From assembly GCA_029547705.1 (NCBI GenBank), contig JAKPOU010000038.1:1-64000 (forward strand): a DNA stretch of 64,000 bases. The letters are read 5' to 3'. The notes under the pieces are model-generated. The model saw only the letters and a list, made by a program, of their open reading frames with translations. It was not told the DNA's origin and ran no database searches. The stretch's first letter is position 1, and each line of letters starts with the position of its first letter. Both the position numbers and the translations under genes were made by a program. This document shows, in pieces, positions 1 through 64,000 of the stretch. This stretch comes from Bacteroidota bacterium (GTDB lineage: Bacteria; Bacteroidota; Bacteroidia; Bacteroidales; VadinHA17).

Positions 1-87
1 GACCCCTTGTTCATCCCGAAATTCCTTAAATTTGATCCTGCATGAGGATTCATCAGGAAATGATTCAATAAATTTGATTAGATTCAT
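1..87 (-). CDS. IS1595-family transposase, N-terminal 29 residues (cut by window edge)
   Basis: An ATG at 87 (minus strand) opens a frame that stays open to the window edge. Its first residues read MNLIKFIESFPDE, then a Cys-Arg-x-Lys-Phe-Lys stretch and Arg-Asp-x-Gln-Gly-Val. This matches the start of IS1595-type (ISXO2-like) transposases, where a short helical segment precedes the CPxCG zinc ribbon; the ribbon and the DDE domain would lie beyond base 1. The identification rests on memory of the family's N-terminus, and only 29 codons are visible. Transposition catalysed by such enzymes is by a DDE-type mechanism. Its presence explains the truncated gene beside it. Confidence 0.75.
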   Translation of the reverse strand, partial: MNLIKFIESFPDESSCRIKFKEFRDEQGV

Positions 88-145
88 GTCAAATATTTCC
101 CAATAATATAATCAAATTATTTATCATTACCGATAGTCATAATAT
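1..145 (-). mobile_element. End of an IS1595-family insertion sequence (partial)
   Basis: The left edge of the window holds the 5' part of an insertion sequence whose transposase reads leftwards out of the window. The inner boundary is not resolved. It must lie between the transposase start (87) and about 147, because the adjoining barrel gene loses similarity to its paralogue just after the codons for Phe-Asn near 144-149. Terminal inverted repeats and the 8-bp target duplication usual for IS1595 cannot be checked, since the other end is outside the window. Confidence 0.6.
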
Positions 146-353
146 TAAATTCTTTGGGACCTTTTTCCGCGCGCTCTCCGTCTTCCTTATATTTTATCCT
201 TCCCAATCCCAGGTTCATCAGGGAAGCTCCTGGGTCAGTGACCTGGAGACCGGAAGAAATTCCTGCCAGTATTCTGCCCTTTTCAAATTGTGCAAAGGTG
301 TGTGAAACCGATAAAACACAAATAGCCGCAACAAATAAATATATCTTTTTCAT
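117..353 (-). pseudogene. Truncated outer-membrane barrel protein (paralogue of the gene at 393-1040)
   Basis: The 78-residue frame begins MKKIYLFVAA with a signal peptide ending in FAQ and continues FEKGRILAGISSG. It aligns with the first third of the neighbouring 215-residue protein: same start, same QFEKG after cleavage, same Asp-Leu-Met-x-(Ile/Leu)-G and IKY segments. Similarity stops after Phe-Asn at about residue 69, and the frame then ends within nine codons. The rest of the barrel, some 140 residues, is missing and an IS1595-type transposase starts about 30 bases beyond the stop. The simplest reading is a tandem duplicate broken by IS insertion. It follows the intact copy by 39 bases on the same strand, so the two probably shared a transcript. 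Confidence 0.75.
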
Positions 354-392
354 GATAGGATTTTTAAATTATTTCTGATAAATCAATACTGG

Positions 393-1040
393 TTACTTAA
401 TGCTGAAAAAATAGGAGAAACCAACACGCACACCAAATGAACCATAAATCTCCTTGTCATTGTCTTCATCCGTCAGGCTGGCGGAATTCCAGCCGAGCAC
501 AGCATCCACCATTACCTTCTCTCCAATAGTCTTGGCAGCTCCCACACCAATTCCATACACGGAAAGCAAATTTGTTGAACTGTAGTATCCCTTGGTTTTA
601 TCTATTCCAAAAGCCACATTTGCCTGAACAAAAGGGTACAGCTTCTCCAGGGGGTAATAATATCTTACAAAAGGGCCTGCCGCCACAGAAGTACTTGTTG
701 TCTTCTCAACACCGTTCTTGCCTTCTTCCGGATACTTCCATGAATTATAACCCAGAATCAGATCAAGTCCGACTGAAAGATTGTCAATGACAAAGTATCC
801 GGCACGGGGTAAAAGGGATAAATTAAAATACTTACCGCCTTTCAGAGTGCCCTTCACCTCTTCCTCATTATATTTTATTTTTTGACTGGTTGTACCAATA
901 CTCATCAGATCAGTTCCGAATGAGCCTACGCCGAAGGTTGAACTAACCCCCGTAATGAAACTGCCTTTTTCAAACTGAGCAAGGGAGGGGGATGCAGCCA
1001 GAATAAAAGCTGCAGCAATACACAGATAAATTTTTTTCAT
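393..1040 (-). CDS. Outer-membrane beta-barrel protein (OmpW/OMP_b-brl-like)
   Basis: A 215-residue protein with a clear signal peptide (cleavage after SLAQ, about residue 22) followed by alternating, aromatic-rich strands. Segments such as YFVIDNLSVGLDLILGY and FVRYYYPLEKLYPFVQANV, then a C-terminal run with GVRVGFSYFF, are typical of small eight-stranded outer-membrane barrels. The last residues are FFSIK rather than the usual terminal aromatic residue. The family sits in the outer membrane; the ligand or role is not predictable from sequence. A truncated paralogue lies immediately downstream. A Bacteroidetes-type promoter is visible about 125 bases upstream. Confidence 0.75.
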   Translation of the reverse strand: MKKIYLCIAAAFILAASPSLAQFEKGSFITGVSSTFGVGSFGTDLMSIGTTSQKIKYNEEEVKGTLKGGKYFNLSLLPRAGYFVIDNLSVGLDLILGYNSWKYPEEGKNGVEKTTSTSVAAGPFVRYYYPLEKLYPFVQANVAFGIDKTKGYYSSTNLLSVYGIGVGAAKTIGEKVMVDAVLGWNSASLTDEDNDKEIYGSFGVRVGFSYFFSIK

Positions 1041-1298
1041 GGTTGTTTTTTTTGGTTTTGCTTACTCTTAAGTTTTTCAGCTTGCACTACAATTTTCTAC
1101 GCACTCATAATGGGAATTACTAACTGGTTCCCGGACATTGAGGTTAATAGTAAATATCTAAATCAAAATTAGAAGACAGTTAATTCAAAGTCAAGCATTT
1201 TAAAGCATCTTTGACGAACAGCTTCTAAATTTGACGAAAAATCAAAAAAGACAGATGAGACAGATGTAATTGAAATACGGCATATTAGCGAACCCTGA
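1041..1298. other. 258-base gap, promoter only
   Basis: AT-rich gap between the oxidoreductase end and the barrel-gene start. Apart from the predicted promoter at 1164-1194 nothing is recognised. Confidence 0.5.
1164..1194 (-). promoter_or_regulatory. Predicted promoter for the outer-membrane barrel gene
   Basis: On the minus strand TTG at 1194-1192 is followed after 20 bases by TAATTTTG at 1171-1164, an exact match to the Bacteroidetes -7 box TAnnTTTG. It lies about 125 bases before the start at 1040. The rest of the 258-base gap (1041-1298) is AT-rich with no other recognisable element. Confidence 0.45.
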
Positions 1299-2945
1299 TT
1301 AATACTCAAGTATCTGTCCGTCACTCAGCAGTTTCTCCCTTATCCCGGAATATGACAGGTCGTGAATGTTTTTGTTTTTATCAATGGCCATTGAGGCGAT
1401 GGTTCCGGCACTCTGGCCCAGAATCATGAAAACAGGCTCCATCCTGACTGAGCCAAAGGCTACATGCGAACTGGAAACACAAACCGGGACAATAAGATTT
1501 GAACATTCAGAGCGTTTCGGCAGGAGAGAGCCCATGGCTATCTGATAGGGTTCAGGGGCAGGTACTCCTATATCACCTTCATTCTGAACATATCCTTCGG
1601 GTGTCACATAACGCTGCACATGATGTGAGTCCATTGTATATGAGCCCATGCCCACGGGTTCAGGAACAGGCCTTCTGACAAGTACATCATGTTCGGTCAT
1701 TACATATTCCCCGGTCATACGGCGGGCTTCCCTTACATATATATTATAGGGCCAGTTTCCGTTATCGGTGAATTCATCAGCCGCATAGCCCCATAAATTT
1801 ATTTCATTCCTGAGCCATTCCGGAATCCTTTTATCCGTTGCAGTAAAATAGAGCAGCCCCTTCTGGTAGGTTATATGTTCATTCAGTATCTCCCGGCGTC
1901 TTTCATAGGATGCCTCCGGGTAATCATAGTTCATGCCGATATTATCCGAGCTGAAGGGCCCGTGGTTGTTTACATCGGTTTTAAGATTGGGTATCTCGTC
2001 AAATTTCTCAAAATATTCATCCCAGCCTGCTGCCAGTACCCTGACCAGCAGTTCATACTGTGTGCTGTCATATCCCTCAGGCCTGGTGAAAGGTATTTTG
2101 TTTTCAGGATGCTTTGTAAGGCATAACCTGTAGCAGTATGCCTGTATTTTGTTGTCGGCGGATCCGTTTTCACCGGGTGCCCCGGCAGAAACACGGGGAA
2201 GCAGTCCGCCTGAAGGATCGCCCGGTATTTTATACGGGCTTATATTATCCCTGAAATAGTGTTTATGATGATACAATCCTTTCTGGACACCATTCCAGGT
2301 TTCGTCATAGACACTGTTTGCCTCCCTGCCCACATGATAGCTTACTCCGGCAGCTGCCATCAGATCACCTTCATAGCTTGCATCAACAAAAATTTTTCCT
2401 CTGAAGGTTTTACCGCTGAGTGTCCGGAAGGAAATTATCCTGCCATCCTTTTTAATTGTATTTTCTTCCCTGTCCAGCCATTCATCGCGGAAAACAGTGA
2501 TATTATGATCCTCTGTAAATTTTTCGAATATGGCTTCTGCCACGTGGGGCTCAAAGATCCACATGGTCCGTTTTTCCCCGTCTATTGCCGGTATTCCCTG
2601 TCCGCGGTTGCCATATGAGGACTTTTCCTGCCATTTCCATGATTCAGGCCTTTCATAGTGTTGGTAAACATATTGATAAAACTCTCTGGCAATTCCTCCG
2701 ATAACTTCCTTGTTCCCTGTGTCGGTATATCCCAGACCGGAAGAGGACAGGCCGCCAAGATGTCTGTCGGGAGAAACAACAATTACCGATTTTCCCATTC
2801 TTGCTGCCTGAACGGCTGTTGTGACAGCAGCCGATGTTCCTCCGTAAACGATGATGTCTGCCCTGTAAATATCAGTATTACTGCAGGACGGGCATGCCGC
2901 CACAAGTAAGAATGTGAAAAGCAAGGGAAAAATAGCTGTTTTCAT
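1299..2945 (-). CDS. FAD-dependent oxidoreductase, lipoprotein (PF12831-type)
   Basis: A 548-residue protein with a lipoprotein signal (LLVAAC, Cys18, or Cys21 as an alternative). A Rossmann FAD-binding motif of the form YGGTSAA follows at about 34-40, then ARMGKSVIVV and the HLGGLSSSGLG segment typical of the FAD_oxidored family seen in Bacteroidetes and Planctomycetes glycan clusters. A second flavin-contact segment (FVDASYEGDLMAAAG) is near residue 190, and GQSAGTIA is near the C-terminus. Members are predicted to oxidise or dehydrate sugars, but substrates are mostly unknown and some are loosely named xanthan lyases. It is the last gene of a six-gene run, 31 bases after the GH78 gene, so an extracytoplasmic role on rhamnose-containing oligosaccharides is a reasonable inference. 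Confidence 0.75.
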   Translation of the reverse strand: MKTAIFPLLFTFLLVAACPSCSNTDIYRADIIVYGGTSAAVTTAVQAARMGKSVIVVSPDRHLGGLSSSGLGYTDTGNKEVIGGIAREFYQYVYQHYERPESWKWQEKSSYGNRGQGIPAIDGEKRTMWIFEPHVAEAIFEKFTEDHNITVFRDEWLDREENTIKKDGRIISFRTLSGKTFRGKIFVDASYEGDLMAAAGVSYHVGREANSVYDETWNGVQKGLYHHKHYFRDNISPYKIPGDPSGGLLPRVSAGAPGENGSADNKIQAYCYRLCLTKHPENKIPFTRPEGYDSTQYELLVRVLAAGWDEYFEKFDEIPNLKTDVNNHGPFSSDNIGMNYDYPEASYERRREILNEHITYQKGLLYFTATDKRIPEWLRNEINLWGYAADEFTDNGNWPYNIYVREARRMTGEYVMTEHDVLVRRPVPEPVGMGSYTMDSHHVQRYVTPEGYVQNEGDIGVPAPEPYQIAMGSLLPKRSECSNLIVPVCVSSSHVAFGSVRMEPVFMILGQSAGTIASMAIDKNKNIHDLSYSGIREKLLSDGQILEY

Positions 2946-2976
2946 TGTATGTTTTTTTTTGTGATGTTTGTTGATT

Positions 2977-5148
2977 TTATTGTGTTTTTACGGTATGAAC
3001 CTGTTTCAATGAATTGATTCCCGGACTGAGTTCAAATGCTTCCCTGTCAGGAAGAATGAGTCTGCCCTTCATATTGGCAGGGATGTTTACCGTATAAACG
3101 GATGATTTCCCCTTGGCCCTGAATTCCGCAACTATTTTTCCCCTGATCGTGGGCACTTCAATTTTACTGTAGGTCAGGCCGCTGAGCTGAGGTCTGATGG
3201 TAACAGCAGCGAAACCGGGTTCTGCAGGGGCAATACCCCACATATAGCCGGGAATGATATTTGCAGGTACTGCTCCCCATGCATGGTTCCAGTCGGAATT
3301 GGGTTTGTATTTCATGTCCCAGGCCTCCATCGCCATTGTGGATCCGGTCCTTATCATGTTCCACCAGCTCCTGTCGTGGGTTGCATTCATCAGACTGACT
3401 GCATATTCCGCTTCGCCTTCCCTGAACAATCCCTCCAGCAGGTACTGGGCTCCGTAAACACTGCATGCCATTCCCCTGGATTTGATAAACTCAATGACGC
3501 TTTTTCTGTACTCCGCGGGAATGATTCCGAAAGCCAGGGGCATCATGTTGGCATGAAGCGATGAATGTTCCGAATTCTCACCATCGAGGTAAATACCTTT
3601 GGACCGGTCGAGCAGTTTTTCATTGATTGATTTCCTTACCTTTTCCGATTCCCTGCGAAAGAATGCAGAGTCATCTGTTTTCCCGAGGATCCCGGCTATT
3701 TCTGACATGAGAAACAGATTACGGTAATAGAATGAATTTACCACAGTATTGATTTCAACCATGTCATATCCGTCTCTTTCGCCTTCCGGACCGGCAAGCT
3801 TCCAGCCCGTATCCTTCTGTGCCGGCGGCCAGTCAACAATATCGCGTATCCTTTCCCCCGGGTCTGAAAAACCGATATCCTCCATAATCCGGTCAGTTGC
3901 ATTTTTTGATGAGATCAGACCATCTTCCCTCGCCAGGGAAATGAGGGTTTTGTGCCGGAGCTCCTCATAGTATTCCCTGAGTGATTCGGGATTCCCGGTG
4001 AACATGTAATCGTTCCAGAACATCAGTACTGTGTGAAGTATCCACTCGGTAGGCCAGGTAGGATGTTTTATAAAATATTCGTTTGTAAGCCTTCCCATTG
4101 AATATTCCCTGTCGGTGTAATAGTGCCCCAGCTGATTTATATAGGCATCGGCTTCATAGGGGATCCTTTCCCTGTCGCCGTCAATATAAATCCCCGCAAA
4201 TGATGTGGCCTTCATGGTATATTTGCACATATCCCACACCTGGTTCAGAATAGTATCGGAGCAGGTGAAGCTGCCCGCACCGTCATCAAAAAAATAACTG
4301 GTTACTTCCTGAACAAGGTTGTTCTTTTCGAGCCTGAAGCTGCAGTTTTCAATCTCTGCATAGCGGAAAGGTGCAATGATGCCGAGTGAATCGGGAAGAT
4401 GTACGGCTGAGGGCCCGGTATTCCTTTCATCCGGAGGCAGTTCTGCGGTGAAAGAATTTTGTCCGGGTTTCAGGGGGATTTTTACTCTGTAATAACGTAT
4501 TGTTCCCCCGGGATTACGGTCAACAGTGTTTGCTGCGGCAAGTTTTTCCCCCAGGTGGACAGTCAGGGTATCGGCTATATCAGGACTGATACCGGTAATA
4601 ATAAGTTTTCCGAAGGCATCCTTTCCGAAGTCTGCAAAATAATGACCTTCACTGATCCTTGTCAGCTTCAGGGGATGTATTGATGACGAACGGAATTTGT
4701 TGGCAGTAGTGGCATAGCCCGCCGGATTTCCGGTTGTAAAAGACCGGATTTCCGAGTATCCGGCCGGTCTGTCCTTTTCATCCCATATCCTTACTTTCCA
4801 GAAGTACCTGCTGTCAGGCGACAGGAGAGGTCCTCCGTATTCCACCTCACACGATGCCGGAGCGATCATTTTTCCGCTGTTCCAGATATCTGCAATATCT
4901 TTTTCAAGCTTTTCCCTGCCCGAGGATACCAGTATTTCACAGGCAGTCTGGTTTTTTGCATGCAGCGGCACTATCCATGTAAATTCCGGCCTGAGATCCA
5001 TTATCCTGACTCCTTCCGGATCGCGGATGAATTCTACCATCAGTTCTTCCGGAACCTGCCGGTTGCTGCAGGCCGTCAGCACCAGAAAAGCTAAGGGCAG
5101 AATTCCGCGGCAGAAGTGAAAAAAGAGATTCAATGTTTTAAACGGCAT
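2977..5148 (-). CDS. GH78 alpha-L-rhamnosidase, lipoprotein
   Basis: A 723-residue protein with a lipobox (LVLTAC, Cys27). An N-terminal Fn3-like module follows (PEFTWIV..., SRYFWKVRIWDE), then a jelly-roll region and an (alpha/alpha)6 barrel. DGDRERIPYEAD at 323-334 corresponds to the GH78 general-acid segment (usually DCPxRxERLGW), and MEAWDMKY followed by SDWNHAWGA near 615-630 matches the catalytic-base region. GH78 enzymes release terminal alpha-L-rhamnose by inversion. The protein is shorter than the roughly 900-residue enzymes because the N-terminal carbohydrate-binding part is reduced, and its acid motif has Gly-Asp-Arg in place of Cys-Pro-x. That places it in a divergent GH78 subgroup. 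It lies between the fusion gene (32-base gap) and the oxidoreductase. Confidence 0.85.
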   Translation of the reverse strand: MPFKTLNLFFHFCRGILPLAFLVLTACSNRQVPEELMVEFIRDPEGVRIMDLRPEFTWIVPLHAKNQTACEILVSSGREKLEKDIADIWNSGKMIAPASCEVEYGGPLLSPDSRYFWKVRIWDEKDRPAGYSEIRSFTTGNPAGYATTANKFRSSSIHPLKLTRISEGHYFADFGKDAFGKLIITGISPDIADTLTVHLGEKLAAANTVDRNPGGTIRYYRVKIPLKPGQNSFTAELPPDERNTGPSAVHLPDSLGIIAPFRYAEIENCSFRLEKNNLVQEVTSYFFDDGAGSFTCSDTILNQVWDMCKYTMKATSFAGIYIDGDRERIPYEADAYINQLGHYYTDREYSMGRLTNEYFIKHPTWPTEWILHTVLMFWNDYMFTGNPESLREYYEELRHKTLISLAREDGLISSKNATDRIMEDIGFSDPGERIRDIVDWPPAQKDTGWKLAGPEGERDGYDMVEINTVVNSFYYRNLFLMSEIAGILGKTDDSAFFRRESEKVRKSINEKLLDRSKGIYLDGENSEHSSLHANMMPLAFGIIPAEYRKSVIEFIKSRGMACSVYGAQYLLEGLFREGEAEYAVSLMNATHDRSWWNMIRTGSTMAMEAWDMKYKPNSDWNHAWGAVPANIIPGYMWGIAPAEPGFAAVTIRPQLSGLTYSKIEVPTIRGKIVAEFRAKGKSSVYTVNIPANMKGRLILPDREAFELSPGINSLKQVHTVKTQ

Positions 5149-5180
5149 GAGTTTTCAGAATTAATGAGTGGTTATAATTG

Positions 5181-8100
5181 TTATTTCCGGGCAATTCTGA
5201 GCAATTTCATTTCAAAGGGTTTGAAATATACCGCCCGGTCTGTTCCGGCAGTACTTGTTTTTGCGGTGAATGGGTCAATCCATTCCCTTGTATTTCCGGT
5301 ATTCTTAATGTCATTTTCAATTTTCAGGCTGATGTTTGCAGTTACTTCGGAATTTTCCTCATTGAAGAGCATGAAGTAATGATCCCCGTCTTTTTCCACA
5401 TGGCGGCAGCGTATGTTTCCTGAAGAAGGACTCAGGACGATGTCGGGCGGGGTGATTTTGTTTACTGCAGCCCTGAGTTCATCCCCGCTTCCGTAAACCA
5501 GTGCCCCGTTGCAGACGGATGCAAGTTTTGAGTCACTTCTCAGGATGAGGTGCCTGTGCCTGGCCAGTTTCTTAAGTTTAGGAATCACCCTGGGGGGAAT
5601 GAATGAAAGGCTGTCGACTATAAGTGCCCTGTAAGTCATGTCCCCTATATGGATTCCCCTGGAATCAATCTTTGCGTCTTCCCACAGATGGCGGATTTCA
5701 AGGTAGTTGAAATCCCGCTGGTTCCTGTACAGTACTTTTGCCGGCCTGTCAGGCAGCCAGGTGGCTTCGCAGAGTATTGCAAGGTCGCATATATGCCGGG
5801 AATCGGTATTCAGCCAGCTTAATCTGCGGCAGGCATCGGCATAGGGTTTATAATCCGGCCACCAGGATGCATTCGGCCCCACATCAGGCGGACGCTCATC
5901 AATTCTTGGACCCCGGACCGAATAGAAAAAGGCATGGGGAATGAGCAGGTTATGACCTCTTACAAAACACCAGCCGGCAAGCCACAGCATCTCTTCCCAG
6001 GTGAGCTCATGGCCGTAGGCTCCGTAAAGCTCATTTGAATTCCGGCGATAACCGTTGTGGATCATTGCACTTGAAGCACCCTTGGCCATAGTTGAATGTT
6101 GTCCCTCCAGGGCTTTCGGCCCCGGTTCAACATATCTCCATACGAGGTCCTGGCCGGGGATCTGGAAATAACGCTGAGTGCCTATGTCCATTGATCCGGC
6201 CGGATGTCCCATAAGAGATATGTTATGAAGGAAGCACCAGTTGCCCAGTCTCCTGTAATAGTTTTCCTCAAGGCATATGTTGATGGCATGGTAATAATCG
6301 GTCCTGTGCCGTTCTGAATCAGGATAGTCGTTATACCAGAGGTCTGCCAGATGGGGGGTAATGTCATATCCCAGTATCTTTTTAATACGCGGAAGGAGGG
6401 ATGCATTTCCCGGAACCATTCCCCTCAGGGCATCCCTTCCGAGCGGAGAGGGTTCATCGGTAAAGATTCCCATGATGGTATTCCCGAAATATTTCCCGAA
6501 TTCCCTTGCATATTTATCATATACAAGTGAAATGAAGCTTGACACTGCATCCGGGTTGAGGAGGTCACCCGCGGGCGGGGAATGTTCGAGAAGCCTTTCC
6601 TCGCCCTCATTCAGGTAATGAAGACCCCGGATTACCCCTCCGGAGGGGCGTTCTATGATAGCCGTGCGTCTGTTTCCGGGCCGCTGGGCAATGGTTACAA
6701 GCTTCCAGCCTTCTTCCAGCCGGAGTTCTTCTCCTTCCTTCAGATCGATTTTTGCCAGTCCCCTGGCTGCATGTTCCGGATTTTTTTCCACAACCTGTCC
6801 GGAAGATGAGCCCGAAGGATACATTCCCTCGTCATAGAGTATAACATACATATTGCGGCGGGCTGCTTCGCTTATGGCAATATTCATTGCATGGATCATT
6901 TCGGGTCCGAGCCATTTCACATTCTGAGGCAGACCGACGCGCGGGTGAATGACAAAACCATAAACTCCGTGGGATTCAAAATCAGCGATCTGCCGGATGA
7001 TTTCATCATCTTTCAGGGTATCATTCCAGAACCAGAAGGGCATAACTGAAAATTCGCGCGGAGGATCAACAAGCTCCGGGGGCAGTTTCTGTCCGCCTGC
7101 TGTTCCGGTTTCGGACAGCATACGGTATGAATCTTCAATATAGTCATCCAGCCAGCTGTAAAACCGGCCAATGCCTTTTTCATCCGGTATCATGCCGGGT
7201 GCAGAGCGGATCAGTTCATCCGCCTTTTTGAATATTTCATTCTCGAAAGATTCGAGCAGCTGTAAGATTCCGGTGTTCCGGCCGTTCAGAAGTGCCGCAA
7301 GATTCAGATATTTCGTCCCGGATCCTCTTTTTACCGGGAAGCATCTGTCTTTCAGCCTGAGTGCCGCGTCGCACAGCGGGGAATGAAGATCATCCTTCAT
7401 ACTCACCGCTGCCGGAAGGATTTTATCTTTTGTCAGCCAGACGGGCACAACGGCAGTTGTGAGAGGAAAGCCGCATAAAGTCCACATTACCGTGCCTGAG
7501 GGATCTTCACCCGCTTTTGTACCAGCAACACAGATAGCAGATGCGGAGGAATACCTGGGAATGAAATCCTCGAAAAAAACAAATTTCTCCCGTTCACTGT
7601 CTGCCGGGAGTACATCCCGGAGATTGACATCCGTAAGTGAATGATAAAGATTGCGGGATATGTTTGATATGAGATACTGCGGATCGTACCTGTTCATTGC
7701 AGCTGCCCTGTAAAGGGCTTCATTTGCCGTTGAGTACCTGATGTAGCCGAATCCCTTGTCGACAGGTCCGGTAAAGGCATGGTTTGTCCTTATAAGATAG
7801 CCGTAGGGTGCCGCTGCAGCATCATTGGCATCTATCTTTTCAAAGCCGTAATTTCCCGTTTCAAAATAGGCGGCTCCTCCGAGTGCGTCTATCACTCCGA
7901 AATTGGTATCAACACCCAGGGGCTTCGGAAGTTCTGCCAGGAGTTTTTCAAAATCGTCCACGGTGGCACAGTTCTGAAGGGCAAGTTTCATGATCCTTCC
8001 TTCCTGATCGGCCAGGCCGGTGGTATCACCGATGTTCTTGTTATAGGCGACAGAGTTCATTATTGCAAACCCTGCAGAATTGAATCCTCCCCATACTTCA

Positions 8101-8324
8101 TTGTTCCAGTTTTTATCCGAATTCAGCAGACCCACGTAATTATATTTTCCGTCACTGAAAACTGCCAGGGCATTGTCAGTAACCCCGGTGTCGCGGTGCT
8201 TGTACAGGATTGGCCTGCTATCGGGAGTATATCTTCCTGAAATAATAAAAGTGGTACATGCTTCACTGAAGTTTGTAAATCCGGATATCAGGAAAACTGC
8301 AAATATGAAGAGATGCTTTTTCAT
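5181..8324 (-). CDS. Fusion: secreted C45-type Ntn hydrolase + GH106-like glycosidase
   Basis: This is one uninterrupted 1047-residue frame. Residues 1-22 are a signal peptide ending SEA. Cleavage exposes Cys23 (CTTFIISG), the expected N-terminal nucleophile of C45/penicillin-V-acylase-like Ntn hydrolases (carcinine hydrolase / isopenicillin-N acyltransferase family). WGGFNSAGFAIMN at 78-90 and LIRTNHAF at 177-184 also fit that fold, which ends near 400. From about 413 a second enzyme begins. PPREFSVMPFWFWND and GVYGFVIHPR lead into YDEGMYPSG (497-505), FTDEP (621-625) and NELYGAYGHELTWEEM (764-779), as in GH106-like TIM-barrel glycosidases. A short beta domain closes the protein. The first half would cut amide or acyl bonds and the second a glycosidic, perhaps rhamnosidic, bond. 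The joint function is inferred; the fusion itself is seen directly. Confidence 0.8.
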   Translation of the reverse strand: MKKHLFIFAVFLISGFTNFSEACTTFIISGRYTPDSRPILYKHRDTGVTDNALAVFSDGKYNYVGLLNSDKNWNNEVWGGFNSAGFAIMNSVAYNKNIGDTTGLADQEGRIMKLALQNCATVDDFEKLLAELPKPLGVDTNFGVIDALGGAAYFETGNYGFEKIDANDAAAAPYGYLIRTNHAFTGPVDKGFGYIRYSTANEALYRAAAMNRYDPQYLISNISRNLYHSLTDVNLRDVLPADSEREKFVFFEDFIPRYSSASAICVAGTKAGEDPSGTVMWTLCGFPLTTAVVPVWLTKDKILPAAVSMKDDLHSPLCDAALRLKDRCFPVKRGSGTKYLNLAALLNGRNTGILQLLESFENEIFKKADELIRSAPGMIPDEKGIGRFYSWLDDYIEDSYRMLSETGTAGGQKLPPELVDPPREFSVMPFWFWNDTLKDDEIIRQIADFESHGVYGFVIHPRVGLPQNVKWLGPEMIHAMNIAISEAARRNMYVILYDEGMYPSGSSSGQVVEKNPEHAARGLAKIDLKEGEELRLEEGWKLVTIAQRPGNRRTAIIERPSGGVIRGLHYLNEGEERLLEHSPPAGDLLNPDAVSSFISLVYDKYAREFGKYFGNTIMGIFTDEPSPLGRDALRGMVPGNASLLPRIKKILGYDITPHLADLWYNDYPDSERHRTDYYHAINICLEENYYRRLGNWCFLHNISLMGHPAGSMDIGTQRYFQIPGQDLVWRYVEPGPKALEGQHSTMAKGASSAMIHNGYRRNSNELYGAYGHELTWEEMLWLAGWCFVRGHNLLIPHAFFYSVRGPRIDERPPDVGPNASWWPDYKPYADACRRLSWLNTDSRHICDLAILCEATWLPDRPAKVLYRNQRDFNYLEIRHLWEDAKIDSRGIHIGDMTYRALIVDSLSFIPPRVIPKLKKLARHRHLILRSDSKLASVCNGALVYGSGDELRAAVNKITPPDIVLSPSSGNIRCRHVEKDGDHYFMLFNEENSEVTANISLKIENDIKNTGNTREWIDPFTAKTSTAGTDRAVYFKPFEMKLLRIARK

Positions 8325-8330
8325 AGTTTA

Positions 8331-9539
8331 TTAGGCTTGAGTTTTAAAGTTAAGGCTTTTTCCTTCCCTGCGGAAATAAACCCAGAGATAAACCGAAGAT
8401 AGTATATATGAAATATTAACAGCAATGCATACGCCTTCCATCTGGAATGCCTTTATCAGAAAGGGCATGGATATAATTATTGCCAGAAGGCCTATGAGTG
8501 ATTTGTTCCTTATTATGTTCAGCTTTCCCGTTCCGGCAAAGTAATGTCCATAGAGGTTCGATACGGAGATTGCCATTATGCCCGGTATCATGTACAGAAT
8601 ATATTTTCTGACGATACCGAATTCAGCCCCGAAGACCAGCTGATATACTTTCACCGGAACAAGAACGGAAACTGCCAGGACAGCAATGCTGATTATAAAG
8701 CTTTGTCTTGCGAAAGCGACTGTCTCTTTGCGGCTTCTGATGAAATCATTGCTGTTGATGACATTGGAATAATGAACTGCCGACATGCTCCGGCTGATAA
8801 TCCAGACTGCCTCAGAAACGGAAATTACTACCGAAAAAATCCCGAGCTGTACATATCCGAGAATCCGTGCAATGAAATAATATGAAAGGCGGTATGAGAG
8901 GAACTGTAGCAGATAATTGAATTCATTTTTAAAACCGTAGTTCAGTATTCTCTTAAGGTCAGCAGTTTTCAGACCGGGCCTTTTATACGGATTTCTTCTC
9001 AGGAGGCTTGTCAGTGCGAAGAGGGAGACTGATCCCGTACCGATATACCAGGCATGGTAATAAGTTTCAAGACCTGTTTTATGCAGCAGTGCATACAGTA
9101 TGTATAAAAAGATGAGTATGGACAGGGGGTTCAGCAGGGTAAGCAGGTTGTATCTCACAAAATCTTTTTTCCCCAGCCGGTATGATGTAACGAGTGTTGA
9201 AAGTGACAGGAAGAAGGACATTGGAAGCAGAAAGGTGAAATTCCTGAATCCGAAAAGCAGCGAAAAGAACAGCGAACCTGTAAGGGACACAAGAAGAGCT
9301 CCGGCGGATCCCGCTGTCAGGAGAATATCCCTGTTCATTACCGGTGTATGGAAAGCTATTGTACTTCCGCAAAACACATTTCCGAATATGGCTATTATTG
9401 AAATGTTTGCCAGCAACAGGGCTATTTCGCCCCTGCCTTCACTGCCCCACAGCCTGGTACTGGCAACCACAAGGGCAAAGTTGGCCGCCAGAATCAGGAA
9501 TTTGGTAACGATGGTAATTGACGTGTTCCTGGATAACAT
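8331..9539 (-). CDS. Polysaccharide flippase (Wzx/MATE-like, oligosaccharide exporter family)
   Basis: A 402-residue integral membrane protein with about 12 hydrophobic segments. It opens MLSRNTSITIVTKF, and ASTRLWGSEGRGEIALL is the usual first-helix signature of O-antigen/teichoic-acid flippases, which move undecaprenyl-linked sugars across the inner membrane. The frame can be extended to 9680, but that would overlap the glycosyltransferase gene by 134 bases. The Met at 9539 leaves a 7-base gap and starts exactly at the conserved segment, so it is preferred. It sits between a GT4 gene and the Ntn-hydrolase/glycosidase fusion (6-base gap), an unusual neighbourhood for a biosynthetic flippase. 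Confidence 0.8.
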   Translation of the reverse strand: MLSRNTSITIVTKFLILAANFALVVASTRLWGSEGRGEIALLLANISIIAIFGNVFCGSTIAFHTPVMNRDILLTAGSAGALLVSLTGSLFFSLLFGFRNFTFLLPMSFFLSLSTLVTSYRLGKKDFVRYNLLTLLNPLSILIFLYILYALLHKTGLETYYHAWYIGTGSVSLFALTSLLRRNPYKRPGLKTADLKRILNYGFKNEFNYLLQFLSYRLSYYFIARILGYVQLGIFSVVISVSEAVWIISRSMSAVHYSNVINSNDFIRSRKETVAFARQSFIISIAVLAVSVLVPVKVYQLVFGAEFGIVRKYILYMIPGIMAISVSNLYGHYFAGTGKLNIIRNKSLIGLLAIIISMPFLIKAFQMEGVCIAVNISYILSSVYLWVYFRREGKSLNFKTQA

Positions 9540-9546
9540 TTCAAGA

Positions 9547-10728
9547 TTATTTATCAGCGGCTCCCGTGCGGGAAGCTGCATTAATAACGAATTTAACAAA
9601 CTCTGAACTGATCCTTCCCCAGTTATACTTTGTCTCGGCCAGATTTCGTGCTTCATTGCAGTGACGGCAGTATAAGTCACTATTCTCGAGATATTCCGAA
9701 ATCAGTCTGACAATCATTTCAGTATCACCGGGTTTGACGAGGAATCCGAATTTCTCCACTTCCACTTCTTTTCTGATTGCCTTAAGGTCAGAAAAAATCA
9801 CCGGTCTGCCAGCTGCAGCATAATAAAATAATTTTATGGGAAGGCAATGTTTATTTTCAGGGTCATCACTTCTGAGATCGAGGAAGATATCAGTTTCATG
9901 CAAACTCCCGGTATATCCGGCAAAATCCTGTTTTCCCTTCATGATGAAAGCAATATCCGCATTCACGTTTTTCAGGTATGTTTCGCATTCTTTCCTGTCA
10001 TCATCCGTTTCGAACCAGCCTGTTATTTTCACCTCAATCTCAAGATCATGGTGAACAGCCGAAAGGCCGTCTATGACACTTATGAAATTCACAAATCCCT
10101 TCTCCCGGCTTATTTTCCCTGAATAGGAGAGCCTTAGTTTCCCGTCGGCCGGCTCGGGTTTTTTAAATTCAATGTATTTAAGATCAGGATAGTAGGTTGA
10201 GAAAATGAATGGTCTGAAAGGGAAAAGGAATCTGTAAGGTCTGCTTTTATAATATTCACCGAAAATAAACGCATCGGCCAGTGCTGAGGATAATATATTG
10301 AAAAACAAAAGTTTGATAAAAGTGATGTATTTGCAGAAAGCTCTTTTCCCGGCCAGGTTTTTCTTTGAAGGATACCATTCGGTAATATCATAGATTATTC
10401 TGATCCTTTTTTTACTCCCGTGTCTGAATAATCTGCCTGCCAGTACCGTAAGAGGTTCTGAACATATCAGTACATCCGGATTGAACTGCCTGAGGGTTTC
10501 GGTGAATTTCCTTATTTTTTCCCTTTTAGTCATGGATCCCCCGTCGAAGCAGTTCAGGATCATTCCCTCAGCGGAACAGTCAGTATCTGTTTTAGAGGAA
10601 ACAATCTGAACAGGGAATCCTTTTTCTGCCAGGGTTCTGCCCTGATGATAAAAAATCCTGTCGTCATCAGGAAAGTGTCCGGATGTGACAAATGAAATCC
10701 TCAGGTTTTTCTTCGGGGTGCCTGTCAA
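9547..10728 (-). CDS. Glycosyltransferase family 4 (GT-B fold)
   Basis: A 393-residue protein with a GT-B plan. The N-terminal acceptor domain begins RISFVTSGHFPDDDRI. The linker and donor domain start near LRLSYSGKISREKGFVNF, and the GT4 signature region reads LPIKLFYYAAAGRPVIFSD, then EKFGFLVKPGD. GT4 enzymes are retaining transferases that use nucleotide-sugar donors at the cytoplasmic face. The E-x7-E motif is degenerate: the first Glu position is Leu-Pro-Ile-Lys-Leu-Phe. It precedes the flippase by 7 bases, so the pair looks like a fragment of a surface-glycan assembly module carried inside a degradative operon. The sugar donor cannot be told. Confidence 0.8.
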   Translation of the reverse strand: MTGTPKKNLRISFVTSGHFPDDDRIFYHQGRTLAEKGFPVQIVSSKTDTDCSAEGMILNCFDGGSMTKREKIRKFTETLRQFNPDVLICSEPLTVLAGRLFRHGSKKRIRIIYDITEWYPSKKNLAGKRAFCKYITFIKLLFFNILSSALADAFIFGEYYKSRPYRFLFPFRPFIFSTYYPDLKYIEFKKPEPADGKLRLSYSGKISREKGFVNFISVIDGLSAVHHDLEIEVKITGWFETDDDRKECETYLKNVNADIAFIMKGKQDFAGYTGSLHETDIFLDLRSDDPENKHCLPIKLFYYAAAGRPVIFSDLKAIRKEVEVEKFGFLVKPGDTEMIVRLISEYLENSDLYCRHCNEARNLAETKYNWGRISSEFVKFVINAASRTGAADK

Positions 10729-10781
10729 TTTATTTTTAAGATACTAACGGAATTTTGTTTATCAGTATGGTTAATGATGGT

Positions 10782-12056
10782 TTACTTTCCGGCAATTCTT
10801 ACCTTATATCCGTCAAGGCCGAAATACAGGATGAATGCAAAGCAGGCAAGAGGTACTGCGAAACCCGTTGCCATGGTGGAAATATCTGCAATATGACCCA
10901 TCAGCATGGGAATGAGAGCGCCTCCCACTATTGCCATTACAAGGAAGGATGATGCCTTTTTGGTCAGTGGCCCCAGATCCTTTATTCCAAGGGCAAATAT
11001 TGTGGGAAACATAATTGACATGAAGAAGTATGTTGAAAACAGGGCCACAACGGAAAACCATCCGAGCCCGGCCATTACAATGATCATAGTAATAACATTC
11101 ATCAGGGCATATATCGCGAGCAGCCTGTTTGGTTTTGCCAGCCGCATGAAAATTGTGCTTCCCGTAAACCTTCCCAGCCAGAAAAGTCCCATGCCTCCGA
11201 AAGCAAGAATCCTGGATGCTGCCTGGTTGCTTATGGCCGGCATTTCTTCCGTAACATAGTTGATGAAAAAACTGTTCACTCCCGTCTGGGCTGCAACATA
11301 AAAGAACTGTGCAATCACTGCCAGGACGAAATGCCTGTGACGGAAGAGATTTCTCCAGCTCACATCATAATCCGCCGCATTGCTGTCCGGTCCATTGTCA
11401 TCCGCTTTTTGTGATTCTTCCTTTACTTCTGGAAGGGTGACCCGCCAGAAAAGCAGTGCGACAAGAAGGACCAGAGTGCCGATCACCATGTAGGGCAGGG
11501 CAATGGATGAGAATTTATTTTCGCTTTCAGTGTTCGAAAAAATGAGCAGTCCACCGATGAGAGGTCCGGCTATCCATCCCAGACCGTTGAATGACTGGGA
11601 GAAATTGATACGCCTTTCTGCACTTTCCGGAGGACCAAGTACTGTTGTATAGGGATTTGCGGCTGTTTCGAGAAAGGTTAGTCCGCAGGCAATTATGAAC
11701 AGGCAGGCAAGAAAGCTGCCGAAGGTCTGGATAAAAGTTGCCGGAAACATCAGGAAAGCACCGGCACAGAAAAGGAGCAGGCCCCATATGATTCCCTTTT
11801 TGTATCCGAAGCGCTGCATCAGGAGGCCTGCGGGGATGGCCATCAGGAAATATCCACCGTAAAACACGAATTGCACAAGAGCTGATTTTGCCTTTGAAAT
11901 GCTAAGCAATTCCTGAAAATGCTTGTTCAGGACATCGAGGCATCCGTGAGCAAAGCCCCAGAGAAAAAACAAGCTGGTAACCAGCATAAAAGGGATGAGA
12001 TAACCTTCTGTGACAAGTTTTTGCCTGTCGTTTTTAAGAGAAACACTATTTGCCAT
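10782..12056 (-). CDS. Sugar MFS transporter, FucP-like (proton symporter)
   Basis: A 424-residue membrane protein with 12 predicted helices. FLWGFAHGCLDVLNKHFQ in helix 1 and FLETAANPYTTVLGP in helix 4-5 are hallmark segments of the FucP (L-fucose:H+ symporter) family, which also includes transporters for rhamnose, glucose/galactose and other sugars in Bacteroidetes. It is the first gene of the minus-strand run and follows a predicted promoter. The substrate is uncertain. Given the downstream rhamnosidases, L-rhamnose or another 6-deoxysugar is the likeliest guess. Confidence 0.85.
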   Translation of the reverse strand: MANSVSLKNDRQKLVTEGYLIPFMLVTSLFFLWGFAHGCLDVLNKHFQELLSISKAKSALVQFVFYGGYFLMAIPAGLLMQRFGYKKGIIWGLLLFCAGAFLMFPATFIQTFGSFLACLFIIACGLTFLETAANPYTTVLGPPESAERRINFSQSFNGLGWIAGPLIGGLLIFSNTESENKFSSIALPYMVIGTLVLLVALLFWRVTLPEVKEESQKADDNGPDSNAADYDVSWRNLFRHRHFVLAVIAQFFYVAAQTGVNSFFINYVTEEMPAISNQAASRILAFGGMGLFWLGRFTGSTIFMRLAKPNRLLAIYALMNVITMIIVMAGLGWFSVVALFSTYFFMSIMFPTIFALGIKDLGPLTKKASSFLVMAIVGGALIPMLMGHIADISTMATGFAVPLACFAFILYFGLDGYKVRIAGK

Positions 12057-12078
12057 AGATGAATATGTTTTATCAATA

Positions 12079-12108
12079 CAAGATTATTATGATTTATTGT
12101 ATTTCCAA
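12079..12108 (-). promoter_or_regulatory. Predicted promoter of the FucP-to-oxidoreductase operon
   Basis: On the minus strand TTG (12108-12106) is followed after 19 bases by TAATCTTG (12086-12079), one mismatch from TAnnTTTG. It ends 22 bases before the start codon at 12056, in the divergent gap shared with the FkbM gene. Confidence 0.4.
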
Positions 12109-12190
12109 GAGTTTTAATAATTTTCTAAAAAAGAAATTCATTTCAGGGGCTGATAATTTTATTAACTTTCCCCCTGTTTTACTTTTGTAA

Positions 12191-12889
12191 ATGAAGCTTA
12201 AGCACGTCTTTAAAACTGTATTCAGGAGAGTATCCGCAAGAATACGGTCCGGACCACTCAAAGGGAAAAAATGGAGTATTGCCTCGGGTTCCAGATTCAT
12301 CAGAGGTGATTATGAGTCGTACAAAACCAGAGCCTTCCTGGATAATTTCGAACCGGGAAGCATATTCCTGGATATCGGGGCACATTTCGGATATTATTCC
12401 TCGATGGCTGCAACAGTCAGCAGGGGGGAAGGATGGATCTATTCACTGGAGCCGAGACCGATGAATATTAAGTTTTTCAGGCGGCATATTGAAATAAATG
12501 ATTTCAGGAATATCACCCTGATTGAAGCGGCAGCCGGCAGGTATGACGGATTTGTCCGTTTTGACAACCGGCACGGTTCCGCAACAGGTTTTGTGACAGG
12601 AGATGGAAACCTGAAAGTTGAACAGGTATCTGTCGGCGGACTGATAAAACGGGGCGTGATCCGGCCGCCTGATTTTATAAAAATAGATGTTGAGGGTGGT
12701 GAGATGGAAGTGCTTGCCGATCTGGAGGAATTCATTTCACGGGAACATCCGAAAATGCTTGTTGCCACTCATGGGAAGGAATGCAGGGACTTCACGGAGA
12801 ATTTTCTGAGGAAAAATAAATACAGCTTCAGGGTTCTTAATCCTGAAGCTGTATCAGGTGATACGGAAATCATTGCAATTCCCGTGTAA
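12191..12889 (+). CDS. FkbM family methyltransferase
   Basis: A 232-residue class I SAM-dependent methyltransferase. The SAM-binding motif appears as FLDIGAHFGYYS at about 58-69. YSLEPRPMN (about 84-92) carries the acidic residue for the ribose, and DFIKIDVEGGEMEVL (about 158-172) is the FkbM-specific segment. FkbM enzymes O-methylate sugars or polyketides. The gene is transcribed alone on the plus strand, divergent from the FucP operon, and ends 13 bases from the convergent YceI gene. Methylation of a surface glycan made with the nearby GT4 and flippase is possible but only inferred. Confidence 0.8.
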   Translation: MKLKHVFKTVFRRVSARIRSGPLKGKKWSIASGSRFIRGDYESYKTRAFLDNFEPGSIFLDIGAHFGYYSSMAATVSRGEGWIYSLEPRPMNIKFFRRHIEINDFRNITLIEAAAGRYDGFVRFDNRHGSATGFVTGDGNLKVEQVSVGGLIKRGVIRPPDFIKIDVEGGEMEVLADLEEFISREHPKMLVATHGKECRDFTENFLRKNKYSFRVLNPEAVSGDTEIIAIPV

Positions 12890-12902
12890 TTTGTTATGGC
12901 TA

Positions 12903-13481
12903 TCAGTTCAGATGCAGATTCACCCTGACCCTGAATTCGTCATAAATCGCTTTATCGCCAAGATTCTCGAAAAATGAACCGGAACCATAGCGTACATTAT
13001 ACTTGGACCGGTCGACAATGATAAGGGCAAAAAAGCTTGTTCCTTCATTATTCTTTTGCATTGTGGCGCTGAATTCAACCGGATGTGTTATCCCCTTGAT
13101 AGTGAGATGGCCCTTAACCAGACCCTTGCCCTTGTCAAAAGCTTCGCTTTCCAGGATCACAATTTTGGACAGAGGGTGTTTGTCCACTCCGAAGAAATCA
13201 TCAGATTTCAGATGACCCTCAAGTCTTTCATTCGAATCGTCATCCTTAATTGTTGTCATATCAATTGTAAATTCTCCGGAGGTAATTCTGTTGTTATCAA
13301 AAATAATCCAGCCATCCCTGAGGAGAATCGTTCCGGTATGATGACCGAGGACTTTCTCCCCATGCCAGTTCAGAGTGGTTTTCCTGACATCGGCATTCAT
13401 CTTTTCCTCTGCATTGGTAGGAGTATTCATAAGCAATAAAATAAAAAAAGTTAATAAAAACGGTTTCATAACATTCATCAT
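12903..13481 (-). CDS. YceI family periplasmic lipid-binding protein
   Basis: A 192-residue protein with a signal peptide (FFILLLMNTPTNA, cleavage near 24). The YceI beta-barrel pattern follows: TLNWHGEKVLGHHTGTI, GEFTIDMTTI, LEGHLKSDDFFGVDKHP, and GHLTIKGITHPVEF. The family binds isoprenoid-type or other hydrophobic ligands in a lipocalin-like barrel in the periplasm, and several members are linked to stress. Both the F-x-V-D-K-(H/Y)-P segment and the GITHPVEF segment are intact. It is the last gene on the minus strand here, 88 bases after the SDR gene, and may be co-transcribed or independent. Confidence 0.85.
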   Translation of the reverse strand: MMNVMKPFLLTFFILLLMNTPTNAEEKMNADVRKTTLNWHGEKVLGHHTGTILLRDGWIIFDNNRITSGEFTIDMTTIKDDDSNERLEGHLKSDDFFGVDKHPLSKIVILESEAFDKGKGLVKGHLTIKGITHPVEFSATMQKNNEGTSFFALIIVDRSKYNVRYGSGSFFENLGDKAIYDEFRVRVNLHLN

Positions 13482-13569
13482 TTGATTTCAGGAATTAACA
13501 GAATATTCGTGAAAATGTTCAACAAGTATTTCTGCCCGTGGCCGAATAATCTGAAGGTCAGTATTCCTG

Positions 13570-14352
13570 TCAGAGCCGGGTGATATTAAGGCCACCGCTG
13601 ATATCGAATATTGCTCCGGTTGAAAAATCCCAGTCTCCCCGTGCGAGAGATGCAACTGCCCTGCCGATATCTTCCGGATAGCCCCACCGTTTCTGGGGAA
13701 CCATGCCGTCGGCAATCAGTTTGTCATATGTATCCTTTACCCTGGCAGTCATATCGGTATTGATAATGCCGGGCCGGATTTCAAACACCCTGATATTGTC
13801 AGCTGCAAGCCTGTCGGCAAAGACCGAGGAAGCCATGCTCAGACCGGCTTTGGAAATGCAGTATTCCGCCCTGTTGACAGATGTCCTGGTGGATGATATT
13901 GATGAGATAAAGATGATTGCGGGTCTGTAGTCTGAAATCTGCCGGCCGAGATAAATCATTTCCCTGGCGATTCGCTGGGCAAAAAAGACGGGGCCTTTCA
14001 GGTTTATGTTCATGACTCTTTCATAGCTCTCCTCGGTCATTTCGAGGAGGTCGTTACGTTTCAGGGGAGCCACGCCCGCATTGTTTACAAGCAGGTCTAT
14101 CCTGCCATATCGCCCGAGAATGTTCTTAACAACTTCATCCTGGCAATCCGTGCAGGCGATGTCAAGGCCAACGGGGAAAAACGCAACATTTTTCGCTGTT
14201 ATTTCCCTTGCAAGGGATTCCATACCTTCGCTCTCCACGGTACGGGCGATAGCGGCAATATCAAACTTTTCAGATGCCAGGGAAATTGCAATTGCTCTCC
14301 CGATTCCCCTGCTGGCACCCGTTATGACAGCTACAGGTTTATTATTCATCAC
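13570..14352 (-). CDS. Short-chain dehydrogenase/reductase (3-ketoacyl-ACP reductase-like)
   Basis: A 260-residue classical SDR. It has TGASRGIG at 11-18 for the dinucleotide, NNAG at 90-93, the catalytic Ser near 151-153, and YCISK giving Tyr164 and Lys168. RPGIINTDM after the active site is also typical. Many proteins of this kind are annotated as 3-ketoacyl-ACP reductases, but in sugar clusters they usually oxidise or reduce sugar or uronate carbons (KduD-like). Its place behind a Gfo/Idh enzyme, a sugar isomerase and a GH88-like hydrolase favours a sugar substrate. The 83-base gap to the upstream gene allows a shared transcript. Confidence 0.85.
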   Translation of the reverse strand: MMNNKPVAVITGASRGIGRAIAISLASEKFDIAAIARTVESEGMESLAREITAKNVAFFPVGLDIACTDCQDEVVKNILGRYGRIDLLVNNAGVAPLKRNDLLEMTEESYERVMNINLKGPVFFAQRIAREMIYLGRQISDYRPAIIFISSISSTRTSVNRAEYCISKAGLSMASSVFADRLAADNIRVFEIRPGIINTDMTARVKDTYDKLIADGMVPQKRWGYPEDIGRAVASLARGDWDFSTGAIFDISGGLNITRL

Positions 14353-14435
14353 TGGCTGAATTAGCAGGTTTAATTTAGGTTATCAGGACCTAAAGATAAT
14401 AATTGTGGTGAATTACCACAAAACGGGCCTGATTA

Positions 14436-15587
14436 TCATTTTTTCAGTTCCGGTATTTCTGTCCAGCAGCGCTTTTTCCAGCTTTCCATACCTTTTTCCG
14501 CAAGCTGCACTCCTTTGGCACCTTCATGAAGATCCCAGGGAAAGGGTTCATCTTTCACCACATGCTTCAGGAAGAGCTCCCACTGTGCCTTGAAGGCATT
14601 GTCATAATTCTCCTGCTCCGGCACCCTTGACCAGCCCTCAAAAAAGTCAATCGGCTGGGGAATGTCAGGATTCCATACAGGTTTGGGAGTGTTGCCGTAA
14701 TGCTGGATATAGCATTCCCTGAGTCCGGCAACTGCAGATCCCCTTGTTCCGTCAACCTGAAGGGTGAGGAGGTCATCGCGGCGTACCCTTACGGCCCATG
14801 AGGAATTGAAATGTGCAATAATGCCGTTTTCAAGTTCGAAGGTTGCATAGGCGGCATCATCGGCAGTGCACTTATAGGCTTTGCCTTCCTCATCGAACCT
14901 TTCCGGTATGTGGGTTGCTCCAAGGCATGATACAGCTTTTACTTTTCCGAAAACATTGTCAAGGACATATCTCCAGTGGCACAGCATATCCAGTATAATA
15001 CCGCCGTCGTCCTCGCTGCGGTAATTCCATGAAGGTCTTTGTGCCGGAATGGTTTCTCCCTCAAACACCCAGTATCCGAATTCCCCCCTTACGGAAAGGA
15101 TCCTTCCGAAGAATCCCGTTTCAATAAGCCTTTTTAGTTTCAGTATTCCCGGAAGCCAGAGTTTATCCTGTACCACTCCGTTTTTTAGTCCGGCATCCCT
15201 GCATAATTCATATAGTTCGAGGGCAGCCTCCGTGCTGATGGCAACAGGTTTCTCACAGTAAATATGCTTTCCCGCCCTGATGGCCTTTTTAACGGCATCA
15301 ACCCTTCTTCCGGTTGTTTGTGCATCAAAATAAAGCTGGTAGTTCCTGTCCTTCAGTACTTCATCCAGATCGGTACTCATTTTTGAGATTCCGGAAATGT
15401 TGCAGAGGTTTTTCAGCTTTGTTTCGTTCCGTCCCACCAGGATGGGATCAGGCATAATGGTTTCTGAGGATCCGCATTTTACGCCTCCCTGTCTGATTAT
15501 CTCCGCAATTGAGCGGAGAAGATGCTGGTTTGTGCCCATTCTGCCGGTCACTCCGTTCATGATTATTCCTACGGTATGCTGTTTCAT
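14436..15587 (-). CDS. Gfo/Idh/MocA family oxidoreductase (383 aa)
   Basis: An NAD(P)-dependent sugar oxidoreductase of the glucose-fructose oxidoreductase / inositol dehydrogenase family. The N-terminal Rossmann domain starts VGIIMNGVTGRMG, a more open variant of GxGxxG. HIYCEKPVAIS carries the family EKP motif at 112-114. The C-terminal alpha/beta domain contains GGIILDMLCHWRYVLD, with the conserved Asp and His expected at the active site. No signal peptide is seen, so it is cytoplasmic. The genes upstream (TIM-barrel isomerase, GH88-like) and downstream (SDR) make a sugar or uronate oxidation step likely. Confidence 0.85.
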   Translation of the reverse strand: MKQHTVGIIMNGVTGRMGTNQHLLRSIAEIIRQGGVKCGSSETIMPDPILVGRNETKLKNLCNISGISKMSTDLDEVLKDRNYQLYFDAQTTGRRVDAVKKAIRAGKHIYCEKPVAISTEAALELYELCRDAGLKNGVVQDKLWLPGILKLKRLIETGFFGRILSVRGEFGYWVFEGETIPAQRPSWNYRSEDDGGIILDMLCHWRYVLDNVFGKVKAVSCLGATHIPERFDEEGKAYKCTADDAAYATFELENGIIAHFNSSWAVRVRRDDLLTLQVDGTRGSAVAGLRECYIQHYGNTPKPVWNPDIPQPIDFFEGWSRVPEQENYDNAFKAQWELFLKHVVKDEPFPWDLHEGAKGVQLAEKGMESWKKRCWTEIPELKK

Positions 15588-15680
15588 GGTAAATTAATTT
15601 GATATGATGTTATTTCTGCTGTCTGATTCATTGGTCCCTGCCGTGAGCCAGTCCGGAATAAGGCTCCGGTGGCAATGCTG

Positions 15681-16514
15681 TCATACATATTTTTTGTATG
15701 AGGAAACTATATCCTGCAGGAAGGAATGCTGATCCCGGCTCCAGTATATATCTGAAAAGATTTCCACTTCAATGAATCCGCTGAATCCGCTGTCTTCCAC
15801 CCAGGATCTGATTTTCTTCAGGGGAATGCATCCCTCACCCATCAGTCCCCTGTCATTAAGCATATCCACGGTTGGCGATTTCCAGTCGGATACATGATAG
15901 GCAAACAGCTTTCCGTTTTTCCCCGAGCGCTTTATTTCCTTTTCCAGATCCGGGTCCCACCACAGGTGATATACGTCGACTGCCACCCCCGCTGAGGGAC
16001 TTTCAAGTATTTCAGCAAGATCATTTGCCTGGGCAAGGGTGTTGATTGCCGAGCGTGTATCCGCGAACATCGGATGGAGAGGTTCGATTGCCAGTCTGAC
16101 TCCTGCGGATTCAGCATCAGGAAGGACTGATGCTATTCCGTCGTGTATCTGTTTCCGTGAATCTTCAAGAGACTGTGAGGGATCTGCCCCGCAGACCAGG
16201 ACAATCAGGTCTGTTCCCAGTTCATGAGCTTCTTCAATTGCTTTGCGGTTGTCATCTATTGCGGCCCGGCGCCTGGCTCTGTCGGCTGAAGGGAAAAAAC
16301 CTCCCCTGCAGAGAGAGACTATGGAAAGACCGTGGTCCCGCAACATCCTGCCGGTTTGCCGTATATCCCTGCCAGCCAGGGTGTCCCGCCATACTGTAAT
16401 ACCTTTTACGCCTGCAGAGGAGAAATTTGCGGCAATTTCCCCGATATTCCATGGTTTTACGGTTATGGTGTGGATACAGAGCCTCTGAAGGTCAGTGATT
16501 GGTTGTAAATTCAT
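15681..16514 (-). CDS. Sugar phosphate isomerase/epimerase-like TIM barrel (AP endonuclease 2 fold)
   Basis: A 277-residue xylose-isomerase-like TIM barrel. The metal ligands expected for the family are visible as LAIEPLHPM (Glu), VAVDVYHLWWDPD (Asp and His), FAYHVSDWK (His) and FIEVEIFSD (Glu). Members interconvert ketoses or, as shown for some Bacteroidetes and soil homologues, act on 3-keto sugars and glycosides. The gene's start overlaps the end of the GH88-like gene by four bases, giving a start/stop overlap and strong translational coupling, so its product almost certainly works on the hydrolase product or a related sugar. Confidence 0.8.
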   Translation of the reverse strand: MNLQPITDLQRLCIHTITVKPWNIGEIAANFSSAGVKGITVWRDTLAGRDIRQTGRMLRDHGLSIVSLCRGGFFPSADRARRRAAIDDNRKAIEEAHELGTDLIVLVCGADPSQSLEDSRKQIHDGIASVLPDAESAGVRLAIEPLHPMFADTRSAINTLAQANDLAEILESPSAGVAVDVYHLWWDPDLEKEIKRSGKNGKLFAYHVSDWKSPTVDMLNDRGLMGEGCIPLKKIRSWVEDSGFSGFIEVEIFSDIYWSRDQHSFLQDIVSSYKKYV

Positions 16515-17896
16515 CCTGTATAGCTGAAGAAATTATAATATGTTTCATTACTGATGATTCTGTGAAGATAGAGGCAGGCTTCCCGTATGTGATAGTCTCC
16601 CCACATGCTTGATTCCCCGTTGGGTATTTTGCTGCCTTCCGGAATGTGATCCCATCCGTTGGGCCTGTGGTAAACCGAATGCAGGAGAAGCCCCTGATGC
16701 TCTTCCCCGGTGCTCAGATAAGGTTCACTGAGAAGTGAATCAAGCACTTTCAGTCCTGCCTGCCAGTAGCGGCTTCCGGAATAAACATCCCCCTTCTGCT
16801 TCAGAAAGTGCCCGAGGCGCAACAGACCCTGGGCAGCTATGGCTGCAGCCGAGCTGTCGACCGGTTCATATTCATTGAAGGGATCTGAAGGCTTGTTCAG
16901 GTAATCTTTCAGATAAACAAGCCCCGGAGCCCCGGTGTCCCAGTAGGGGACTCCGTCGGAAGGACTGTTTTTTATATAAAAATCGCATGTGACCCTGGCT
17001 GCCCTGTCAATGATTTTTTCAATGTTATTCAGATCTGCGGGATGATCCGTTCCTTCCCTTTTCAGAAAATCTATCCATTCAAGCTGTTCGGAGAATCCGC
17101 AGACAGCCCATGCCAGTCCCCGGGTCCATGTTGTAAAACCGGTATAGCCCTGCTGTGAGGACGGGCAGCGGAAACTTCCGTCAGCAGGATTAAATACAGA
17201 TTCATGTGCAGTACGTCCGGGTTCAGTATCCCATATATCACGTCCCTCGCCATAATAAACCGAATACCTGGCAGTGGACTTCAAATGTTCAAGTGCGCGT
17301 TCAAGCAGGCTGATCCTGATATCACCCTCAGCCTGAAGAACATGGCCGAGACGGTGGGCAATCATCAGAATGCGGCAGCTTCTTATGGTATCGACAAACA
17401 ATGAATGGGCACCGTTAAAGGAGTAAATATATCCGCCATCCCTGATGGCAGTCCACCGGCTTGCCTGAACGGCTCCTGAAACTTTGAGAGCCAGTTCGCA
17501 GAAATTTTTCTCCCATTCGCTGAAGGGAATTTTGCCTTCATTCATCAGTCTCAGAAGATTCCCGTAAGTGCTCACATTGTTGAAACCATGGTCATGAACT
17601 CCCGTATGGCTCACATGAGGGGCCATCTTCCTGACTGTCTTTTCCCTGGCATAATCCAGCATCTTTTTATCTCCTGTGGCATCAAACTGGAGGAAGGCTG
17701 ATCCGTATTGAAATCCCTGGGTCCATTCGGTCCAGCCCCTTGTTGAATATCTGCCCTTTACCGTAAACACGGGTGAACCCTGGGATTCATCATAGTATTT
17801 TTCAATCAGGTTGATTTTCCGTCCGGAAATTTCCCAGAATCCGGCAAGCTTGTCTGACAGATCAGCCGGGTTTAATTTTTTTTCAATGCTTATCAT
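16511..17896 (-). CDS. GH88-like unsaturated glucuronyl/galacturonyl hydrolase
   Basis: A 461-residue (alpha/alpha)6-barrel protein. HDHGF at 101-105 and FVDT at 167-170 fall where the two catalytic Asp residues of GH88 enzymes lie (Asp88 and Asp149 in the Bacillus enzyme). WTRGLAWAVCGF and the late SSAAAIAAQGLLRLG segment are also typical. GH88 enzymes hydrate the C4-C5 double bond left by polysaccharide lyases, freeing a 5-keto-uronate. No signal peptide is visible, so it probably acts on imported oligosaccharides. It heads the run of isomerase, Gfo/Idh, SDR and YceI genes. No polysaccharide lyase is present in the window to make its substrate. Confidence 0.8.
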   Translation of the reverse strand: MISIEKKLNPADLSDKLAGFWEISGRKINLIEKYYDESQGSPVFTVKGRYSTRGWTEWTQGFQYGSAFLQFDATGDKKMLDYAREKTVRKMAPHVSHTGVHDHGFNNVSTYGNLLRLMNEGKIPFSEWEKNFCELALKVSGAVQASRWTAIRDGGYIYSFNGAHSLFVDTIRSCRILMIAHRLGHVLQAEGDIRISLLERALEHLKSTARYSVYYGEGRDIWDTEPGRTAHESVFNPADGSFRCPSSQQGYTGFTTWTRGLAWAVCGFSEQLEWIDFLKREGTDHPADLNNIEKIIDRAARVTCDFYIKNSPSDGVPYWDTGAPGLVYLKDYLNKPSDPFNEYEPVDSSAAAIAAQGLLRLGHFLKQKGDVYSGSRYWQAGLKVLDSLLSEPYLSTGEEHQGLLLHSVYHRPNGWDHIPEGSKIPNGESSMWGDYHIREACLYLHRIISNETYYNFFSYTG

Positions 17897-17973
17897 GGTC
17901 GGTGCAGGTTTAGTATTTGCGTTAAAAATAAATAAAAAGAAATAAATTACCCGAAAAATGAAGCTTCTGCCTT

Positions 17974-18648
17974 TTACTCTTCCGTCCTTTTTCCCCCTTC
18001 TTCTTCCTCCTCATCTTCGTCCTCCTCTTCCATCCAGTCGTAAACAGGTTTCTGCGGGCCTTCGTTCCGGTAGATAATTGCCAGGAAAATACCGGATATG
18101 AATCCCAGCATATGGGATTCCCATGAGATGTTTTTATAGATGCCGGGAAACAATCCCCAGACCATCTCTCCGTAAAGGAAAACCAGAAGCAGGGAGAGGG
18201 CTACCAGCCTGTAGTATTTTCTCAGGATGCCGCTGAAGAAAAGGAATGCAGCCAGTCCGTATACAATTCCGCTTGCCCCGATGTGCCATGCTTCCCTGCC
18301 TCCGGTCCACACAAGCAGGCCTGTAAAGATCCAGGTCATGATGAAAACCTTCAGGGCAATTTCCGAATAAAAATAGAAGAGCGATACCGACAGGAGGAAG
18401 AGGGGCAGGGAATTGTTCAGCAGATGTCTGAAATCCGCATGTATGAAGGGTGATAGTATGATCCCGGGCAGACCCCTGAATGACAGGGGATAAATTCCCA
18501 GCACGGAAAGATCTGTTTCAAAGAGCAATTCAATTACTTTGGCCAGTACCATCAGAAACACAAAAATCCCGGGAATAATGAGACTCAGAAGAAACTTTTT
18601 TTTCAGGAAGGCTTCTTCTGACAGGGAAGAATGGTTTTCACCGGACAT
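17974..18648 (-). CDS. Rhomboid family intramembrane serine protease
   Basis: A 224-residue membrane protein with about six helices. FIHADFRHLLNNS (68-80) provides the His/Asn pair of the oxyanion site, GASG at 124-127 holds the catalytic Ser126, and SHMLGFISG at 178-186 provides the catalytic His179. The C-terminus is a highly acidic cytoplasmic tail of Glu and Asp from about residue 205. Rhomboids cleave transmembrane substrates within the bilayer. The gene lies 10 bases after a Gfo/Idh gene on the same strand, so they are probably co-transcribed, though no functional tie is evident. Confidence 0.9.
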   Translation of the reverse strand: MSGENHSSLSEEAFLKKKFLLSLIIPGIFVFLMVLAKVIELLFETDLSVLGIYPLSFRGLPGIILSPFIHADFRHLLNNSLPLFLLSVSLFYFYSEIALKVFIMTWIFTGLLVWTGGREAWHIGASGIVYGLAAFLFFSGILRKYYRLVALSLLLVFLYGEMVWGLFPGIYKNISWESHMLGFISGIFLAIIYRNEGPQKPVYDWMEEEDEDEEEEEGGKRTEE

Positions 18649-18658
18649 GCTGAAATTA

Positions 18659-19642
18659 TTATCCGCTGCCGGGAAATTCTATTCCGGCAGCTATGCGTAT
18701 GCGGTCAAGAGTCGTTATCAGATCCAGACTGAATGACAACGGAACGATACTGCTTTCAGTCCTGCCTTCGTCGAGACATTTCATAACCTCTGCCGCTTCC
18801 CAGTGATATCCCATGGCCGGCGGCCTGAATACGAACTCCTCCTTTTCCCTGTCATGGGGGGTAAGAATAACCGTCTGATTCATATCCCTGCCACGGGCTA
18901 CCGTCATATTGCCGTTTTCACAGTACAGTTCACTGCCGATGCCCGCCGAGGTCCTGAAAGAGCTGTAGATGGATGCCATGCACCTGTTATCATATGAAAA
19001 AATAACGCTCAGTGATTCTTCCGAGCCGCTTTGTCCGAATATGGCAGAGGCTTTTATATCGGAGGGCACCCCAAGAAATGTAAGTGCGTCAATAACAGGG
19101 TAAATACCGATATCAAGCAGGGAGCCGCCTCCCAGGGCAAGATTGAACTTGCGGTCTTCAGGATTAAAGGGTGGTATGAAGGAAAAATATCCGTTCATGT
19201 AATTAATCCGTCCGAGTATGCCTGAACTGAGTATCTCTTTGGCTTTCTGATAAAAAGGCTGAAAGGGAGGCCAGAGAGCCTCCATGAGGAAGAGCTTTCT
19301 TTTTCCGGCTTCATCAATCATTTCAGCCACTTCCCCGGCATTCAGGGCGAAGGCCTTTTCGCAGATCACATGCTTGCCGTTTCTCAGACACAGCATAGTG
19401 TGTTCATAGTGATGGGAGTGGGGAGAGGCAATATAGACTATCTCAAGCTCCGGATCAGCTGCAAGTTCTTCATAGCTTCCGTAATAATTCCTAAAACCGT
19501 AATCCCTGGCAAAAAGTGCCGCCCTCTCAACGTCGCGTGAGCCAACTGCATGGAGCTCGGCATTGTCAAGTGTTTTCAGGGCTTTCGTAAACTTTGCCGA
19601 CATTTTCCCGGGTGCCAGGATTCCCCATTTGTATTTCTTCAT
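18659..19642 (-). CDS. Gfo/Idh/MocA family oxidoreductase (327 aa)
   Basis: A shorter member of the family. WGILAPGKMSAKF forms the nucleotide-binding loop, VICEKAFALN has EKA at 95-97 where EKP is usual, and GGGSLLDIGIYPVIDAL carries the Asp/Tyr segment of the active site. This resembles the trans-dihydrodiol-dehydrogenase / D-xylose dehydrogenase (NADP) branch of the family, in which EKA replaces EKP. It lacks a signal peptide. The next gene on the same strand is the rhomboid protease, 10 bases away. Confidence 0.85.
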   Translation of the reverse strand: MKKYKWGILAPGKMSAKFTKALKTLDNAELHAVGSRDVERAALFARDYGFRNYYGSYEELAADPELEIVYIASPHSHHYEHTMLCLRNGKHVICEKAFALNAGEVAEMIDEAGKRKLFLMEALWPPFQPFYQKAKEILSSGILGRINYMNGYFSFIPPFNPEDRKFNLALGGGSLLDIGIYPVIDALTFLGVPSDIKASAIFGQSGSEESLSVIFSYDNRCMASIYSSFRTSAGIGSELYCENGNMTVARGRDMNQTVILTPHDREKEEFVFRPPAMGYHWEAAEVMKCLDEGRTESSIVPLSFSLDLITTLDRIRIAAGIEFPGSG

Positions 19643-19823
19643 GAGCAGATAAATTTTGGAACTAAAGATATGGATAATTGCTTGTTTTAATGTTTCCGGG
19701 AAAGGTTTTTTAATTTATCCGCAACTGATTGTTCCCGGCGGTATGATTACCCGCGGGAACCGGACAGACGGAAAAAGTAAAAAAAAACAATACAAGGTAT
19801 TACATAGTAGTAAAAATTATATA

Positions 19824-19831
19824 TATCTTTG
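19824..19831 (+). promoter_or_regulatory. Predicted -7 box for the PspC/PadR cassette
   Basis: TATCTTTG matches TAnnTTTG exactly, 47 bases before the start codon at 19879. No good TTG element lies 19-21 bases upstream, so the promoter may depend on an activator or be weak. The rest of the 236-base gap (19643-19878) is A/T-rich. Confidence 0.45.
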
Positions 19832-19878
19832 TAATGGATTATTGTATGTTGTTAATGGTAGTATAAATATTAGAAAAG

Positions 19879-20469
19879 ATGAAAATAACTGTCAGCATTA
19901 ATCTCGGGGGTTATGCCTTCAACATTGATGAAGATGCCTACGGCGAACTGAAAAGATATCTCAGGGAGCTTGAATTACACTTTGCAGGAGAGGAGAGTTC
20001 TTCCGAAATTCTCTCGGACATTGAGGCCAGGATGTCTGAATTATTCCGTGCAAGACTCAGTGCTTACAGGCAGGTAATCACAATGGAGGATGTCCGCTAT
20101 GCTGTTTCGGTACTTGGCAGGCCTGAAGATTTTTCGGAAGAGGGAAGCAATTCCGGAAAGCAAAGGGATTCCTCTTCCGGCTATCACAGGATGTACCGCG
20201 ATCCGGACCGCAGGATAATAGGGGGTGTCTGTGCAGGTATCGGTGCCTACTGGAGTCTGGATCCATGGATAGTCAGGATTATATTCATTGCCCTGATCCT
20301 TGCCGGCGGCCTGGGGATCATCATCTATCTTATCCTGTATGTGGCAATACCCGAGGCACGGACCACTTCACAAAAGATTGAGATGAAGGGCGATCCGGTA
20401 AATATCAAAAATATTACCGATGCCGTGCGGGATGAGTTTGACAGGGTGAGGAAAAACATGAAGCTGTAG
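19879..20469 (+). CDS. PspC domain membrane protein
   Basis: A 196-residue protein in two parts. Residues 1-85 are a soluble domain (INLGGYAFNIDEDAY, then SDIEARMSELF and VSVLGRPEDF) found at the N-terminus of Bacteroidetes PspC proteins. Residues 113-160 are the PspC module (DRRIIGGVCAGIGAYWSLD followed by a hydrophobic hairpin IVRIIFIALILAGG...IIYLILYVAI). A short charged tail follows. PspC modules are linked to envelope stress. The same N-terminal domain recurs in the protein at 20874-22106, with a PadR regulator gene between them; the three genes are 47 and 30 bases apart and probably form an operon. Confidence 0.85.
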   Translation: MKITVSINLGGYAFNIDEDAYGELKRYLRELELHFAGEESSSEILSDIEARMSELFRARLSAYRQVITMEDVRYAVSVLGRPEDFSEEGSNSGKQRDSSSGYHRMYRDPDRRIIGGVCAGIGAYWSLDPWIVRIIFIALILAGGLGIIIYLILYVAIPEARTTSQKIEMKGDPVNIKNITDAVRDEFDRVRKNMKL

Positions 20470-20516
20470 GGAGGAAGGGGAAATCTGGTTTAGGCAAAAA
20501 AATTAAATCTGTTGTT

Positions 20517-20843
20517 ATGGATCTGGTAAACACAAAGGCTCAAATGCGGAAAGGGATTCTGGAATATTGTATTCTGTCAGTAATTTCCAGGGGATCAAGC
20601 TACTCAAGTGATATAATCAATGAACTGAAGAAGGCTGAGGTAATTGTGGTTGAAGGTACTCTTTACCCTCTCCTGACCCGGCTCAAGAATTCCGGATTGC
20701 TCAGTTACAGGTGGGAAGAAAGCCAGCAGGGACCGCCGAGGAAGTATTATGAACTTACAGCCAAAGGGAGGAATTACCTGGCAGATCTTGACAGGTCGTG
20801 GGATGAACTGGTAGAGTCAGTCAGCATGCTTCGTGCGAAATAG
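20517..20843 (+). CDS. PadR family transcriptional regulator
   Basis: A 108-residue winged-helix protein. GILEYCILSVISRGSSYSSDIINEL is the recognition-helix region, and EGTLYPLLTRLKNSGLLSYRWEE is the classic PadR core, followed by the wing and PPRKYYELTAKGRNYL. PadR proteins are dimeric repressors, often of neighbouring membrane-protein genes and often responding to membrane-active compounds. Set between two genes that share an N-terminal domain, it most likely controls its own operon. Confidence 0.92.
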   Translation: MDLVNTKAQMRKGILEYCILSVISRGSSYSSDIINELKKAEVIVVEGTLYPLLTRLKNSGLLSYRWEESQQGPPRKYYELTAKGRNYLADLDRSWDELVESVSMLRAK

Positions 20844-20873
20844 TCATTATTACAAAACTAAACCAGGCTAATT

Positions 20874-22106
20874 ATGGATAAGACAATCAATATCAACCTT
20901 GGAGGAATCCTTTTTCACATTGATGAAGAAGCTTACAGGATACTCAGGGATTATCTCCTGGCCCTGAGCAATAAAATGAGAAACACTCCCGGCTGGAATG
21001 AAACGGTTGAAGATATTGAACTCAGGATTGCAGAAATATTTCTATCAAAAAAATCAGCAGCAAGTGTAATAGACAGCTCTGATGTTGATGAAATGATTCT
21101 CATCATGGGTAAACCGGAGGATTTCACTGAATCCTCCAGGGCGGGAAATGCCTTTAATGAAATGTTCAGGGCTCTCGGAAACATATTCTGGCTGGTGATC
21201 AGGGCAGTTATTGTCCTGGCCGGATTGTCTTTTATTGTGGCCGGCTTTTTTGCGGCGGCAGCCTTTATAATGGTATTTGTTTTCAGGTTTCCGGGAATTT
21301 ATGCGCCAGGAGCTGCCGGCATAAATATTTCTTACCTTCCTGAATTTCTGAATTATGTAATAAATCCGAAAATGGTGCCGTGGATCAGCTTCCTTACTGT
21401 CATTACTGTCATTCTTCCCCTTCTGGCTTTGGTATACCTTGGTATTAAGATGGTATTCCGGCTCAGGGCAGCGGATGGCATTTTTTTCCTCGCGGGATTT
21501 GTGATATGGATTCTCGGAGTTACCATCCTGTCGATTCTCCTGTTCAATGAAGGCATCAGTTTTGTTGAGACTGCGCGTTCAGGCTACAGGGAATACCTTA
21601 CGGGCCCTCCTGAAACTCTTTATATAAAACAGGCCTCAGGAATTGCCGCACTTGATACTGACAATGAAATAAGCATCCCGGGGAAGAATTATTTTGTATT
21701 TATTGATGAGGTAAATAAACAGTTGTATATCGGAGCGCATCTGGATATTATGCCAGCCGACGGAAAATCAGCATGGATTGATGTAACAAAGCGCTCATCG
21801 GGGAAATCAAAAACCGATGCTGCAAAAAAGGCGGACAGGATTCAGTATAATTACAGAATCTCAGGGGATACCCTCTTCCTTGATGAGTATTTTACTTATC
21901 CGGAAGCAGTAAAATGGTCATTTGATGTTGTTGATGTTCATGTAAACGTACCCCGGGGAACAAAAATCAGCATTGACAGCGGCATAAGAAGAATGCTCGG
22001 GGGAAACATCGGTAAGGACTTTGTTAATGATTATTCAGAAAGTACTATGATCATGACAAGAAAGGGACTTGAAGACCTTGATTCAGAACAGAAGACAAAT
22101 CCCTGA
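20874..22106 (+). CDS. Membrane protein with PspC-associated N-terminal domain
   Basis: A 410-residue protein. Residues 1-85 (INLGGILFHIDEEAY, VEDIELRIAEIF, LIMGKPEDF) repeat the N-terminal domain of the upstream PspC protein. Three to four transmembrane segments follow at about 100-240, and the C-terminal 170 residues form a periplasmic or cytoplasmic beta-rich domain (YNYRISGDTLFLDEYFTYP, VDVHVNVPRGTKISIDSG) resembling the head-group region of DUF2807-type adhesin-like domains. No PspC module is present. It is probably a partner of the PspC protein in an envelope-stress system. A strong terminator follows at 22142. Confidence 0.65.
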   Translation: MDKTININLGGILFHIDEEAYRILRDYLLALSNKMRNTPGWNETVEDIELRIAEIFLSKKSAASVIDSSDVDEMILIMGKPEDFTESSRAGNAFNEMFRALGNIFWLVIRAVIVLAGLSFIVAGFFAAAAFIMVFVFRFPGIYAPGAAGINISYLPEFLNYVINPKMVPWISFLTVITVILPLLALVYLGIKMVFRLRAADGIFFLAGFVIWILGVTILSILLFNEGISFVETARSGYREYLTGPPETLYIKQASGIAALDTDNEISIPGKNYFVFIDEVNKQLYIGAHLDIMPADGKSAWIDVTKRSSGKSKTDAAKKADRIQYNYRISGDTLFLDEYFTYPEAVKWSFDVVDVHVNVPRGTKISIDSGIRRMLGGNIGKDFVNDYSESTMIMTRKGLEDLDSEQKTNP

Positions 22107-22141
22107 TATTCTGTATTTTCATTCCTTAAATTTTTATTACT

Positions 22142-22173
22142 TCCGGCGCCTGTCCATGGGTGCCGGATTTTTT
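22142..22173 (+). terminator. Rho-independent terminator after the PspC/PadR cassette
   Basis: A stem of TCCGGCGCC (22142-22150) with GGTGCCGGA (22159-22167), including one G-T pair and an 8-base loop, is followed by a run of T to 22173. Confidence 0.8.
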
Positions 22174-22211
22174 GTCCGGGTTAATGATTTGTTAAACACA
22201 TGATTCCGTCA

Positions 22212-22240
22212 TTGCAGGATGACATATTTACTTATTTTCG
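22212..22240 (+). promoter_or_regulatory. Predicted promoter of the uncharacterised barrel gene
   Basis: TTG at 22212-22214 is followed after 18 bases by TATTTTCG at 22233-22240, one mismatch from TAnnTTTG. Transcription from about 22246 would exclude an upstream start at 22219 and supports the Met at 22273. Confidence 0.4.
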
Positions 22241-22272
22241 ACCCGGTTACAAAATGTTTAATACTGACGGAT

Positions 22273-23550
22273 ATGAAAAAAACCTTGCTGCTTCTCGCTT
22301 TTCTGATGATCATTCTCCAGTCATATTCCCAGAGGGCTGTCTTTCCGGCTGACACTCTCAGGAAGAATGCGATTAATATTTACATGGAGTCATCAGATTT
22401 CATCAGGAAGGAAATTCCCTACGTCAATTACGTCAGGGAGATCAAGGATGCGGATGTGTATATTATTTCGACCAGGCAGAATACAGGATCTTACGGGACT
22501 GAATACACCTATTTCCTGGTAGGCCAGGGCAAATTTGCAGGAATGGCCGATACGCTGACCTTCACTTCTGCGCCTGATGAAACTTCGGAAATAACCAGGT
22601 ACAAGCAGGTTAACAATTTAAAAATGGGCCTGATGAGATATGTTGCAAGGACGCCTCTTGCAGGCTATATAAACATATCGTTCACAGAACCCCTGCTTGA
22701 GACTATCTACACAGACAAGTGGAACAGCTGGGTGTTCAGGTCTTCTGTCAGCGGGTTTCTCCAGGGAGAAAAAACCTTCCGGTCGAGGAACCTTTCAGGA
22801 AGCCTTACAGCAAGCCGTATTACTGAAAACTGGAAGATTAACCTGCTGTCGGAACTGAATCAGAATGAGACAAAGTATCTGATCAATGACTCAATAACCA
22901 TCAGGGGTACCAATTCATCTAAAAACCTGGATGCTCTGGTGGTGAAAAGCATCAGCAACCACTGGTCTGCAGGAGCCAGGGCAAAACTGCGGTCTTCTTC
23001 ATTCAACAATGAGAACATCAGTATTTCCTTCATGCCCGGTATTGAATATGATATTTATCCCTATTCCGAATCAACCAGGCGTCAGCTGAGGATACTGTAC
23101 ACAGCAGGCTACACCTTTGTCAATTACATAGATACAACAATATATGACAGGATCAGGGAAAACCTGTGGAGTCATTCCCTTTCAGCATCCTATGAAATAG
23201 TACAGAAATGGGGCAATATCAACCTTGTGGCTGAATACAGGAATTATTTCCACGACTGGTCCAAAAACAATCTGTCGCTTACTGCCTACCTGGATCTCAG
23301 AATTGCCAGGGGCTTGACGGTTTCCTTCATGGGAAGCGGCTCGATGGTGCATGACCAGCTTGGACTGGTACGTCAGAACATGCCGCTGGACCAGATCCTG
23401 CTTCAGAGAAAGAAACTTGCAACACAGTTCGAATACTTCACAAGCTTCGGATTTACCTATACCTTCGGTTCAATCTACAACAATGTTGTGAATCCGAGAT
23501 TCGGCAATTCCGGGGGAGGCATGATGATGATGCCTTTCATGATGCCATAG
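22273..23550 (+). CDS. Uncharacterised probable outer-membrane protein
   Basis: A 425-residue protein starting MKKTLLLLAFLM with a signal peptide cleaved after YSQ. Residues 20-140 form a small alpha/beta domain (INIYMESSDFIRKEIPYVNYV, DADVYIISTRQ, YTYFLVGQG). The remainder is beta-rich with alternating aromatic residues (WNSWVFRSSVSGF, WKINLLSELNQNE, HSLSASYEIVQKWG, YFTSFGFTYTFGSIYNNVVNPRFG), consistent with a 12-14-stranded outer-membrane barrel. The tail is Gly/Met-rich (GGGMMMMPFMMP). I do not recognise a named family. The frame can be extended 18 codons upstream, but promoter position and signal peptide favour the start given. It converges with the PhoPQ-related gene. Confidence 0.7.
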   Translation: MKKTLLLLAFLMIILQSYSQRAVFPADTLRKNAINIYMESSDFIRKEIPYVNYVREIKDADVYIISTRQNTGSYGTEYTYFLVGQGKFAGMADTLTFTSAPDETSEITRYKQVNNLKMGLMRYVARTPLAGYINISFTEPLLETIYTDKWNSWVFRSSVSGFLQGEKTFRSRNLSGSLTASRITENWKINLLSELNQNETKYLINDSITIRGTNSSKNLDALVVKSISNHWSAGARAKLRSSSFNNENISISFMPGIEYDIYPYSESTRRQLRILYTAGYTFVNYIDTTIYDRIRENLWSHSLSASYEIVQKWGNINLVAEYRNYFHDWSKNNLSLTAYLDLRIARGLTVSFMGSGSMVHDQLGLVRQNMPLDQILLQRKKLATQFEYFTSFGFTYTFGSIYNNVVNPRFGNSGGGMMMMPFMMP

Positions 23551-23615
23551 GCATCACGGCCGGATAATGTTTTTGTCCGGTTTCCGGCGGCAGCTGTCAG
23601 TTCAGGAACAATTTG

Positions 23616-24965
23616 TCAGTCCAGGAATAATTCACCGCTGTCGGCCACAAACATGCGGGTGCTTCTTGAATATGTTCCCTCAACCGGATCCGGATAAACA
23701 AGCTCGACATAGAATGCCCTGAATCCTGCAGGGGGATTATCGACCGTCACCTTTACCGAACCGGGATTCTCATATTCAATATTCTTTTCAATGAACCGGT
23801 TATCCCTGAAATCGCGGTCGGGGGAATCACATATCCAGAGGCCGGCCCTTATCAGTTCAGGAGATGCCCTGACAACCAGAGCGGTCCTTTCACCATCATT
23901 TTCCACCTGCCATTCGCAGACCGGATGGCTTTTTTTATTGATTGTGATATTAAAAAAGGCGCTCAGGGACTTTGCCACATTCACTCCGTCACCCAGTCCG
24001 TGGCCAGTGTTGGGCTCATAGTGGATATATTTTTCCCCGGGCAGGTCACTGAAGTATTTCTTTACTGCGTCAACCGGCCAGTATTCATCATTTGTACCTA
24101 TAATTATGAGCTTGGGCATTGTGAGGGAGGCACGGTATGAATACGGGTCAATCATTGTGGCAAGGTCCCTGCCTTCCTGACTTTCAAGATCCTGTGCAAT
24201 ACCGAGTCTCACATAGTCCATTATCTCTTCACTGTAATCACCCCAGGCCTCTTTCTGATAAGGCACATTTACCGGCATATTAAGCACATCAATCACCATG
24301 GGGGCTATGGCCAGAACTCTTTTGTCCTGTGATCCCGTAAGCCAGGTTGTCCATCCCCTCTTGGAAGCACCGCTTACCACAAATCCACGGATCTTATGGT
24401 TCAGTTTCTGTTCTGAAAACTCCTGAACAGCATCCATAGCCTTTATTGCGCTTTTCGTCATCGGGAACAGAAGGGGCCAGGTAAAATCCCTGTCATTCTT
24501 AAAATTATGAAGCGTGAACGAGATCAGGGCATCTTCCGTCAGATCATCATACAGCGGCTGGTTGGGCACCTGGGAAAGTATTGCCACCACTGCATTGTTC
24601 TTTGCTGCAATCATACTGAACATTTTGAAATCCTCGTTGTTCCGGGAATGCCATTTTGGTTCCCCGTTCCTGTTACTTCCCCCGGTAATGAAGAGCAAGG
24701 CCCCGTCTGATGGTGTTCCCGCAGGAGAAATCACGGTCAGCTGATGGTTCCAGACAATTTCACGCCATTTCTGGGAAGTAAGTTTCAGGATAGCTGTCTG
24801 CAGGCCATCCGAACTGAACTCCTCCCTTATCTCCCACTTATAGGTATCATCAGCCGAGTTAATATAAGCCCCGAGAGCTGTTTCGGGCGTGACGGCCTTC
24901 TGATTGTCCCTGCATGCACTTAATGCCAGTATAAGTGCCGGAATTATCCAAAAATACTTTTTCAT
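23616..24965 (-). CDS. PhoPQ-activated pathogenicity-related protein (PqaA-type hydrolase), lipoprotein
   Basis: A 449-residue protein with a lipobox (ALSAC, Cys18). Its alpha/beta-hydrolase core matches the PhoPQ_related family: KLTSQKWREIVWNH at 61-74, LLFITGG at 90-96, and SGASKRGWTTWL with the nucleophile Ser201. MIDPYSYRASLTMPKLIIIGTNDEYW carries the acid, and GHGLGDG carries the His. Members are secreted or surface hydrolases of unknown substrate, first known from Salmonella (PqaA, linked to peptide resistance). It is a single gene, divergent from rubrerythrin and convergent with the barrel gene. Confidence 0.85.
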   Translation of the reverse strand: MKKYFWIIPALILALSACRDNQKAVTPETALGAYINSADDTYKWEIREEFSSDGLQTAILKLTSQKWREIVWNHQLTVISPAGTPSDGALLFITGGSNRNGEPKWHSRNNEDFKMFSMIAAKNNAVVAILSQVPNQPLYDDLTEDALISFTLHNFKNDRDFTWPLLFPMTKSAIKAMDAVQEFSEQKLNHKIRGFVVSGASKRGWTTWLTGSQDKRVLAIAPMVIDVLNMPVNVPYQKEAWGDYSEEIMDYVRLGIAQDLESQEGRDLATMIDPYSYRASLTMPKLIIIGTNDEYWPVDAVKKYFSDLPGEKYIHYEPNTGHGLGDGVNVAKSLSAFFNITINKKSHPVCEWQVENDGERTALVVRASPELIRAGLWICDSPDRDFRDNRFIEKNIEYENPGSVKVTVDNPPAGFRAFYVELVYPDPVEGTYSRSTRMFVADSGELFLD

Positions 24966-25107
24966 GTCAGTGATGTTTATTGAATGAAGATTGCTGTTGG
25001 CAACCGGTATGAAAGATCATTGCGAACAATTATTTTTTTCCGAAGCTTAAAAAAAATTATATTGGCAGACAAATTTAAACAAGTTAAACCAAAAGGAAAC
25101 TAATTCT

Positions 25108-25686
25108 ATGTCACTATTATTAAAAGGTACGAAAACAGAGCAGAATCTGCTGAAGGCATTTGCGGGTGAATCACAGGCCACGAACCGTTATGAATTTTTT
25201 GCCCTGGTTGCCAGAAAGGAAGGTTTTGAGCAGATAGCAAATATTTTTCAGGAAACTGCACTGCAGGAGAAGGAGCATGCCAAAAGATTTTTCAGCTTCC
25301 TTGAAGGAGGAATGGTTGAAATAAGTGCTTCATATCCGGCCGGCAGGGTCGGCACAACCTCTGAAAACCTGAAGGCTGCCGCGGAAGGGGAACATGAGGA
25401 ATGGAATGATCTTTATCCTCATTTTGCCGAAGTGGCAAAGGAGGAGGGTTTCCCGGAAATAGCAGCCGCTTTCAGAATGATTGCAAAGGTGGAAGCAGAA
25501 CATGAACGCAGATACTTAAAACTGCTTCAGAATATTTCGGAAGACAAGGTATTCATGAAAGACGGAAAGGTCTGGTGGAAATGCATTAACTGCGGATTTG
25601 TATATGAATCGGAAAAGGCATATGAGAAATGTCCTGCCTGCCTTTATCCGAAATCATACATGCAGCTGCTGGAGCAGAATTACTGA
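25108..25686 (+). CDS. Rubrerythrin
   Basis: A 192-residue protein with an N-terminal ferritin-like four-helix diiron domain and a C-terminal rubredoxin-like domain. The diiron domain shows AFAGESQATNRYEFFA, ALQEKEHAKRFFSFLEG, AAAEGEHEEWNDLYPHFA and AKVEAEHERRY, giving the E-x-x-H and paired Glu ligands. The rubredoxin domain has CINCGF and CPAC, two CxxC pairs that bind one iron. Rubrerythrins reduce hydrogen peroxide in anaerobes and microaerophiles with electrons from NAD(P)H via rubredoxin. It is monocistronic, transcribed away from the PhoPQ-related gene. Confidence 0.95.
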   Translation: MSLLLKGTKTEQNLLKAFAGESQATNRYEFFALVARKEGFEQIANIFQETALQEKEHAKRFFSFLEGGMVEISASYPAGRVGTTSENLKAAAEGEHEEWNDLYPHFAEVAKEEGFPEIAAAFRMIAKVEAEHERRYLKLLQNISEDKVFMKDGKVWWKCINCGFVYESEKAYEKCPACLYPKSYMQLLEQNY

Positions 25687-25714
25687 TTGAAAGGCCTGAG
25701 TCTCTGTCCTGTAT

Positions 25715-25739
25715 TGCTGACTGGTAGTTCAGAACAGCA
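25715..25739. terminator. Possible shared hairpin between rubrerythrin and citrate synthase
   Basis: TGCTG (25715-25719) pairs with CAGCA (25735-25739), with an inner CTG/CAG pair and small internal loops, in the convergent gap. There is no T run, so its action as a terminator is uncertain. Confidence 0.3.
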
Positions 25740-25775
25740 GCATTGCCTGGCTGGCTGCGGGCACAGAATACAGGG

Positions 25776-27134
25776 TCAGTCCCTTGCATCTATGGGAATA
25801 TAATCCCTGGTGCCGTAAACATTTTTAAATGCCGGCCTTATGATGCGTTTTGCCTGGAAGGTGAGTTCCTCTATCCGGTGGGCACACCATCCGGCTATTC
25901 TTGCCATGGCAAAAAGCGGGGTATATAATTCCTTTGGTATTCCGATGCAGGAATAAACAAAGCCCGAATAGAAGTCGACATTGATACATACCACTTTGGC
26001 AGATTTCTCGCCCTTGAACTGTCTGAACACCTCGGGAGTCAGTTTCTCAACAAGGGCATACAGTTCGAATTCATCGGTTCTTCCTGATTCCCTTGCGAGC
26101 TCCGCAGCCTTCTCCTTGAGGAGGATTGCCCTGGGATCGGATATTGTATAGACTGCATGGCCGATACCGTAGATAATACCGGTTTTGTCATTTGCTTCTT
26201 TACGTAATATCTTCAGAAGGTAGGATGCAACCTCTTTTTCATCCTTCCAGTTGCTGACATTTCTTTTAATATCTTCCATCATGGTCAGAACCTTCAGGTT
26301 TGCTCCTCCGTGCAGGGGACCTTTCAGGGAGCCGATAGCCGATGTGACGGCTGAATAGATATCCGTTTCGGTTGAACTGGTTACTCTCATTGTAAAGGTG
26401 GAATTGTTTCCTCCCCCGTGTTCCGCATGCAGAACCAGGGACAGGTCCACGAGATCAGTCTGGAGCCTCGTATAGGAACCATCTCCCTTTATGAGGTGAA
26501 GGAAATTTTCGGCTGTTGAGAGGTTTGGTCTCGGATGCCTGATGGACAATGTCTTGCCATGATACAAATGCCGTAAGGCCTGGTAGGAGTAGGCAATTAT
26601 TGAGGGAAATTTTGCAATCAGGTTGAGTGACTGATCTATCATGTTACTGAGAGAAATGTCATCCGCTTTTTCGTCAAGGGTATACAGGCCCAGCACAGAT
26701 CTTGCCAGCATGTTAAGCACGTCCCTGCCCTTCATTGAAAGGATCATGTCCTTGATGAAATGGTCCGGCAGGCCTCTCCTGGCTGCAAGCATTGACGAAA
26801 ATTCTTCCAGTTCGGTCCTGTCAGGCAGGTTGCCCGACAATAACAGATAAACGGTTTCATCAAATCCGTGCCTGTGCTCCTTCTGGAATCCGTGAGCTAT
26901 TGATTCAATATCTATTCCACGGTACAATAATCTTCCCGGAATAGCAATCACCTTGCCGTTTTCCTTGTCATAACCGACCACGTCGCCTATATTCGTCAGT
27001 CCCACAAGTACTCCGGTGCGGTCGCTGTTTCTCAATCCCCGTTTGACATCATATTTTTCAAAAAGATCATTATCAATCCGGCATGATTCCTCTACTGTCT
27101 TTTCCAGTTTTGAAAGGAGTTTATTGTTTTCCAT
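25776..27134 (-). CDS. gltA: Citrate synthase
   Basis: A 452-residue enzyme that condenses acetyl-CoA and oxaloacetate. LHAEHGGGNNSTF carries the first catalytic His, YGIGHAVYTISDPRA the second, and CINVDFYSGFVYSCIGIP the catalytic Asp; SLKGPLHGGAN is also intact. Length and sequence fit the Bacteroidetes form. It is the last gene of the proB-proA-acn-icd-gltA run, 14 bases after icd. Placing it with isocitrate dehydrogenase and aconitase suggests control with 2-oxoglutarate and glutamate supply rather than with a full cycle. Confidence 0.93.
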   Translation of the reverse strand: MENNKLLSKLEKTVEESCRIDNDLFEKYDVKRGLRNSDRTGVLVGLTNIGDVVGYDKENGKVIAIPGRLLYRGIDIESIAHGFQKEHRHGFDETVYLLLSGNLPDRTELEEFSSMLAARRGLPDHFIKDMILSMKGRDVLNMLARSVLGLYTLDEKADDISLSNMIDQSLNLIAKFPSIIAYSYQALRHLYHGKTLSIRHPRPNLSTAENFLHLIKGDGSYTRLQTDLVDLSLVLHAEHGGGNNSTFTMRVTSSTETDIYSAVTSAIGSLKGPLHGGANLKVLTMMEDIKRNVSNWKDEKEVASYLLKILRKEANDKTGIIYGIGHAVYTISDPRAILLKEKAAELARESGRTDEFELYALVEKLTPEVFRQFKGEKSAKVVCINVDFYSGFVYSCIGIPKELYTPLFAMARIAGWCAHRIEELTFQAKRIIRPAFKNVYGTRDYIPIDARD

Positions 27135-27148
27135 GATAATTAACGTGT

Positions 27149-28423
27149 TTATTCAGAATAAATATTTTTAATAATCGCGTCAGCGAACTCCGATGTTTTG
27201 AGCAATTGTGCATTCTCCATCAGCCTGTGGAAATCATAGGTAACTTTCTTTTCCTGAATGGTTTTCTGAAGATTCCTGTAAATGCATTGTGCGGCCTCTT
27301 CCCATTTCAGATATTCCAGCATCAGAGCACCCGAGAGGATGACAGAACCGGGATTCACCTTGTCCTGTCCCGCATATTTCGGGGCAGTACCGTGAGTTGC
27401 TTCAAATATTGCGTGTCCGGTTTCAAAATTTATGTTGGCACCGGGTGCAATGCCAATCCCGCCGACTATGGCTGCAAGGGCATCGGAAATATAATCCCCG
27501 TTAAGGTTAAGGGTTGCAATAACCGAATATTCCCCGGGCCGTGTAAGTATCTGCTGAAGAAATGCATCGGCAATAACATCCTTTATTATTACCTTCCCTT
27601 CCTTTACAGCTTCTGACAAAATATCATCCGCTTCCTTTTCCCCCTTTATTCCTGCAATCTTGCTGTACTGCTGCCATGTAAAGACTTTATCCCTGAATTC
27701 CCTTTCCGCCAGGGCATATCCCCATTTCATAAATGCCCCTTCGGTATATTTCATTATGTTGCCCTTGTGTACCAGGGTCACTGACGGCAGCTTCCTTTCA
27801 ATTGCGAACCTGATCGCCTGCCTTACAAGTCTTTCAGTTCCTTCCACCGATACCGGCTTGATGCCGATTGAGGATGTTTCCGGAAAACGGATACTCCGGA
27901 CTCCCATTTCATTAATCAGATAACTTTTCAGTTTCTCCGTATCCGGATTACCGTTCAGGTATTCTATTCCGGCATAGATATCCTCAGTGTTCTCCCTGAA
28001 AATATGCATGTTTACGGATTCCGGCCTTTTTACAGGGCTGGGCACGCCATTAAAATACCTTACGGGGCGGTAGCAGGTATAGAGATCCAGTTCCTGCCTG
28101 AGGGCAACATTAAGGGATCTCATTCCTTCCCCCACCGGTGTTGTGAGAGGTCCCTTTATCCCGACAAGATGATCCCTGAACGCATCAAGTGTTTCCCGGG
28201 GCAGCCAGTTTCCGGTGATTCCGAATGCCTTTTCCCCTGCAAGCACTTCCTTCCAGATTATCTTTTTCCTTCCCCCGTAGGATTTCTCCACAGCGGCATC
28301 AAATATTCTTACGGAAGCATTCCAGATATCCGGACCCGTTCCGTCCCCTGTAATGAAAGGAACCAGAGGCAAATCCGGGACAATCATCTTCCCGGTTTCA
28401 AATCTTATTTTCTCCCCGTTCAT
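27149..28423 (-). CDS. icd: Isocitrate dehydrogenase, NADP-dependent
   Basis: A 424-residue enzyme of the E. coli Icd type, converting isocitrate to 2-oxoglutarate and CO2. [15 protein letters not shown] opens the fold; [21 protein letters not shown] is the substrate segment, whose Ser is the regulatory phosphorylation site in E. coli; [16 protein letters not shown] follows. [23 protein letters not shown] gives the metal Asp residues and [11 protein letters not shown] the nucleotide loop. The gap to aconitase is 40 bases. Confidence 0.95.
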
Positions 28424-28463
28424 CCTCTATTTTAAATTAATAATTCAATTTTCCGTTATTGAT

Positions 28464-30725
28464 TCACTGTTGCCGCCTTATCAGATTGAGGGCGCTTCCT
28501 GCCCTGAACCATGCAAACTGGGATTCATTGTATGAATGGTTTGCAAATATGGTATCCCGCGTTCCGTCACTATGGTGCAGGATAAGCGTAAAAGGCTTGC
28601 CGGGCTCAAAATCCCTTAATCCTGTTATATCTATCCTGTCAGTCTCCCTGATTTTGGCATAGTCGTTTTTGTCGGAAAATGTAAGTGTAAGGATTCCCTG
28701 TTTCTTGAGGTTTGATTCATGTATCCTTGCAAATGATTTTACAATGATGGCTCTAACATTCAGAAAGCGGGGTTCCATTGCCGCATGCTCGCGCGATGAT
28801 CCTTCCCCGAAATTTTCCTCACCCACAACAATTGAGCCCAGTCCCTTTCTCTTATAGGAAAAGGCAACTGCCGGTACCGGTTCATATGCACCGTTGAGCT
28901 GGTTCAGTATGCAGTCGGTTTTGTCATTAAAGGCATTTGTGGCGCCTATCATGTAATTGTTTGATATATTTTCCAGGTGACCGCGGTATCTGAGCCATTT
29001 ACCCGCCATTGATATATGGTCGGTGGTGCATTTCCCCCTGGCTTTTATAAGCAGGAGGAGACCTGTCAGATCCCTGCCGTCCCAGGCTTTGAAGGGAGTA
29101 AGCGTCTGCAGTCTTTCCGAGCGCGGATTTATGATGACGGATGTTGCTTTTTTCCTTTGCCGGGCCTCCATCCTTTTTCCCTCAGTAATACTGAATCCCT
29201 CTGAGGGAAAGGAAATACCCCGTGGTTCCGGAAGATTAACCGGTCTTCCCTCCGAATTGATTAGTGAATCCGTAAGAGGGTTGAATGTCAGTTTCCCCGC
29301 TATGGTCAGGGCTGTTACTATTTCAGGAGATGCAACAAAGGCATGTGTATTTGGATTACCGTCGTTCCTTTTTGCAAAATTGCGGTTAAACGAATGGATC
29401 ACAGTATTTACCGGATTGTCTTCCTGTCCGGGCCTTTCCCATTGTCCGATACAGGGTCCGCAGGCATTGGCATAGATATCAGCTCCGATCTCTCTGAAAA
29501 TTGCCAGAAGGCCGTCTCTTTCAATAGTTTCGCGTATCATTTCTGATCCGGGCGTAACCCTGAGACCGGATTTTGCCGTCAGTTTTTCCCTGAGTGCACT
29601 TTTTACCACTGAAGCAGCCCTTGAAATATCTTCATAGGACGAATTGGTACATGATCCAATCAGTCCTGCAGATATCTCCACCGGCCAGTTGTTTTTTTCC
29701 GCAGTTTCTTTCATCTGTGAGATGGGAGTGGCCAGATCGGGTGTGAACGGACCGTTGATATAGGGCTCCAGTTCCGAAAGGTTTATCTCAAGGTAATTGT
29801 CGTAAAATTTCGCCGGGTCATCAAATACTTCCGGATCACTTCTGAGATGTTCTCCGGCGGCTGTTGCCATTTCTGCGATATCCTGCCTGCCCGTGGCGAT
29901 AAGATAATCAGCCATCATCCGGTCAAATCCGAAGACAGAACAGGTTGCGCCGGTTTCAGCGCCCATGTTGCAGATGGTGGCCTTGCCGGTTGCTGAAATG
30001 GATTCGGCTCCTTCCCCGAAATATTCCAGAACTGATCCGGTACCTCCCTTTACTGATAACATTCCTGTTATTTTGAGGATGATGTCCTTGGGAGAGACCC
30101 ATCCGCTCAGTTTTCCTGTAAGACGGATACCGATTATTTTCGGAAACTTCAGTTCCCAGGGAAGCCCCGCCATTACATCCACCGCGTCAGCGCCGCCCAC
30201 ACCGATTGCTATCATTCCCATTCCCCCTGCGTTTGGTGTGTGCGAATCAGTGCCCACCATCATCCCTCCCGGAAAGGCATAGTTTTCCAGAATGATCTGG
30301 TGAATGATACCGGATCCGGGTTCCCAGAAATCAATTCCGTAGTTCATGCTTACTGACCGGAGGAAATCATATACTTCACGGTTGGTTTCACGGGATTTAG
30401 CAAGGTCGCTTTCAGCTCCCCTGAATGCTGTGATAAGGTGATCACAGTGAATTGATGAGGGAACAGAAGTGTTCAGCTTTCCGGCCATCATGAACTGCAG
30501 CATTGCCATCTGAGCCGTTGCATCCTGCATTGCAACCCTGCCGGGTGAAAATTCCGCGTAATCAATTCCTCTGATGAAGGAAACAACCTTGTTCTGATCC
30601 CCGAGATGATTGTACAGCACCTTTTCGGTAAAGGTCAGCGGCCTGTTGAGACTCTCCCTTATCCTGGCAATGTTTCCAGGAAGGTCTTCATAGAATTTCT
30701 TTATCTTATCAGAATCAGAATTCAT
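28464..30725 (-). CDS. Aconitate hydratase (mitochondrial-type)
   Basis: A 753-residue [4Fe-4S] enzyme that interconverts citrate and isocitrate. Cluster ligands are visible in [10 protein letters not shown] and in [25 protein letters not shown] is the conserved substrate segment, and [16 protein letters not shown] near the C-terminus is the swivel-domain loop. Length and sequence match the mitochondrial-type aconitase common in Bacteroidetes rather than the AcnA or AcnB forms. The frame could start 18 codons earlier, at 30779, but that would overlap proA; the Met at 30725 leaves a 25-base gap and begins a normal N-terminus ([11 protein letters not shown]). Confidence 0.93.
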
Positions 30726-30750
30726 AATGGTAAGCTTTAGATTGTTCCGT

Positions 30751-31998
30751 TCAGGGCCTGGTCTGCCCGTTACCCTCAATTATCCATTTATAGGTGGTAA
30801 GAGCCTCAAGGGCCATTGGCCCTCTGGCATGCATTTTCTGCGTGGATATTCCGATTTCGGCGCCAAGGCCGAATTCGGCACCATCGGTAAATGCCGTTGA
30901 TGTATTGACATATACAGCTGCTGCATCTGTCATTTTACAAAACATTTCCTGTCTTTCCCTGTCGCCGGATATAATGGCTTCACTATGCTGTGAACTGTGT
31001 TGTGCAATGTGTTCAATGGCTTCGTCAAAAGAGGAAACAGTCTTAACAGCCATCTTGTAATCCAGGAACTCAGTGCCGAAGGAATCGTCAGTGGCAGCTT
31101 CAAGCAGATTGTCGGGATACTTTCCCCTGAGGGCCTTCAGGGCCTTTTCATCAGCCTGTATTATCACATCTGAATCCTGACAGAGACCTACAATATATCC
31201 GAGGTCGTCCAGCCGGCTTTCATGTATTACCAGGCAGTCAAGTGCGTTACAAACACTTACACGCCTTGTTTTGGCATTGTGGATTACTTTCCTTCCTGTT
31301 TCGCGGTCGCCATATTCATCAAAATAGCTGTGGCATATTCCTGCACCTGTTTCAATAACGGGTATGGTGGCATTCTTCCTTACGAAATCTATAAGGCTCT
31401 GGCTTCCGCGCGGAATGATAAGGTCAACGTAATTAACGGCGTTCAGAAGCTGTGCGGTTTCTTCCCTGCCGGGAGGCAGAAGGGCTACGATGTCGCCCGT
31501 GATATCAAAATCAGCCAGGGAATCCTTTATTATTTTTACAATGGCTGTGTTTGAATGAATGGCATCGCTTCCTCCCTTGAGTATGCAGGCATTTCCTGAT
31601 TTCAGGCAGAGGGAGAAAACGTCAAAAGTGACATTTGGCCGGGCTTCATATATTATTCCGATAACTCCGAACGGGACGCTTATTTTTTTTATCCTGAGTC
31701 CGTTTGGTTTTGTGTAGTCGTAACTGATCCTGCCAAGGGGAGAATCCAGGCGGGACACATTCCGGATATCTGCAGCAATATTTTTTATTCTGCCGGGGGT
31801 AAGCTGCAGGCGGTCATATTTCGGATCCTGCCTGTCCATACGGGAAAGGTCCTTTTCATTTTCTGCCATTATCAGAGGGATGTTCTCCTCTGTCTTGTCA
31901 GCAAGATGATTCAATACCCTGTTGACGGTATCGGTATCAAGGTTATTCAGCTTCCGGCTTGCCGAAAGTGCTGATTGAAATATCGGCGTACAGTCCAT
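30751..31998 (-). CDS. proA: Glutamate-5-semialdehyde dehydrogenase (gamma-glutamyl phosphate reductase)
   Basis: A 415-residue ALDH-fold enzyme that reduces gamma-glutamyl phosphate with NADPH in proline synthesis. [33 protein letters not shown] and [12 protein letters not shown] are ProA signature segments. [15 protein letters not shown] carries the catalytic Cys, and [17 protein letters not shown] is the typical C-terminus. It lies 16 bases after proB and 25 bases before aconitase, linking proline synthesis to the genes that make 2-oxoglutarate. Confidence 0.95.
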
Positions 31999-32014
31999 TT
32001 CCGGAGATTAATTT

Positions 32015-33115
32015 TCAGTTTTTCTCATTTATCAGTAAATAATCATAGTGTACCAGAGGTTTTTTCCTCTTTTCACCCATGTAAAGCTCAACCTTTTCGG
32101 AATCATATTCCGATTTGCCGATTCCGATCTGATTATTGGCATCATCAAATATCCTGATGATATCTCCTTTTTTAAAAAAGCCCTCAACTTTTGATACTCC
32201 TATCATAAGCAGGCTGGAGGCCTTATCCCCTGTCAGGGCATCCCGGGCTCCCCTGTTAATGTAAACAATTCCCTTTGCAAATGTTCCGGAGTGGGAAAGC
32301 CATTTTTTCACTCCCGTCTTTTTTATATCGGCTGCAATGAATCTTGTGCACGGAACATCTTTTTCACGGATGATATCGGTTATAATGGTATCACGTGTTC
32401 CGTTTGCAATATATACATCGATTCCTTCCGCCGCTGTTTTCATGGCAATGGAATATTTTGTATGCATACCCCCGCGTCCGAATCCCGATTTTGACATACT
32501 GATGAACTGGCTCACATCACCGGAATTGTCATCTATCTCCCTGATAAGCTGTGAATTTTCAGATCCGGGTTCACCGGTATAAATTCCGTCAACATTTGAC
32601 AGAATAAACAGGGAACCGCAATTCATCATTGAGGAAATCATGCCTGACAATTCATCGTTATCGGTGAACATCAGCTCTGTAATGGAGATGGCATCATTCT
32701 CGTTTACCACGGGAAGCACTTTATTGTCCAGCATAGCGGTGATACAGTTCTTCATGTTCAGATAATGCATCCTGTCCCTGAAACTGTCTTTTGTTGCAAG
32801 AAGCTGTCCTGCCTGAATCCCGTATTTCCCAAATAGGAACTGATAGGTTCCCATAAGCTTCACCTGGCCTATTGCAGCCCAGATCTGACGCGACGAGATT
32901 ATGCTGGTTTTCCTGGATGGTACTACTTCACTGCGTCCGGCTGCAACCGCCCCCGAAGTAATCAATATTACTTCAATGTTGTTCTTGTGAAGGATTGCTA
33001 TCTCTTCAACAATACGCAACATCCTGCCGGTATTCAGAGATCCGTCTGACTTTGCTATAACATTGCTTCCTACTTTTATAGCAACTCTGTTGAATTTCGG
33101 ATTAATATTTTTCAA
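32015..33115 (-). CDS. proB: Glutamate 5-kinase (alternative TTG start preferred)
   Basis: Phosphorylates glutamate in the first step of proline synthesis. The amino-acid kinase domain begins RVAIKVGSNVIAKSDG; LITSGAVAAGRSEV and VVNENDAISITE are typical, and a C-terminal PUA domain follows (GIVYINRGARDALTGDKASSL...FFKKGDIIRI). The frame extends to an ATG at 33208, but the first 31 residues of that form are unlike any ProB. A -7 box lies at 33154-33161, inside that extension. A TTG at 33115 gives LKNINPKFNRVAIKVG, the usual ProB start, and a normal 366 residues. The start is inferred; the enzyme identity is firm. Confidence 0.9.
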   Translation of the reverse strand: MKNINPKFNRVAIKVGSNVIAKSDGSLNTGRMLRIVEEIAILHKNNIEVILITSGAVAAGRSEVVPSRKTSIISSRQIWAAIGQVKLMGTYQFLFGKYGIQAGQLLATKDSFRDRMHYLNMKNCITAMLDNKVLPVVNENDAISITELMFTDNDELSGMISSMMNCGSLFILSNVDGIYTGEPGSENSQLIREIDDNSGDVSQFISMSKSGFGRGGMHTKYSIAMKTAAEGIDVYIANGTRDTIITDIIREKDVPCTRFIAADIKKTGVKKWLSHSGTFAKGIVYINRGARDALTGDKASSLLMIGVSKVEGFFKKGDIIRIFDDANNQIGIGKSEYDSEKVELYMGEKRKKPLVHYDYLLINEKN

Positions 33116-33153
33116 TTCTTTATTGGCGGGGCCTTGATTTGAGCAAAATGTTG

Positions 33154-33161
33154 CAAAAATA
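33154..33161 (-). promoter_or_regulatory. Predicted -7 box of the proB-proA-acn-icd-gltA run
   Basis: On the minus strand TATTTTTG (33161-33154) matches TAnnTTTG exactly. No clear TTG is found 19-21 bases upstream. It lies 38 bases before the TTG start of proB. Confidence 0.4.
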
Positions 33162-33254
33162 ACAGTAATTATGTAGTTTTTTACAGGATATATATAATTT
33201 TTAAGCATTTTTATAACAGGAAATCAAAATTATCCCGGAATTAACTTCATCAGT

Positions 33255-33398
33255 ATGAAGAAAAAAGCATTAATACCCCAGATGCTTGCTGCCTGTATTT
33301 CATGTACGCGGGAATCCGCAGATCTGCAGCTTGTGCAATATCAGGCCGACCTTAAGGAAAATTTTGATTTACTTTGCATGAAACAGCTTGACCGGTAA
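33255..33398 (+). CDS. Small hypothetical protein (47 aa), possible lipoprotein remnant
   Basis: A short frame starts MKKKALIPQMLAACISC, which looks like a weak lipoprotein signal with Cys14 or Cys17, and continues for 30 polar residues to a stop at 33398. It has the same strand as the hypothetical gene at 33418 and ends 19 bases before it. It could be a small secreted peptide, a decayed lipoprotein or a chance frame. No family is recognised. Confidence 0.25.
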   Translation: MKKKALIPQMLAACISCTRESADLQLVQYQADLKENFDLLCMKQLDR

Positions 33399-33417
33399 AC
33401 ATTAAGACATAATAAAT

Positions 33418-33840
33418 ATGAGCCCGAATTTTTCCCTTGGCAAATCAGAAATCTGGAACAGGACCGTCAGAGGCGTAAAAAAAGTCGTCAGATGGATCAT
33501 TGCGTTGCTTGTCATGGCAACAGCTGTTTTTGTATATGTAAATTATTTTCACACCTTCAGTGAAGGCTACAGGGCGGGAACATTGCAGAAATTTTCAAGA
33601 AAGGGCGTCATTTTCAAGACTTATGAAGGAGAACTGATACTAAGCGGGGCTGGTGCGGAAAATGAAATAATAATATCGCCCGAAAAATTCTCGTTTACAA
33701 TGGTTAATAAAGACCTTGTCAGACAGTTTGACACCCTTCAGGGCCAGAATGTGATTGTGCATTTCATTCAAAAGAACGGAGCCGTGTTCTGGAGGGGCGA
33801 ATCGAAGTTCCTGGTTGATTCTGTGCGCTCAAGAAGATAA
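33418..33840 (+). CDS. Conserved hypothetical membrane-anchored protein
   Basis: A 140-residue protein with one transmembrane helix at about 28-45 (WIIALLVMATAVFVYVNYF), preceded by a basic segment. A conserved periplasmic domain follows: FSEGYRAGTLQKFSRKGVIFKTYEGEL, then FTMVNKDLVRQFDTL and VIVHFIQK. The SEGYRAGTLQKFSRKG segment is widely conserved in small Bacteroidetes proteins, some of which carry the misleading name 6-phosphogluconate dehydrogenase. The function is unknown. The gene converges with the HerA-like ATPase gene. Confidence 0.75.
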   Translation: MSPNFSLGKSEIWNRTVRGVKKVVRWIIALLVMATAVFVYVNYFHTFSEGYRAGTLQKFSRKGVIFKTYEGELILSGAGAENEIIISPEKFSFTMVNKDLVRQFDTLQGQNVIVHFIQKNGAVFWRGESKFLVDSVRSRR

Positions 33841-33964
33841 TTCCGTTCATGACCTAAGCGCTTTCCTCAATGGCGGGGGAATTTACCTTCTGGCATCATA
33901 AGCCGGAAAAATTGATTCCTCAGGTCCGGAAGCATTAATAATCAGCTTTTCAGGCATCAATTAA

Positions 33965-35503
33965 TCAGAAATGCTTTTTGAGTATTCCCATCACTCCGCG
34001 GATAAATGTTGCGCTGGTCAGGACCTTTACCACCGGATGGATTGTGGTCCTTCTCCGCGAAGGTGCCCGTCGTGTGGTTCTTTCCGGCTTTCCTTCATGC
34101 CTGCTGCCTCCTCCCTTCCCGGCAGCCCGGCCTTCCTGGCTTTTCCGTACGGAGACAATCTTTCTGTCAAGTATTTCATAGGCGCTGTCCCTGTCAATAA
34201 CCCGCTCATATTTACGGACCAGTTCCGATGAATTATTGATCTCTGCAATCTCCTCAGGGGAAAGAATATCCATTCTGCTCATCGGGGCCCTGACCATGGT
34301 CACTGCAAGTGGTGTGGGTATCCCCTTTTCATTGAGGGCTGTGACAAGAGCCTCGCCCGTTCCCAGGCTTGTAAGGACCATATCAGTTTTGTAATAGTCT
34401 GACAGGGGAAAATTTTCTGCTGCAAGCCTGATTGCCTGCCTGTCAGCTGCGGTAAATGCCCTTAGTGCGTGCTGAATCTTCAGGCCGAGCTGTGCCAGGA
34501 CTGAATTCGGAATATCCGTGGGGTTCTGTGTCACAAAGAAGATCCCAATGCCTTTGGAACGTATCAGCTTGACAATGATTTCGATTTCGTTCAGAAGGGT
34601 CCTGCCTGCACGGTTGAATATGAGATGGGCTTCTTCGATAAATATTACCAGCTCTGGTTTTTCCCGATCTCCGATTTCAGGCATCACATCATATATCTCG
34701 GCAAGCAGGCATAACATAAAGGTTGAAAACAGTTTAGGCCTGTTCTGTATATCCGTCACCCTTACAATGTTTATGAAGGCATTGCCGTTTTTGTCCTTTC
34801 TGAGCAGATCGCTGATCTCAAGGGAAAGTTCGCCAAAAAACAGATCCGCATCCTGCTGTTCGAGTTCCAGTACTTTTCGCAGTATCACGCCGGTTGAGGC
34901 GGATGATATCCTGCCATATTCCTTTTCAAACTCCTCCCTGCCTTCCGATGTGGCATAGCGGATTACACTTTTCAGATCCTTCAGGTCGAGAAGAGGAAGT
35001 CCGTTGTCATCACAAAATTTGAATATGACCGAAATAATTCCTGCCTGGGCATCGTTCAGATCGAGTATTCTTGAAAGAAGCACCGGACCAAATTCGGATA
35101 CGGTTGCACGAAGCCTTACACCGTTTTGTTTTGATATGGTCATCAGTTCAACCGGAAACCCTTTTACGGAATAGGGAATTCCGATTCTGGCATGCCGGCC
35201 GGCAATTGATTCTGTTTCTTTTCCCGGCATTGCTATTCCGCTCAGGTCGCCCTTGATATCCATCAGTAACACGGGAACTCCTTTCTCTGACAATTGTTCA
35301 GCCATTACCTGAAGGGTTTTGGTCTTTCCGGTACCGGTGGCTCCCGCAATAAGACCATGCCTGTTCAATGTTTTCAGTGGAATTCTTACCTGTGATTCCG
35401 GCATTGCTTCCCCCTCAAAAACGGCTCCTCCAAGCAGGATGTTGTCACCTTTGCATGCATAACCTGAACTGATGCTGGCTATAAATTCTTTTTTGTCTTT
35501 CAT
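33965..35503 (-). CDS. HerA-like ATPase (DUF853, YjgR-type)
   Basis: A 512-residue P-loop ATPase. GATGTGKT at 54-61 is the Walker A motif, preceded by LNRHGLIA. LVIFIEEAHLIF is Walker B with its catalytic Glu. FFVTQNPTDIPNSVLAQLGLKIQHALRAFTA is the sensor and arginine-finger region characteristic of the DUF853 (YjgR) branch of HerA/FtsK-like enzymes. These form hexameric rings, and their DNA-related role is unproven. The last 50 residues are Arg/Lys-rich and low complexity. No nuclease (NurA) partner is nearby, so a defence role is not suggested here. Confidence 0.88.
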   Translation of the reverse strand: MKDKKEFIASISSGYACKGDNILLGGAVFEGEAMPESQVRIPLKTLNRHGLIAGATGTGKTKTLQVMAEQLSEKGVPVLLMDIKGDLSGIAMPGKETESIAGRHARIGIPYSVKGFPVELMTISKQNGVRLRATVSEFGPVLLSRILDLNDAQAGIISVIFKFCDDNGLPLLDLKDLKSVIRYATSEGREEFEKEYGRISSASTGVILRKVLELEQQDADLFFGELSLEISDLLRKDKNGNAFINIVRVTDIQNRPKLFSTFMLCLLAEIYDVMPEIGDREKPELVIFIEEAHLIFNRAGRTLLNEIEIIVKLIRSKGIGIFFVTQNPTDIPNSVLAQLGLKIQHALRAFTAADRQAIRLAAENFPLSDYYKTDMVLTSLGTGEALVTALNEKGIPTPLAVTMVRAPMSRMDILSPEEIAEINNSSELVRKYERVIDRDSAYEILDRKIVSVRKSQEGRAAGKGGGSRHEGKPERTTRRAPSRRRTTIHPVVKVLTSATFIRGVMGILKKHF

Positions 35504-35809
35504 ATTATTCCTTTTCTGAATATTGCTGATATGAATTGAAAATTACCGGTCTGAATGAAAGCTGAAATTTAAGGGATTATTTCCTGCCACAGAAATCTGC
35601 TGAAGATATTTCAGGGATAAACAGCATTTTTCCGGATATGCCTGACCGGCGTGTCTTACAGCTTGCAGAACAGGAGGGAAAATTATTTCTATTCGGGTTA
35701 ATTAAAAAAATGTTTTTATCTTTGCGGCCTCACAACTTATTGACTTAAAAACAGTAATAGGAGGGAATATTAAATTGAACAACTAATTTATAAATCCAAA
35801 TCTATTAAA
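35504..35809. other. 306-base gap with YegP promoter and leader
   Basis: No gene is seen between the HerA-like start and the YegP start. The right third carries the promoter listed at 35692-35724 and an 80-base leader containing AGGAGGG at 35759-35765 and a four-codon TTG frame at 35775-35786. The left part is AT-rich with nothing recognisable. Confidence 0.5.
35692..35724 (+). promoter_or_regulatory. Predicted promoter of the YegP gene
   Basis: TATCTTTG at 35717-35724 matches TAnnTTTG exactly. TTCG at 35692-35695 is an imperfect -33 element 21 bases upstream. This leaves a leader of about 80 bases. Confidence 0.6.
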
Positions 35810-36145
35810 ATGGCAAAATTTGAAGTTTATCGCAGCGGAAAGAATAATGAATTCCGTTTCCGTCTGAAGGCTGACAACGGCCAGAACATCCTCAGCAGTG
35901 AAGGATACACAACAAAAGCCGGATGCCTGAATGGTATTGCATCGGTAAAGAAGAATTCAACAGATCCGAAAAGATTTGCTAAAACAACCACTCCGGGGAA
36001 CATGTTTCGTTTTTCCCTTACAGCGGCAAATAATGAGATAATAGGAGTAAGTCAGAATTATAAAAGTGAAAGCGGCCGCGATAACGGAATTGATTCTGTG
36101 ATGAGAAATGCAGAAAAAGCCGATATCGTGGAAGTGGATAATTAA
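35810..36145 (+). CDS. YegP family protein (two DUF1508 repeats)
   Basis: A 111-residue protein of two DUF1508 repeats. The first is FEVYRSGKNNEFRFRLKADNGQNILSS followed by GYTTKAGCLNGIASVKKN. The second, diverged, is MFRFSLTAANNEIIGVS, then YKSESGRDNGIDSVMRNA. The family is small, soluble and widespread, and often abundant. Its function is unknown, with some members linked to stress survival. It has its own promoter and a strong terminator, so it is a single-gene unit that is probably highly expressed. Confidence 0.92.
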   Translation: MAKFEVYRSGKNNEFRFRLKADNGQNILSSEGYTTKAGCLNGIASVKKNSTDPKRFAKTTTPGNMFRFSLTAANNEIIGVSQNYKSESGRDNGIDSVMRNAEKADIVEVDN

Positions 36146-36170
36146 AAATCCTCTTTGCTTCAAAGAAATA

Positions 36171-36203
36171 CTGAACCGGCCTTCAAAGGCCGGTTCAGTT
36201 TAT
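36171..36203 (+). terminator. Strong Rho-independent terminator after YegP
   Basis: CTGAACCGGCC (36171-36181) pairs perfectly with GGCCGGTTCAG (36188-36198) around a short loop, followed by a T-rich tail. Confidence 0.85.
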
Positions 36204-36237
36204 ATCCGGTATATCAGTAGCATTTAATATATTTATC

Positions 36238-37176
36238 ATGAATATGGGAAAAAATATCTGTGTAATGCTTGTTATGCTCTCTCTTCTGTTTACCTCTGTT
36301 CAGGGGCAGGTCACCGAGGGCGAAAAGAAGCTTCGTTCACAATCCGCCGATACTGCCATGGGCTGGAAAAAAGGCGGGATAATTGCCGTAAATGTAGCTC
36401 AGACTTCGCTTACAAACTGGGCAGCCGGCGGGCAGAAATCGATGGCAATAAACGGGATATTCAGCCGTTTTGCAAATCTGAAAGGTGAAAAATTTACCTG
36501 GGACAATTCCCTGGATCTGGGCTACGGCCTTCTCAAGCAAGGTGATGAGGGATACAAAAAGACTGATGACAAAATAGATTTTCTTTCAAAATACGGGCGT
36601 CAGGCATTTAAGAATCTATATTATGCCGGCCTGATGAATTTCAAAACACAGATGCAGCCTGGCTATAAGTATGACGGTGAAGAAAAAACAAAAATTTCAA
36701 ACCTCTTTGCACCGGCCTATCTTCTCACCGCCCTCGGACTCGATTATAAGCCCGATGCATATTTCAGTGCATTTATTGCACCCCTTACCGCAAAATTCAC
36801 CTTCGTCACAGATGATGACCTGTCAGCAGCGGGAGCTTTCGGAGTAAAACCGGGAGAAAAATCAAGGGGTGAAATAGGAGGATATCTGAGAGCTATTTAT
36901 TCAAAATCTGATTTTACCAGTGAGTTTCTGAAAAATGTTTCCTTTACCACAAAGCTGGACCTCTTCTCAAATTACGCGCATAATCCCCAGAATGTGGATG
37001 TCAGCTGGGAAACACTGATCGGCCTGAAAATAAACAAATACATTTCCGTAAGTTTCAACACCCACCTTCTTTATGATGATGACATAAAGATAAAGCTTGC
37101 CGATGAGAACAGATCAGTGGGTTCACTGGTACAGTTCAAGGAGATATTCGGAGTAGGATTTTCTTATAAATTTTAA
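36238..37176 (+). CDS. DUF3078 outer-membrane protein
   Basis: A 312-residue protein with a signal peptide (MLSLLFTSVQGQ, cleavage near 24). GWKKGGIIAVNVAQTSLTNWAAGGQKSMAINGIF is the DUF3078 opening, with the conserved S-x-x-N-W-x-x-G-G. Regular amphipathic strands follow and the C-terminus is EIFGVGFSYKF, ending in Phe as outer-membrane barrels do. The role is unknown. The gene is followed after 28 bases by mscL and both end at a common terminator, so they may be co-transcribed. Confidence 0.85.
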   Translation: MNMGKNICVMLVMLSLLFTSVQGQVTEGEKKLRSQSADTAMGWKKGGIIAVNVAQTSLTNWAAGGQKSMAINGIFSRFANLKGEKFTWDNSLDLGYGLLKQGDEGYKKTDDKIDFLSKYGRQAFKNLYYAGLMNFKTQMQPGYKYDGEEKTKISNLFAPAYLLTALGLDYKPDAYFSAFIAPLTAKFTFVTDDDLSAAGAFGVKPGEKSRGEIGGYLRAIYSKSDFTSEFLKNVSFTTKLDLFSNYAHNPQNVDVSWETLIGLKINKYISVSFNTHLLYDDDIKIKLADENRSVGSLVQFKEIFGVGFSYKF

Positions 37177-37204
37177 TTTTAACAATTAACTTAAACCCGT
37201 AACT

Positions 37205-37603
37205 ATGAAACTAATTGATGAATTCAAAGCATTTGCAATGCGGGGCAATGTTGTCGACATGGCTGTCGGTATAATCATTGGTGCTGCATTCGGTAAAATC
37301 GTTTCCTCCGTGGTGAACGACATAATCATGCCCCCTATCGGATTACTCCTGGGCGGGGTTAATTTCACCGACCTGAAACTGGTAATGAAGGCTGCCACGG
37401 ATCTTGAACCGGCCGTTACCTGGAATTATGGAAATTTCATACAGGTGACAATTGATTTTCTGATCATAGCATTTGCAGTGTTCATGCTTATTAAGGGAAT
37501 GAATACGCTCAAGAAGAAAGAGCTAGAAGCCCCTGCTCCTCCTCCCGAGCCGACAAAAGAAGAAAAACTCCTGACAGAAATACGCGACCTGCTGAAAAAA
37601 TAA
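37205..37603 (+). CDS. mscL: Large-conductance mechanosensitive channel
   Basis: A 132-residue protein with two transmembrane helices. [41 protein letters not shown] is the highly conserved N-terminal amphipathic helix and pore-lining TM1. The periplasmic loop is short, TM2 is [16 protein letters not shown], and the C-terminal coiled-coil helix is [15 protein letters not shown]. It forms a homopentamer in the inner membrane that opens under hypo-osmotic stress. Confidence 0.96.
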
Positions 37604-37626
37604 ACCTTTCCTTAGTTGAATAATCC

Positions 37627-37658
37627 GGGGCATGATATATTATCATTGCCCCTTTTTT
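37627..37658 (+). terminator. Rho-independent terminator after mscL
   Basis: GGGGCA...TGATA pairs with TATCAT...TGCCCC (37627-37652, one bulge) followed by TTTTTT at 37653-37658. Confidence 0.85.
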
Positions 37659-37851
37659 GTGCGCCCGGGGATCAGGCCTTTGCCCGAAGCCCGCAGATGA
37701 CACTGCGGGATTCCCGGCTCACCAGCTGAATAAATATGGCTTTTTGAGATAAATGTCATACGGGATTATTACCTTTATTTCGGAACCGGAATTTATTTCC
37801 GGCAGAAGATCATAAAGCAGTATATATACATAATCCGATAACAGACCTACA

Positions 37852-40650
37852 ATGAAAAAGGCAATTCCGGTAATATTCATGGCATTTGCCCTGTTGTCCT
37901 GCAGCAGGGATGCCGGCAGGAATTTGACAGTTCAGGAACTGAGATGCAATAATCTTTCCGATCCCGGCGGAAGCGGTCCGGATCCGGTTTTCAGCTGGAT
38001 ACTCTCTTCCCCCCTTCGCGGTGTATCACAGAACGCATATCAGATACTTCTGGCGGAGAGTGCAGGAGATTTGAAATCGGAAGAAAGATGCATCTGGAAT
38101 AGCGGAAGGGTTGTTTCCGGGGAATCAGTAAGGGTCGCATATGCCGGCCCTGAATTAAAACCGGCAACAAAATACTTTTGGAAGGTCCGTGCCTGGGATA
38201 ACAGGGACAATCCTTCCGGATGGAGCAGGCCGGCCCTCTTCATAACCGGGCTCTTTGACGGGGATGACTGGGAAGGTGCAGAATGGATTGGTTTTGAGGA
38301 AGTTCCCGATTCAATGCTGCTCGTCCCGGGAATACACCGGGGGCTGCAGGTGGAGGGTCATCTGGCGGAGGCAAGGACAGTGGTACCCCTGTTCCGGAGG
38401 GAAGTCAGCCTGGACAAAAAGATAGCTGAAGCTTTTGTTTTTGTAAGCGGACTGGGTCAATATGAATTGCATATTAACGGCCGCAGGATCGGGGATAGTT
38501 TCCTTTCACCCGGCTGGACGGATTATGACAAAACATGCTTCTATAATACTTATGAAATAACAGACGAACTAAAAAAAGGTAAAAACGTTATCGGGGCCAT
38601 TGTAGGGAATGGCTTTTTCAACATCAACAGGGAACGCTATTATAAGCTTGTAATTAATTACGGGGCGCCCAGGCTGAAGCTCCTGCTGAAGATCCGCTAC
38701 AGTGACGGCTCCGGTGAAACGCTAAAATCTGACGGACTATGGAAAACGGCCCCTTCACCTGTTACTTTCAGCAGTATTTTCGGAGGAGAGGATTATGATG
38801 CCAGACTTGAACAGCCCGGATGGAACAACGCGGATTTTGATGAGGCATCATGGAAGAACGTGCTGATTGTAAGAGAACCGAAAGGAGCCCTGAAACCGGA
38901 GCCTGATCATCCCCTGAAGGTGATGCAGACTTTCAGTCCGCGAAGAATTTTCAGTCCGGCTTCCGGGATTTATATATATGACTTCGGACAGAATGCATCG
39001 GGCATAATAAATCTCAGAATCAAAGGCAGGAGCGGGCAGAATGTATTATTAAAACCTGCCGAACTGCTCGGTTCCGATTCCCTTATAATGCAGAAGGCGT
39101 CGGGTGAGCCATACTGGTTTTCCTATACAACGGGTTCCGGAAGGGAAGTGGAATGGAGACCAAAATTCAGCTATTACGGGTTCAGGTATGTACAGGTTGA
39201 AGGAGCAGTACCGGAAGGCAAGCCCAATCCTGACAATCTTCCAGTTATTACAGGATTGCAGATGCTTCATACAAGAAACTCATCCCCGGCGGCCGGGAGC
39301 TTTGAATGTTCAAATGATTTGTTCAACAGGATATTCAGTCTTATTGACTGGGCCATTCGAAGCAACCTTGCAAGTGTGGCCACTGATTGTCCGCACCGCG
39401 AAAAACTGGGATGGCTTGAACAGACACACCTCATGGGGAATTCCGTCAAATACGTATATGACATTCATAACCTGTTCAGCAAGATGATTGATGATATGAT
39501 TGAAGCACAGCTGGATAATGGCCTTGTTCCGGATATCGCCCCCGAGTACGTGGAATTCGTGGGAGGGTTCCGTGATTCTCCCGAATGGAGCAGTGCCTGT
39601 ATCATACTTCCCTGGAACCTGTATGAGTGGTACGGGGATATTGATGCGGTGAAAAGGGCATATCCCATGATGAAAAGATACCTGGATTATCTTGGCAGCC
39701 GTTCCCGGAACGGAATCCTGAATCACGGCCTGGGCGACTGGTATGATCTGGGACCGGAGTTTCCGGGGGTTGCACAGCTTACTCCCATAGCAGTAACTGC
39801 AACATCAATATATTACTATGACGCCAGGCTGCTGGCCGGAATGGCCCGGATACTTGGTGAAGAAAGTGATGCAGCCTTTTACGGGGAACTGGCAGAACGG
39901 ATCAGAACAGCATTTAACAGGGAATTCTTCAACCCGCTGACGAAAGTGTATTCAACGGGCAGCCAGACTGCCTATTCCATGCCGCTTTTTTTCGGCATGG
40001 CTGACGACAGCCTCCGGAGTGAAGTGGTGAATAACCTGGTAAAATCAATCAACGACGGTAACAGGGCACTTACGGCCGGTGATGTCGGTTACCGTTATCT
40101 GCTGAGGGTCCTTGAGCAGGAAGGACATTCCGGACTGATATTTGACATGAATTCAAAAACCGACGTGCCCGGCTACGGATACCAGATGTCTAAGGGTGCC
40201 ACTGCCCTTACGGAATCCTGGGCAGGACTGGCCGAAGTTTCAAACAACCATATGATGCTCGGCCATCTGATGGAATGGTTCTTCAGCGGACTCGGAGGAA
40301 TAAGACAGGACGAAAACTCGAAAGCCTTTAAACACATTGTTGTTTCACCGGAGATCGCGGGAGATATTACCCGGACTGACTGTTCCTGGAAATCGGTTTA
40401 CGGGGAAATTTCGAGTTCATGGGAACTCAGCGGGAATGAACTGACTCTGAAAGTAAGGATACCGGTTTCATGCACTGCCACCATCAGATTTCCCCAAAGC
40501 GATGCCGCAAAAATAAAACTCGACGGGAAAGCTGCCGGAAATTCTGATGACGTATATAAAATCAGGAATGAAGGCGGAAAAATCTGTCTTGATATCCTTT
40601 CAGGCAACTATACCTTCAGCTGTGAAATGGATGCTGGGAAAAATTTCTGA
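37852..40650 (+). CDS. GH78 alpha-L-rhamnosidase, large lipoprotein form
   Basis: A 932-residue protein with lipobox LLSC (Cys17). It is in standard GH78 order: N-terminal Fn3-like domain (PVFSWILSS, KYFWKVRAWD), a carbohydrate-binding jelly roll (ELHINGRRIGDSFLSPGWTDYDK), a linker beta domain (IYDFGQNASGIINLRI) and the (alpha/alpha)6 catalytic barrel. DCPHREKLGW at 512-521 holds the general acid region, and TALTESW at 784-790 the catalytic-base Glu788. A C-terminal beta domain ends the chain. It inverts and releases alpha-L-rhamnose, probably at the cell surface or periplasm. It lies convergent with the propeller/toroid gene at the left border of the SusC/D region. Confidence 0.92.
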   Translation: MKKAIPVIFMAFALLSCSRDAGRNLTVQELRCNNLSDPGGSGPDPVFSWILSSPLRGVSQNAYQILLAESAGDLKSEERCIWNSGRVVSGESVRVAYAGPELKPATKYFWKVRAWDNRDNPSGWSRPALFITGLFDGDDWEGAEWIGFEEVPDSMLLVPGIHRGLQVEGHLAEARTVVPLFRREVSLDKKIAEAFVFVSGLGQYELHINGRRIGDSFLSPGWTDYDKTCFYNTYEITDELKKGKNVIGAIVGNGFFNINRERYYKLVINYGAPRLKLLLKIRYSDGSGETLKSDGLWKTAPSPVTFSSIFGGEDYDARLEQPGWNNADFDEASWKNVLIVREPKGALKPEPDHPLKVMQTFSPRRIFSPASGIYIYDFGQNASGIINLRIKGRSGQNVLLKPAELLGSDSLIMQKASGEPYWFSYTTGSGREVEWRPKFSYYGFRYVQVEGAVPEGKPNPDNLPVITGLQMLHTRNSSPAAGSFECSNDLFNRIFSLIDWAIRSNLASVATDCPHREKLGWLEQTHLMGNSVKYVYDIHNLFSKMIDDMIEAQLDNGLVPDIAPEYVEFVGGFRDSPEWSSACIILPWNLYEWYGDIDAVKRAYPMMKRYLDYLGSRSRNGILNHGLGDWYDLGPEFPGVAQLTPIAVTATSIYYYDARLLAGMARILGEESDAAFYGELAERIRTAFNREFFNPLTKVYSTGSQTAYSMPLFFGMADDSLRSEVVNNLVKSINDGNRALTAGDVGYRYLLRVLEQEGHSGLIFDMNSKTDVPGYGYQMSKGATALTESWAGLAEVSNNHMMLGHLMEWFFSGLGGIRQDENSKAFKHIVVSPEIAGDITRTDCSWKSVYGEISSSWELSGNELTLKVRIPVSCTATIRFPQSDAAKIKLDGKAAGNSDDVYKIRNEGGKICLDILSGNYTFSCEMDAGKNF

Positions 40651-40748
40651 ACGGATTAAACATCTTACAGGAATTCAGTCTCAGGGAATTGTTAAAGGAT
40701 TATTGCTGCCTGTCAGTTCCCGGGTAATAACGATTCCAATTCTGGTGG

Positions 40749-42971
40749 TCAGTTTATTCCGGAAGCTTGGCCTATCACACCCAGATACCGTCCCATCCAG
40801 TAGGGCAGGAGCCAGATGTCGCCTGCACTGTATTCCGACCTTCCCCCTCCGTCGCGGTCAAGGCGGAAACGGTTTGCATTATGCCTTGAAACCGGAAGCT
40901 CATCCGGCGGCAGAACCTCTTTTATTGTCTGACCCCTGAATCCCGGATCAATGAATTCAATATCCTTCCTGTGGCTGTTCATAACCGACCAGTCAGTCAG
41001 ATCCAGAGGATATTCCTGCAGGTACCATATTGCTTCCCCGAGATCAAAATCCCCGAGCCCGGTAAGCGCGGTCATTATGTTCCAGAGTCCTTCCTTTTCC
41101 GGCCTCTCGGTCTGCCAGTGATCAATTATGGCCTGCCTGTATTTTGCCTTCAGGGTATCGTTGAAGGCATACCTGTATAATCCCCAGTAGCCGCAGTAAT
41201 ACATTTCATCGTCGGAATGGTTCCAGCTCTCAGACAGCATCCTGCTCCAGGGGTCGGCTGTTTCCGGGGCAGGACCGATTTCCCTGAACGGCCTCATGAG
41301 ATTTTCAAGATAACCATGCTCCCGCATCAGGTAAAAGGCAGTATCCCGGTATTTCTCCCTGCCGGTGAAATGATAGGCTGTCTGAAGCATTCCTATGATA
41401 TTCGATGAGTTCAGTTTCCTGTCGCCTACCATTACAGGACGGGCATTTACATATTCCGGATTCCATCTGCCCCATAATGTCGGTTCCCCGTTCCAGTCGG
41501 TCAGATAGAAATTATTTCTGACTATATGCGACATTAGGGTATCGATGAGCATTATTGCCTTCTGCCTGATATCAGGCTGGCTTACCAGTTCCGCGATGGT
41601 GCCGAATGCAAAAATATGTCCGATAGCCTCATCACTGCTGGTTGTTGATTTCCAGTCCCATTCAGGATCTTCTGCCCGCCTCCAGGGTATATCTTCGTAC
41701 TTGTATCCGCGCCTTTCAAAGGAACGGGCCGGGAAACCCGGAACAGGATTGACAGTGTAAAGCCTTTCCATTGCATCAAGGGATTCCCTGATGTTGTCCA
41801 GGGCTTCACCGGATCCGCTTACGGCATAACGGAAAACCTGGCCGGCAAGGTACATGGATGTCCATAAACCGTCATTATCAGAATCTGACAGGCTTCCTGA
41901 AGATAAATCCCCGTTTATCATTCCGGAGAGTGTTGCGTTGAAACCATGCCGTATATGACGCTCGCGGACCTGTTTCTCGTAAAAGGCGGCTTTCTGTTCA
42001 AGGGTCATCTTTTTGAAAAAGATTCTCCCCAGGCCCCTGTCGGTCAGAATCAGAACGGAATTATCGGGACCTTCTGAAATATCCCTTACATTATCCGAAG
42101 GCAGCCAGCGTTCTGAAGCATAGTAATCATATTTTCCGTCCTCTCTCAGCCTGAAGGCCCCCCTGCTGCTTCCGAACCATAAACTGCCGTCAATTTCCTT
42201 TATTACGGTTATGTCAGTACATGGCAGCCTGTTGTGCAATTCCCCGTCTGCTTTCCTGTCTGCAGCATCTATCAGGAAATATCCCTCACCGGTGCCGGCA
42301 ATTATCTTTCCGCCCGATGCTTCCAGACAGGTAATATTTTCTCGGTCAAGAATCTTTTCAGTTTTTTTCAGTTCAGGATCAAAAATGCCTATGCCTTTTT
42401 TCCCCAGTATCCAGAAAAGATTATTCCGGTTTTCAAATTTTATATCTGATATCTCGTCATGATAAACATCTTCCCATAATATTTCCCTGTCATTCAGAAA
42501 AGCCAGTTTCCTGCCATCAGAAACGAGAAAGGCAAAATCATTTCCTGATTCAAGTATCCGTGCACCGGGCATATTGTGTTTCACAAACAATTTTCCCGCC
42601 CATGCATTGCTCAGCAGGGCCGTGTCATCGATATACAGCATCTGGCCGAGGCAGGTGCCTAATCCGGATATCTTTTTATCTGACAACGGTCTGTAGTGAT
42701 GATCCTTCACCAGCTTTCCCGGGAAAAGAAACCTTCCTCCCGAGGGTTTTAAAAGTCCTGCAGAGGAAAAGACCTGTATATAGCCGTTCCGGTCCGACAC
42801 TACATTGTGAAATACTGTCTTTTCATCATCAGCCGGGTATTTAATGCTGTAGTCCTGCACGAAGGGAAGATCCCGGTGATGCTGAACCGGACGGGGATGT
42901 TTGTTATTACTGCAGGCTGCCGTACAGATGATTATGCACAGGGCAGCTGAAATGGCATAAATTGTTTTCAT
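40749..42971 (-). CDS. Lipoprotein with N-terminal propeller-like repeats and C-terminal alpha/alpha-toroid domain
   Basis: A 740-residue protein with lipobox CTAAC (Cys20). Residues 45-330 contain several short beta repeats such as GSLWFGSSRGAFRLREDGKYD and VLILTDRGLGRIFF, like two-component-regulator propeller blades but without a kinase. From about 345 the pattern is helical: DNDGLWTSMYLAGQVFRYA, SDEAIGHIFAFG, NSSNIIGMLQTAYHFTG, resembling six-hairpin glycosidase or lyase toroids. No catalytic motif of a named family is recognised. It lies 13 bases after a DegT-type aminotransferase gene and divergent from the PKD-SusC-SusD genes. A binding or degrading role toward the target glycan is inferred only. 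Confidence 0.6.
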   Translation of the reverse strand: MKTIYAISAALCIIICTAACSNNKHPRPVQHHRDLPFVQDYSIKYPADDEKTVFHNVVSDRNGYIQVFSSAGLLKPSGGRFLFPGKLVKDHHYRPLSDKKISGLGTCLGQMLYIDDTALLSNAWAGKLFVKHNMPGARILESGNDFAFLVSDGRKLAFLNDREILWEDVYHDEISDIKFENRNNLFWILGKKGIGIFDPELKKTEKILDRENITCLEASGGKIIAGTGEGYFLIDAADRKADGELHNRLPCTDITVIKEIDGSLWFGSSRGAFRLREDGKYDYYASERWLPSDNVRDISEGPDNSVLILTDRGLGRIFFKKMTLEQKAAFYEKQVRERHIRHGFNATLSGMINGDLSSGSLSDSDNDGLWTSMYLAGQVFRYAVSGSGEALDNIRESLDAMERLYTVNPVPGFPARSFERRGYKYEDIPWRRAEDPEWDWKSTTSSDEAIGHIFAFGTIAELVSQPDIRQKAIMLIDTLMSHIVRNNFYLTDWNGEPTLWGRWNPEYVNARPVMVGDRKLNSSNIIGMLQTAYHFTGREKYRDTAFYLMREHGYLENLMRPFREIGPAPETADPWSRMLSESWNHSDDEMYYCGYWGLYRYAFNDTLKAKYRQAIIDHWQTERPEKEGLWNIMTALTGLGDFDLGEAIWYLQEYPLDLTDWSVMNSHRKDIEFIDPGFRGQTIKEVLPPDELPVSRHNANRFRLDRDGGGRSEYSAGDIWLLPYWMGRYLGVIGQASGIN

Positions 42972-42984
42972 AGGAAGGGATCTG

Positions 42985-44283
42985 TCAGGCTAAAAGTTTT
43001 ACGGCATTTTCATAAATTTTCCTTACTGCATCTGCAAACATCTCCATATCCTTTCTTGTCCCCATCAGAACCTTGTGATGCACACATACCGATTCCCCGG
43101 AATGAATCCTGTCGCATACCGGCAGATCAAAGCGTGAAGGGTCTATTGCCTTCCAGTATTCTTCGCTTAGTCTGTGGCGCGGAGCTTTTGTACAGGGTGC
43201 ATAAAGGGAACATTTGTTCAGGGGGATATAGCTTGCCGCGATCTCAATACCGAGTTCAGCGGAAAGGGCCTGTCTGAACTTTTCAGCCGGAAGATCACTG
43301 AAAGCCTTGCTGTTGTATCTGAAAGCGAAATTATAATAGGCCCCGGCTGTCTGGCGTTCATCCCTTTTCACAGGCTTTATGCCGGGAAGCTTTTCCAGGA
43401 GGGAATTTAAATACAGGGCATTTTCTTCCCTCCTTTTATTTTGTTCAGGCAGCCGCCTGAGACCCTCAATAAGAATTGCAGCCTGGAATTCAGTTATCCT
43501 GTAGTTGCCGGATTGCAGGAAGTTACCTGCATCGAAGTAAAACCCCGCCCCCTTGTCGGTTTTATCAAAACCGGCCGGTTCCGGTCTCCTGCCGCAGTTG
43601 CGCAGGGCGTCAAGCTTTTCATATAAACTGAAACTGCTCGTGGTGAGAGCTCCGCCTTCACCCGCGGTAAGCAGCTTTGACAGCTGAAAGCTGAAACTGC
43701 CGATATCTCCTATGCTGCCCGCCTTTTTCCCCTTCCATTCCCCTCCGTGCTTGTGTGCACAATCCTCAATAACAAAAAGACCATGTTCCCCGGCAATTTT
43801 CATTATTTCGTCCATATCAGCAAAGGAACCGTAGAGATGAACCGGAATAATTGCCTTTGTCCGCGGGCTTATCGCTTCACGGATCTTTTCCGGATCAATG
43901 CACCATGTATCCTCGCATACGTCGGCAAGAACCGGAAGGGCATTGACATCAAGAACAGTTGCAGCTGTCGCCTGCCAGGTAAGCCCCGGAAGAATCACCT
44001 CGTCGCCAAGCCCGATACCGCAGGCTTCAAGTGCCAGTTGCAGTGTTACCGTCCCGTTTGCGGCAGACAATGCATATTCTGTTCCGTTATAGTCAGCAAA
44101 CATCTTATTGAACTGATTTTCCAGCGGTCCGTTATATGACCAGATGCCGCTTCTGAGGGTTTTTATCAGTGCCTTTTCCTCGTTTTCATCCCATACAGGC
44201 CACTCGGGCCAGGGCATTGTCCTGGTGTCCCGTACGGGAGTACCGCCAAGAACAGCCGGTTTATCTGAGAAGTTATAATTCAT
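42985..44283 (-). CDS. DegT/DnrJ/EryC1/StrS family PLP-dependent aminotransferase
   Basis: A 432-residue type I fold PLP enzyme. The PLP Asp lies in VIEDCAHKHGG (Asp174) and the Schiff-base Lys in SFSFQLSKLLTAGEGG (Lys203). GDEVILPGLTWQATAATV and IIPVHLYGSFADM are also typical. Relatives aminate keto-sugars for nucleotide sugars or antibiotics, or act on keto-cyclitols (inosose, AHBA). The extension to 44337 adds 18 residues that do not fit the family, so the Met at 44283 is preferred. It heads a two-gene run with the propeller/toroid lipoprotein. No nucleotide-sugar genes are nearby, so an inositol-like or free keto-sugar substrate is an open possibility. Confidence 0.85.
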   Translation of the reverse strand: MNYNFSDKPAVLGGTPVRDTRTMPWPEWPVWDENEEKALIKTLRSGIWSYNGPLENQFNKMFADYNGTEYALSAANGTVTLQLALEACGIGLGDEVILPGLTWQATAATVLDVNALPVLADVCEDTWCIDPEKIREAISPRTKAIIPVHLYGSFADMDEIMKIAGEHGLFVIEDCAHKHGGEWKGKKAGSIGDIGSFSFQLSKLLTAGEGGALTTSSFSLYEKLDALRNCGRRPEPAGFDKTDKGAGFYFDAGNFLQSGNYRITEFQAAILIEGLRRLPEQNKRREENALYLNSLLEKLPGIKPVKRDERQTAGAYYNFAFRYNSKAFSDLPAEKFRQALSAELGIEIAASYIPLNKCSLYAPCTKAPRHRLSEEYWKAIDPSRFDLPVCDRIHSGESVCVHHKVLMGTRKDMEMFADAVRKIYENAVKLLA

Positions 44284-44396
44284 TCCGGTATAAATAGTGA
44301 AAAGTGAATGATCCAAGATAGGATAAAATAAAAACAAAGTAAAGCGTAATTGCAGGTTTTAAGTTATACGCAGATGAAACTACAGCGGTGGTGATA

Positions 44397-44433
44397 TCAG
44401 GCATTTCCATGTTCAGAGCTGTTTAATGCCTGA
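44397..44433. repeat. Inverted repeat, 9-base arms
   Basis: TCAGGCATT at 44397-44405 and AATGCCTGA at 44425-44433 are perfect inverted arms separated by 19 bases. It could be a regulator site or a hairpin in the leader of the SusC/D transcript. Confidence 0.5.
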
Positions 44434-44452
44434 ATCATTTATCATAATTCTT

Positions 44453-44473
44453 GGATTTTTAGAATAAAAATCC
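44453..44473. repeat. Inverted repeat / tight hairpin, 9-base arms
   Basis: GGATTTTTA and TAAAAATCC form a perfect stem around a 3-base loop. It lies 20 bases from the first repeat. It is not followed by a T run, and it sits upstream of both divergent genes rather than after one. Confidence 0.5.
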
Positions 44474-44605
44474 GAAATTAGGAGTTAACTTCCTTATGAT
44501 CAACCTGACGTACTCTCATGCATGGCGTGCTCCATACCAATATCATCACTATTCCCGGACAGATTCACTGGCCGGATAATCAGAATTTATCAAATAGGAA
44601 ATTCT

Positions 44606-45535
44606 ATGAAAAAGTTTTGTTCTGTTGTTTTAATTGCATTTGCAACCGGACCGGTCCTTCTGGTATCCTGTAAGAAAGAAGAGCCGAAGGGTCCTCCGGT
44701 AGCAGGGATTTTTTACAGTGTTGTCGAAAAGAAAGTGGCATTTACAGCCCTTACCAAGAGGGCTGACACCTGGCTGTGGGATTTCGGCGACGGACAGACA
44801 AGCACTGAAATGAATCCGGTTCATATTTACCAGGAAGGTGGTATATATGATGTGAAGCTCACAGTGACCGGCAGTGGTCAGAGTGCCGGGGCAAGCACGG
44901 TTGTCTCGCTTGCCCTTTCAAACATCCAGATGCTTACCGGCGGCCTGAAATATCCTGACGGCAAGAAATGGAAGATAAGCAGCGCTCACTCCGATAAAGA
45001 TGCATTTACACTGGCTGATGACAAGTTTACCGTTATACAGCCTGTGGCCACCGGCATGCTTGGAAGTGTAGGGCTTGGCCTTGGTGAAGTGTATGATGAT
45101 ATTTTTATCTTCAAACATGACGGATCCTATATCCATTCTCCACAGCATGGAGGAGCTTTTGCAGGATTGCTTTATTCAATGCTTACAAAGCAGAATATCC
45201 TTAATGTCACACCTGTGAGCCAAAGTTTCGGTTTATGCTATACAGCATGGACCCCCCAGACAGCAACATTCACCCTCAATGAGAAGAAAGATCTGGAAAT
45301 CACTACCGTAAGTCCGGATGGTAATACTCCGGCTGACCGGGTTTATAAAGATGTCATGACTCTGAGTTTTTCAGGTACTGAATTTATCGGATTCATGGAT
45401 TTTACGCGCGAGTGCATAATCCAGTCCCTTTCACCCTCAAAAATGAGACTTGCAATGTTCGTATGTACAACACAAAAGGCTCATTTTAACAAACCTTCTC
45501 ATGTTGTGATCCTGACATTTGAAACAGTTCCCTGA
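44606..45535 (+). CDS. PKD-domain surface lipoprotein
   Basis: A 309-residue lipoprotein (VLLVSC, Cys21 by this start). Residues 30-105 form a PKD domain (TWLWDFGDGQTSTEMNPVHIY, then GGIYDVKLTVTG). The rest (KYPDGKKWKISSAHSDKDAF...) resembles the glycan-binding surface proteins often found beside SusD. An extension to 44522 adds 28 residues without a signal peptide; the Met at 44606 begins a proper lipoprotein signal. It lies 42 bases before susC. Binding of polysaccharide at the outer membrane is inferred from context, since the PKD domain itself is only a spacer or binding module. Confidence 0.75.
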   Translation: MKKFCSVVLIAFATGPVLLVSCKKEEPKGPPVAGIFYSVVEKKVAFTALTKRADTWLWDFGDGQTSTEMNPVHIYQEGGIYDVKLTVTGSGQSAGASTVVSLALSNIQMLTGGLKYPDGKKWKISSAHSDKDAFTLADDKFTVIQPVATGMLGSVGLGLGEVYDDIFIFKHDGSYIHSPQHGGAFAGLLYSMLTKQNILNVTPVSQSFGLCYTAWTPQTATFTLNEKKDLEITTVSPDGNTPADRVYKDVMTLSFSGTEFIGFMDFTRECIIQSLSPSKMRLAMFVCTTQKAHFNKPSHVVILTFETVP

Positions 45536-45577
45536 ACAGTTACTTAAACCTGTGGAAATAAAAAACAAAAACATATA

Positions 45578-48500
45578 ATGATGAAACATCATATCAAAAT
45601 AAATGACATTGTCCGGTATGTGATACCGGCAATGTTGCTGTCTTTTCTGCTGACGCACAATCTTATGGCTGACCGGATTCCGGATTATGGCATAAACCCG
45701 GGAAGCAGTATTGCCGGGCAGCAGGGAATTGTAATCACCGGCCGGGTAACTGCAGAAACTGATAACGCACTGATGCCGGGTGTCAGCATAGTTGTCAGGG
45801 GGACTCCCAGGGGTACGGTAACGAATTCTGCCGGGGAATACTCCATTGAGGTTCCCGGAAGCGATGCCGTGCTGGTATTCTCATTCATAGGATACACTAC
45901 GGAAGAGGTCACCGTGGGCAGCCAGAGAACCATCAATGTTGTCCTGAGGGAATCAGTAGAGGCACTGGAGGAAGTGGTGGTAACAGCCCTGGGTATCACC
46001 AGAAGGGAGAAATCCCTCGGATATTCCGTTGGCAGGGTGAGCGGGGAAGATCTGGCCCGGGTGGTTCAGGAGAATGCAATAAGTTCCCTTGCCGGGAAGA
46101 TGACCGGCGTTCAGATCAGCTCCACAGGCGGTACCGGATCTTCGGTAAGCATGATTATCAGAGGGGCTACGTCCCTGAGCAATGATAATCAGCCTCTCTT
46201 CGTGATTGACGGAGTGCCGGTCGTAAATACCCTGAACAATATAGCAGGTTTCGGAAGCGATAACCGTGTGGATTACGGGAATGCCATCTCCGATCTTAAT
46301 TCCGATGACATTGAAAGTGTTTCCGTGCTGAAGGGGCCGAGTGCCGCTGCTTTGTACGGATCGCGGGCAGGAAACGGTGTGGTAATTATTACCACCAAGT
46401 CGGGAATGAAGAGCAAGGGCATGAGAGTTACAATAAGTACCAACAATGTGTTCGACAAGCCTTACAAGTATTTCCCCGTTCAGAAAAAGTTTGCTTCGGG
46501 CTATTTTTCATTTACACCCGAAGATCTGCCTCCGGGATATGTGATGAAAGTCAATCCGGCCGAAGCGGCAGGCGCGGGGATTGAACTCGACAAGGAATAT
46601 TTTGCTGTTAAGTGGGACAGCCCAAGGGATGCAAACGGTGTCCAGATACCGGTGGAACTGGTCAGCCATCCAGACAACCTGCCTAATTTTGTACAGACCG
46701 GAATAACTTCCACAAATGATATATCGGTTACCAATAATACCGATATGATGAATTACAGGATAGGAGTATCTAACATGTCAAACAGGGGAATTGTCCCGAA
46801 TTCCGATCTTTTCAGGAATAATCTTACAGCCGCAACTTCCCTGAGGGTAAGGGAAAACATAACCCTGAGCTCAAATATTAACATTAACCGCTCATGGTCC
46901 AATAACAGACCGGCGGGCAACAGGGGGGCCAATCCGCTAGAATGGGCCTATAAGATACCACAGGACACAGATATAAGAGATCTGAGGAATTACTGGGAAG
47001 AAGGTCAGGAAGGCATTCAGCAGAGAACTCCCTATAACGGAATTTACAACAACCCTTATTTCCTTGCATACGAAATAAACAACAGTTTCCTGCGCGACAG
47101 GATATTCGGAAACCTTAAGGCCGAATGGAAAATATCAAGGGATTTTACCCTTATGGGAAGATATTCCCTTGACCAGTTTTCCGAGAAACGGGAATAAAAA
47201 CTGGCTCCCAGCTATACAAAGGAATCCAACAACGGCGCCTACGGCGTTCAGGATTTAACCAGCTATGAGAGGAACGCGGATGTTCTGGCAACCTATTCGA
47301 AAACCACGGATAATTTCAGCCTGTCAGCCTCTGCCGGTGGCAATGCTCTCTATAAAAAAGGAACATCTGTAAGCAGTTCATCAAAATCGGGTGCAGGCCT
47401 GACTGTTCCCAATGTTTTTACCCTGAGCAACATTAAATCCGGATCACTCGATTACTCGAGTTACTGGTCCCAGAAGGCCATTTACAGCATATACGGCCTG
47501 ATCAATTTCGGGTTCAGGGATATGATATTCCTGGATATCACAGGACGGAACGACTGGTCCAGTACGCTGCCCCGGGAAAACTGGTCATATTTCTACCCCT
47601 CTGCTTCACTGAGTATTATAGTAAATGAAATGCTGAACATGGGTGGCGGAGTGGAGCTTTTCAAGATAAGAGGCGGCTGGGCCAAGGTGGGTAACGACAC
47701 CGATCCGTATCAGCTGTTCAGTACTTACGGAAATGCCGGTCAGTGGGGGGATGCAACCCGCCTGACAAAATCGGGACAGATACTTAACCCCAACCTGAAA
47801 CCCGAGGAAGCTGTTTCCAGGGAAGCCGGCCTGGACCTGAACCTTTTCAGAAACAGGATAAGGTTTGAAGGAACCTACTATGTCGTGGAGAACCGTAACC
47901 AGATAATCAGGAATATTCCCGTGGCCAGTTCCACAGGATCAGATAATGTGAATATAAATGCCGGACTTATAAGAAGCAAGGGCTGGGAATTCATGCTGGG
48001 CGGTACTCTTCTGAAAACTCCCGGCTGGTACTGGGATGTAAGTGCCAATTTTTCAAGGAACAGGACAAGGGTAATTGAAATAGCAGAGGGAATTGATGTC
48101 ATTAAGTTCTGGGAAGATGCCAGGGGAGGAGCCTGGTCCTACGTGGGGGATGAAATAGGCGCAATTTATGATGCCGAGGTTATTACCGTGACCGATAAAA
48201 ATTCACCCTACTATGGTTACCCGATACTTGATGAAGGTGACCTGGAATGGGGAGCAGTCGAGATGCGATATACCAAAAACAAGATAGGAAACTATAATCC
48301 CAGATTCATAATGGGATTCCGGAGCTCTCTTTCCTATAAGGCATTCTCCCTGAATATGACTGTCGACTGGAGGAACGGGGGCCAGTTCATTTCCCAGACG
48401 CAAAGATACATGGCTGAGGACGGGAGTTCCCAGATCTGGCTCGATAACCTTATCCATCCCGGGGGAAGGACGGGCAGAGAACTGCGTGACTGGCTCGTTC

Positions 48501-49027
48501 AGAATGAGGACAAGTACATCAGGAACGGGTTCCATGTTGTCGGCGGACCGACTAAGGAATACGGGGGCTTCCGTGAAAATTTCAGCGGCGTATATGTAAA
48601 TGACGGAATATTTGTTCCGGGTGTATGGGCGAAGGATGACGGTGAGGGAGGTGTGACCTATATTGAGAATCTGGGAGAAGACGGGACAGTGATAGTACCC
48701 TATGTGGTAAGCTATCCGTGGGGATTCGCCAAACCTTCCATGTTTGATTCCGACTGTGTGAAGCTGAGGGAAATCTCTTTGAGCTACAGTGTTCCGCGGG
48801 ACGTTGTAAACAGGCTCCGCTTCATCCATGACATTGCCCTGTCGCTTTACAGCCGCAATATTATACTCTGGACAAAAGCCAAATCCGGAATTGATCCGGA
48901 AAGGGCATTTCAGGCAGAAAGCTCAACAGGTGGCACCAGGGGAACACAATTCAAGCAGGGTATTGAAAGATTCAATCTGGAACCCTGGGTAATCCCGGTG
49001 GGAATAAAACTGGACATAACATTCTGA
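45578..49027 (+). pseudogene. SusC-like TonB-dependent outer-membrane transporter, interrupted by one in-frame TAA
   Basis: The frame 45578-49027 encodes a full-length SusC of 1149 codons apart from one TAA at 47195-47197. Residues 50-130 are the CarboxypepD_reg-like domain (GIVITGRV...GVSIVVRGT), the TonB-box region is near EALEEVVVTALG, and the plug contains GKMTGVQIS, IIRGATSLS and PLFVIDGVP. The barrel follows. After the stop the same frame goes on with KLAPSYTKESNNGAYG, exactly where SusC proteins continue, and a signal-less 501-codon tail remains from a Met at 47522. It is either a recent pseudogene or a base-call error. The product would import oligosaccharides together with SusD. Confidence 0.9.
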
Positions 49028-49043
49028 TTAAAAACAGAAATTA

Positions 49044-49081
49044 TGAAACCCGCAGGATAATCTGTAATAACGCGGGTTTCA
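49044..49081 (+). promoter_or_regulatory. Hairpin between susC and susD
   Basis: TGAAACCCGC (49044-49053) and GCGGGTTTCA (49072-49081) form a perfect 10-base stem with an 18-base loop in the 81-base gap. No T run follows, so it is more likely a processing or stability element, or a partial attenuator, than a full terminator. Confidence 0.65.
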
Positions 49082-49108
49082 CCATACCATTAGAATTAAA
49101 ATCATATT

Positions 49109-50764
49109 ATGATGAAAGCAATAAAACATAAAATCTCAGCGCTCCTGACAGTCCTGCTTCTGATGTTTATTTCCTGCCAGAATCTCGAAGAGCTCAACAT
49201 AAACCCAAATGGTGTTGATCCGGCAAATGCCCGGCCCTTTTTACTGATGGCTACCGTGCTGACCCAGACCGGTCAGAATGTGGTGGGACTGGGTTTTGGC
49301 GATCTGGCCGGCGTTATGCAGCATACCCAGAAGGACGGATGGGCCGGAGGCCATAATTCCTACGACTGGTCAGATCAGAACTGGAGCAGTTTCTACGGGA
49401 TATTGAGAAATGCCGAGGAGATCCTGAAAAAGTCCGAAAGTGACGGACTTGAATTCTACAAGGGTGTTGCACTGATAATCAAGGCTTACAATTATGGAAT
49501 GATCACAGACCTGTGGGGTGATGCCCCCTTCTCCGAGGCATTGAAGGGGGAGGCAGGGAATCTGAAACCCTCATACGACTCCCAGAAGGATATTTATACG
49601 GGTATTCTCGCCTGGCTTGAGACTGCAAATACATTGCTGTCAAAAGACCAGAACTCTTATCCGGACATCAATACCACCCAGGATGTCATGTACGGCGGTT
49701 CGGTCAGCAATTGGAGAAAATTTGCCAATTCACTTGCACTTCGCTATTATATGAGGATTTCCTCGAAAGAACCTTCGGTTGCAAGAACGGGAATAGAAAA
49801 GATTGCCGCTGATCCGGAAAAATATCCGCTGATTCTTGATGCCAGGGATGACGCAAATATAGCCTATGTAGGGAACAGCACCTCAGACTCGTGGCCGTGC
49901 AACACCACTTTTGACGTCAGCGAGTCAAACTGGAGAAGACTTAAAATGTGTTCAACCCTTGTTGAAAAGCTTCAGGAACTCAATGATCCGAGACTTGCCC
50001 TCTGGGCCAGTAAAATTGCTGTTCCCCTGGTTCTTGATCCGGACAGGCCTGACGATTTTGATGAAATAATTGATGGCAGGCGGGTCATAGCTCAGAATAT
50101 TGCCGATACCTATGAGGCAACCTATGACGTTCTCCTCAACCTCGATCCGGAATATGTGGGACTTCCCCCGGCATGGTCAATACTGCCGCAGGCATACAAT
50201 CTATGTCCCAATCTTGAACAGGCCCCGCTGAATCCGCATGCCTCACATCTCAGCAACATGTATAAGCAGGCAGCCGGACCACATCTGAAGGCACGCCTCC
50301 TTTCGGCCGCGGAGGTCAATTTCATTCTTGCCGAGGCTGCGCTGAACGGATGGGCTGCAGGCGGCTCTGCAAAGGATTATTATGAAGCCGGCATAAGAGC
50401 CTCCCTGGATGCATGGGAGCTTACAGGATCATATCAGGCTTATATCACTGAAGACGGGGTTGCCTGGGACGGAACCCAGGGCCAGCTGATGGGGCAGAAA
50501 TGGATTGCAGGCTGGACGGCAGCGGCGGAATCCTGGTTTGACTACAGAAGAACCGGCTATCCCGAACTGTTGCCGGGAAAGATAGTGAAAAGGAGTGCTA
50601 TCCCCCTGCGGTTTTATTACGGGACAAACGAATTGCTGTATAACGCGGAAAAAGCAGAAGCTGCCATTGAGAGACTTGAAACCACAAGTTTTTCATCAAC
50701 CGACGGGAAAAACAGCCCGTGGTCAAAGTCGTGGCTGCTTCAGGGTACCGGAAAACCATGGTGA
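49109..50764 (+). CDS. SusD/RagB family glycan-binding lipoprotein (SusD-like_2 type)
   Basis: A 551-residue lipoprotein (LMFISC, Cys23) of the SusD-like_2 class. NLEELNINPNGVDPANARPFLLMATVL is the typical opening, followed by YGILRNAEEIL, KAYNYGMITDLWGDAPFSEAL and NWRKFANSLALRYYMRIS, the TPR-like helices. AEVNFILAEAALNGW and WIAGWTAAAESWFDYRRTGYPEL are near the C-terminus. SusD forms the lid on the SusC barrel and captures glycan fragments. It is complete although its SusC partner is interrupted. Confidence 0.93.
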   Translation: MMKAIKHKISALLTVLLLMFISCQNLEELNINPNGVDPANARPFLLMATVLTQTGQNVVGLGFGDLAGVMQHTQKDGWAGGHNSYDWSDQNWSSFYGILRNAEEILKKSESDGLEFYKGVALIIKAYNYGMITDLWGDAPFSEALKGEAGNLKPSYDSQKDIYTGILAWLETANTLLSKDQNSYPDINTTQDVMYGGSVSNWRKFANSLALRYYMRISSKEPSVARTGIEKIAADPEKYPLILDARDDANIAYVGNSTSDSWPCNTTFDVSESNWRRLKMCSTLVEKLQELNDPRLALWASKIAVPLVLDPDRPDDFDEIIDGRRVIAQNIADTYEATYDVLLNLDPEYVGLPPAWSILPQAYNLCPNLEQAPLNPHASHLSNMYKQAAGPHLKARLLSAAEVNFILAEAALNGWAAGGSAKDYYEAGIRASLDAWELTGSYQAYITEDGVAWDGTQGQLMGQKWIAGWTAAAESWFDYRRTGYPELLPGKIVKRSAIPLRFYYGTNELLYNAEKAEAAIERLETTSFSSTDGKNSPWSKSWLLQGTGKPW

Positions 50765-50870
50765 CCGGATAATATGTTAATGCCCCGCGGACAGAAGGAT
50801 GCTTTTGGCCTGATTCTGCCTGCAGGGCTGCAGACCTCCGGACTTCTGACTTCCGGATCTCCTGACCGGA

Positions 50871-51887
50871 TTATTTGAGATACTGAAGGAAAAAGTCATT
50901 CATTTTTTCCTGGCAGTAAATATTTACCCTCTGAACAATATCCATGGTATGGGGCCAGCCGGGGATACGGTGGTAAACACAGGGTACTCCTGCCGAATCG
51001 AGCAGTTCCCTGAAACGGTCCGACTGGCTTACGGGAACAAGACGGTCGGATGTGCCGTGAAAAATCAGTGTGGGAGGATCATTCCCGTCAATATAACTGA
51101 CCGGTGATGCTTCCCTGAAAATATCCGGATTTTCATCCCAGCTGCTGTTCAGGAATGATGTCACAAGCCTGTGGTTGCGGGCATATTCCGTTGTGAGATC
51201 CACCGGTCCGTAAATGTCGGCCACAGCCTTTATCTTCCCCCTGGTTTTTTGTCCGGGAATTGTGTCATGAAGAACAGCGGGTTTCCATCCGTAGGCTGCG
51301 AGCAGTGCCAGATGAGCTCCGGCTGAACCCCCGGCCAGAGCCATACGCGAAGTATCATAACCGTATTGGTCACCGTTGGAATGGAACCATATTACCGCAT
51401 CGGCTATATCTTCTACGCAGGCCGGATAGGGAGCGTCCCTGAGCAGCCTGTAGGATACAGTCGCCGTAACATATCCCTTTCGGGCCAAGCCAATAAGATA
51501 AGGCAGATAATCTGATCTTTTGCCGCTTCTCCATGAGCCTCCGTGTATAAAAGCAATAAGCGGGGCAGGGCCCGGGGAATTTTTATCCCGGTAAATATCC
51601 AGCTGCAGGGACCTGCCATTGATATTTTTGTATTCAATATCCCTGAATTCCTCAATGTTTTCCGGAATTTCAGGCCCCAGGTCCATCAGCTTTTCAACAC
51701 CCAGCCATACTGCAGCATAAGTTGCCGGAGTAAAAAAATAACCCGCCGGCGGCTTTCCCGGACTAAGAGATGACCAAAGCCGTGGAAGGCTCATCCAAAG
51801 AACAAAAACCACTATAACTGCTGCCAGAGCCAGCAGGCCTGACCTGACAATACGTTTAAGCAGGCTGTATTTACTACGGATCGCCAT
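50871..51887 (-). CDS. Alpha/beta hydrolase, esterase/carboxylesterase type
   Basis: A 338-residue protein with an N-terminal membrane anchor at about 15-34. HGGSW at 115-119 is the oxyanion-hole motif, and AGGSAGAH at 185-192 is the nucleophile elbow with Ser188. IFHGTSDRLVPVSQS carries the acid and GWPHTMDIV the His. This resembles the BD-FAE / hormone-sensitive-lipase-like esterases often found in PULs, which remove acetyl or feruloyl groups from plant glycans. It is the last gene in the minus-strand run with the ceramidase-like gene (3-base gap). Confidence 0.85.
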   Translation of the reverse strand: MAIRSKYSLLKRIVRSGLLALAAVIVVFVLWMSLPRLWSSLSPGKPPAGYFFTPATYAAVWLGVEKLMDLGPEIPENIEEFRDIEYKNINGRSLQLDIYRDKNSPGPAPLIAFIHGGSWRSGKRSDYLPYLIGLARKGYVTATVSYRLLRDAPYPACVEDIADAVIWFHSNGDQYGYDTSRMALAGGSAGAHLALLAAYGWKPAVLHDTIPGQKTRGKIKAVADIYGPVDLTTEYARNHRLVTSFLNSSWDENPDIFREASPVSYIDGNDPPTLIFHGTSDRLVPVSQSDRFRELLDSAGVPCVYHRIPGWPHTMDIVQRVNIYCQEKMNDFFLQYLK

Positions 51888-51890
51888 AAG

Positions 51891-53546
51891 TCAGCGGTTC
51901 AGCTCCCGGAGCATTTCCTTAAGGTTTTCATGCAATATCCCTGCCGTTTCCGGCCCGAGGGAGTTCTCCTCACCGTAAGGCGGGCTATTCCTGCCGTAGG
52001 TGTAGGGTGATTTCACATCCCACTGACTTTTTGGAATAACGTAGCCTATTTCATCATTTGCCAGGCCGAAAAAGAATTTGAACCTTCCCGGCATCATTTC
52101 TCTAACCGGAGGCAGCTCCGCCGGCCCGGTGGAAAAGTCATTCCCCTCCGGAGCTTCAATACCTCCGTTGACAATTTCAGGATATACTTCCCCCGGCATG
52201 GTGGCAAATGACAGCGGACCTATTTTAAAAACCGCCAGTTCGGTTCGCATTTTCATCCACCCGGTCATGCCACGGTCAAGGATTCCCAGCATCGTTCCCA
52301 GTCTGAACAATTTATTCCTGACGGGAAGGATTACCGTTCTGGCAACAAGTGAAAGAGTGGCGGAATCTATCCTTGCGGCAGGATTTTGCATGGCCTTCAG
52401 TGCCAGAAGGGCAACCTGCTTTCCCTGGGCTTCGGCTTTCGCAAATGAGGGCTCTGAATATTCAGTATCCGAAAACGGGTCTTTTACACTCAGACTCGGA
52501 TGTGTGGTCATCAGTCCTCCTATTGCACCGTTTACATATATGGCCGTCCCCCCCGTGCCTTCCATACCCTGATTGCCACCTCCGGAAACAGTTTCTTCCG
52601 TTCCTATGCCGGCAAGGCTGCTGCCCCGGGAAAATCCGGCTTCTGTTCTTTCTCCGTCAGTGCTGCCATTTCTGAAAACACCCTTTTCCACACCTTCCCT
52701 GACGAAATGAGGGAAATCAGAGGTAATCAGGAGATTATTTCCCCACAGTGTTTCCGGATGATCCGCCCAGGATATGACTGAACCCAGGGTACTTCCGTTT
52801 TCTGCGTCAAGCACTTTGATGCAGCGGAGCCCGGAATCATATACATCGGGTTTCCTTGTGTCGGTTACCAGGTGCTCAGCACCTGTCAGATCTTCCGATA
52901 CCTCCAGGTATGCAGGGCGCAGACTTTCTGTTGCGGCAATCACCGATTCCACTATACGCCTCTTTACATATTCCTTATATTTCCCGTCCACTCCGCTTTT
53001 CAGGGGTGATTTTCCCCAAAGTCCCAGCATGTCAGGACCTTCATGTGTATGGGTGGAAATGATTATTGTGTATGTAATGCCGGCATCCTCAGGTATCCTG
53101 CTTCTGACATCTATAACGTCATTGTTCATGAAACCTATCAGATCCAGAACAACTATTGCCAGCCTGGATTTCCCGTCATCCAGTATCATGGTTCTGGCCC
53201 AGAGGTCGTCATGCACTCCGTTTGCCGCCCTTTTGTTACCGAATCCTGCAATCCAGACGGGATCGAAAACGCCGTTTCCGTTGCCATCAGTAAAGGTATC
53301 CCCCCTGCGGGGTTCGTACTTTGCATTGTTATCTGCATCAGTCCAGCGGTCAGGAACCTCCGGAGTGATGCTGACAGCAGAAAAACCTGCTTTAAGCGCG
53401 GACACTTTTCCCCCGTGTATTTCAATATCCGCCCTGTAGCCCGGATTATGGTCCTTCATGTTTTTAAAAGACAAGACAATTATGGCCAGAATTACTGCAA
53501 GCAGGGCAATTCCTGCTGCCTTGAATATGATCTTCAGCCTTTTCAT
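51891..53546 (-). CDS. Neutral/alkaline non-lysosomal ceramidase-like protein
   Basis: A 551-residue membrane-anchored protein (one helix near residues 8-28). KAGFSAVSITPEVPDRW opens the domain, and ARTMILDDGKSRLAIVVLDLIGF and YTIIISTHTHEGPDMLGLWG hold the zinc-site His residues of the ceramidase_alk N-domain. FATMPGEVYPEIVNGG follows. An insert near residues 55-100 is rich in Asp/Asn with DADNNAKYEP and DGNGNGVFDP, EF-hand-like calcium loops. True ceramidases end with an Ig-like domain that is not evident here. Relatives near carbohydrate genes have unknown substrates. The start at 53546 avoids an overlap with the CotH-like gene that a start at 53576 would cause. Confidence 0.8.
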   Translation of the reverse strand: MKRLKIIFKAAGIALLAVILAIIVLSFKNMKDHNPGYRADIEIHGGKVSALKAGFSAVSITPEVPDRWTDADNNAKYEPRRGDTFTDGNGNGVFDPVWIAGFGNKRAANGVHDDLWARTMILDDGKSRLAIVVLDLIGFMNNDVIDVRSRIPEDAGITYTIIISTHTHEGPDMLGLWGKSPLKSGVDGKYKEYVKRRIVESVIAATESLRPAYLEVSEDLTGAEHLVTDTRKPDVYDSGLRCIKVLDAENGSTLGSVISWADHPETLWGNNLLITSDFPHFVREGVEKGVFRNGSTDGERTEAGFSRGSSLAGIGTEETVSGGGNQGMEGTGGTAIYVNGAIGGLMTTHPSLSVKDPFSDTEYSEPSFAKAEAQGKQVALLALKAMQNPAARIDSATLSLVARTVILPVRNKLFRLGTMLGILDRGMTGWMKMRTELAVFKIGPLSFATMPGEVYPEIVNGGIEAPEGNDFSTGPAELPPVREMMPGRFKFFFGLANDEIGYVIPKSQWDVKSPYTYGRNSPPYGEENSLGPETAGILHENLKEMLRELNR

Positions 53547-53560
53547 CTGATATTCCTGTT

Positions 53561-54688
53561 TTATAGAGGTTTGCAAGTTTTCATGAATTGCTGGACCAGT
53601 CTTTCCATTTCCCTTGGTGTATTCAGCTGGCTGAAAAACTGATCGAGAAAACCGGTAATATCTTTTTTGGCCCTCTGGTCAAGATACGGGAAATCGTTGA
53701 CCACAGAATAAAAATTTTCCTTAAGAACCCTGAATTCCTCCAGGGCGTGAATAAATTCCTCCCTGGTCCTGCACAAGCCGCTGTATAATCTGTCCCTGTT
53801 TGAGCTGATTCCCATTTTTTCATCGGGGAAACCGTAGGAGGGATTTACAATTCCTGTGAGATCAAAATCATAGGGAACCGTAATGCCCTTCCCTGAGGAA
53901 GCATGACCGGGAGGTATTATGACTGCAATATTATGAAGACCCGGTACTGACCAGTCCCATTGTGAAATCATATAAAAGAAAATTGCCACCCTGTCCATAT
54001 TTGAAGGGACTATCATTTTTTGTGTGAGACTGGCTGACTTAACCAGGGCTGATCCGGTTCTGAGGGCCATTATCTCATCAGGTTCAATGAAAAAGCCATA
54101 TTGCTCAATTGTTTTCCTCGTCCTGGCTGCATCGATGTAGCTCATTCTTAACAGTCTTACCCTGAATGATGTATCAGTAAGGACATTATAAAGTTTATAT
54201 ACAAGGTATTCGCGGAGAACATTCTCATCGGATATTTTTCCCGGCTGGCAATGTGTCACCAGTTTCAGCTTATTAATCTTACCGGTATCGGAGTAAGCCG
54301 GAAGCTGTTTTTTGAAATTGACCATTACCGGGGGGAAACTGCATACTTCCCGGCGGTACTGCCCCCTGGGCCTGATTCTGACTTTCCTGGCAACAGTGTC
54401 AGTGTCAGATATGCGTATTGCCAGTACCGCTTGCTGATATCCCGTTTTTGGATGCTTCCTGAGAAATGTTTTCAGATCAAACTCAAGGCTGACGTCAAGA
54501 AGCTCCTCGCTTTCAAAAAGTGCAAATTCATTTTTCAGGTTAAGCCTGTCCTTTGCCCCTGAAGCAGCCCCTTGCTCCTGGCCATGTGACAGTGAGAGGG
54601 GAGCAACCAGAAGGAGAAGCCGGAGTGCTGACGCCGGAAGCAGTCTTCCTGCTGAACTAAGTTTACTGTTCTTTACCCGAGTTTTCAC
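53561..54688 (-). CDS. CotH-like kinase domain protein (distant), secreted
   Basis: A 375-residue protein with a signal peptide ending LSHGQ near residue 37. It then resembles a distant CotH fold: RIRPRGQYRREVCSFPPVMVNFKK parallels the R-x-R-G segment, KLKLVTHC followed by ENVLREYLVYKLYNVLTD parallels the helix after it, YGFFIEPDEIM is the hinge strand, and the acid region reads VPYDFDLTGIVNP. CotH proteins are atypical kinases of spore-coat and secreted proteins; this one is a weak match made by eye. Its start overlaps the end of the adenosine kinase gene by 26 bases in another frame. It is followed after 14 bases by the ceramidase-like gene. Confidence 0.55.
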   Translation of the reverse strand: MKTRVKNSKLSSAGRLLPASALRLLLLVAPLSLSHGQEQGAASGAKDRLNLKNEFALFESEELLDVSLEFDLKTFLRKHPKTGYQQAVLAIRISDTDTVARKVRIRPRGQYRREVCSFPPVMVNFKKQLPAYSDTGKINKLKLVTHCQPGKISDENVLREYLVYKLYNVLTDTSFRVRLLRMSYIDAARTRKTIEQYGFFIEPDEIMALRTGSALVKSASLTQKMIVPSNMDRVAIFFYMISQWDWSVPGLHNIAVIIPPGHASSGKGITVPYDFDLTGIVNPSYGFPDEKMGISSNRDRLYSGLCRTREEFIHALEEFRVLKENFYSVVNDFPYLDQRAKKDITGFLDQFFSQLNTPREMERLVQQFMKTCKPL

Positions 54689-55664
54689 CGCTTAAAACTG
54701 AAATGTATTTTCGTATGGAAGGCCATTTTTCGCCGGGGATCTTTGTACCTACTGTTTCTATCACATTTCCTGCCATTACGGACCCGAGGACCCCGCATTT
54801 TTCGAGACCGAGATTTTTTGCAAAGCCGTACAGGAATCCGCAGGCATAAAGATCGCCTGCTCCCGTTGTATCCTCACATTTTACGGGAAGCGGATCCACT
54901 TTGATTATTTCATCATTTTGCCTGAGCCATGAACCGGCCGGACCTGTCTTCACAACTGAAATCATTGTGTACCCGGCCATTTCCGCGAGTGCCTCCACGG
55001 GTTCAAGTCCTGTAAAAACCCTTGCTTCATCTTCATTGGCAAAGAGAATATCAACATAATCCTTCACAATGGTCCTGAATTCATTCAGATAGCTTTCAAC
55101 CACATTGTAGCTTGCCAGGTCAAGGGCGATTGTCATATTCTGCTCGCGGGCGATCCTGCAGGCAGTCTCCACAAGCCGGAAATCGCTTATGAGATAACCT
55201 TCTATGTAAAGGATGTCGAATTTTTTAAATATTTCAGGATCCAGATCTGCGGCGTTAAATTCCACTGCAGCCCCGAGATGGGTGGCGAAAGTCCTTTCAC
55301 TGTCCCCTGAGACAAGGGTAATGGCTGTTCCTGTGGGAGAATCATGCCTCGACAGGTAGGTCATCACACCTGCCTTTTTCATTTCGTTTTCGAAAATATC
55401 TCCTGTTTCATCCCGGCCGACAGAACCAATGAATCCGGCCCCGGCACCCAGCATCGCCAGTCCGTGAATGGTATTTGCAATTGAGCCTCCTTGAGAGAGT
55501 TTTTTTTGAAAATTTTTTGTTTCAGCCTTTATTCTTTCTGATCCTGATGCATCTACAAGCTGCATGCTGCCTTTCGGAAGTGAAAATTCAGCCAGGATAT
55601 CATCGTCATTTATCAGTGTCATTATATCTACAAGGGCGTTGCCGATACCAAGGATTTTCTTCAT
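54663..55664 (-). CDS. Adenosine kinase, PfkB family
   Basis: A 333-residue ribokinase-fold enzyme. MKKILGIGNALVDIM is the usual start (an extension to 55700 adds 12 unlikely residues). GGSIANTIHGLAMLGAGAGFIGSVGRD is PfkB signature 1. VECED-type loops are near the active site, and DTTGAGDLYACGFLYG is signature 2 with its catalytic Asp. It phosphorylates adenosine, or perhaps another nucleoside or sugar, with ATP. It is the first gene of the minus-strand run that includes the CotH-like, ceramidase-like and esterase genes; this may only be read-through. Confidence 0.85.
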   Translation of the reverse strand: MKKILGIGNALVDIMTLINDDDILAEFSLPKGSMQLVDASGSERIKAETKNFQKKLSQGGSIANTIHGLAMLGAGAGFIGSVGRDETGDIFENEMKKAGVMTYLSRHDSPTGTAITLVSGDSERTFATHLGAAVEFNAADLDPEIFKKFDILYIEGYLISDFRLVETACRIAREQNMTIALDLASYNVVESYLNEFRTIVKDYVDILFANEDEARVFTGLEPVEALAEMAGYTMISVVKTGPAGSWLRQNDEIIKVDPLPVKCEDTTGAGDLYACGFLYGFAKNLGLEKCGVLGSVMAGNVIETVGTKIPGEKWPSIRKYISVLSGENSGKEQ

Positions 55665-55687
55665 AATTAAAAATTTGCTTAAAGATA

Positions 55688-55718
55688 TTGTTAAATTCAC
55701 TAAAAGCCCTTATTTTTG
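55688..55718 (+). promoter_or_regulatory. Promoter of tRNA-Asn
   Basis: TTG at 55688-55690 and TATTTTTG at 55711-55718 are both exact to the Bacteroidetes consensus with a 20-base spacer. The tRNA begins 34 bases downstream. Confidence 0.8.
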
Positions 55719-55752
55719 GAGCGCTGGTTAAAAAATGGCAATCAGCAAAAAT

Positions 55753-55826
55753 TCCTCAGTAGCTCAGACGGTTAGAGCGGCGGACTGTTAATCCGTAGGT
55801 CGCAGGTTCGATCCCTGCCTGGGGAG
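55753..55826 (+). tRNA. tRNA-Asn (GTT)
   Basis: The acceptor stem TCCTCAG/CTGGGGA pairs with one wobble. The D arm has AGCTC and GAGC, the anticodon stem GCGGA/TCCGT holds the loop CTGTTAA with anticodon GTT, and the T arm is GCAGG-TTCGATC-CCTGC. The discriminator is G, as in Asn tRNAs. CCA is not encoded (the next bases are CAA). Confidence 0.96.
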
Positions 55827-55952
55827 CAAAACCCGGGAAAATCAGATAAATATAACGGCATCATAGCTTTGGGTTCCATCCCGGGCGCGGAGCCTCATGC
55901 AGGTACCCCGAATTATCCGTGAAGCCGTCATCCGGAGCCATTTCCCCCTGTA

Positions 55953-56618
55953 TTAGTTATTCAGCGTCACCTCCCATGCGCCTGGTTCATTTATGGTAAA
56001 CTCAAAAATGACCTCCACCTTTCCGGTCCGCATCTTGTTCCATGTAAAATACTGGATCTTCACATCCAGCGGGAAGAAGACGTTCTGAATCCCGTACATC
56101 TTGCCTGAACGGTAATCGGACCCGCTGGAGGAGGCAATTGACAGATTCTCGATAGCAACATTTTCCGAGCCGGCCTGAAGGAATAAAATCCTTACCCCTT
56201 CAATCGCACCGGATCTCTTAAAGGTGGATCGTGCCAGATTCAGGCTGCGAGTTACTTTGTAAGGAGGAATAATTTCCTTGCCGATATATTCGTCGTTTTT
56301 CCAGAATCCGCTTATTTCCGAACCGTCCCTGACAAGTTTCCCCCTGCCGTCTTTTTTCCCGTCTTTCCATTCACCATCATAGTAGGAACCGTCACTCCAT
56401 CTGTAAAGACCTTTGCCTGAAGGCAGGCCTTTGGAAAAGGTTCCCTCGTAATAATCAATGCCCTGTGCGCTACCCTTTCCGTGAGCCAGCCCCTTTTTAC
56501 ACTTGCCTGTATAGGTTCCCGAGATACTCTCAAGGAGCACCTTGCAGTCATTCTGCTGTGCCTGAAGTGAGCTGACAGAACAAAACAACATTGCCAGGAT
56601 CAGAATTTTTGTTTTCAT
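55953..56618 (-). CDS. MORN-repeat protein, secreted
   Basis: A 221-residue protein with a signal peptide ending in LQAQ near residue 21. Three to four MORN repeats follow at about 36-110 (YTGKCKKGLAHGKG, YYEGTFSKGLPSGKGLY, YYDGEWKDGKKDGRGKL, then a degenerate ISGFWKNDEYIG). The C-terminal 100 residues form a separate beta domain (VRILFLQAGSENVAIENLSI, KIQYFTWNKMRTGKVEVIFEF). MORN repeats mediate lipid or protein contacts. The function is not known. It has its own promoter on the minus strand. Confidence 0.8.
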   Translation of the reverse strand: MKTKILILAMLFCSVSSLQAQQNDCKVLLESISGTYTGKCKKGLAHGKGSAQGIDYYEGTFSKGLPSGKGLYRWSDGSYYDGEWKDGKKDGRGKLVRDGSEISGFWKNDEYIGKEIIPPYKVTRSLNLARSTFKRSGAIEGVRILFLQAGSENVAIENLSIASSSGSDYRSGKMYGIQNVFFPLDVKIQYFTWNKMRTGKVEVIFEFTINEPGAWEVTLNN

Positions 56619-56685
56619 ATGAATCTGTATTAATTAAAAAAAGAATGTCAGAAGACATGTTTTATTGACTGCTTTTCCATTCATA

Positions 56686-56714
56686 CAAAATTACTACTCT
56701 TTCCATCATTTCAA
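56686..56714 (-). promoter_or_regulatory. Predicted promoter of the MORN gene
   Basis: On the minus strand TTG (56714-56712), 18 bases, then TAATTTTG (56693-56686), an exact -7 match, about 70 bases before the start at 56618. Confidence 0.55.
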
Positions 56715-56736
56715 TGGATATTATATTTTGATATTT

Positions 56737-56744
56737 TAACTTTG
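56737..56744 (+). promoter_or_regulatory. Predicted -7 box of the CE1 esterase gene
   Basis: TAACTTTG matches TAnnTTTG exactly, 51 bases before the start at 56795. No clear TTG is present upstream. The palindrome at 56758-56774 lies between it and the start. Confidence 0.45.
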
Positions 56745-56757
56745 AATCATGTCATTA

Positions 56758-56774
56758 ATTCAATAATATTGAAT
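56758..56774 (+). promoter_or_regulatory. Perfect palindrome, possible operator
   Basis: ATTCAATA-A-TATTGAAT is an exact inverted repeat of 8-base arms around one base. It lies just after the predicted transcription start of the esterase gene, where a repressor would act. Confidence 0.45.
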
Positions 56775-56794
56775 GAATAAAATAATCAGCGAAA

Positions 56795-57652
56795 ATGAAA
56801 AAATCTATCTGTTTTTTGTTAATGGTCCTGACTGTTCCGGTCTTGCTGACCGGCCAGTCCGGCAAAGTGTATGACAATCTTTCAATGAAGAGCCAGATAC
56901 TGAAGATGGACCGTAAGTATGCAGTTTATCTTCCGCCCGATTATGAAAGCTCGGGCCGCAGTTATCCGGTTCTCTACCTTCTTCACGGGGGAGGTGATGA
57001 CCAGACGGGATGGGTTCAGTTCGGCGAGGTAATGCATATTACCGACAAGGCAATCAAAGAGGGGAAATCAACCCCGCTGATAATTGTCATGCCTGATGCC
57101 AATACGGGCCGCAGGGGATACTTCAATTCCATGAAAGGGGATTTTCAGTATGAGGATTTTTTCTTCAGGGAGTTCATACCCTTTATAGAAAAGACCTACA
57201 GGATCCGGGCAGAGAAGCAGTACCGGGCAGTAGCCGGTTTGTCCATGGGAGGAGGCGGAACAATCCTGTATGCACTTCATCATCCGGAAATGTTTGCTGC
57301 GGCATGTCCGCTGAGCGCCTCGGTACGGACAAGCAGTGCCGAGAGGGGCAGAATCGCTGCAGCTGATACGGCAGGTCTTACAACGGCACAGGTCACCGGT
57401 TATCTCAACCAGCACAATGCCCTGTATCTTATTGAGAACATGCCAGATGATCAGAAAACTGCAGTGAGATGGTATATTGACTGCGGGGATGATGACTTTT
57501 TATACGAGGGAAATTCACTGATGCATATTGCCATGCGAAAAAAGGAAATACCTCATGAATACCGGGTAAGGGACGGCGGACATACCTGGCAATACTGGAG
57601 GGAGGCCCTGCCCGAGGTCCTGGATTTTATATCAAGGGCATTCCACAGGTAA
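56795..57652 (+). CDS. CE1-type esterase (ferulic/acetyl esterase, esterase D-like)
   Basis: A 285-residue secreted protein (signal peptide MVLTVPVLLTGQ, cleavage near 21). YAVYLPPDY and YPVLYLLHGGGDDQTGW are the usual CE1 opening with the oxyanion segment. AGLSMGGGG holds the nucleophile Ser150, CGDDDFLYEGN the acid, and RDGGHTWQYWREALPEVL His263. These enzymes remove acetyl, feruloyl or related esters from plant polysaccharides. It probably prepares decorated substrate for the hydrolases in this region. A hexuronate-type transporter gene follows on the same strand after 212 bases. Confidence 0.88.
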   Translation: MKKSICFLLMVLTVPVLLTGQSGKVYDNLSMKSQILKMDRKYAVYLPPDYESSGRSYPVLYLLHGGGDDQTGWVQFGEVMHITDKAIKEGKSTPLIIVMPDANTGRRGYFNSMKGDFQYEDFFFREFIPFIEKTYRIRAEKQYRAVAGLSMGGGGTILYALHHPEMFAAACPLSASVRTSSAERGRIAAADTAGLTTAQVTGYLNQHNALYLIENMPDDQKTAVRWYIDCGDDDFLYEGNSLMHIAMRKKEIPHEYRVRDGGHTWQYWREALPEVLDFISRAFHR

Positions 57653-57678
57653 TACCCCTGCTTCCTGAAAGGTCAGAG

Positions 57679-57738
57679 AAAAATACTGCCGGTCCGGTAA
57701 AAATACAGCCGGTCAGGGAAAAATACCGCCGGTCCGGA
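57679..57738 (+). repeat. Three tandem 20-base repeats
   Basis: Units 57679-57698, 57699-57718 and 57719-57738 each read AAAAATAC, one variable base, GCCGGTC, a second variable base and GG, and end in T, G or A. There are no spacers, no coding frame and no dyad within the unit. They lie in the 212-base gap between the esterase and the MFS transporter. Confidence 0.75.
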
Positions 57739-57864
57739 GGGGGGTAATGTCAGCCGGCAGCAGAAGGCTGTGTCATCTGAAAATGAAAAGTACCAGTTTT
57801 CAGGCCGGTTTTCTTTATTCCGATATTTAATTATTTTTATGGCAGATAACCTTATTACTTTTCC

Positions 57865-59166
57865 ATGACAGAACAGCCCTCAAAGATTGGTCACTACCGG
57901 TACCGGATACTTGCCCTGGTTTTCATGGCAACCACCATCAACTATTTCGACCGGAGTATTATCGGGGTAATGGCCCCGACGCTGCAGAACCTGTTTGACT
58001 GGTCAAACAGGGATTATGCGGCAATAACTGTATCCTTCAAGATTGCCTACGGACTGGGATTGCTTTTTATGGGTGGTCTTATCGACAGGCTCGGAACGAA
58101 GATTGGCTATACAATGTCCATTGCCATCTGGAGTATTTTCGGGATGCTGCATGCCGCAATAAAACCGGCTTTCAGCCTGGTGGGATTCATGGCTGCAAGG
58201 TTTGGCCTTGGTTTCGGTGAATCGGGAAATTTCCCCGCGGCAATAAAGACTGTGGCAGAGTGGTTTCCGAAAAGGGACAGAGCCTTTGCAACCGGTATAT
58301 TTGACGCATCAACAAGTGTTGGCGCCATCCTTGCCCCCTTCATTGTGGGAGCCATTGTAAGCGTTGAGGGCCACCGCTGGCAGATACCCTTCCTGTTTAC
58401 AGGCGTGCTGAGCGGTTTATGGGTGTGGCTGTGGTGGAAGACATACCATAAGCCCGAGTTTCACCCGAAGCTGTCAAAAGCCGAACTTGACTATATAAAC
58501 AGTGATTCCGAACCGGAAAGCGAGGAAAGGATACCCTGGGCTAGGACAATTCCCCGCAGGGAAACCTGGGCCTTTGCCCTTACAACAGTGACTGACGCCG
58601 TATGGTGGTTCTACCTTTTCTGGGGTGCAAAATTCCTTTTCTCACAGTTCGGAGTGGATATAAAAAATGTGGGACTGCCCTTCCTGGTGATTTTTATCAT
58701 GGCTGATGCCGGGAGCCTGCTTGGAGGACTGGCCTCCGGTGCGCTGATAAGAAAAGGATGGTCGATAAACAAGTCACGGAAAATCACCCTGCTGGTCAAT
58801 GCCATTATTATACTGCCAGTAGCCCTTGTTCCCATGATAGCCAGTAAATGGCTTGCCATTTTTATAATTGGCATAGGTGCATTCGGACATCAGTCATGGT
58901 CCATCAACAGCTACACTCTTGTGCCCGATGTTTTCCCGAAAAAGGCAACGGCTTCAGTTATCGGAATAGGTAAAATGGTTGGTGTGGCTGTTTCAATCGT
59001 GGCGGATCTTGCTCTGGGCTCTGTTCTGGACAAGGCCGGCAACAGCGGTTATTTCTGGGCATTCGTTATCGCCGGGTTCTCATACCTGGCCATACTGGGA
59101 TTTGTACATCTCCTGATGCCGAAAATGACACCCCTGGATGATAACCTGGAATATATTACAAAGTAG
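57865..59166 (+). CDS. MFS transporter, hexuronate/anion:cation symporter family (ExuT-like)
   Basis: A 433-residue membrane protein with 12 helices. TTINYFDRSIIGVMAPTLQ in helix 1, RFGLGFGESGNFPAAIKTVAEWFPKRDRAFATGIFDASTSVGAILAPF through helices 4-5, and PWARTIPRRETWAFALTT in the central loop are characteristic of the ExuT/GudP branch. These import galacturonate, glucuronate or other sugar acids with protons. It lies between a CE1 esterase and a Tat-exported Gfo/Idh enzyme. Uronate import fits the GH88-like enzyme at 16.5 kb. Confidence 0.88.
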   Translation: MTEQPSKIGHYRYRILALVFMATTINYFDRSIIGVMAPTLQNLFDWSNRDYAAITVSFKIAYGLGLLFMGGLIDRLGTKIGYTMSIAIWSIFGMLHAAIKPAFSLVGFMAARFGLGFGESGNFPAAIKTVAEWFPKRDRAFATGIFDASTSVGAILAPFIVGAIVSVEGHRWQIPFLFTGVLSGLWVWLWWKTYHKPEFHPKLSKAELDYINSDSEPESEERIPWARTIPRRETWAFALTTVTDAVWWFYLFWGAKFLFSQFGVDIKNVGLPFLVIFIMADAGSLLGGLASGALIRKGWSINKSRKITLLVNAIIILPVALVPMIASKWLAIFIIGIGAFGHQSWSINSYTLVPDVFPKKATASVIGIGKMVGVAVSIVADLALGSVLDKAGNSGYFWAFVIAGFSYLAILGFVHLLMPKMTPLDDNLEYITK

Positions 59167-59186
59167 GCTTATCGATGCTGAATGAA

Positions 59187-59210
59187 GGTCCGGGAAAGAT
59201 ATTCCGGACC
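59187..59210. terminator. Shared hairpin between the MFS transporter and Gfo/Idh genes
   Basis: GGTCCGG(G)AA at 59187-59196 pairs with TTCCGGACC at 59202-59210, with one bulged base, in the convergent gap. T runs on either side are poor. Confidence 0.5.
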
Positions 59211-59237
59211 ATGGTATCATGAAAACTCCGCTTCCTC

Positions 59238-60545
59238 CTAATATTTGGGAAGGGTGTATCCGTTATTGTATCTTGGTGTTATAAGGCTGTTTGCTGCTTT
59301 TGTGGTAAAAGCCTGTCTTTTGTCATCCCAGAACACTTTCTCGCCGGTGCGGAAGGCTATATTGCCCATCTGTGCCACCAGTGCCACATCACGGCCGATA
59401 TTGATACCGGCATTCAGCTTCTGGGGGGTGTTGTCCTTAATACAGTCGAGATGGTTTCTTACATGCAGGTCGAGACCTATTCCGACATTTTTCTGAAGCG
59501 GAACGGCTTCAATCCTGTCCTTTTCGGGAAATACTTCCCATCCCTGGCGGTCAAGCACGAGCGTGCCGTTCTCACCGGTATATGCCATACCGTGAGGTCT
59601 TCTCCAGTTCCCCAGCCCGATGCCGATGGTGTGTTCCCACGACATGGTGAAATCCCCGAAATCATATACTGCCGTCATGGTATCGGGTGTTACCATTGCA
59701 TCATCGGGGAAGGCATATTTACCTCCTATGGCCATGACGGATACGGGGACAGACTTGTTCATTCCGTAAAGGATGTAATCAATGAGATGCACACCCCAGT
59801 CTGTCATCAGTCCGCCTGCATATTCCCAGAACCAGCGCCATGTAAAATGAAAGCGGTTTGCATTGAAGGGCCTTTTCGGGGCAGGACCGAGCCATCTGTC
59901 ATAGTCAACACCGGCCGGGACAGGCGAATCCGGAACCTTCGGGACTGCTCCCTTCCAGTCGACAAAGGACCATGCCTTGGTAGCCCTGATACGCCCAAGC
60001 TTACCGGTCTTCAGATAATTAATGGCATCAACAAAATGCGGCTGGCTTCTCTGCCACTGGCCGACCTGTACAATTTTTCCGTGCTTTCTTACGGCATTCT
60101 GCATTATGTTTATCTCGGCAATGGAATTTCCTACGGGCTTTTCAACATACACATGCTTGCCTGCTTCCAGTGAATCACAAAACATAAGGCAGTGCCAGTG
60201 ATCGGGAGTTCCGATAATTACAATATCTATATCCTTGTTTTCCAGCATATTCCGGTAATCGACATAAAGCTTCGGCTTTGGCTGTCCCATTTTGATCAGC
60301 TCATCGGTCCGTTTGTTGAGAATATTCCTGTCAATATCGCACATCGCCGCACATTCAACTTCCGGGTTTTTCAGAAATGAGGTAAGGTTACTCCATCCCA
60401 TACTGTTTCCCCCTATAAGGGCAACCCTTATTTTATCTGATGGTGCAACTGTTTTTCCTGCTCCGGCAAACAATTCAGGAGAGATCACGGAACCTGCTGC
60501 GAGTACTGATGCAGTCTTTATAAAATTTCTTCTTGTCGAGGCCAT
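59238..60545 (-). CDS. Gfo/Idh/MocA family oxidoreductase with Tat signal
   Basis: A 435-residue protein. STRRNFIKTA at 3-12 is a twin-arginine signal, followed by a hydrophobic stretch and ELFAGAG. The Rossmann domain starts IRVALIGGNSMGW. HVYVEKPVGN holds EKP at 135-137, and WEYAGGLMTDWGVHLIDYILYGM carries the active-site Asp and His. RQGWEVFP follows in the C-terminal domain. Tat export means it is folded with its NAD(P) cofactor before export, as in periplasmic glucose-fructose-oxidoreductase-like and Gfo-type glycosidases. Its substrate is unknown. It is transcribed alone, opposite the uronate-type transporter. Confidence 0.88.
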   Translation of the reverse strand: MASTRRNFIKTASVLAAGSVISPELFAGAGKTVAPSDKIRVALIGGNSMGWSNLTSFLKNPEVECAAMCDIDRNILNKRTDELIKMGQPKPKLYVDYRNMLENKDIDIVIIGTPDHWHCLMFCDSLEAGKHVYVEKPVGNSIAEINIMQNAVRKHGKIVQVGQWQRSQPHFVDAINYLKTGKLGRIRATKAWSFVDWKGAVPKVPDSPVPAGVDYDRWLGPAPKRPFNANRFHFTWRWFWEYAGGLMTDWGVHLIDYILYGMNKSVPVSVMAIGGKYAFPDDAMVTPDTMTAVYDFGDFTMSWEHTIGIGLGNWRRPHGMAYTGENGTLVLDRQGWEVFPEKDRIEAVPLQKNVGIGLDLHVRNHLDCIKDNTPQKLNAGINIGRDVALVAQMGNIAFRTGEKVFWDDKRQAFTTKAANSLITPRYNNGYTLPKY

Positions 60546-60750
60546 AACTGATGATATTTCGGGTAATAAGCCGCAAGTTAATATTAATATTGCTTAATTA
60601 TCACTTCATAGCGTTAAAAAATCTGAAATGTACCGGGTCTGCTACGTGACCGGGAAAGGTTTAAAAAGTATTTGTAAGTCTGTTTTTTGATTCACGAAAC
60701 TGGAATTAGTTCGCTTTAAATACTACATTTACCAATAAATATGATATGAA

Positions 60751-63594
60751 ATGAAAATAAATCGACTGGTTATCATTATTGTTCTGCTGGTTTTTATCCC
60801 GGCTTTTAGCCAGGTTGTCATCCTTGGCCAGATCCGGGATCCTGACAGTCCCATTCCGCCTGATTCCAGCGTTATCATCGGAAGGCTTGACAACGGGCTT
60901 GCATATTACATCAAACACAATAAAAAGCCTGAGCAAAGGATGGAAATGAGGCTGGCCGTCAATGCCGGTTCCATTTGTGAAACGGATGATCAGCAGGGAC
61001 TTGCACATTTTGTTGAGCACATGTGTTTCAACGGGACAAAGAACTTCCCCAGTAACAGGATAGTTGACATGCTCGAGGAAATGGGCATGAAATTCGGAGA
61101 AGAAATAAATGCATACACCAGCTTTGATGAAACTGTGTATATGCTTAAAGTGCCGACTGACAAGACTGAAACCATAAATGCCGGATTCCGGATTCTTGAA
61201 GACTGGGCTCATCAGGTTAGCATGGAAGAGGAGGAGATAGACAAGGAAAGGGGTGTTATTGTTGAGGAATGGAGGCTCGGGCTGGGTGCTGATGAACGGA
61301 TGATGCAGAAGTATATACCTGTTCTGCTGAAGGGGTCGAGATATGCCGAAAGGCTGCCCATAGGCAGAATGGATATAGTAAAATCCTGCCCCTATGATAC
61401 TTTGCGTGCATTTTACAGGACGTGGTACCGTCCCGATCTGATGGCAGTTGTTATAGTAGGGGACATTGATACAAAACTTGCTGAGGATAAGATCATTGAA
61501 CATTTCGGCAGGATACCCCGGAGCGTGAATGCAAGACCGAGGATTGAATATTCTGTTCCCGGGAACGATGAACCGCTCATAAGCGTGGTAACTGACAGGG
61601 AGGCACCGGGTTTTGATATTCAGATCATGTTCAAGCAGGCAAAGGCCCGGTCTGTGACATACAATGACTACCGCAGGAGTCAGATGAGATCACTGTTCAG
61701 CAGTATGTTCAATGCCCGTCTGAGGGAACTGACCCGAAAGCCTGATGCTCCTTTCCTGTATGCGGGTTCGGGTTACGGATCCTTTATCGGACGTTCGATG
61801 GATGTTTATTCAATCTATGCCAGTTCGAAGGAAAACCAGCTGAAGGAAAGCATTGAAGTCATCCTTGCCGAAAATGAAAAAGTGCGCCGCTATGGATTCA
61901 ATGATTCCGAGCTGGAAAGGGAAAAGAAGAATATACTCTCATTCTACGAACAGGTGGCAAAGGAAGCGGACAAAACGGAATCAGCGACATACGCCAGTGA
62001 GTTTATACGTAATTATATCAGCGGGGAATCCATCCCGGGCTATCAGAAGGAATACGAGCTGGTCAGGGAATTTCTGCCCGGGATCGGAGTGGAAGAGATA
62101 AACAGCATGGGGAGGGAATGGATAAGCGACAGGAATATTATTGCTCTTCTCACGGCACAGGAAAAGGAAGGCTTGTCAATCCCTTCGGAAGAAGAAATTT
62201 CAGAAATGATAAAATCTGCAGAATCGCGTGAGCTTGAGGCTTATGTTGACAGCGAGGCTGATGCTCCGCTTCTCGCTGAAATGCCTTCTCCCTCTCCCGT
62301 AGTAAGAAGGACTGAAAATAAAAACTTCAGATTCACTGAACTGAGTTTCGGAAATGGAGTCAGGATGATTCTGATGCCAACAGATTTCAAAAATGATGAG
62401 ATACTCCTTTCTGCCTACAGTCCCGGCGGCATATCCCTCTATCCCGATAATGAAATAATGTCGGCAACGCTTGCCGCGACTGTGGTGACGCAAAGCGGGC
62501 TTGGCGACTATGATCTGACCGGTTTGCAGAAATTGTTGTCGGGGAACACGGCGAAACTCACACCTTATATCAGCGAACTGCTTGAAGGATTCAGCGGCAG
62601 CTGCTCACCGAAGGACCTGGAAACGCTTTTGCAGCTGAACTATCTTTATTTCACCGGGGTACGCAGGGATGATGATGCTTACAGTTCATACATGTCGAGA
62701 ATGAAGAATATGATCGGGCCCATGAGGGCAATACCGAGAGTGAAGTTTGCCGATACCCTCTCAAAGGTTATTACCAGGAATTCACCCAGGGTTATCAATC
62801 TACCTACCGATGCACAGCTCGATCAGGCAGATCTCGGCAGGATAATGAGTATTTTCCGGGAACGTTTCGCCAGTGCGGGAGATTTCACCTATATAATGGT
62901 CGGCAATTTTGATGTGAATGAAGTGTTGCCGCTGCTTGAAAAGTATATAGGAGGATTGCCTTCGGTAAACGGAAAGGAAAAATGGAGGGATATGACGCCC
63001 GGATTTCCTGAAGGGCTGGTTGAGATTGAAGTAGCTGAGAACTCAGAACCTCAGAGCCTCGTAGCAATGGTCTGGAAAGGGGATTTTAAGTGGAAGCCTG
63101 TTGAAAGGATGGGTTTTTCGATGCTGATGGAGATACTTTCGATAAAATGCAGGGAATCGATGCGCGAAGACCAGGGAGGTGTTTACGGAGTGTCTGTCAG
63201 CGGTACGGTTTCAAAGAACCCGGAACCTGCATATACAATAACCGCAACATGGGGATGTGATCCCGGAAAGATTGACAGTCTTACAGCTACCGTTATCAGT
63301 GAAATGAACAGCATAATACGGAAGGGCCCTGAACAAACAGATCTGAACAAGGTAAAGGAAACGATGATACGTCAGCGGGAGACCGGAATGAAGGAGAACA
63401 GTTTCTGGATATCCTATCTTCAGAGTCATTTTCTTAACGGTAACAGGATCCTGTCGTTTAATGAATACAGGGATGCAGTAAATTCAGTAGATGCAAAGAC
63501 CATTAAAAAAATCGCAGGAAGATATCTGGACACAAAACATTACGTGAAGGCAGCCCTTACCCCGGCAGTGAAGGATACGGAACCGGATTCTTAA
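60751..63594 (+). CDS. M16 family zinc metallopeptidase (pitrilysin-like), exported
   Basis: A 947-residue protein with a signal peptide (LVIIIVLLVFIPAFSQ). The inverted zinc motif HFVEH is at 86-90 and the downstream acidic ligands lie in ERGVIVEE (Glu166 and Glu173). Two further M16 repeats follow, including LMAVVIVGDIDTKLAEDKI and a C-terminal half that lacks the motif (FTYIMVGNFDVNEVLPLLEKYIGGLP), as in one-chain M16B/M16A proteins. These degrade peptides in a closed clam-shell chamber, here in the periplasm. It is a single gene convergent with the deoxynucleoside kinase gene. Confidence 0.93.
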   Translation: MKINRLVIIIVLLVFIPAFSQVVILGQIRDPDSPIPPDSSVIIGRLDNGLAYYIKHNKKPEQRMEMRLAVNAGSICETDDQQGLAHFVEHMCFNGTKNFPSNRIVDMLEEMGMKFGEEINAYTSFDETVYMLKVPTDKTETINAGFRILEDWAHQVSMEEEEIDKERGVIVEEWRLGLGADERMMQKYIPVLLKGSRYAERLPIGRMDIVKSCPYDTLRAFYRTWYRPDLMAVVIVGDIDTKLAEDKIIEHFGRIPRSVNARPRIEYSVPGNDEPLISVVTDREAPGFDIQIMFKQAKARSVTYNDYRRSQMRSLFSSMFNARLRELTRKPDAPFLYAGSGYGSFIGRSMDVYSIYASSKENQLKESIEVILAENEKVRRYGFNDSELEREKKNILSFYEQVAKEADKTESATYASEFIRNYISGESIPGYQKEYELVREFLPGIGVEEINSMGREWISDRNIIALLTAQEKEGLSIPSEEEISEMIKSAESRELEAYVDSEADAPLLAEMPSPSPVVRRTENKNFRFTELSFGNGVRMILMPTDFKNDEILLSAYSPGGISLYPDNEIMSATLAATVVTQSGLGDYDLTGLQKLLSGNTAKLTPYISELLEGFSGSCSPKDLETLLQLNYLYFTGVRRDDDAYSSYMSRMKNMIGPMRAIPRVKFADTLSKVITRNSPRVINLPTDAQLDQADLGRIMSIFRERFASAGDFTYIMVGNFDVNEVLPLLEKYIGGLPSVNGKEKWRDMTPGFPEGLVEIEVAENSEPQSLVAMVWKGDFKWKPVERMGFSMLMEILSIKCRESMREDQGGVYGVSVSGTVSKNPEPAYTITATWGCDPGKIDSLTATVISEMNSIIRKGPEQTDLNKVKETMIRQRETGMKENSFWISYLQSHFLNGNRILSFNEYRDAVNSVDAKTIKKIAGRYLDTKHYVKAALTPAVKDTEPDS

Positions 63595-63635
63595 TCAGAT
63601 TCTGCATCAGGTTCAGGCCCGGAATAGAAAGAAAT

Positions 63636-64000
63636 TCAGAACAAGCCATGCAGTTCGGCGTTGATCTTGTCGATCACTTCGCTCAGATGGTCCCTGTTTG
63701 TAGGAAATTCGTAGTGATCGGCCTCAATGATGAGCATTTTCCCGAGATCATAGGTTTCAACCCATGCCTCATACCTTTCATTGAGCCTTTTCAGGTAATC
63801 AATTCTGATGGAGCTTTCATATTCACGGCCTCTTTTCTGGATCTGGCTGACCAGTGTGGGAACCGATGCCCTCAGGTAAAGCAGAAGGTCGGGAGGCTCG
63901 ATCAGAGAGCTCATCATTCTGAAAAGGGAGGAATAATTTTCAAAGTCGCGTGTTGACATCAGACCCATTGAATGAAGATTGGGTGCGAAAATCTGTGCAT
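63636..64000 (-). CDS. Deoxynucleoside kinase, C-terminal part (cut by window edge)
   Basis: The frame reads through the right edge, so only the last 120 or so residues are seen. AQIFAPNLHSMGLMSTRDFENY, then LIEPPDLLLYLRASVPTLVSQIQKRGREYE, is the mid-to-C-terminal part of the dNK/dGK family. IRIDYLKRLNERYEAWV is the LID region with its Arg residues. The enzyme phosphorylates deoxyadenosine, deoxyguanosine or deoxycytidine with ATP for nucleotide salvage. The P-loop lies beyond the window. Confidence 0.9.
   Translation of the reverse strand, partial: AQIFAPNLHSMGLMSTRDFENYSSLFRMMSSLIEPPDLLLYLRASVPTLVSQIQKRGREYESSIRIDYLKRLNERYEAWVETYDLGKMLIIEADHYEFPTNRDHLSEVIDKINAELHGLF

Follow-up and report, generated by a model that had tools for sequence, protein, structure and literature searches.

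Some exported enzymes may be joined in one chain because they work on one substrate, and others may merely share a promoter and a leader; the question raised by this locus is whether two hydrolases are really joined here, and which of the two cases it represents. The original prediction, made for the window (the whole stretch of 64,000 nucleotides analysed), proposed a secreted Ntn hydrolase fused to a GH106-like glycosidase, and took the fusion to suggest a substrate in which an amide (or acyl) bond occurs alongside a glycosidic one.

A single frame and its two halves

The minus strand of positions 5181-8324 is a single open frame of 1047 codons, encoding 1047 aa; the plus-strand translation of the same interval has many stops. 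The single chain was hence confirmed, and the strand, left unstated originally, is the minus one. For analysis, the protein was divided into an N-half (residues 1-402) and a C-half (residues 413-1047). As judged from sequence and structure models, the product would consist of two exported hydrolases, probably bifunctional, in a new architecture that is built from known kinds of domains. Literature searches over titles and the openings of abstracts retrieved no description of an Ntn plus GH106-like architecture, which leaves its absence from print unproven.

Table. Features of the fused gene and its neighbours, with coordinates in the window.
Feature	Coordinates	Strand	Basis or remark
Fused gene: signal-peptide-like stretch, Cys-Ntn hydrolase and GH106-like glycosidase, 1047 aa	5181..8324	-	same architecture in G052 (L034/L161)
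Signal-peptide-like residues 1-22, S-E-A just before Cys23; type I-like, no lipobox by pattern	8259..8324	-	sequence
Predicted Cys-Ntn hydrolase domain (PF03417-like), residues 23-402	7119..8258	-	Pfam, alignment, model, fold match
Cys23 codon, predicted N-terminal nucleophile	8256..8258	-	alignment
Fusion joint, residues 403-416: end of Ntn gene, few new residues, equivalent of the mature GH start (GQKLPP)	7077..7118	-	
Predicted GH106-like glycosidase domain, residues 417-1047	5184..7076	-	profile, family, model, fold match
Glu624 codon (TDEP motif), candidate catalytic or metal-site residue	6453..6455	-	52/52 rows
Glu765 codon (NELYG motif), candidate general base	6030..6032	-	52/52 rows; aligned with the RHA-P (6q2f) Glu
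GH78 alpha-L-rhamnosidase-like gene, recurrent neighbour of GH106-like genes in Bacteroidota	2977..5148	-	Pfam, locus comparison
FAD-dependent oxidoreductase (PF12831), recurrent neighbour; directly fused to a GH106-like domain in L037/L159	1299..2945	-	
Flippase-like membrane protein (named by eye, Pfam match absent)	8331..9680	-	upstream of the fused gene, with 6 bases between them

Pfam family PF03417 (acyl-CoA:6-aminopenicillanic acid acyltransferase) matched the whole protein just above its cut-off (24.8 vs 23.2 bits) and the N-half alone with 27.2 bits. It also matched 30 of the 40 members of the Ntn alignment at E <= 0.01; the rows were BLAST matches of >=330 residues in frames of <=460 aa (38, plus the two fused proteins described below). 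MEROPS presumably labels the Cys-Ntn hydrolases around PF03417 as C45, C59 and C69. Searches of the PDB with the single full protein and with the Ntn profile returned no match. The structure model of the N-half (mean pLDDT 92.3) gave 104 Foldseek matches in the PDB at E <= 0.001, of which the best was the C69 dipeptidase 5img (E 4.6e-11), followed among the matches listed by CV2077, penicillin V acylases, bile salt hydrolases, isopenicillin N acyltransferase and acid ceramidase. By their titles, the 50 listed of the 104 are Cys-Ntn enzymes or their mutants, with the exception of 3gvz (CV2077), whose title carries no enzyme name. None of these 50 is a complete match (query TM-score of 0.31-0.57 at 10-15% identity), so the amide substrate is not readable from them. 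The model is that of a Cys-Ntn fold, in agreement with the type of N-half that had been predicted.

Cys23 is present in all 40 rows, including those of the window and its fused relative, at the position foreseen for the nucleophile, directly behind the signal-peptide-like stretch. As in the known Cys-Ntn hydrolases, the Cys would stand at the predicted mature N-terminus; unlike in those, it would be freed by removal of the signal peptide rather than by self-cleavage, and a glycosidase is attached behind the Ntn domain. The same difference is suggested in relation to the C45 proenzymes, as the sequence points to activation by signal peptidase rather than by autoproteolysis, and the score for the NCBIfam model NF040521 (38.1 bits) lies under its cut-off of 85. 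By pattern, the residues ahead of Cys23 are less like a lipobox than like a signal peptidase I site; the lipobox pattern fits 2 of the 40 rows, the window's not being among these. Lipoprotein anchoring via Cys23 was considered and rejected, since S-E-A-C of the window falls outside the pattern used.

Arg44, Asn82 and Asn181 are invariant in the Ntn alignment (40/40), and Asp45 is found in 39/40 rows. The active site of a bile acid hydrolase is described with an Arg, an Asp and two oxyanion Asn in an excerpt of PMC3289653. Arg44, Asp45, Asn82 and Asn181, paired with these by order and conservation and without superposition, could be the corresponding residues.

In the case of the C-half, PF17132 gave no match to the window's own sequence, which is also missing from the results when its genome was searched for the family; the domain search that had been suggested was therefore positive for PF03417 in the N-half and negative for PF17132 in this one. 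The latter family did match 39 of the 52 members of the C-half alignment (E <= 0.01), which comprised BLAST matches of >=500 residues in frames of 560-760 aa (50, plus the two fused proteins). When six GH-bearing relatives were compared with PF17132 singly, L063, L097, L100 and L111 were above the cut-off, L054 was below it, and L037 was not matched. L156, L037, L100, L111 and short pieces were left out of the alignments. In the PDB, the C-half profile placed solved GH106 rhamnosidases first, 6q2f with E 2.1e-7 and 5mqm and 5mwk with 7.5e-6. The same three occupied ranks 1-3 when the C-half model (mean pLDDT 91.2) was searched with Foldseek (E 3.4e-25 to 4.6e-22; 3.4e-25 for 6q2f and 1.8e-22 for 5mqm), well ahead of GH42 and others. 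By profile and fold, the C-half is a GH106-like barrel, in line with the original prediction. Two weak signals were set aside, a 17.7-bit NCBIfam match to NF049897, a rhamnosidase model with a cut-off of 1300, and, in the Pfam scan of the fused protein, Melibiase_C below threshold.

The likeness to the GH106 rhamnosidases BT_0986 and RHA-P extends to Glu765, found in every C-half row, which the profile alignment pairs with a Glu of RHA-P (6q2f) that we take to be the catalytic general base. On the other hand, the solved GH106 chains have 1038-1055 aa, whereas the half examined here has about 640 aa and lacks the PF17132 match. D623-E624 is likewise invariant across the alignment. According to PMC6828813, Asp-Glu is found in Ram106B rhamnosidases and a Niabella enzyme, where BT_0986 has Asp-Ser. 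As D623-E624 agrees with this Asp-Glu, and not with BT_0986 (Glu461 acid and Ca site), the C-half may be likened to the divergent Ram106B (GH106_dist) group; this likeness was set by the motif description. Judged by its family, the C-half would most likely act with the GH78 enzyme to take off alpha-L-rhamnosyl (or related) caps.

Origin and spread of the fusion

A full-length fusion was identified in a second, separately assembled species (G052; L034/L161, contig JAAYKX010000287.1). Its protein is 86% identical to that of the window, and the joint is the same, with no indel. The genome of the window is assembled in 70 contigs and is 93% complete, which gives some room to a missed stop, a frameshift or a chimeric contig; however, the same joint without a frameshift in a sister species rules out an assembly artefact in practice, and we consider its probability to be negligible. 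In particular, an error near positions 7080-7130, the weak point of the original prediction, is very unlikely. Another weak point, that homologues might always be split, is answered by the same species, the only further one with the fusion in the sampled genomes.

Elsewhere the halves were separate, as predicted. In the genus sample (G000-G057, n=58) the fusion occurs in 2 genomes, while close relatives of the GH half and of the Ntn half were found in 16 and 7, respectively, with the fused pair counted. No fusion besides those of the window and G052 was detected in 98 genomes, the window's own included, or in 79 genome-contig loci from the best 80 of 119 matches. No further fusion was detected among 393 order genomes searched with the N-half for a fusion to GH (79 matching) or among 395 phylum genomes searched with the whole protein (30 matching; scoring was limited to two candidates in each genome). 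The genome draws of genus, order and phylum overlap, and all are samples. Four other N-half matches from the order had frames >460 aa (775, 525, 506 and 482), and the 775-aa one (L156, G276) was inspected. Like the window protein, it carries a C-terminal addition behind a domain related to the Ntn half (37-38% identity); the added part is unlike the window's in being glutamine-amidotransferase-like (GATase_3 and BPL_N, below cut-offs) and HEAT-like, with no glycosidase.

In the trees of both halves, the window and G052 form one clade (support 99/96 and 100/100), to which G012 is the sister (100/99 and 97/93), which fits a single fusion event. The fusion is apparently single, recent and of limited spread.

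G012 retains both genes unfused. Its Ntn gene is free-standing, with 75% identity to the window half, and lies in the window's gene order with genes for the flippase-like protein (81%), GT4 (70%), MFS (85%), FkbM (69%) and YceI (63%); a GH43-like gene, absent from the window, lies between GT4 and MFS. Between this contig and the window, the DNA match runs from the Ntn gene to the flippase side and not in the other direction, hence the sequence 3′ of the Ntn gene differs between the two. The GH106-like gene of G012 is on other contigs, followed by GH78 and FAD genes, with other genes on its 5′ side; the assembly is fragmented, and contig ends cut this gene. At the fused locus of G052 the flippase-like and GT4 genes are missing and the joint is the same.

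The window joint reads ...SYRMLSE-TGTAG-GQKLPPELVDPPREF, and the free GH of G012, after its signal-peptide-like stretch, reads ...GQKIPDEFTDPPREF. The free Ntn gene of G012 stops a few residues past the point that matches the joint. As the free genes have both, the joint has lost the Ntn gene's last residues and stop as well as the GH gene's signal peptide. An internal restart giving a separate glycosidase was examined with ATG as start and rejected, as the window's ATG at residue 402 is TCG in G052.

We propose that a rearrangement set the GH106-like, GH78 and FAD-oxidoreductase genes straight behind the gene of an exported Cys-Ntn amidohydrolase, and that the GH106-like gene, being the first of its set, was joined to the amidase gene by in-frame loss of the amidase's last residues and stop together with the glycosidase's signal peptide. 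The amidase's signal peptide would now export the single chain, and signal peptidase would remove this leader and expose Cys23; for this reason, the amidase half would need no further processing and would have to stay N-terminal. The C-half would fold as a GH106-type barrel, which by its family would most likely remove rhamnosyl caps alongside GH78. With one stop and one signal peptide lost and the frame kept in two species, the locus is a clean case of two exported enzymes merging.

Constraint on the halves and the meaning of their union

Both halves are under purifying selection, as estimated by NG86 from the one sequence pair of the window and G052. For residues 23-402, dN was 0.092 and dS 0.60 (dN/dS ~0.15), and for residues 413-1047, dN was 0.059 and dS 0.667 (dN/dS ~0.09). 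At the joint (residues 403-416, 14 codons only) the two were roughly equal, with dN 0.50 and dS 0.45. Of the 69 Ntn columns with >=90% conservation among unfused rows, 3 and 1 differ in the two fused rows, against 0-21 in the unfused ones; of the 166 such GH columns, 1 and 2 differ in the fused rows, against 0-32 in the unfused ones. In view of the low dN/dS and the few deviations, both enzymes look kept, and a degenerate Ntn half finds no support. Tree path lengths from the window to G052 and to G012 (0.23/0.40 for Ntn, 0.18/0.49 for GH) hint that the Ntn half changed somewhat faster than the GH half after the fusion.

The surroundings of the GH106-like gene were compared in 78 other loci (L035-L112, from the best 80 of 119 matches; L055 and L092 belong to a single gene that is split), and since many flanks are short, the neighbour counts are lower bounds. 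GH78 (>=59% identity) was present in at least 9 of the 78, with three more matches at 20-37% not counted, and the FAD oxidoreductase also in at least 9. All loci bearing either gene fall within the 20 with Bacteroidota record titles, and none within the other 58. In Bacteroidota relatives, GH78 and the FAD oxidoreductase are thus the recurrent neighbours of the GH106-like gene.

The favoured reading, which we hold to be fairly probable, is one recent fusion in Bacteroidales, after which each half has probably retained its original activity and works next to the other in the periplasm; the effects of the fusion would most likely be a common export route, dosage and promoter. One shared substrate is possible. 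That both active sites work on one substrate with amide or acyl and alpha-L-rhamnosidic bonds, the fusion being selected for channelling, agrees with the conservation of both halves since the fusion and with a weak co-occurrence of Ntn and GH genes in the genus (5/58 genomes, Fisher p = 0.014). However, the latter falls to 3/56 genomes (p = 0.09) without the fused pair, both figures being uncorrected for kinship and incomplete genomes. Moreover, the Ntn gene was found in the available flanks, many of them short, of 0/78 other GH loci (best 80 of 119 matches), where the recurrent neighbours are others, the GH gene at 0/16 hand-picked unfused Ntn loci (two being contigs <7 kb), and the Ntn relatives in the 79 matching order genomes mostly in families where no GH was seen. 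As the genes are unlinked in the relatives compared and their co-occurrence is weak, the step from fusion to a substrate with both bonds is unsupported, and we regard such a shared substrate as rather improbable. Its fullest form, a self-contained periplasmic amidase-rhamnosidase that clears one glycoconjugate of an N-acyl (amide) substituent as well as an alpha-L-rhamnosyl cap, is a slightly more doubtful proposal; the glycoconjugate might be, e.g., a rhamno-glycan that bears amides, or an exopolysaccharide from bacteria. Given that the fused gene of the window lies behind a glycosyltransferase and the flippase-like gene, this substrate could even be a polymer of a related bacterium. If the halves did share a substrate, this would be glycan chemistry of a kind that, to our knowledge, has not been described.

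Perhaps, instead, the Ntn half is a passenger whose promoter and signal peptide serve to export the glycosidase, its amidase activity being incidental or fading. The GH half has lost its own signal peptide and relies on the one that the Ntn gene supplies, and the higher dN/dS of the Ntn half (0.15 vs 0.09) and the path lengths run in the same direction. Yet a dN/dS of 0.15 is still strong constraint, and at the 69 conserved columns the two fused rows, which deviate at 3 and 1, stay inside the unfused range; we find a passenger about as hard to credit as the self-contained enzyme. Two enzymes retained side by side after one fusion stay our preferred reading.

With the set of GH106-like, GH78 and FAD-oxidoreductase genes, a large GH106-like family, with record titles of many phyla in the best 80 of 119 matches, gains a context in Bacteroidota. 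This set, rather than an amide-plus-glycoside substrate, is the most useful lead from the locus. A second fusion, in another genome of the same genus (L037/L159, G008), also carries a GH106-like domain (70% identity) joined to another partner; unlike in the window, this partner is an FAD oxidoreductase and is C-terminal. It joins genes that are near neighbours elsewhere, whereas the window fusion joins genes found to be unlinked elsewhere, and it hints at a joint function of the GH106-like enzyme and the oxidoreductase.

Fusions among relatives of the two halves

In one genome, the FAD oxidoreductase (PF12831) is joined to the C-terminus of a GH106-like domain, kin of the GH half of the fused gene, with no GH78 gene between them, and this is a second fusion within the GH106-like, GH78 and FAD oxidoreductase gene set. 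The Ntn half has a relative with another C-terminal partner, which is GATase_3/BPL_N-like (scores below the cut-off) and HEAT-like. Under record titles naming Clostridiales/Clostridia there are two relatives of the GH half with S-layer homology domains on the N-terminal side, which in these two proteins probably tether the enzyme to the cell surface.

Location of the features discussed
Feature	Location	Genome	Remark
GH106-like domain + FAD oxidoreductase, one gene	L037:5323-8898 (= L159)	G008	
Ntn-half relative + GATase_3/BPL_N-like + HEAT-like part	L156:7736-10033	G276	766 aa
GH-half relative, S-layer homology domains	L100:6069-9833		
GH-half relative, S-layer homology domains	L111:1163-4141		
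Gfo/Idh-like and sugar isomerase-like genes, weak GH88 match	window 12191-17896		named by eye, except GH88
Flippase-like/GT4 overlap	window 9547-9680		~130 bases

PF17132 genes in the window's own genome

The PF17132 family search of the window's own genome returned four other genes above the cut-off (contigs C21, C27, C38 and C59); the fused gene was absent from it.

Upstream side of the fused gene

Genes for carbohydrate use lie on this side, including a weak GH88 match scoring below its cut-off; gene names here were assigned by eye, except GH88 and FkbM. The flippase-like and GT4 frames overlap as called, with a GTG start, and the true flippase start is probably further downstream than this GTG.
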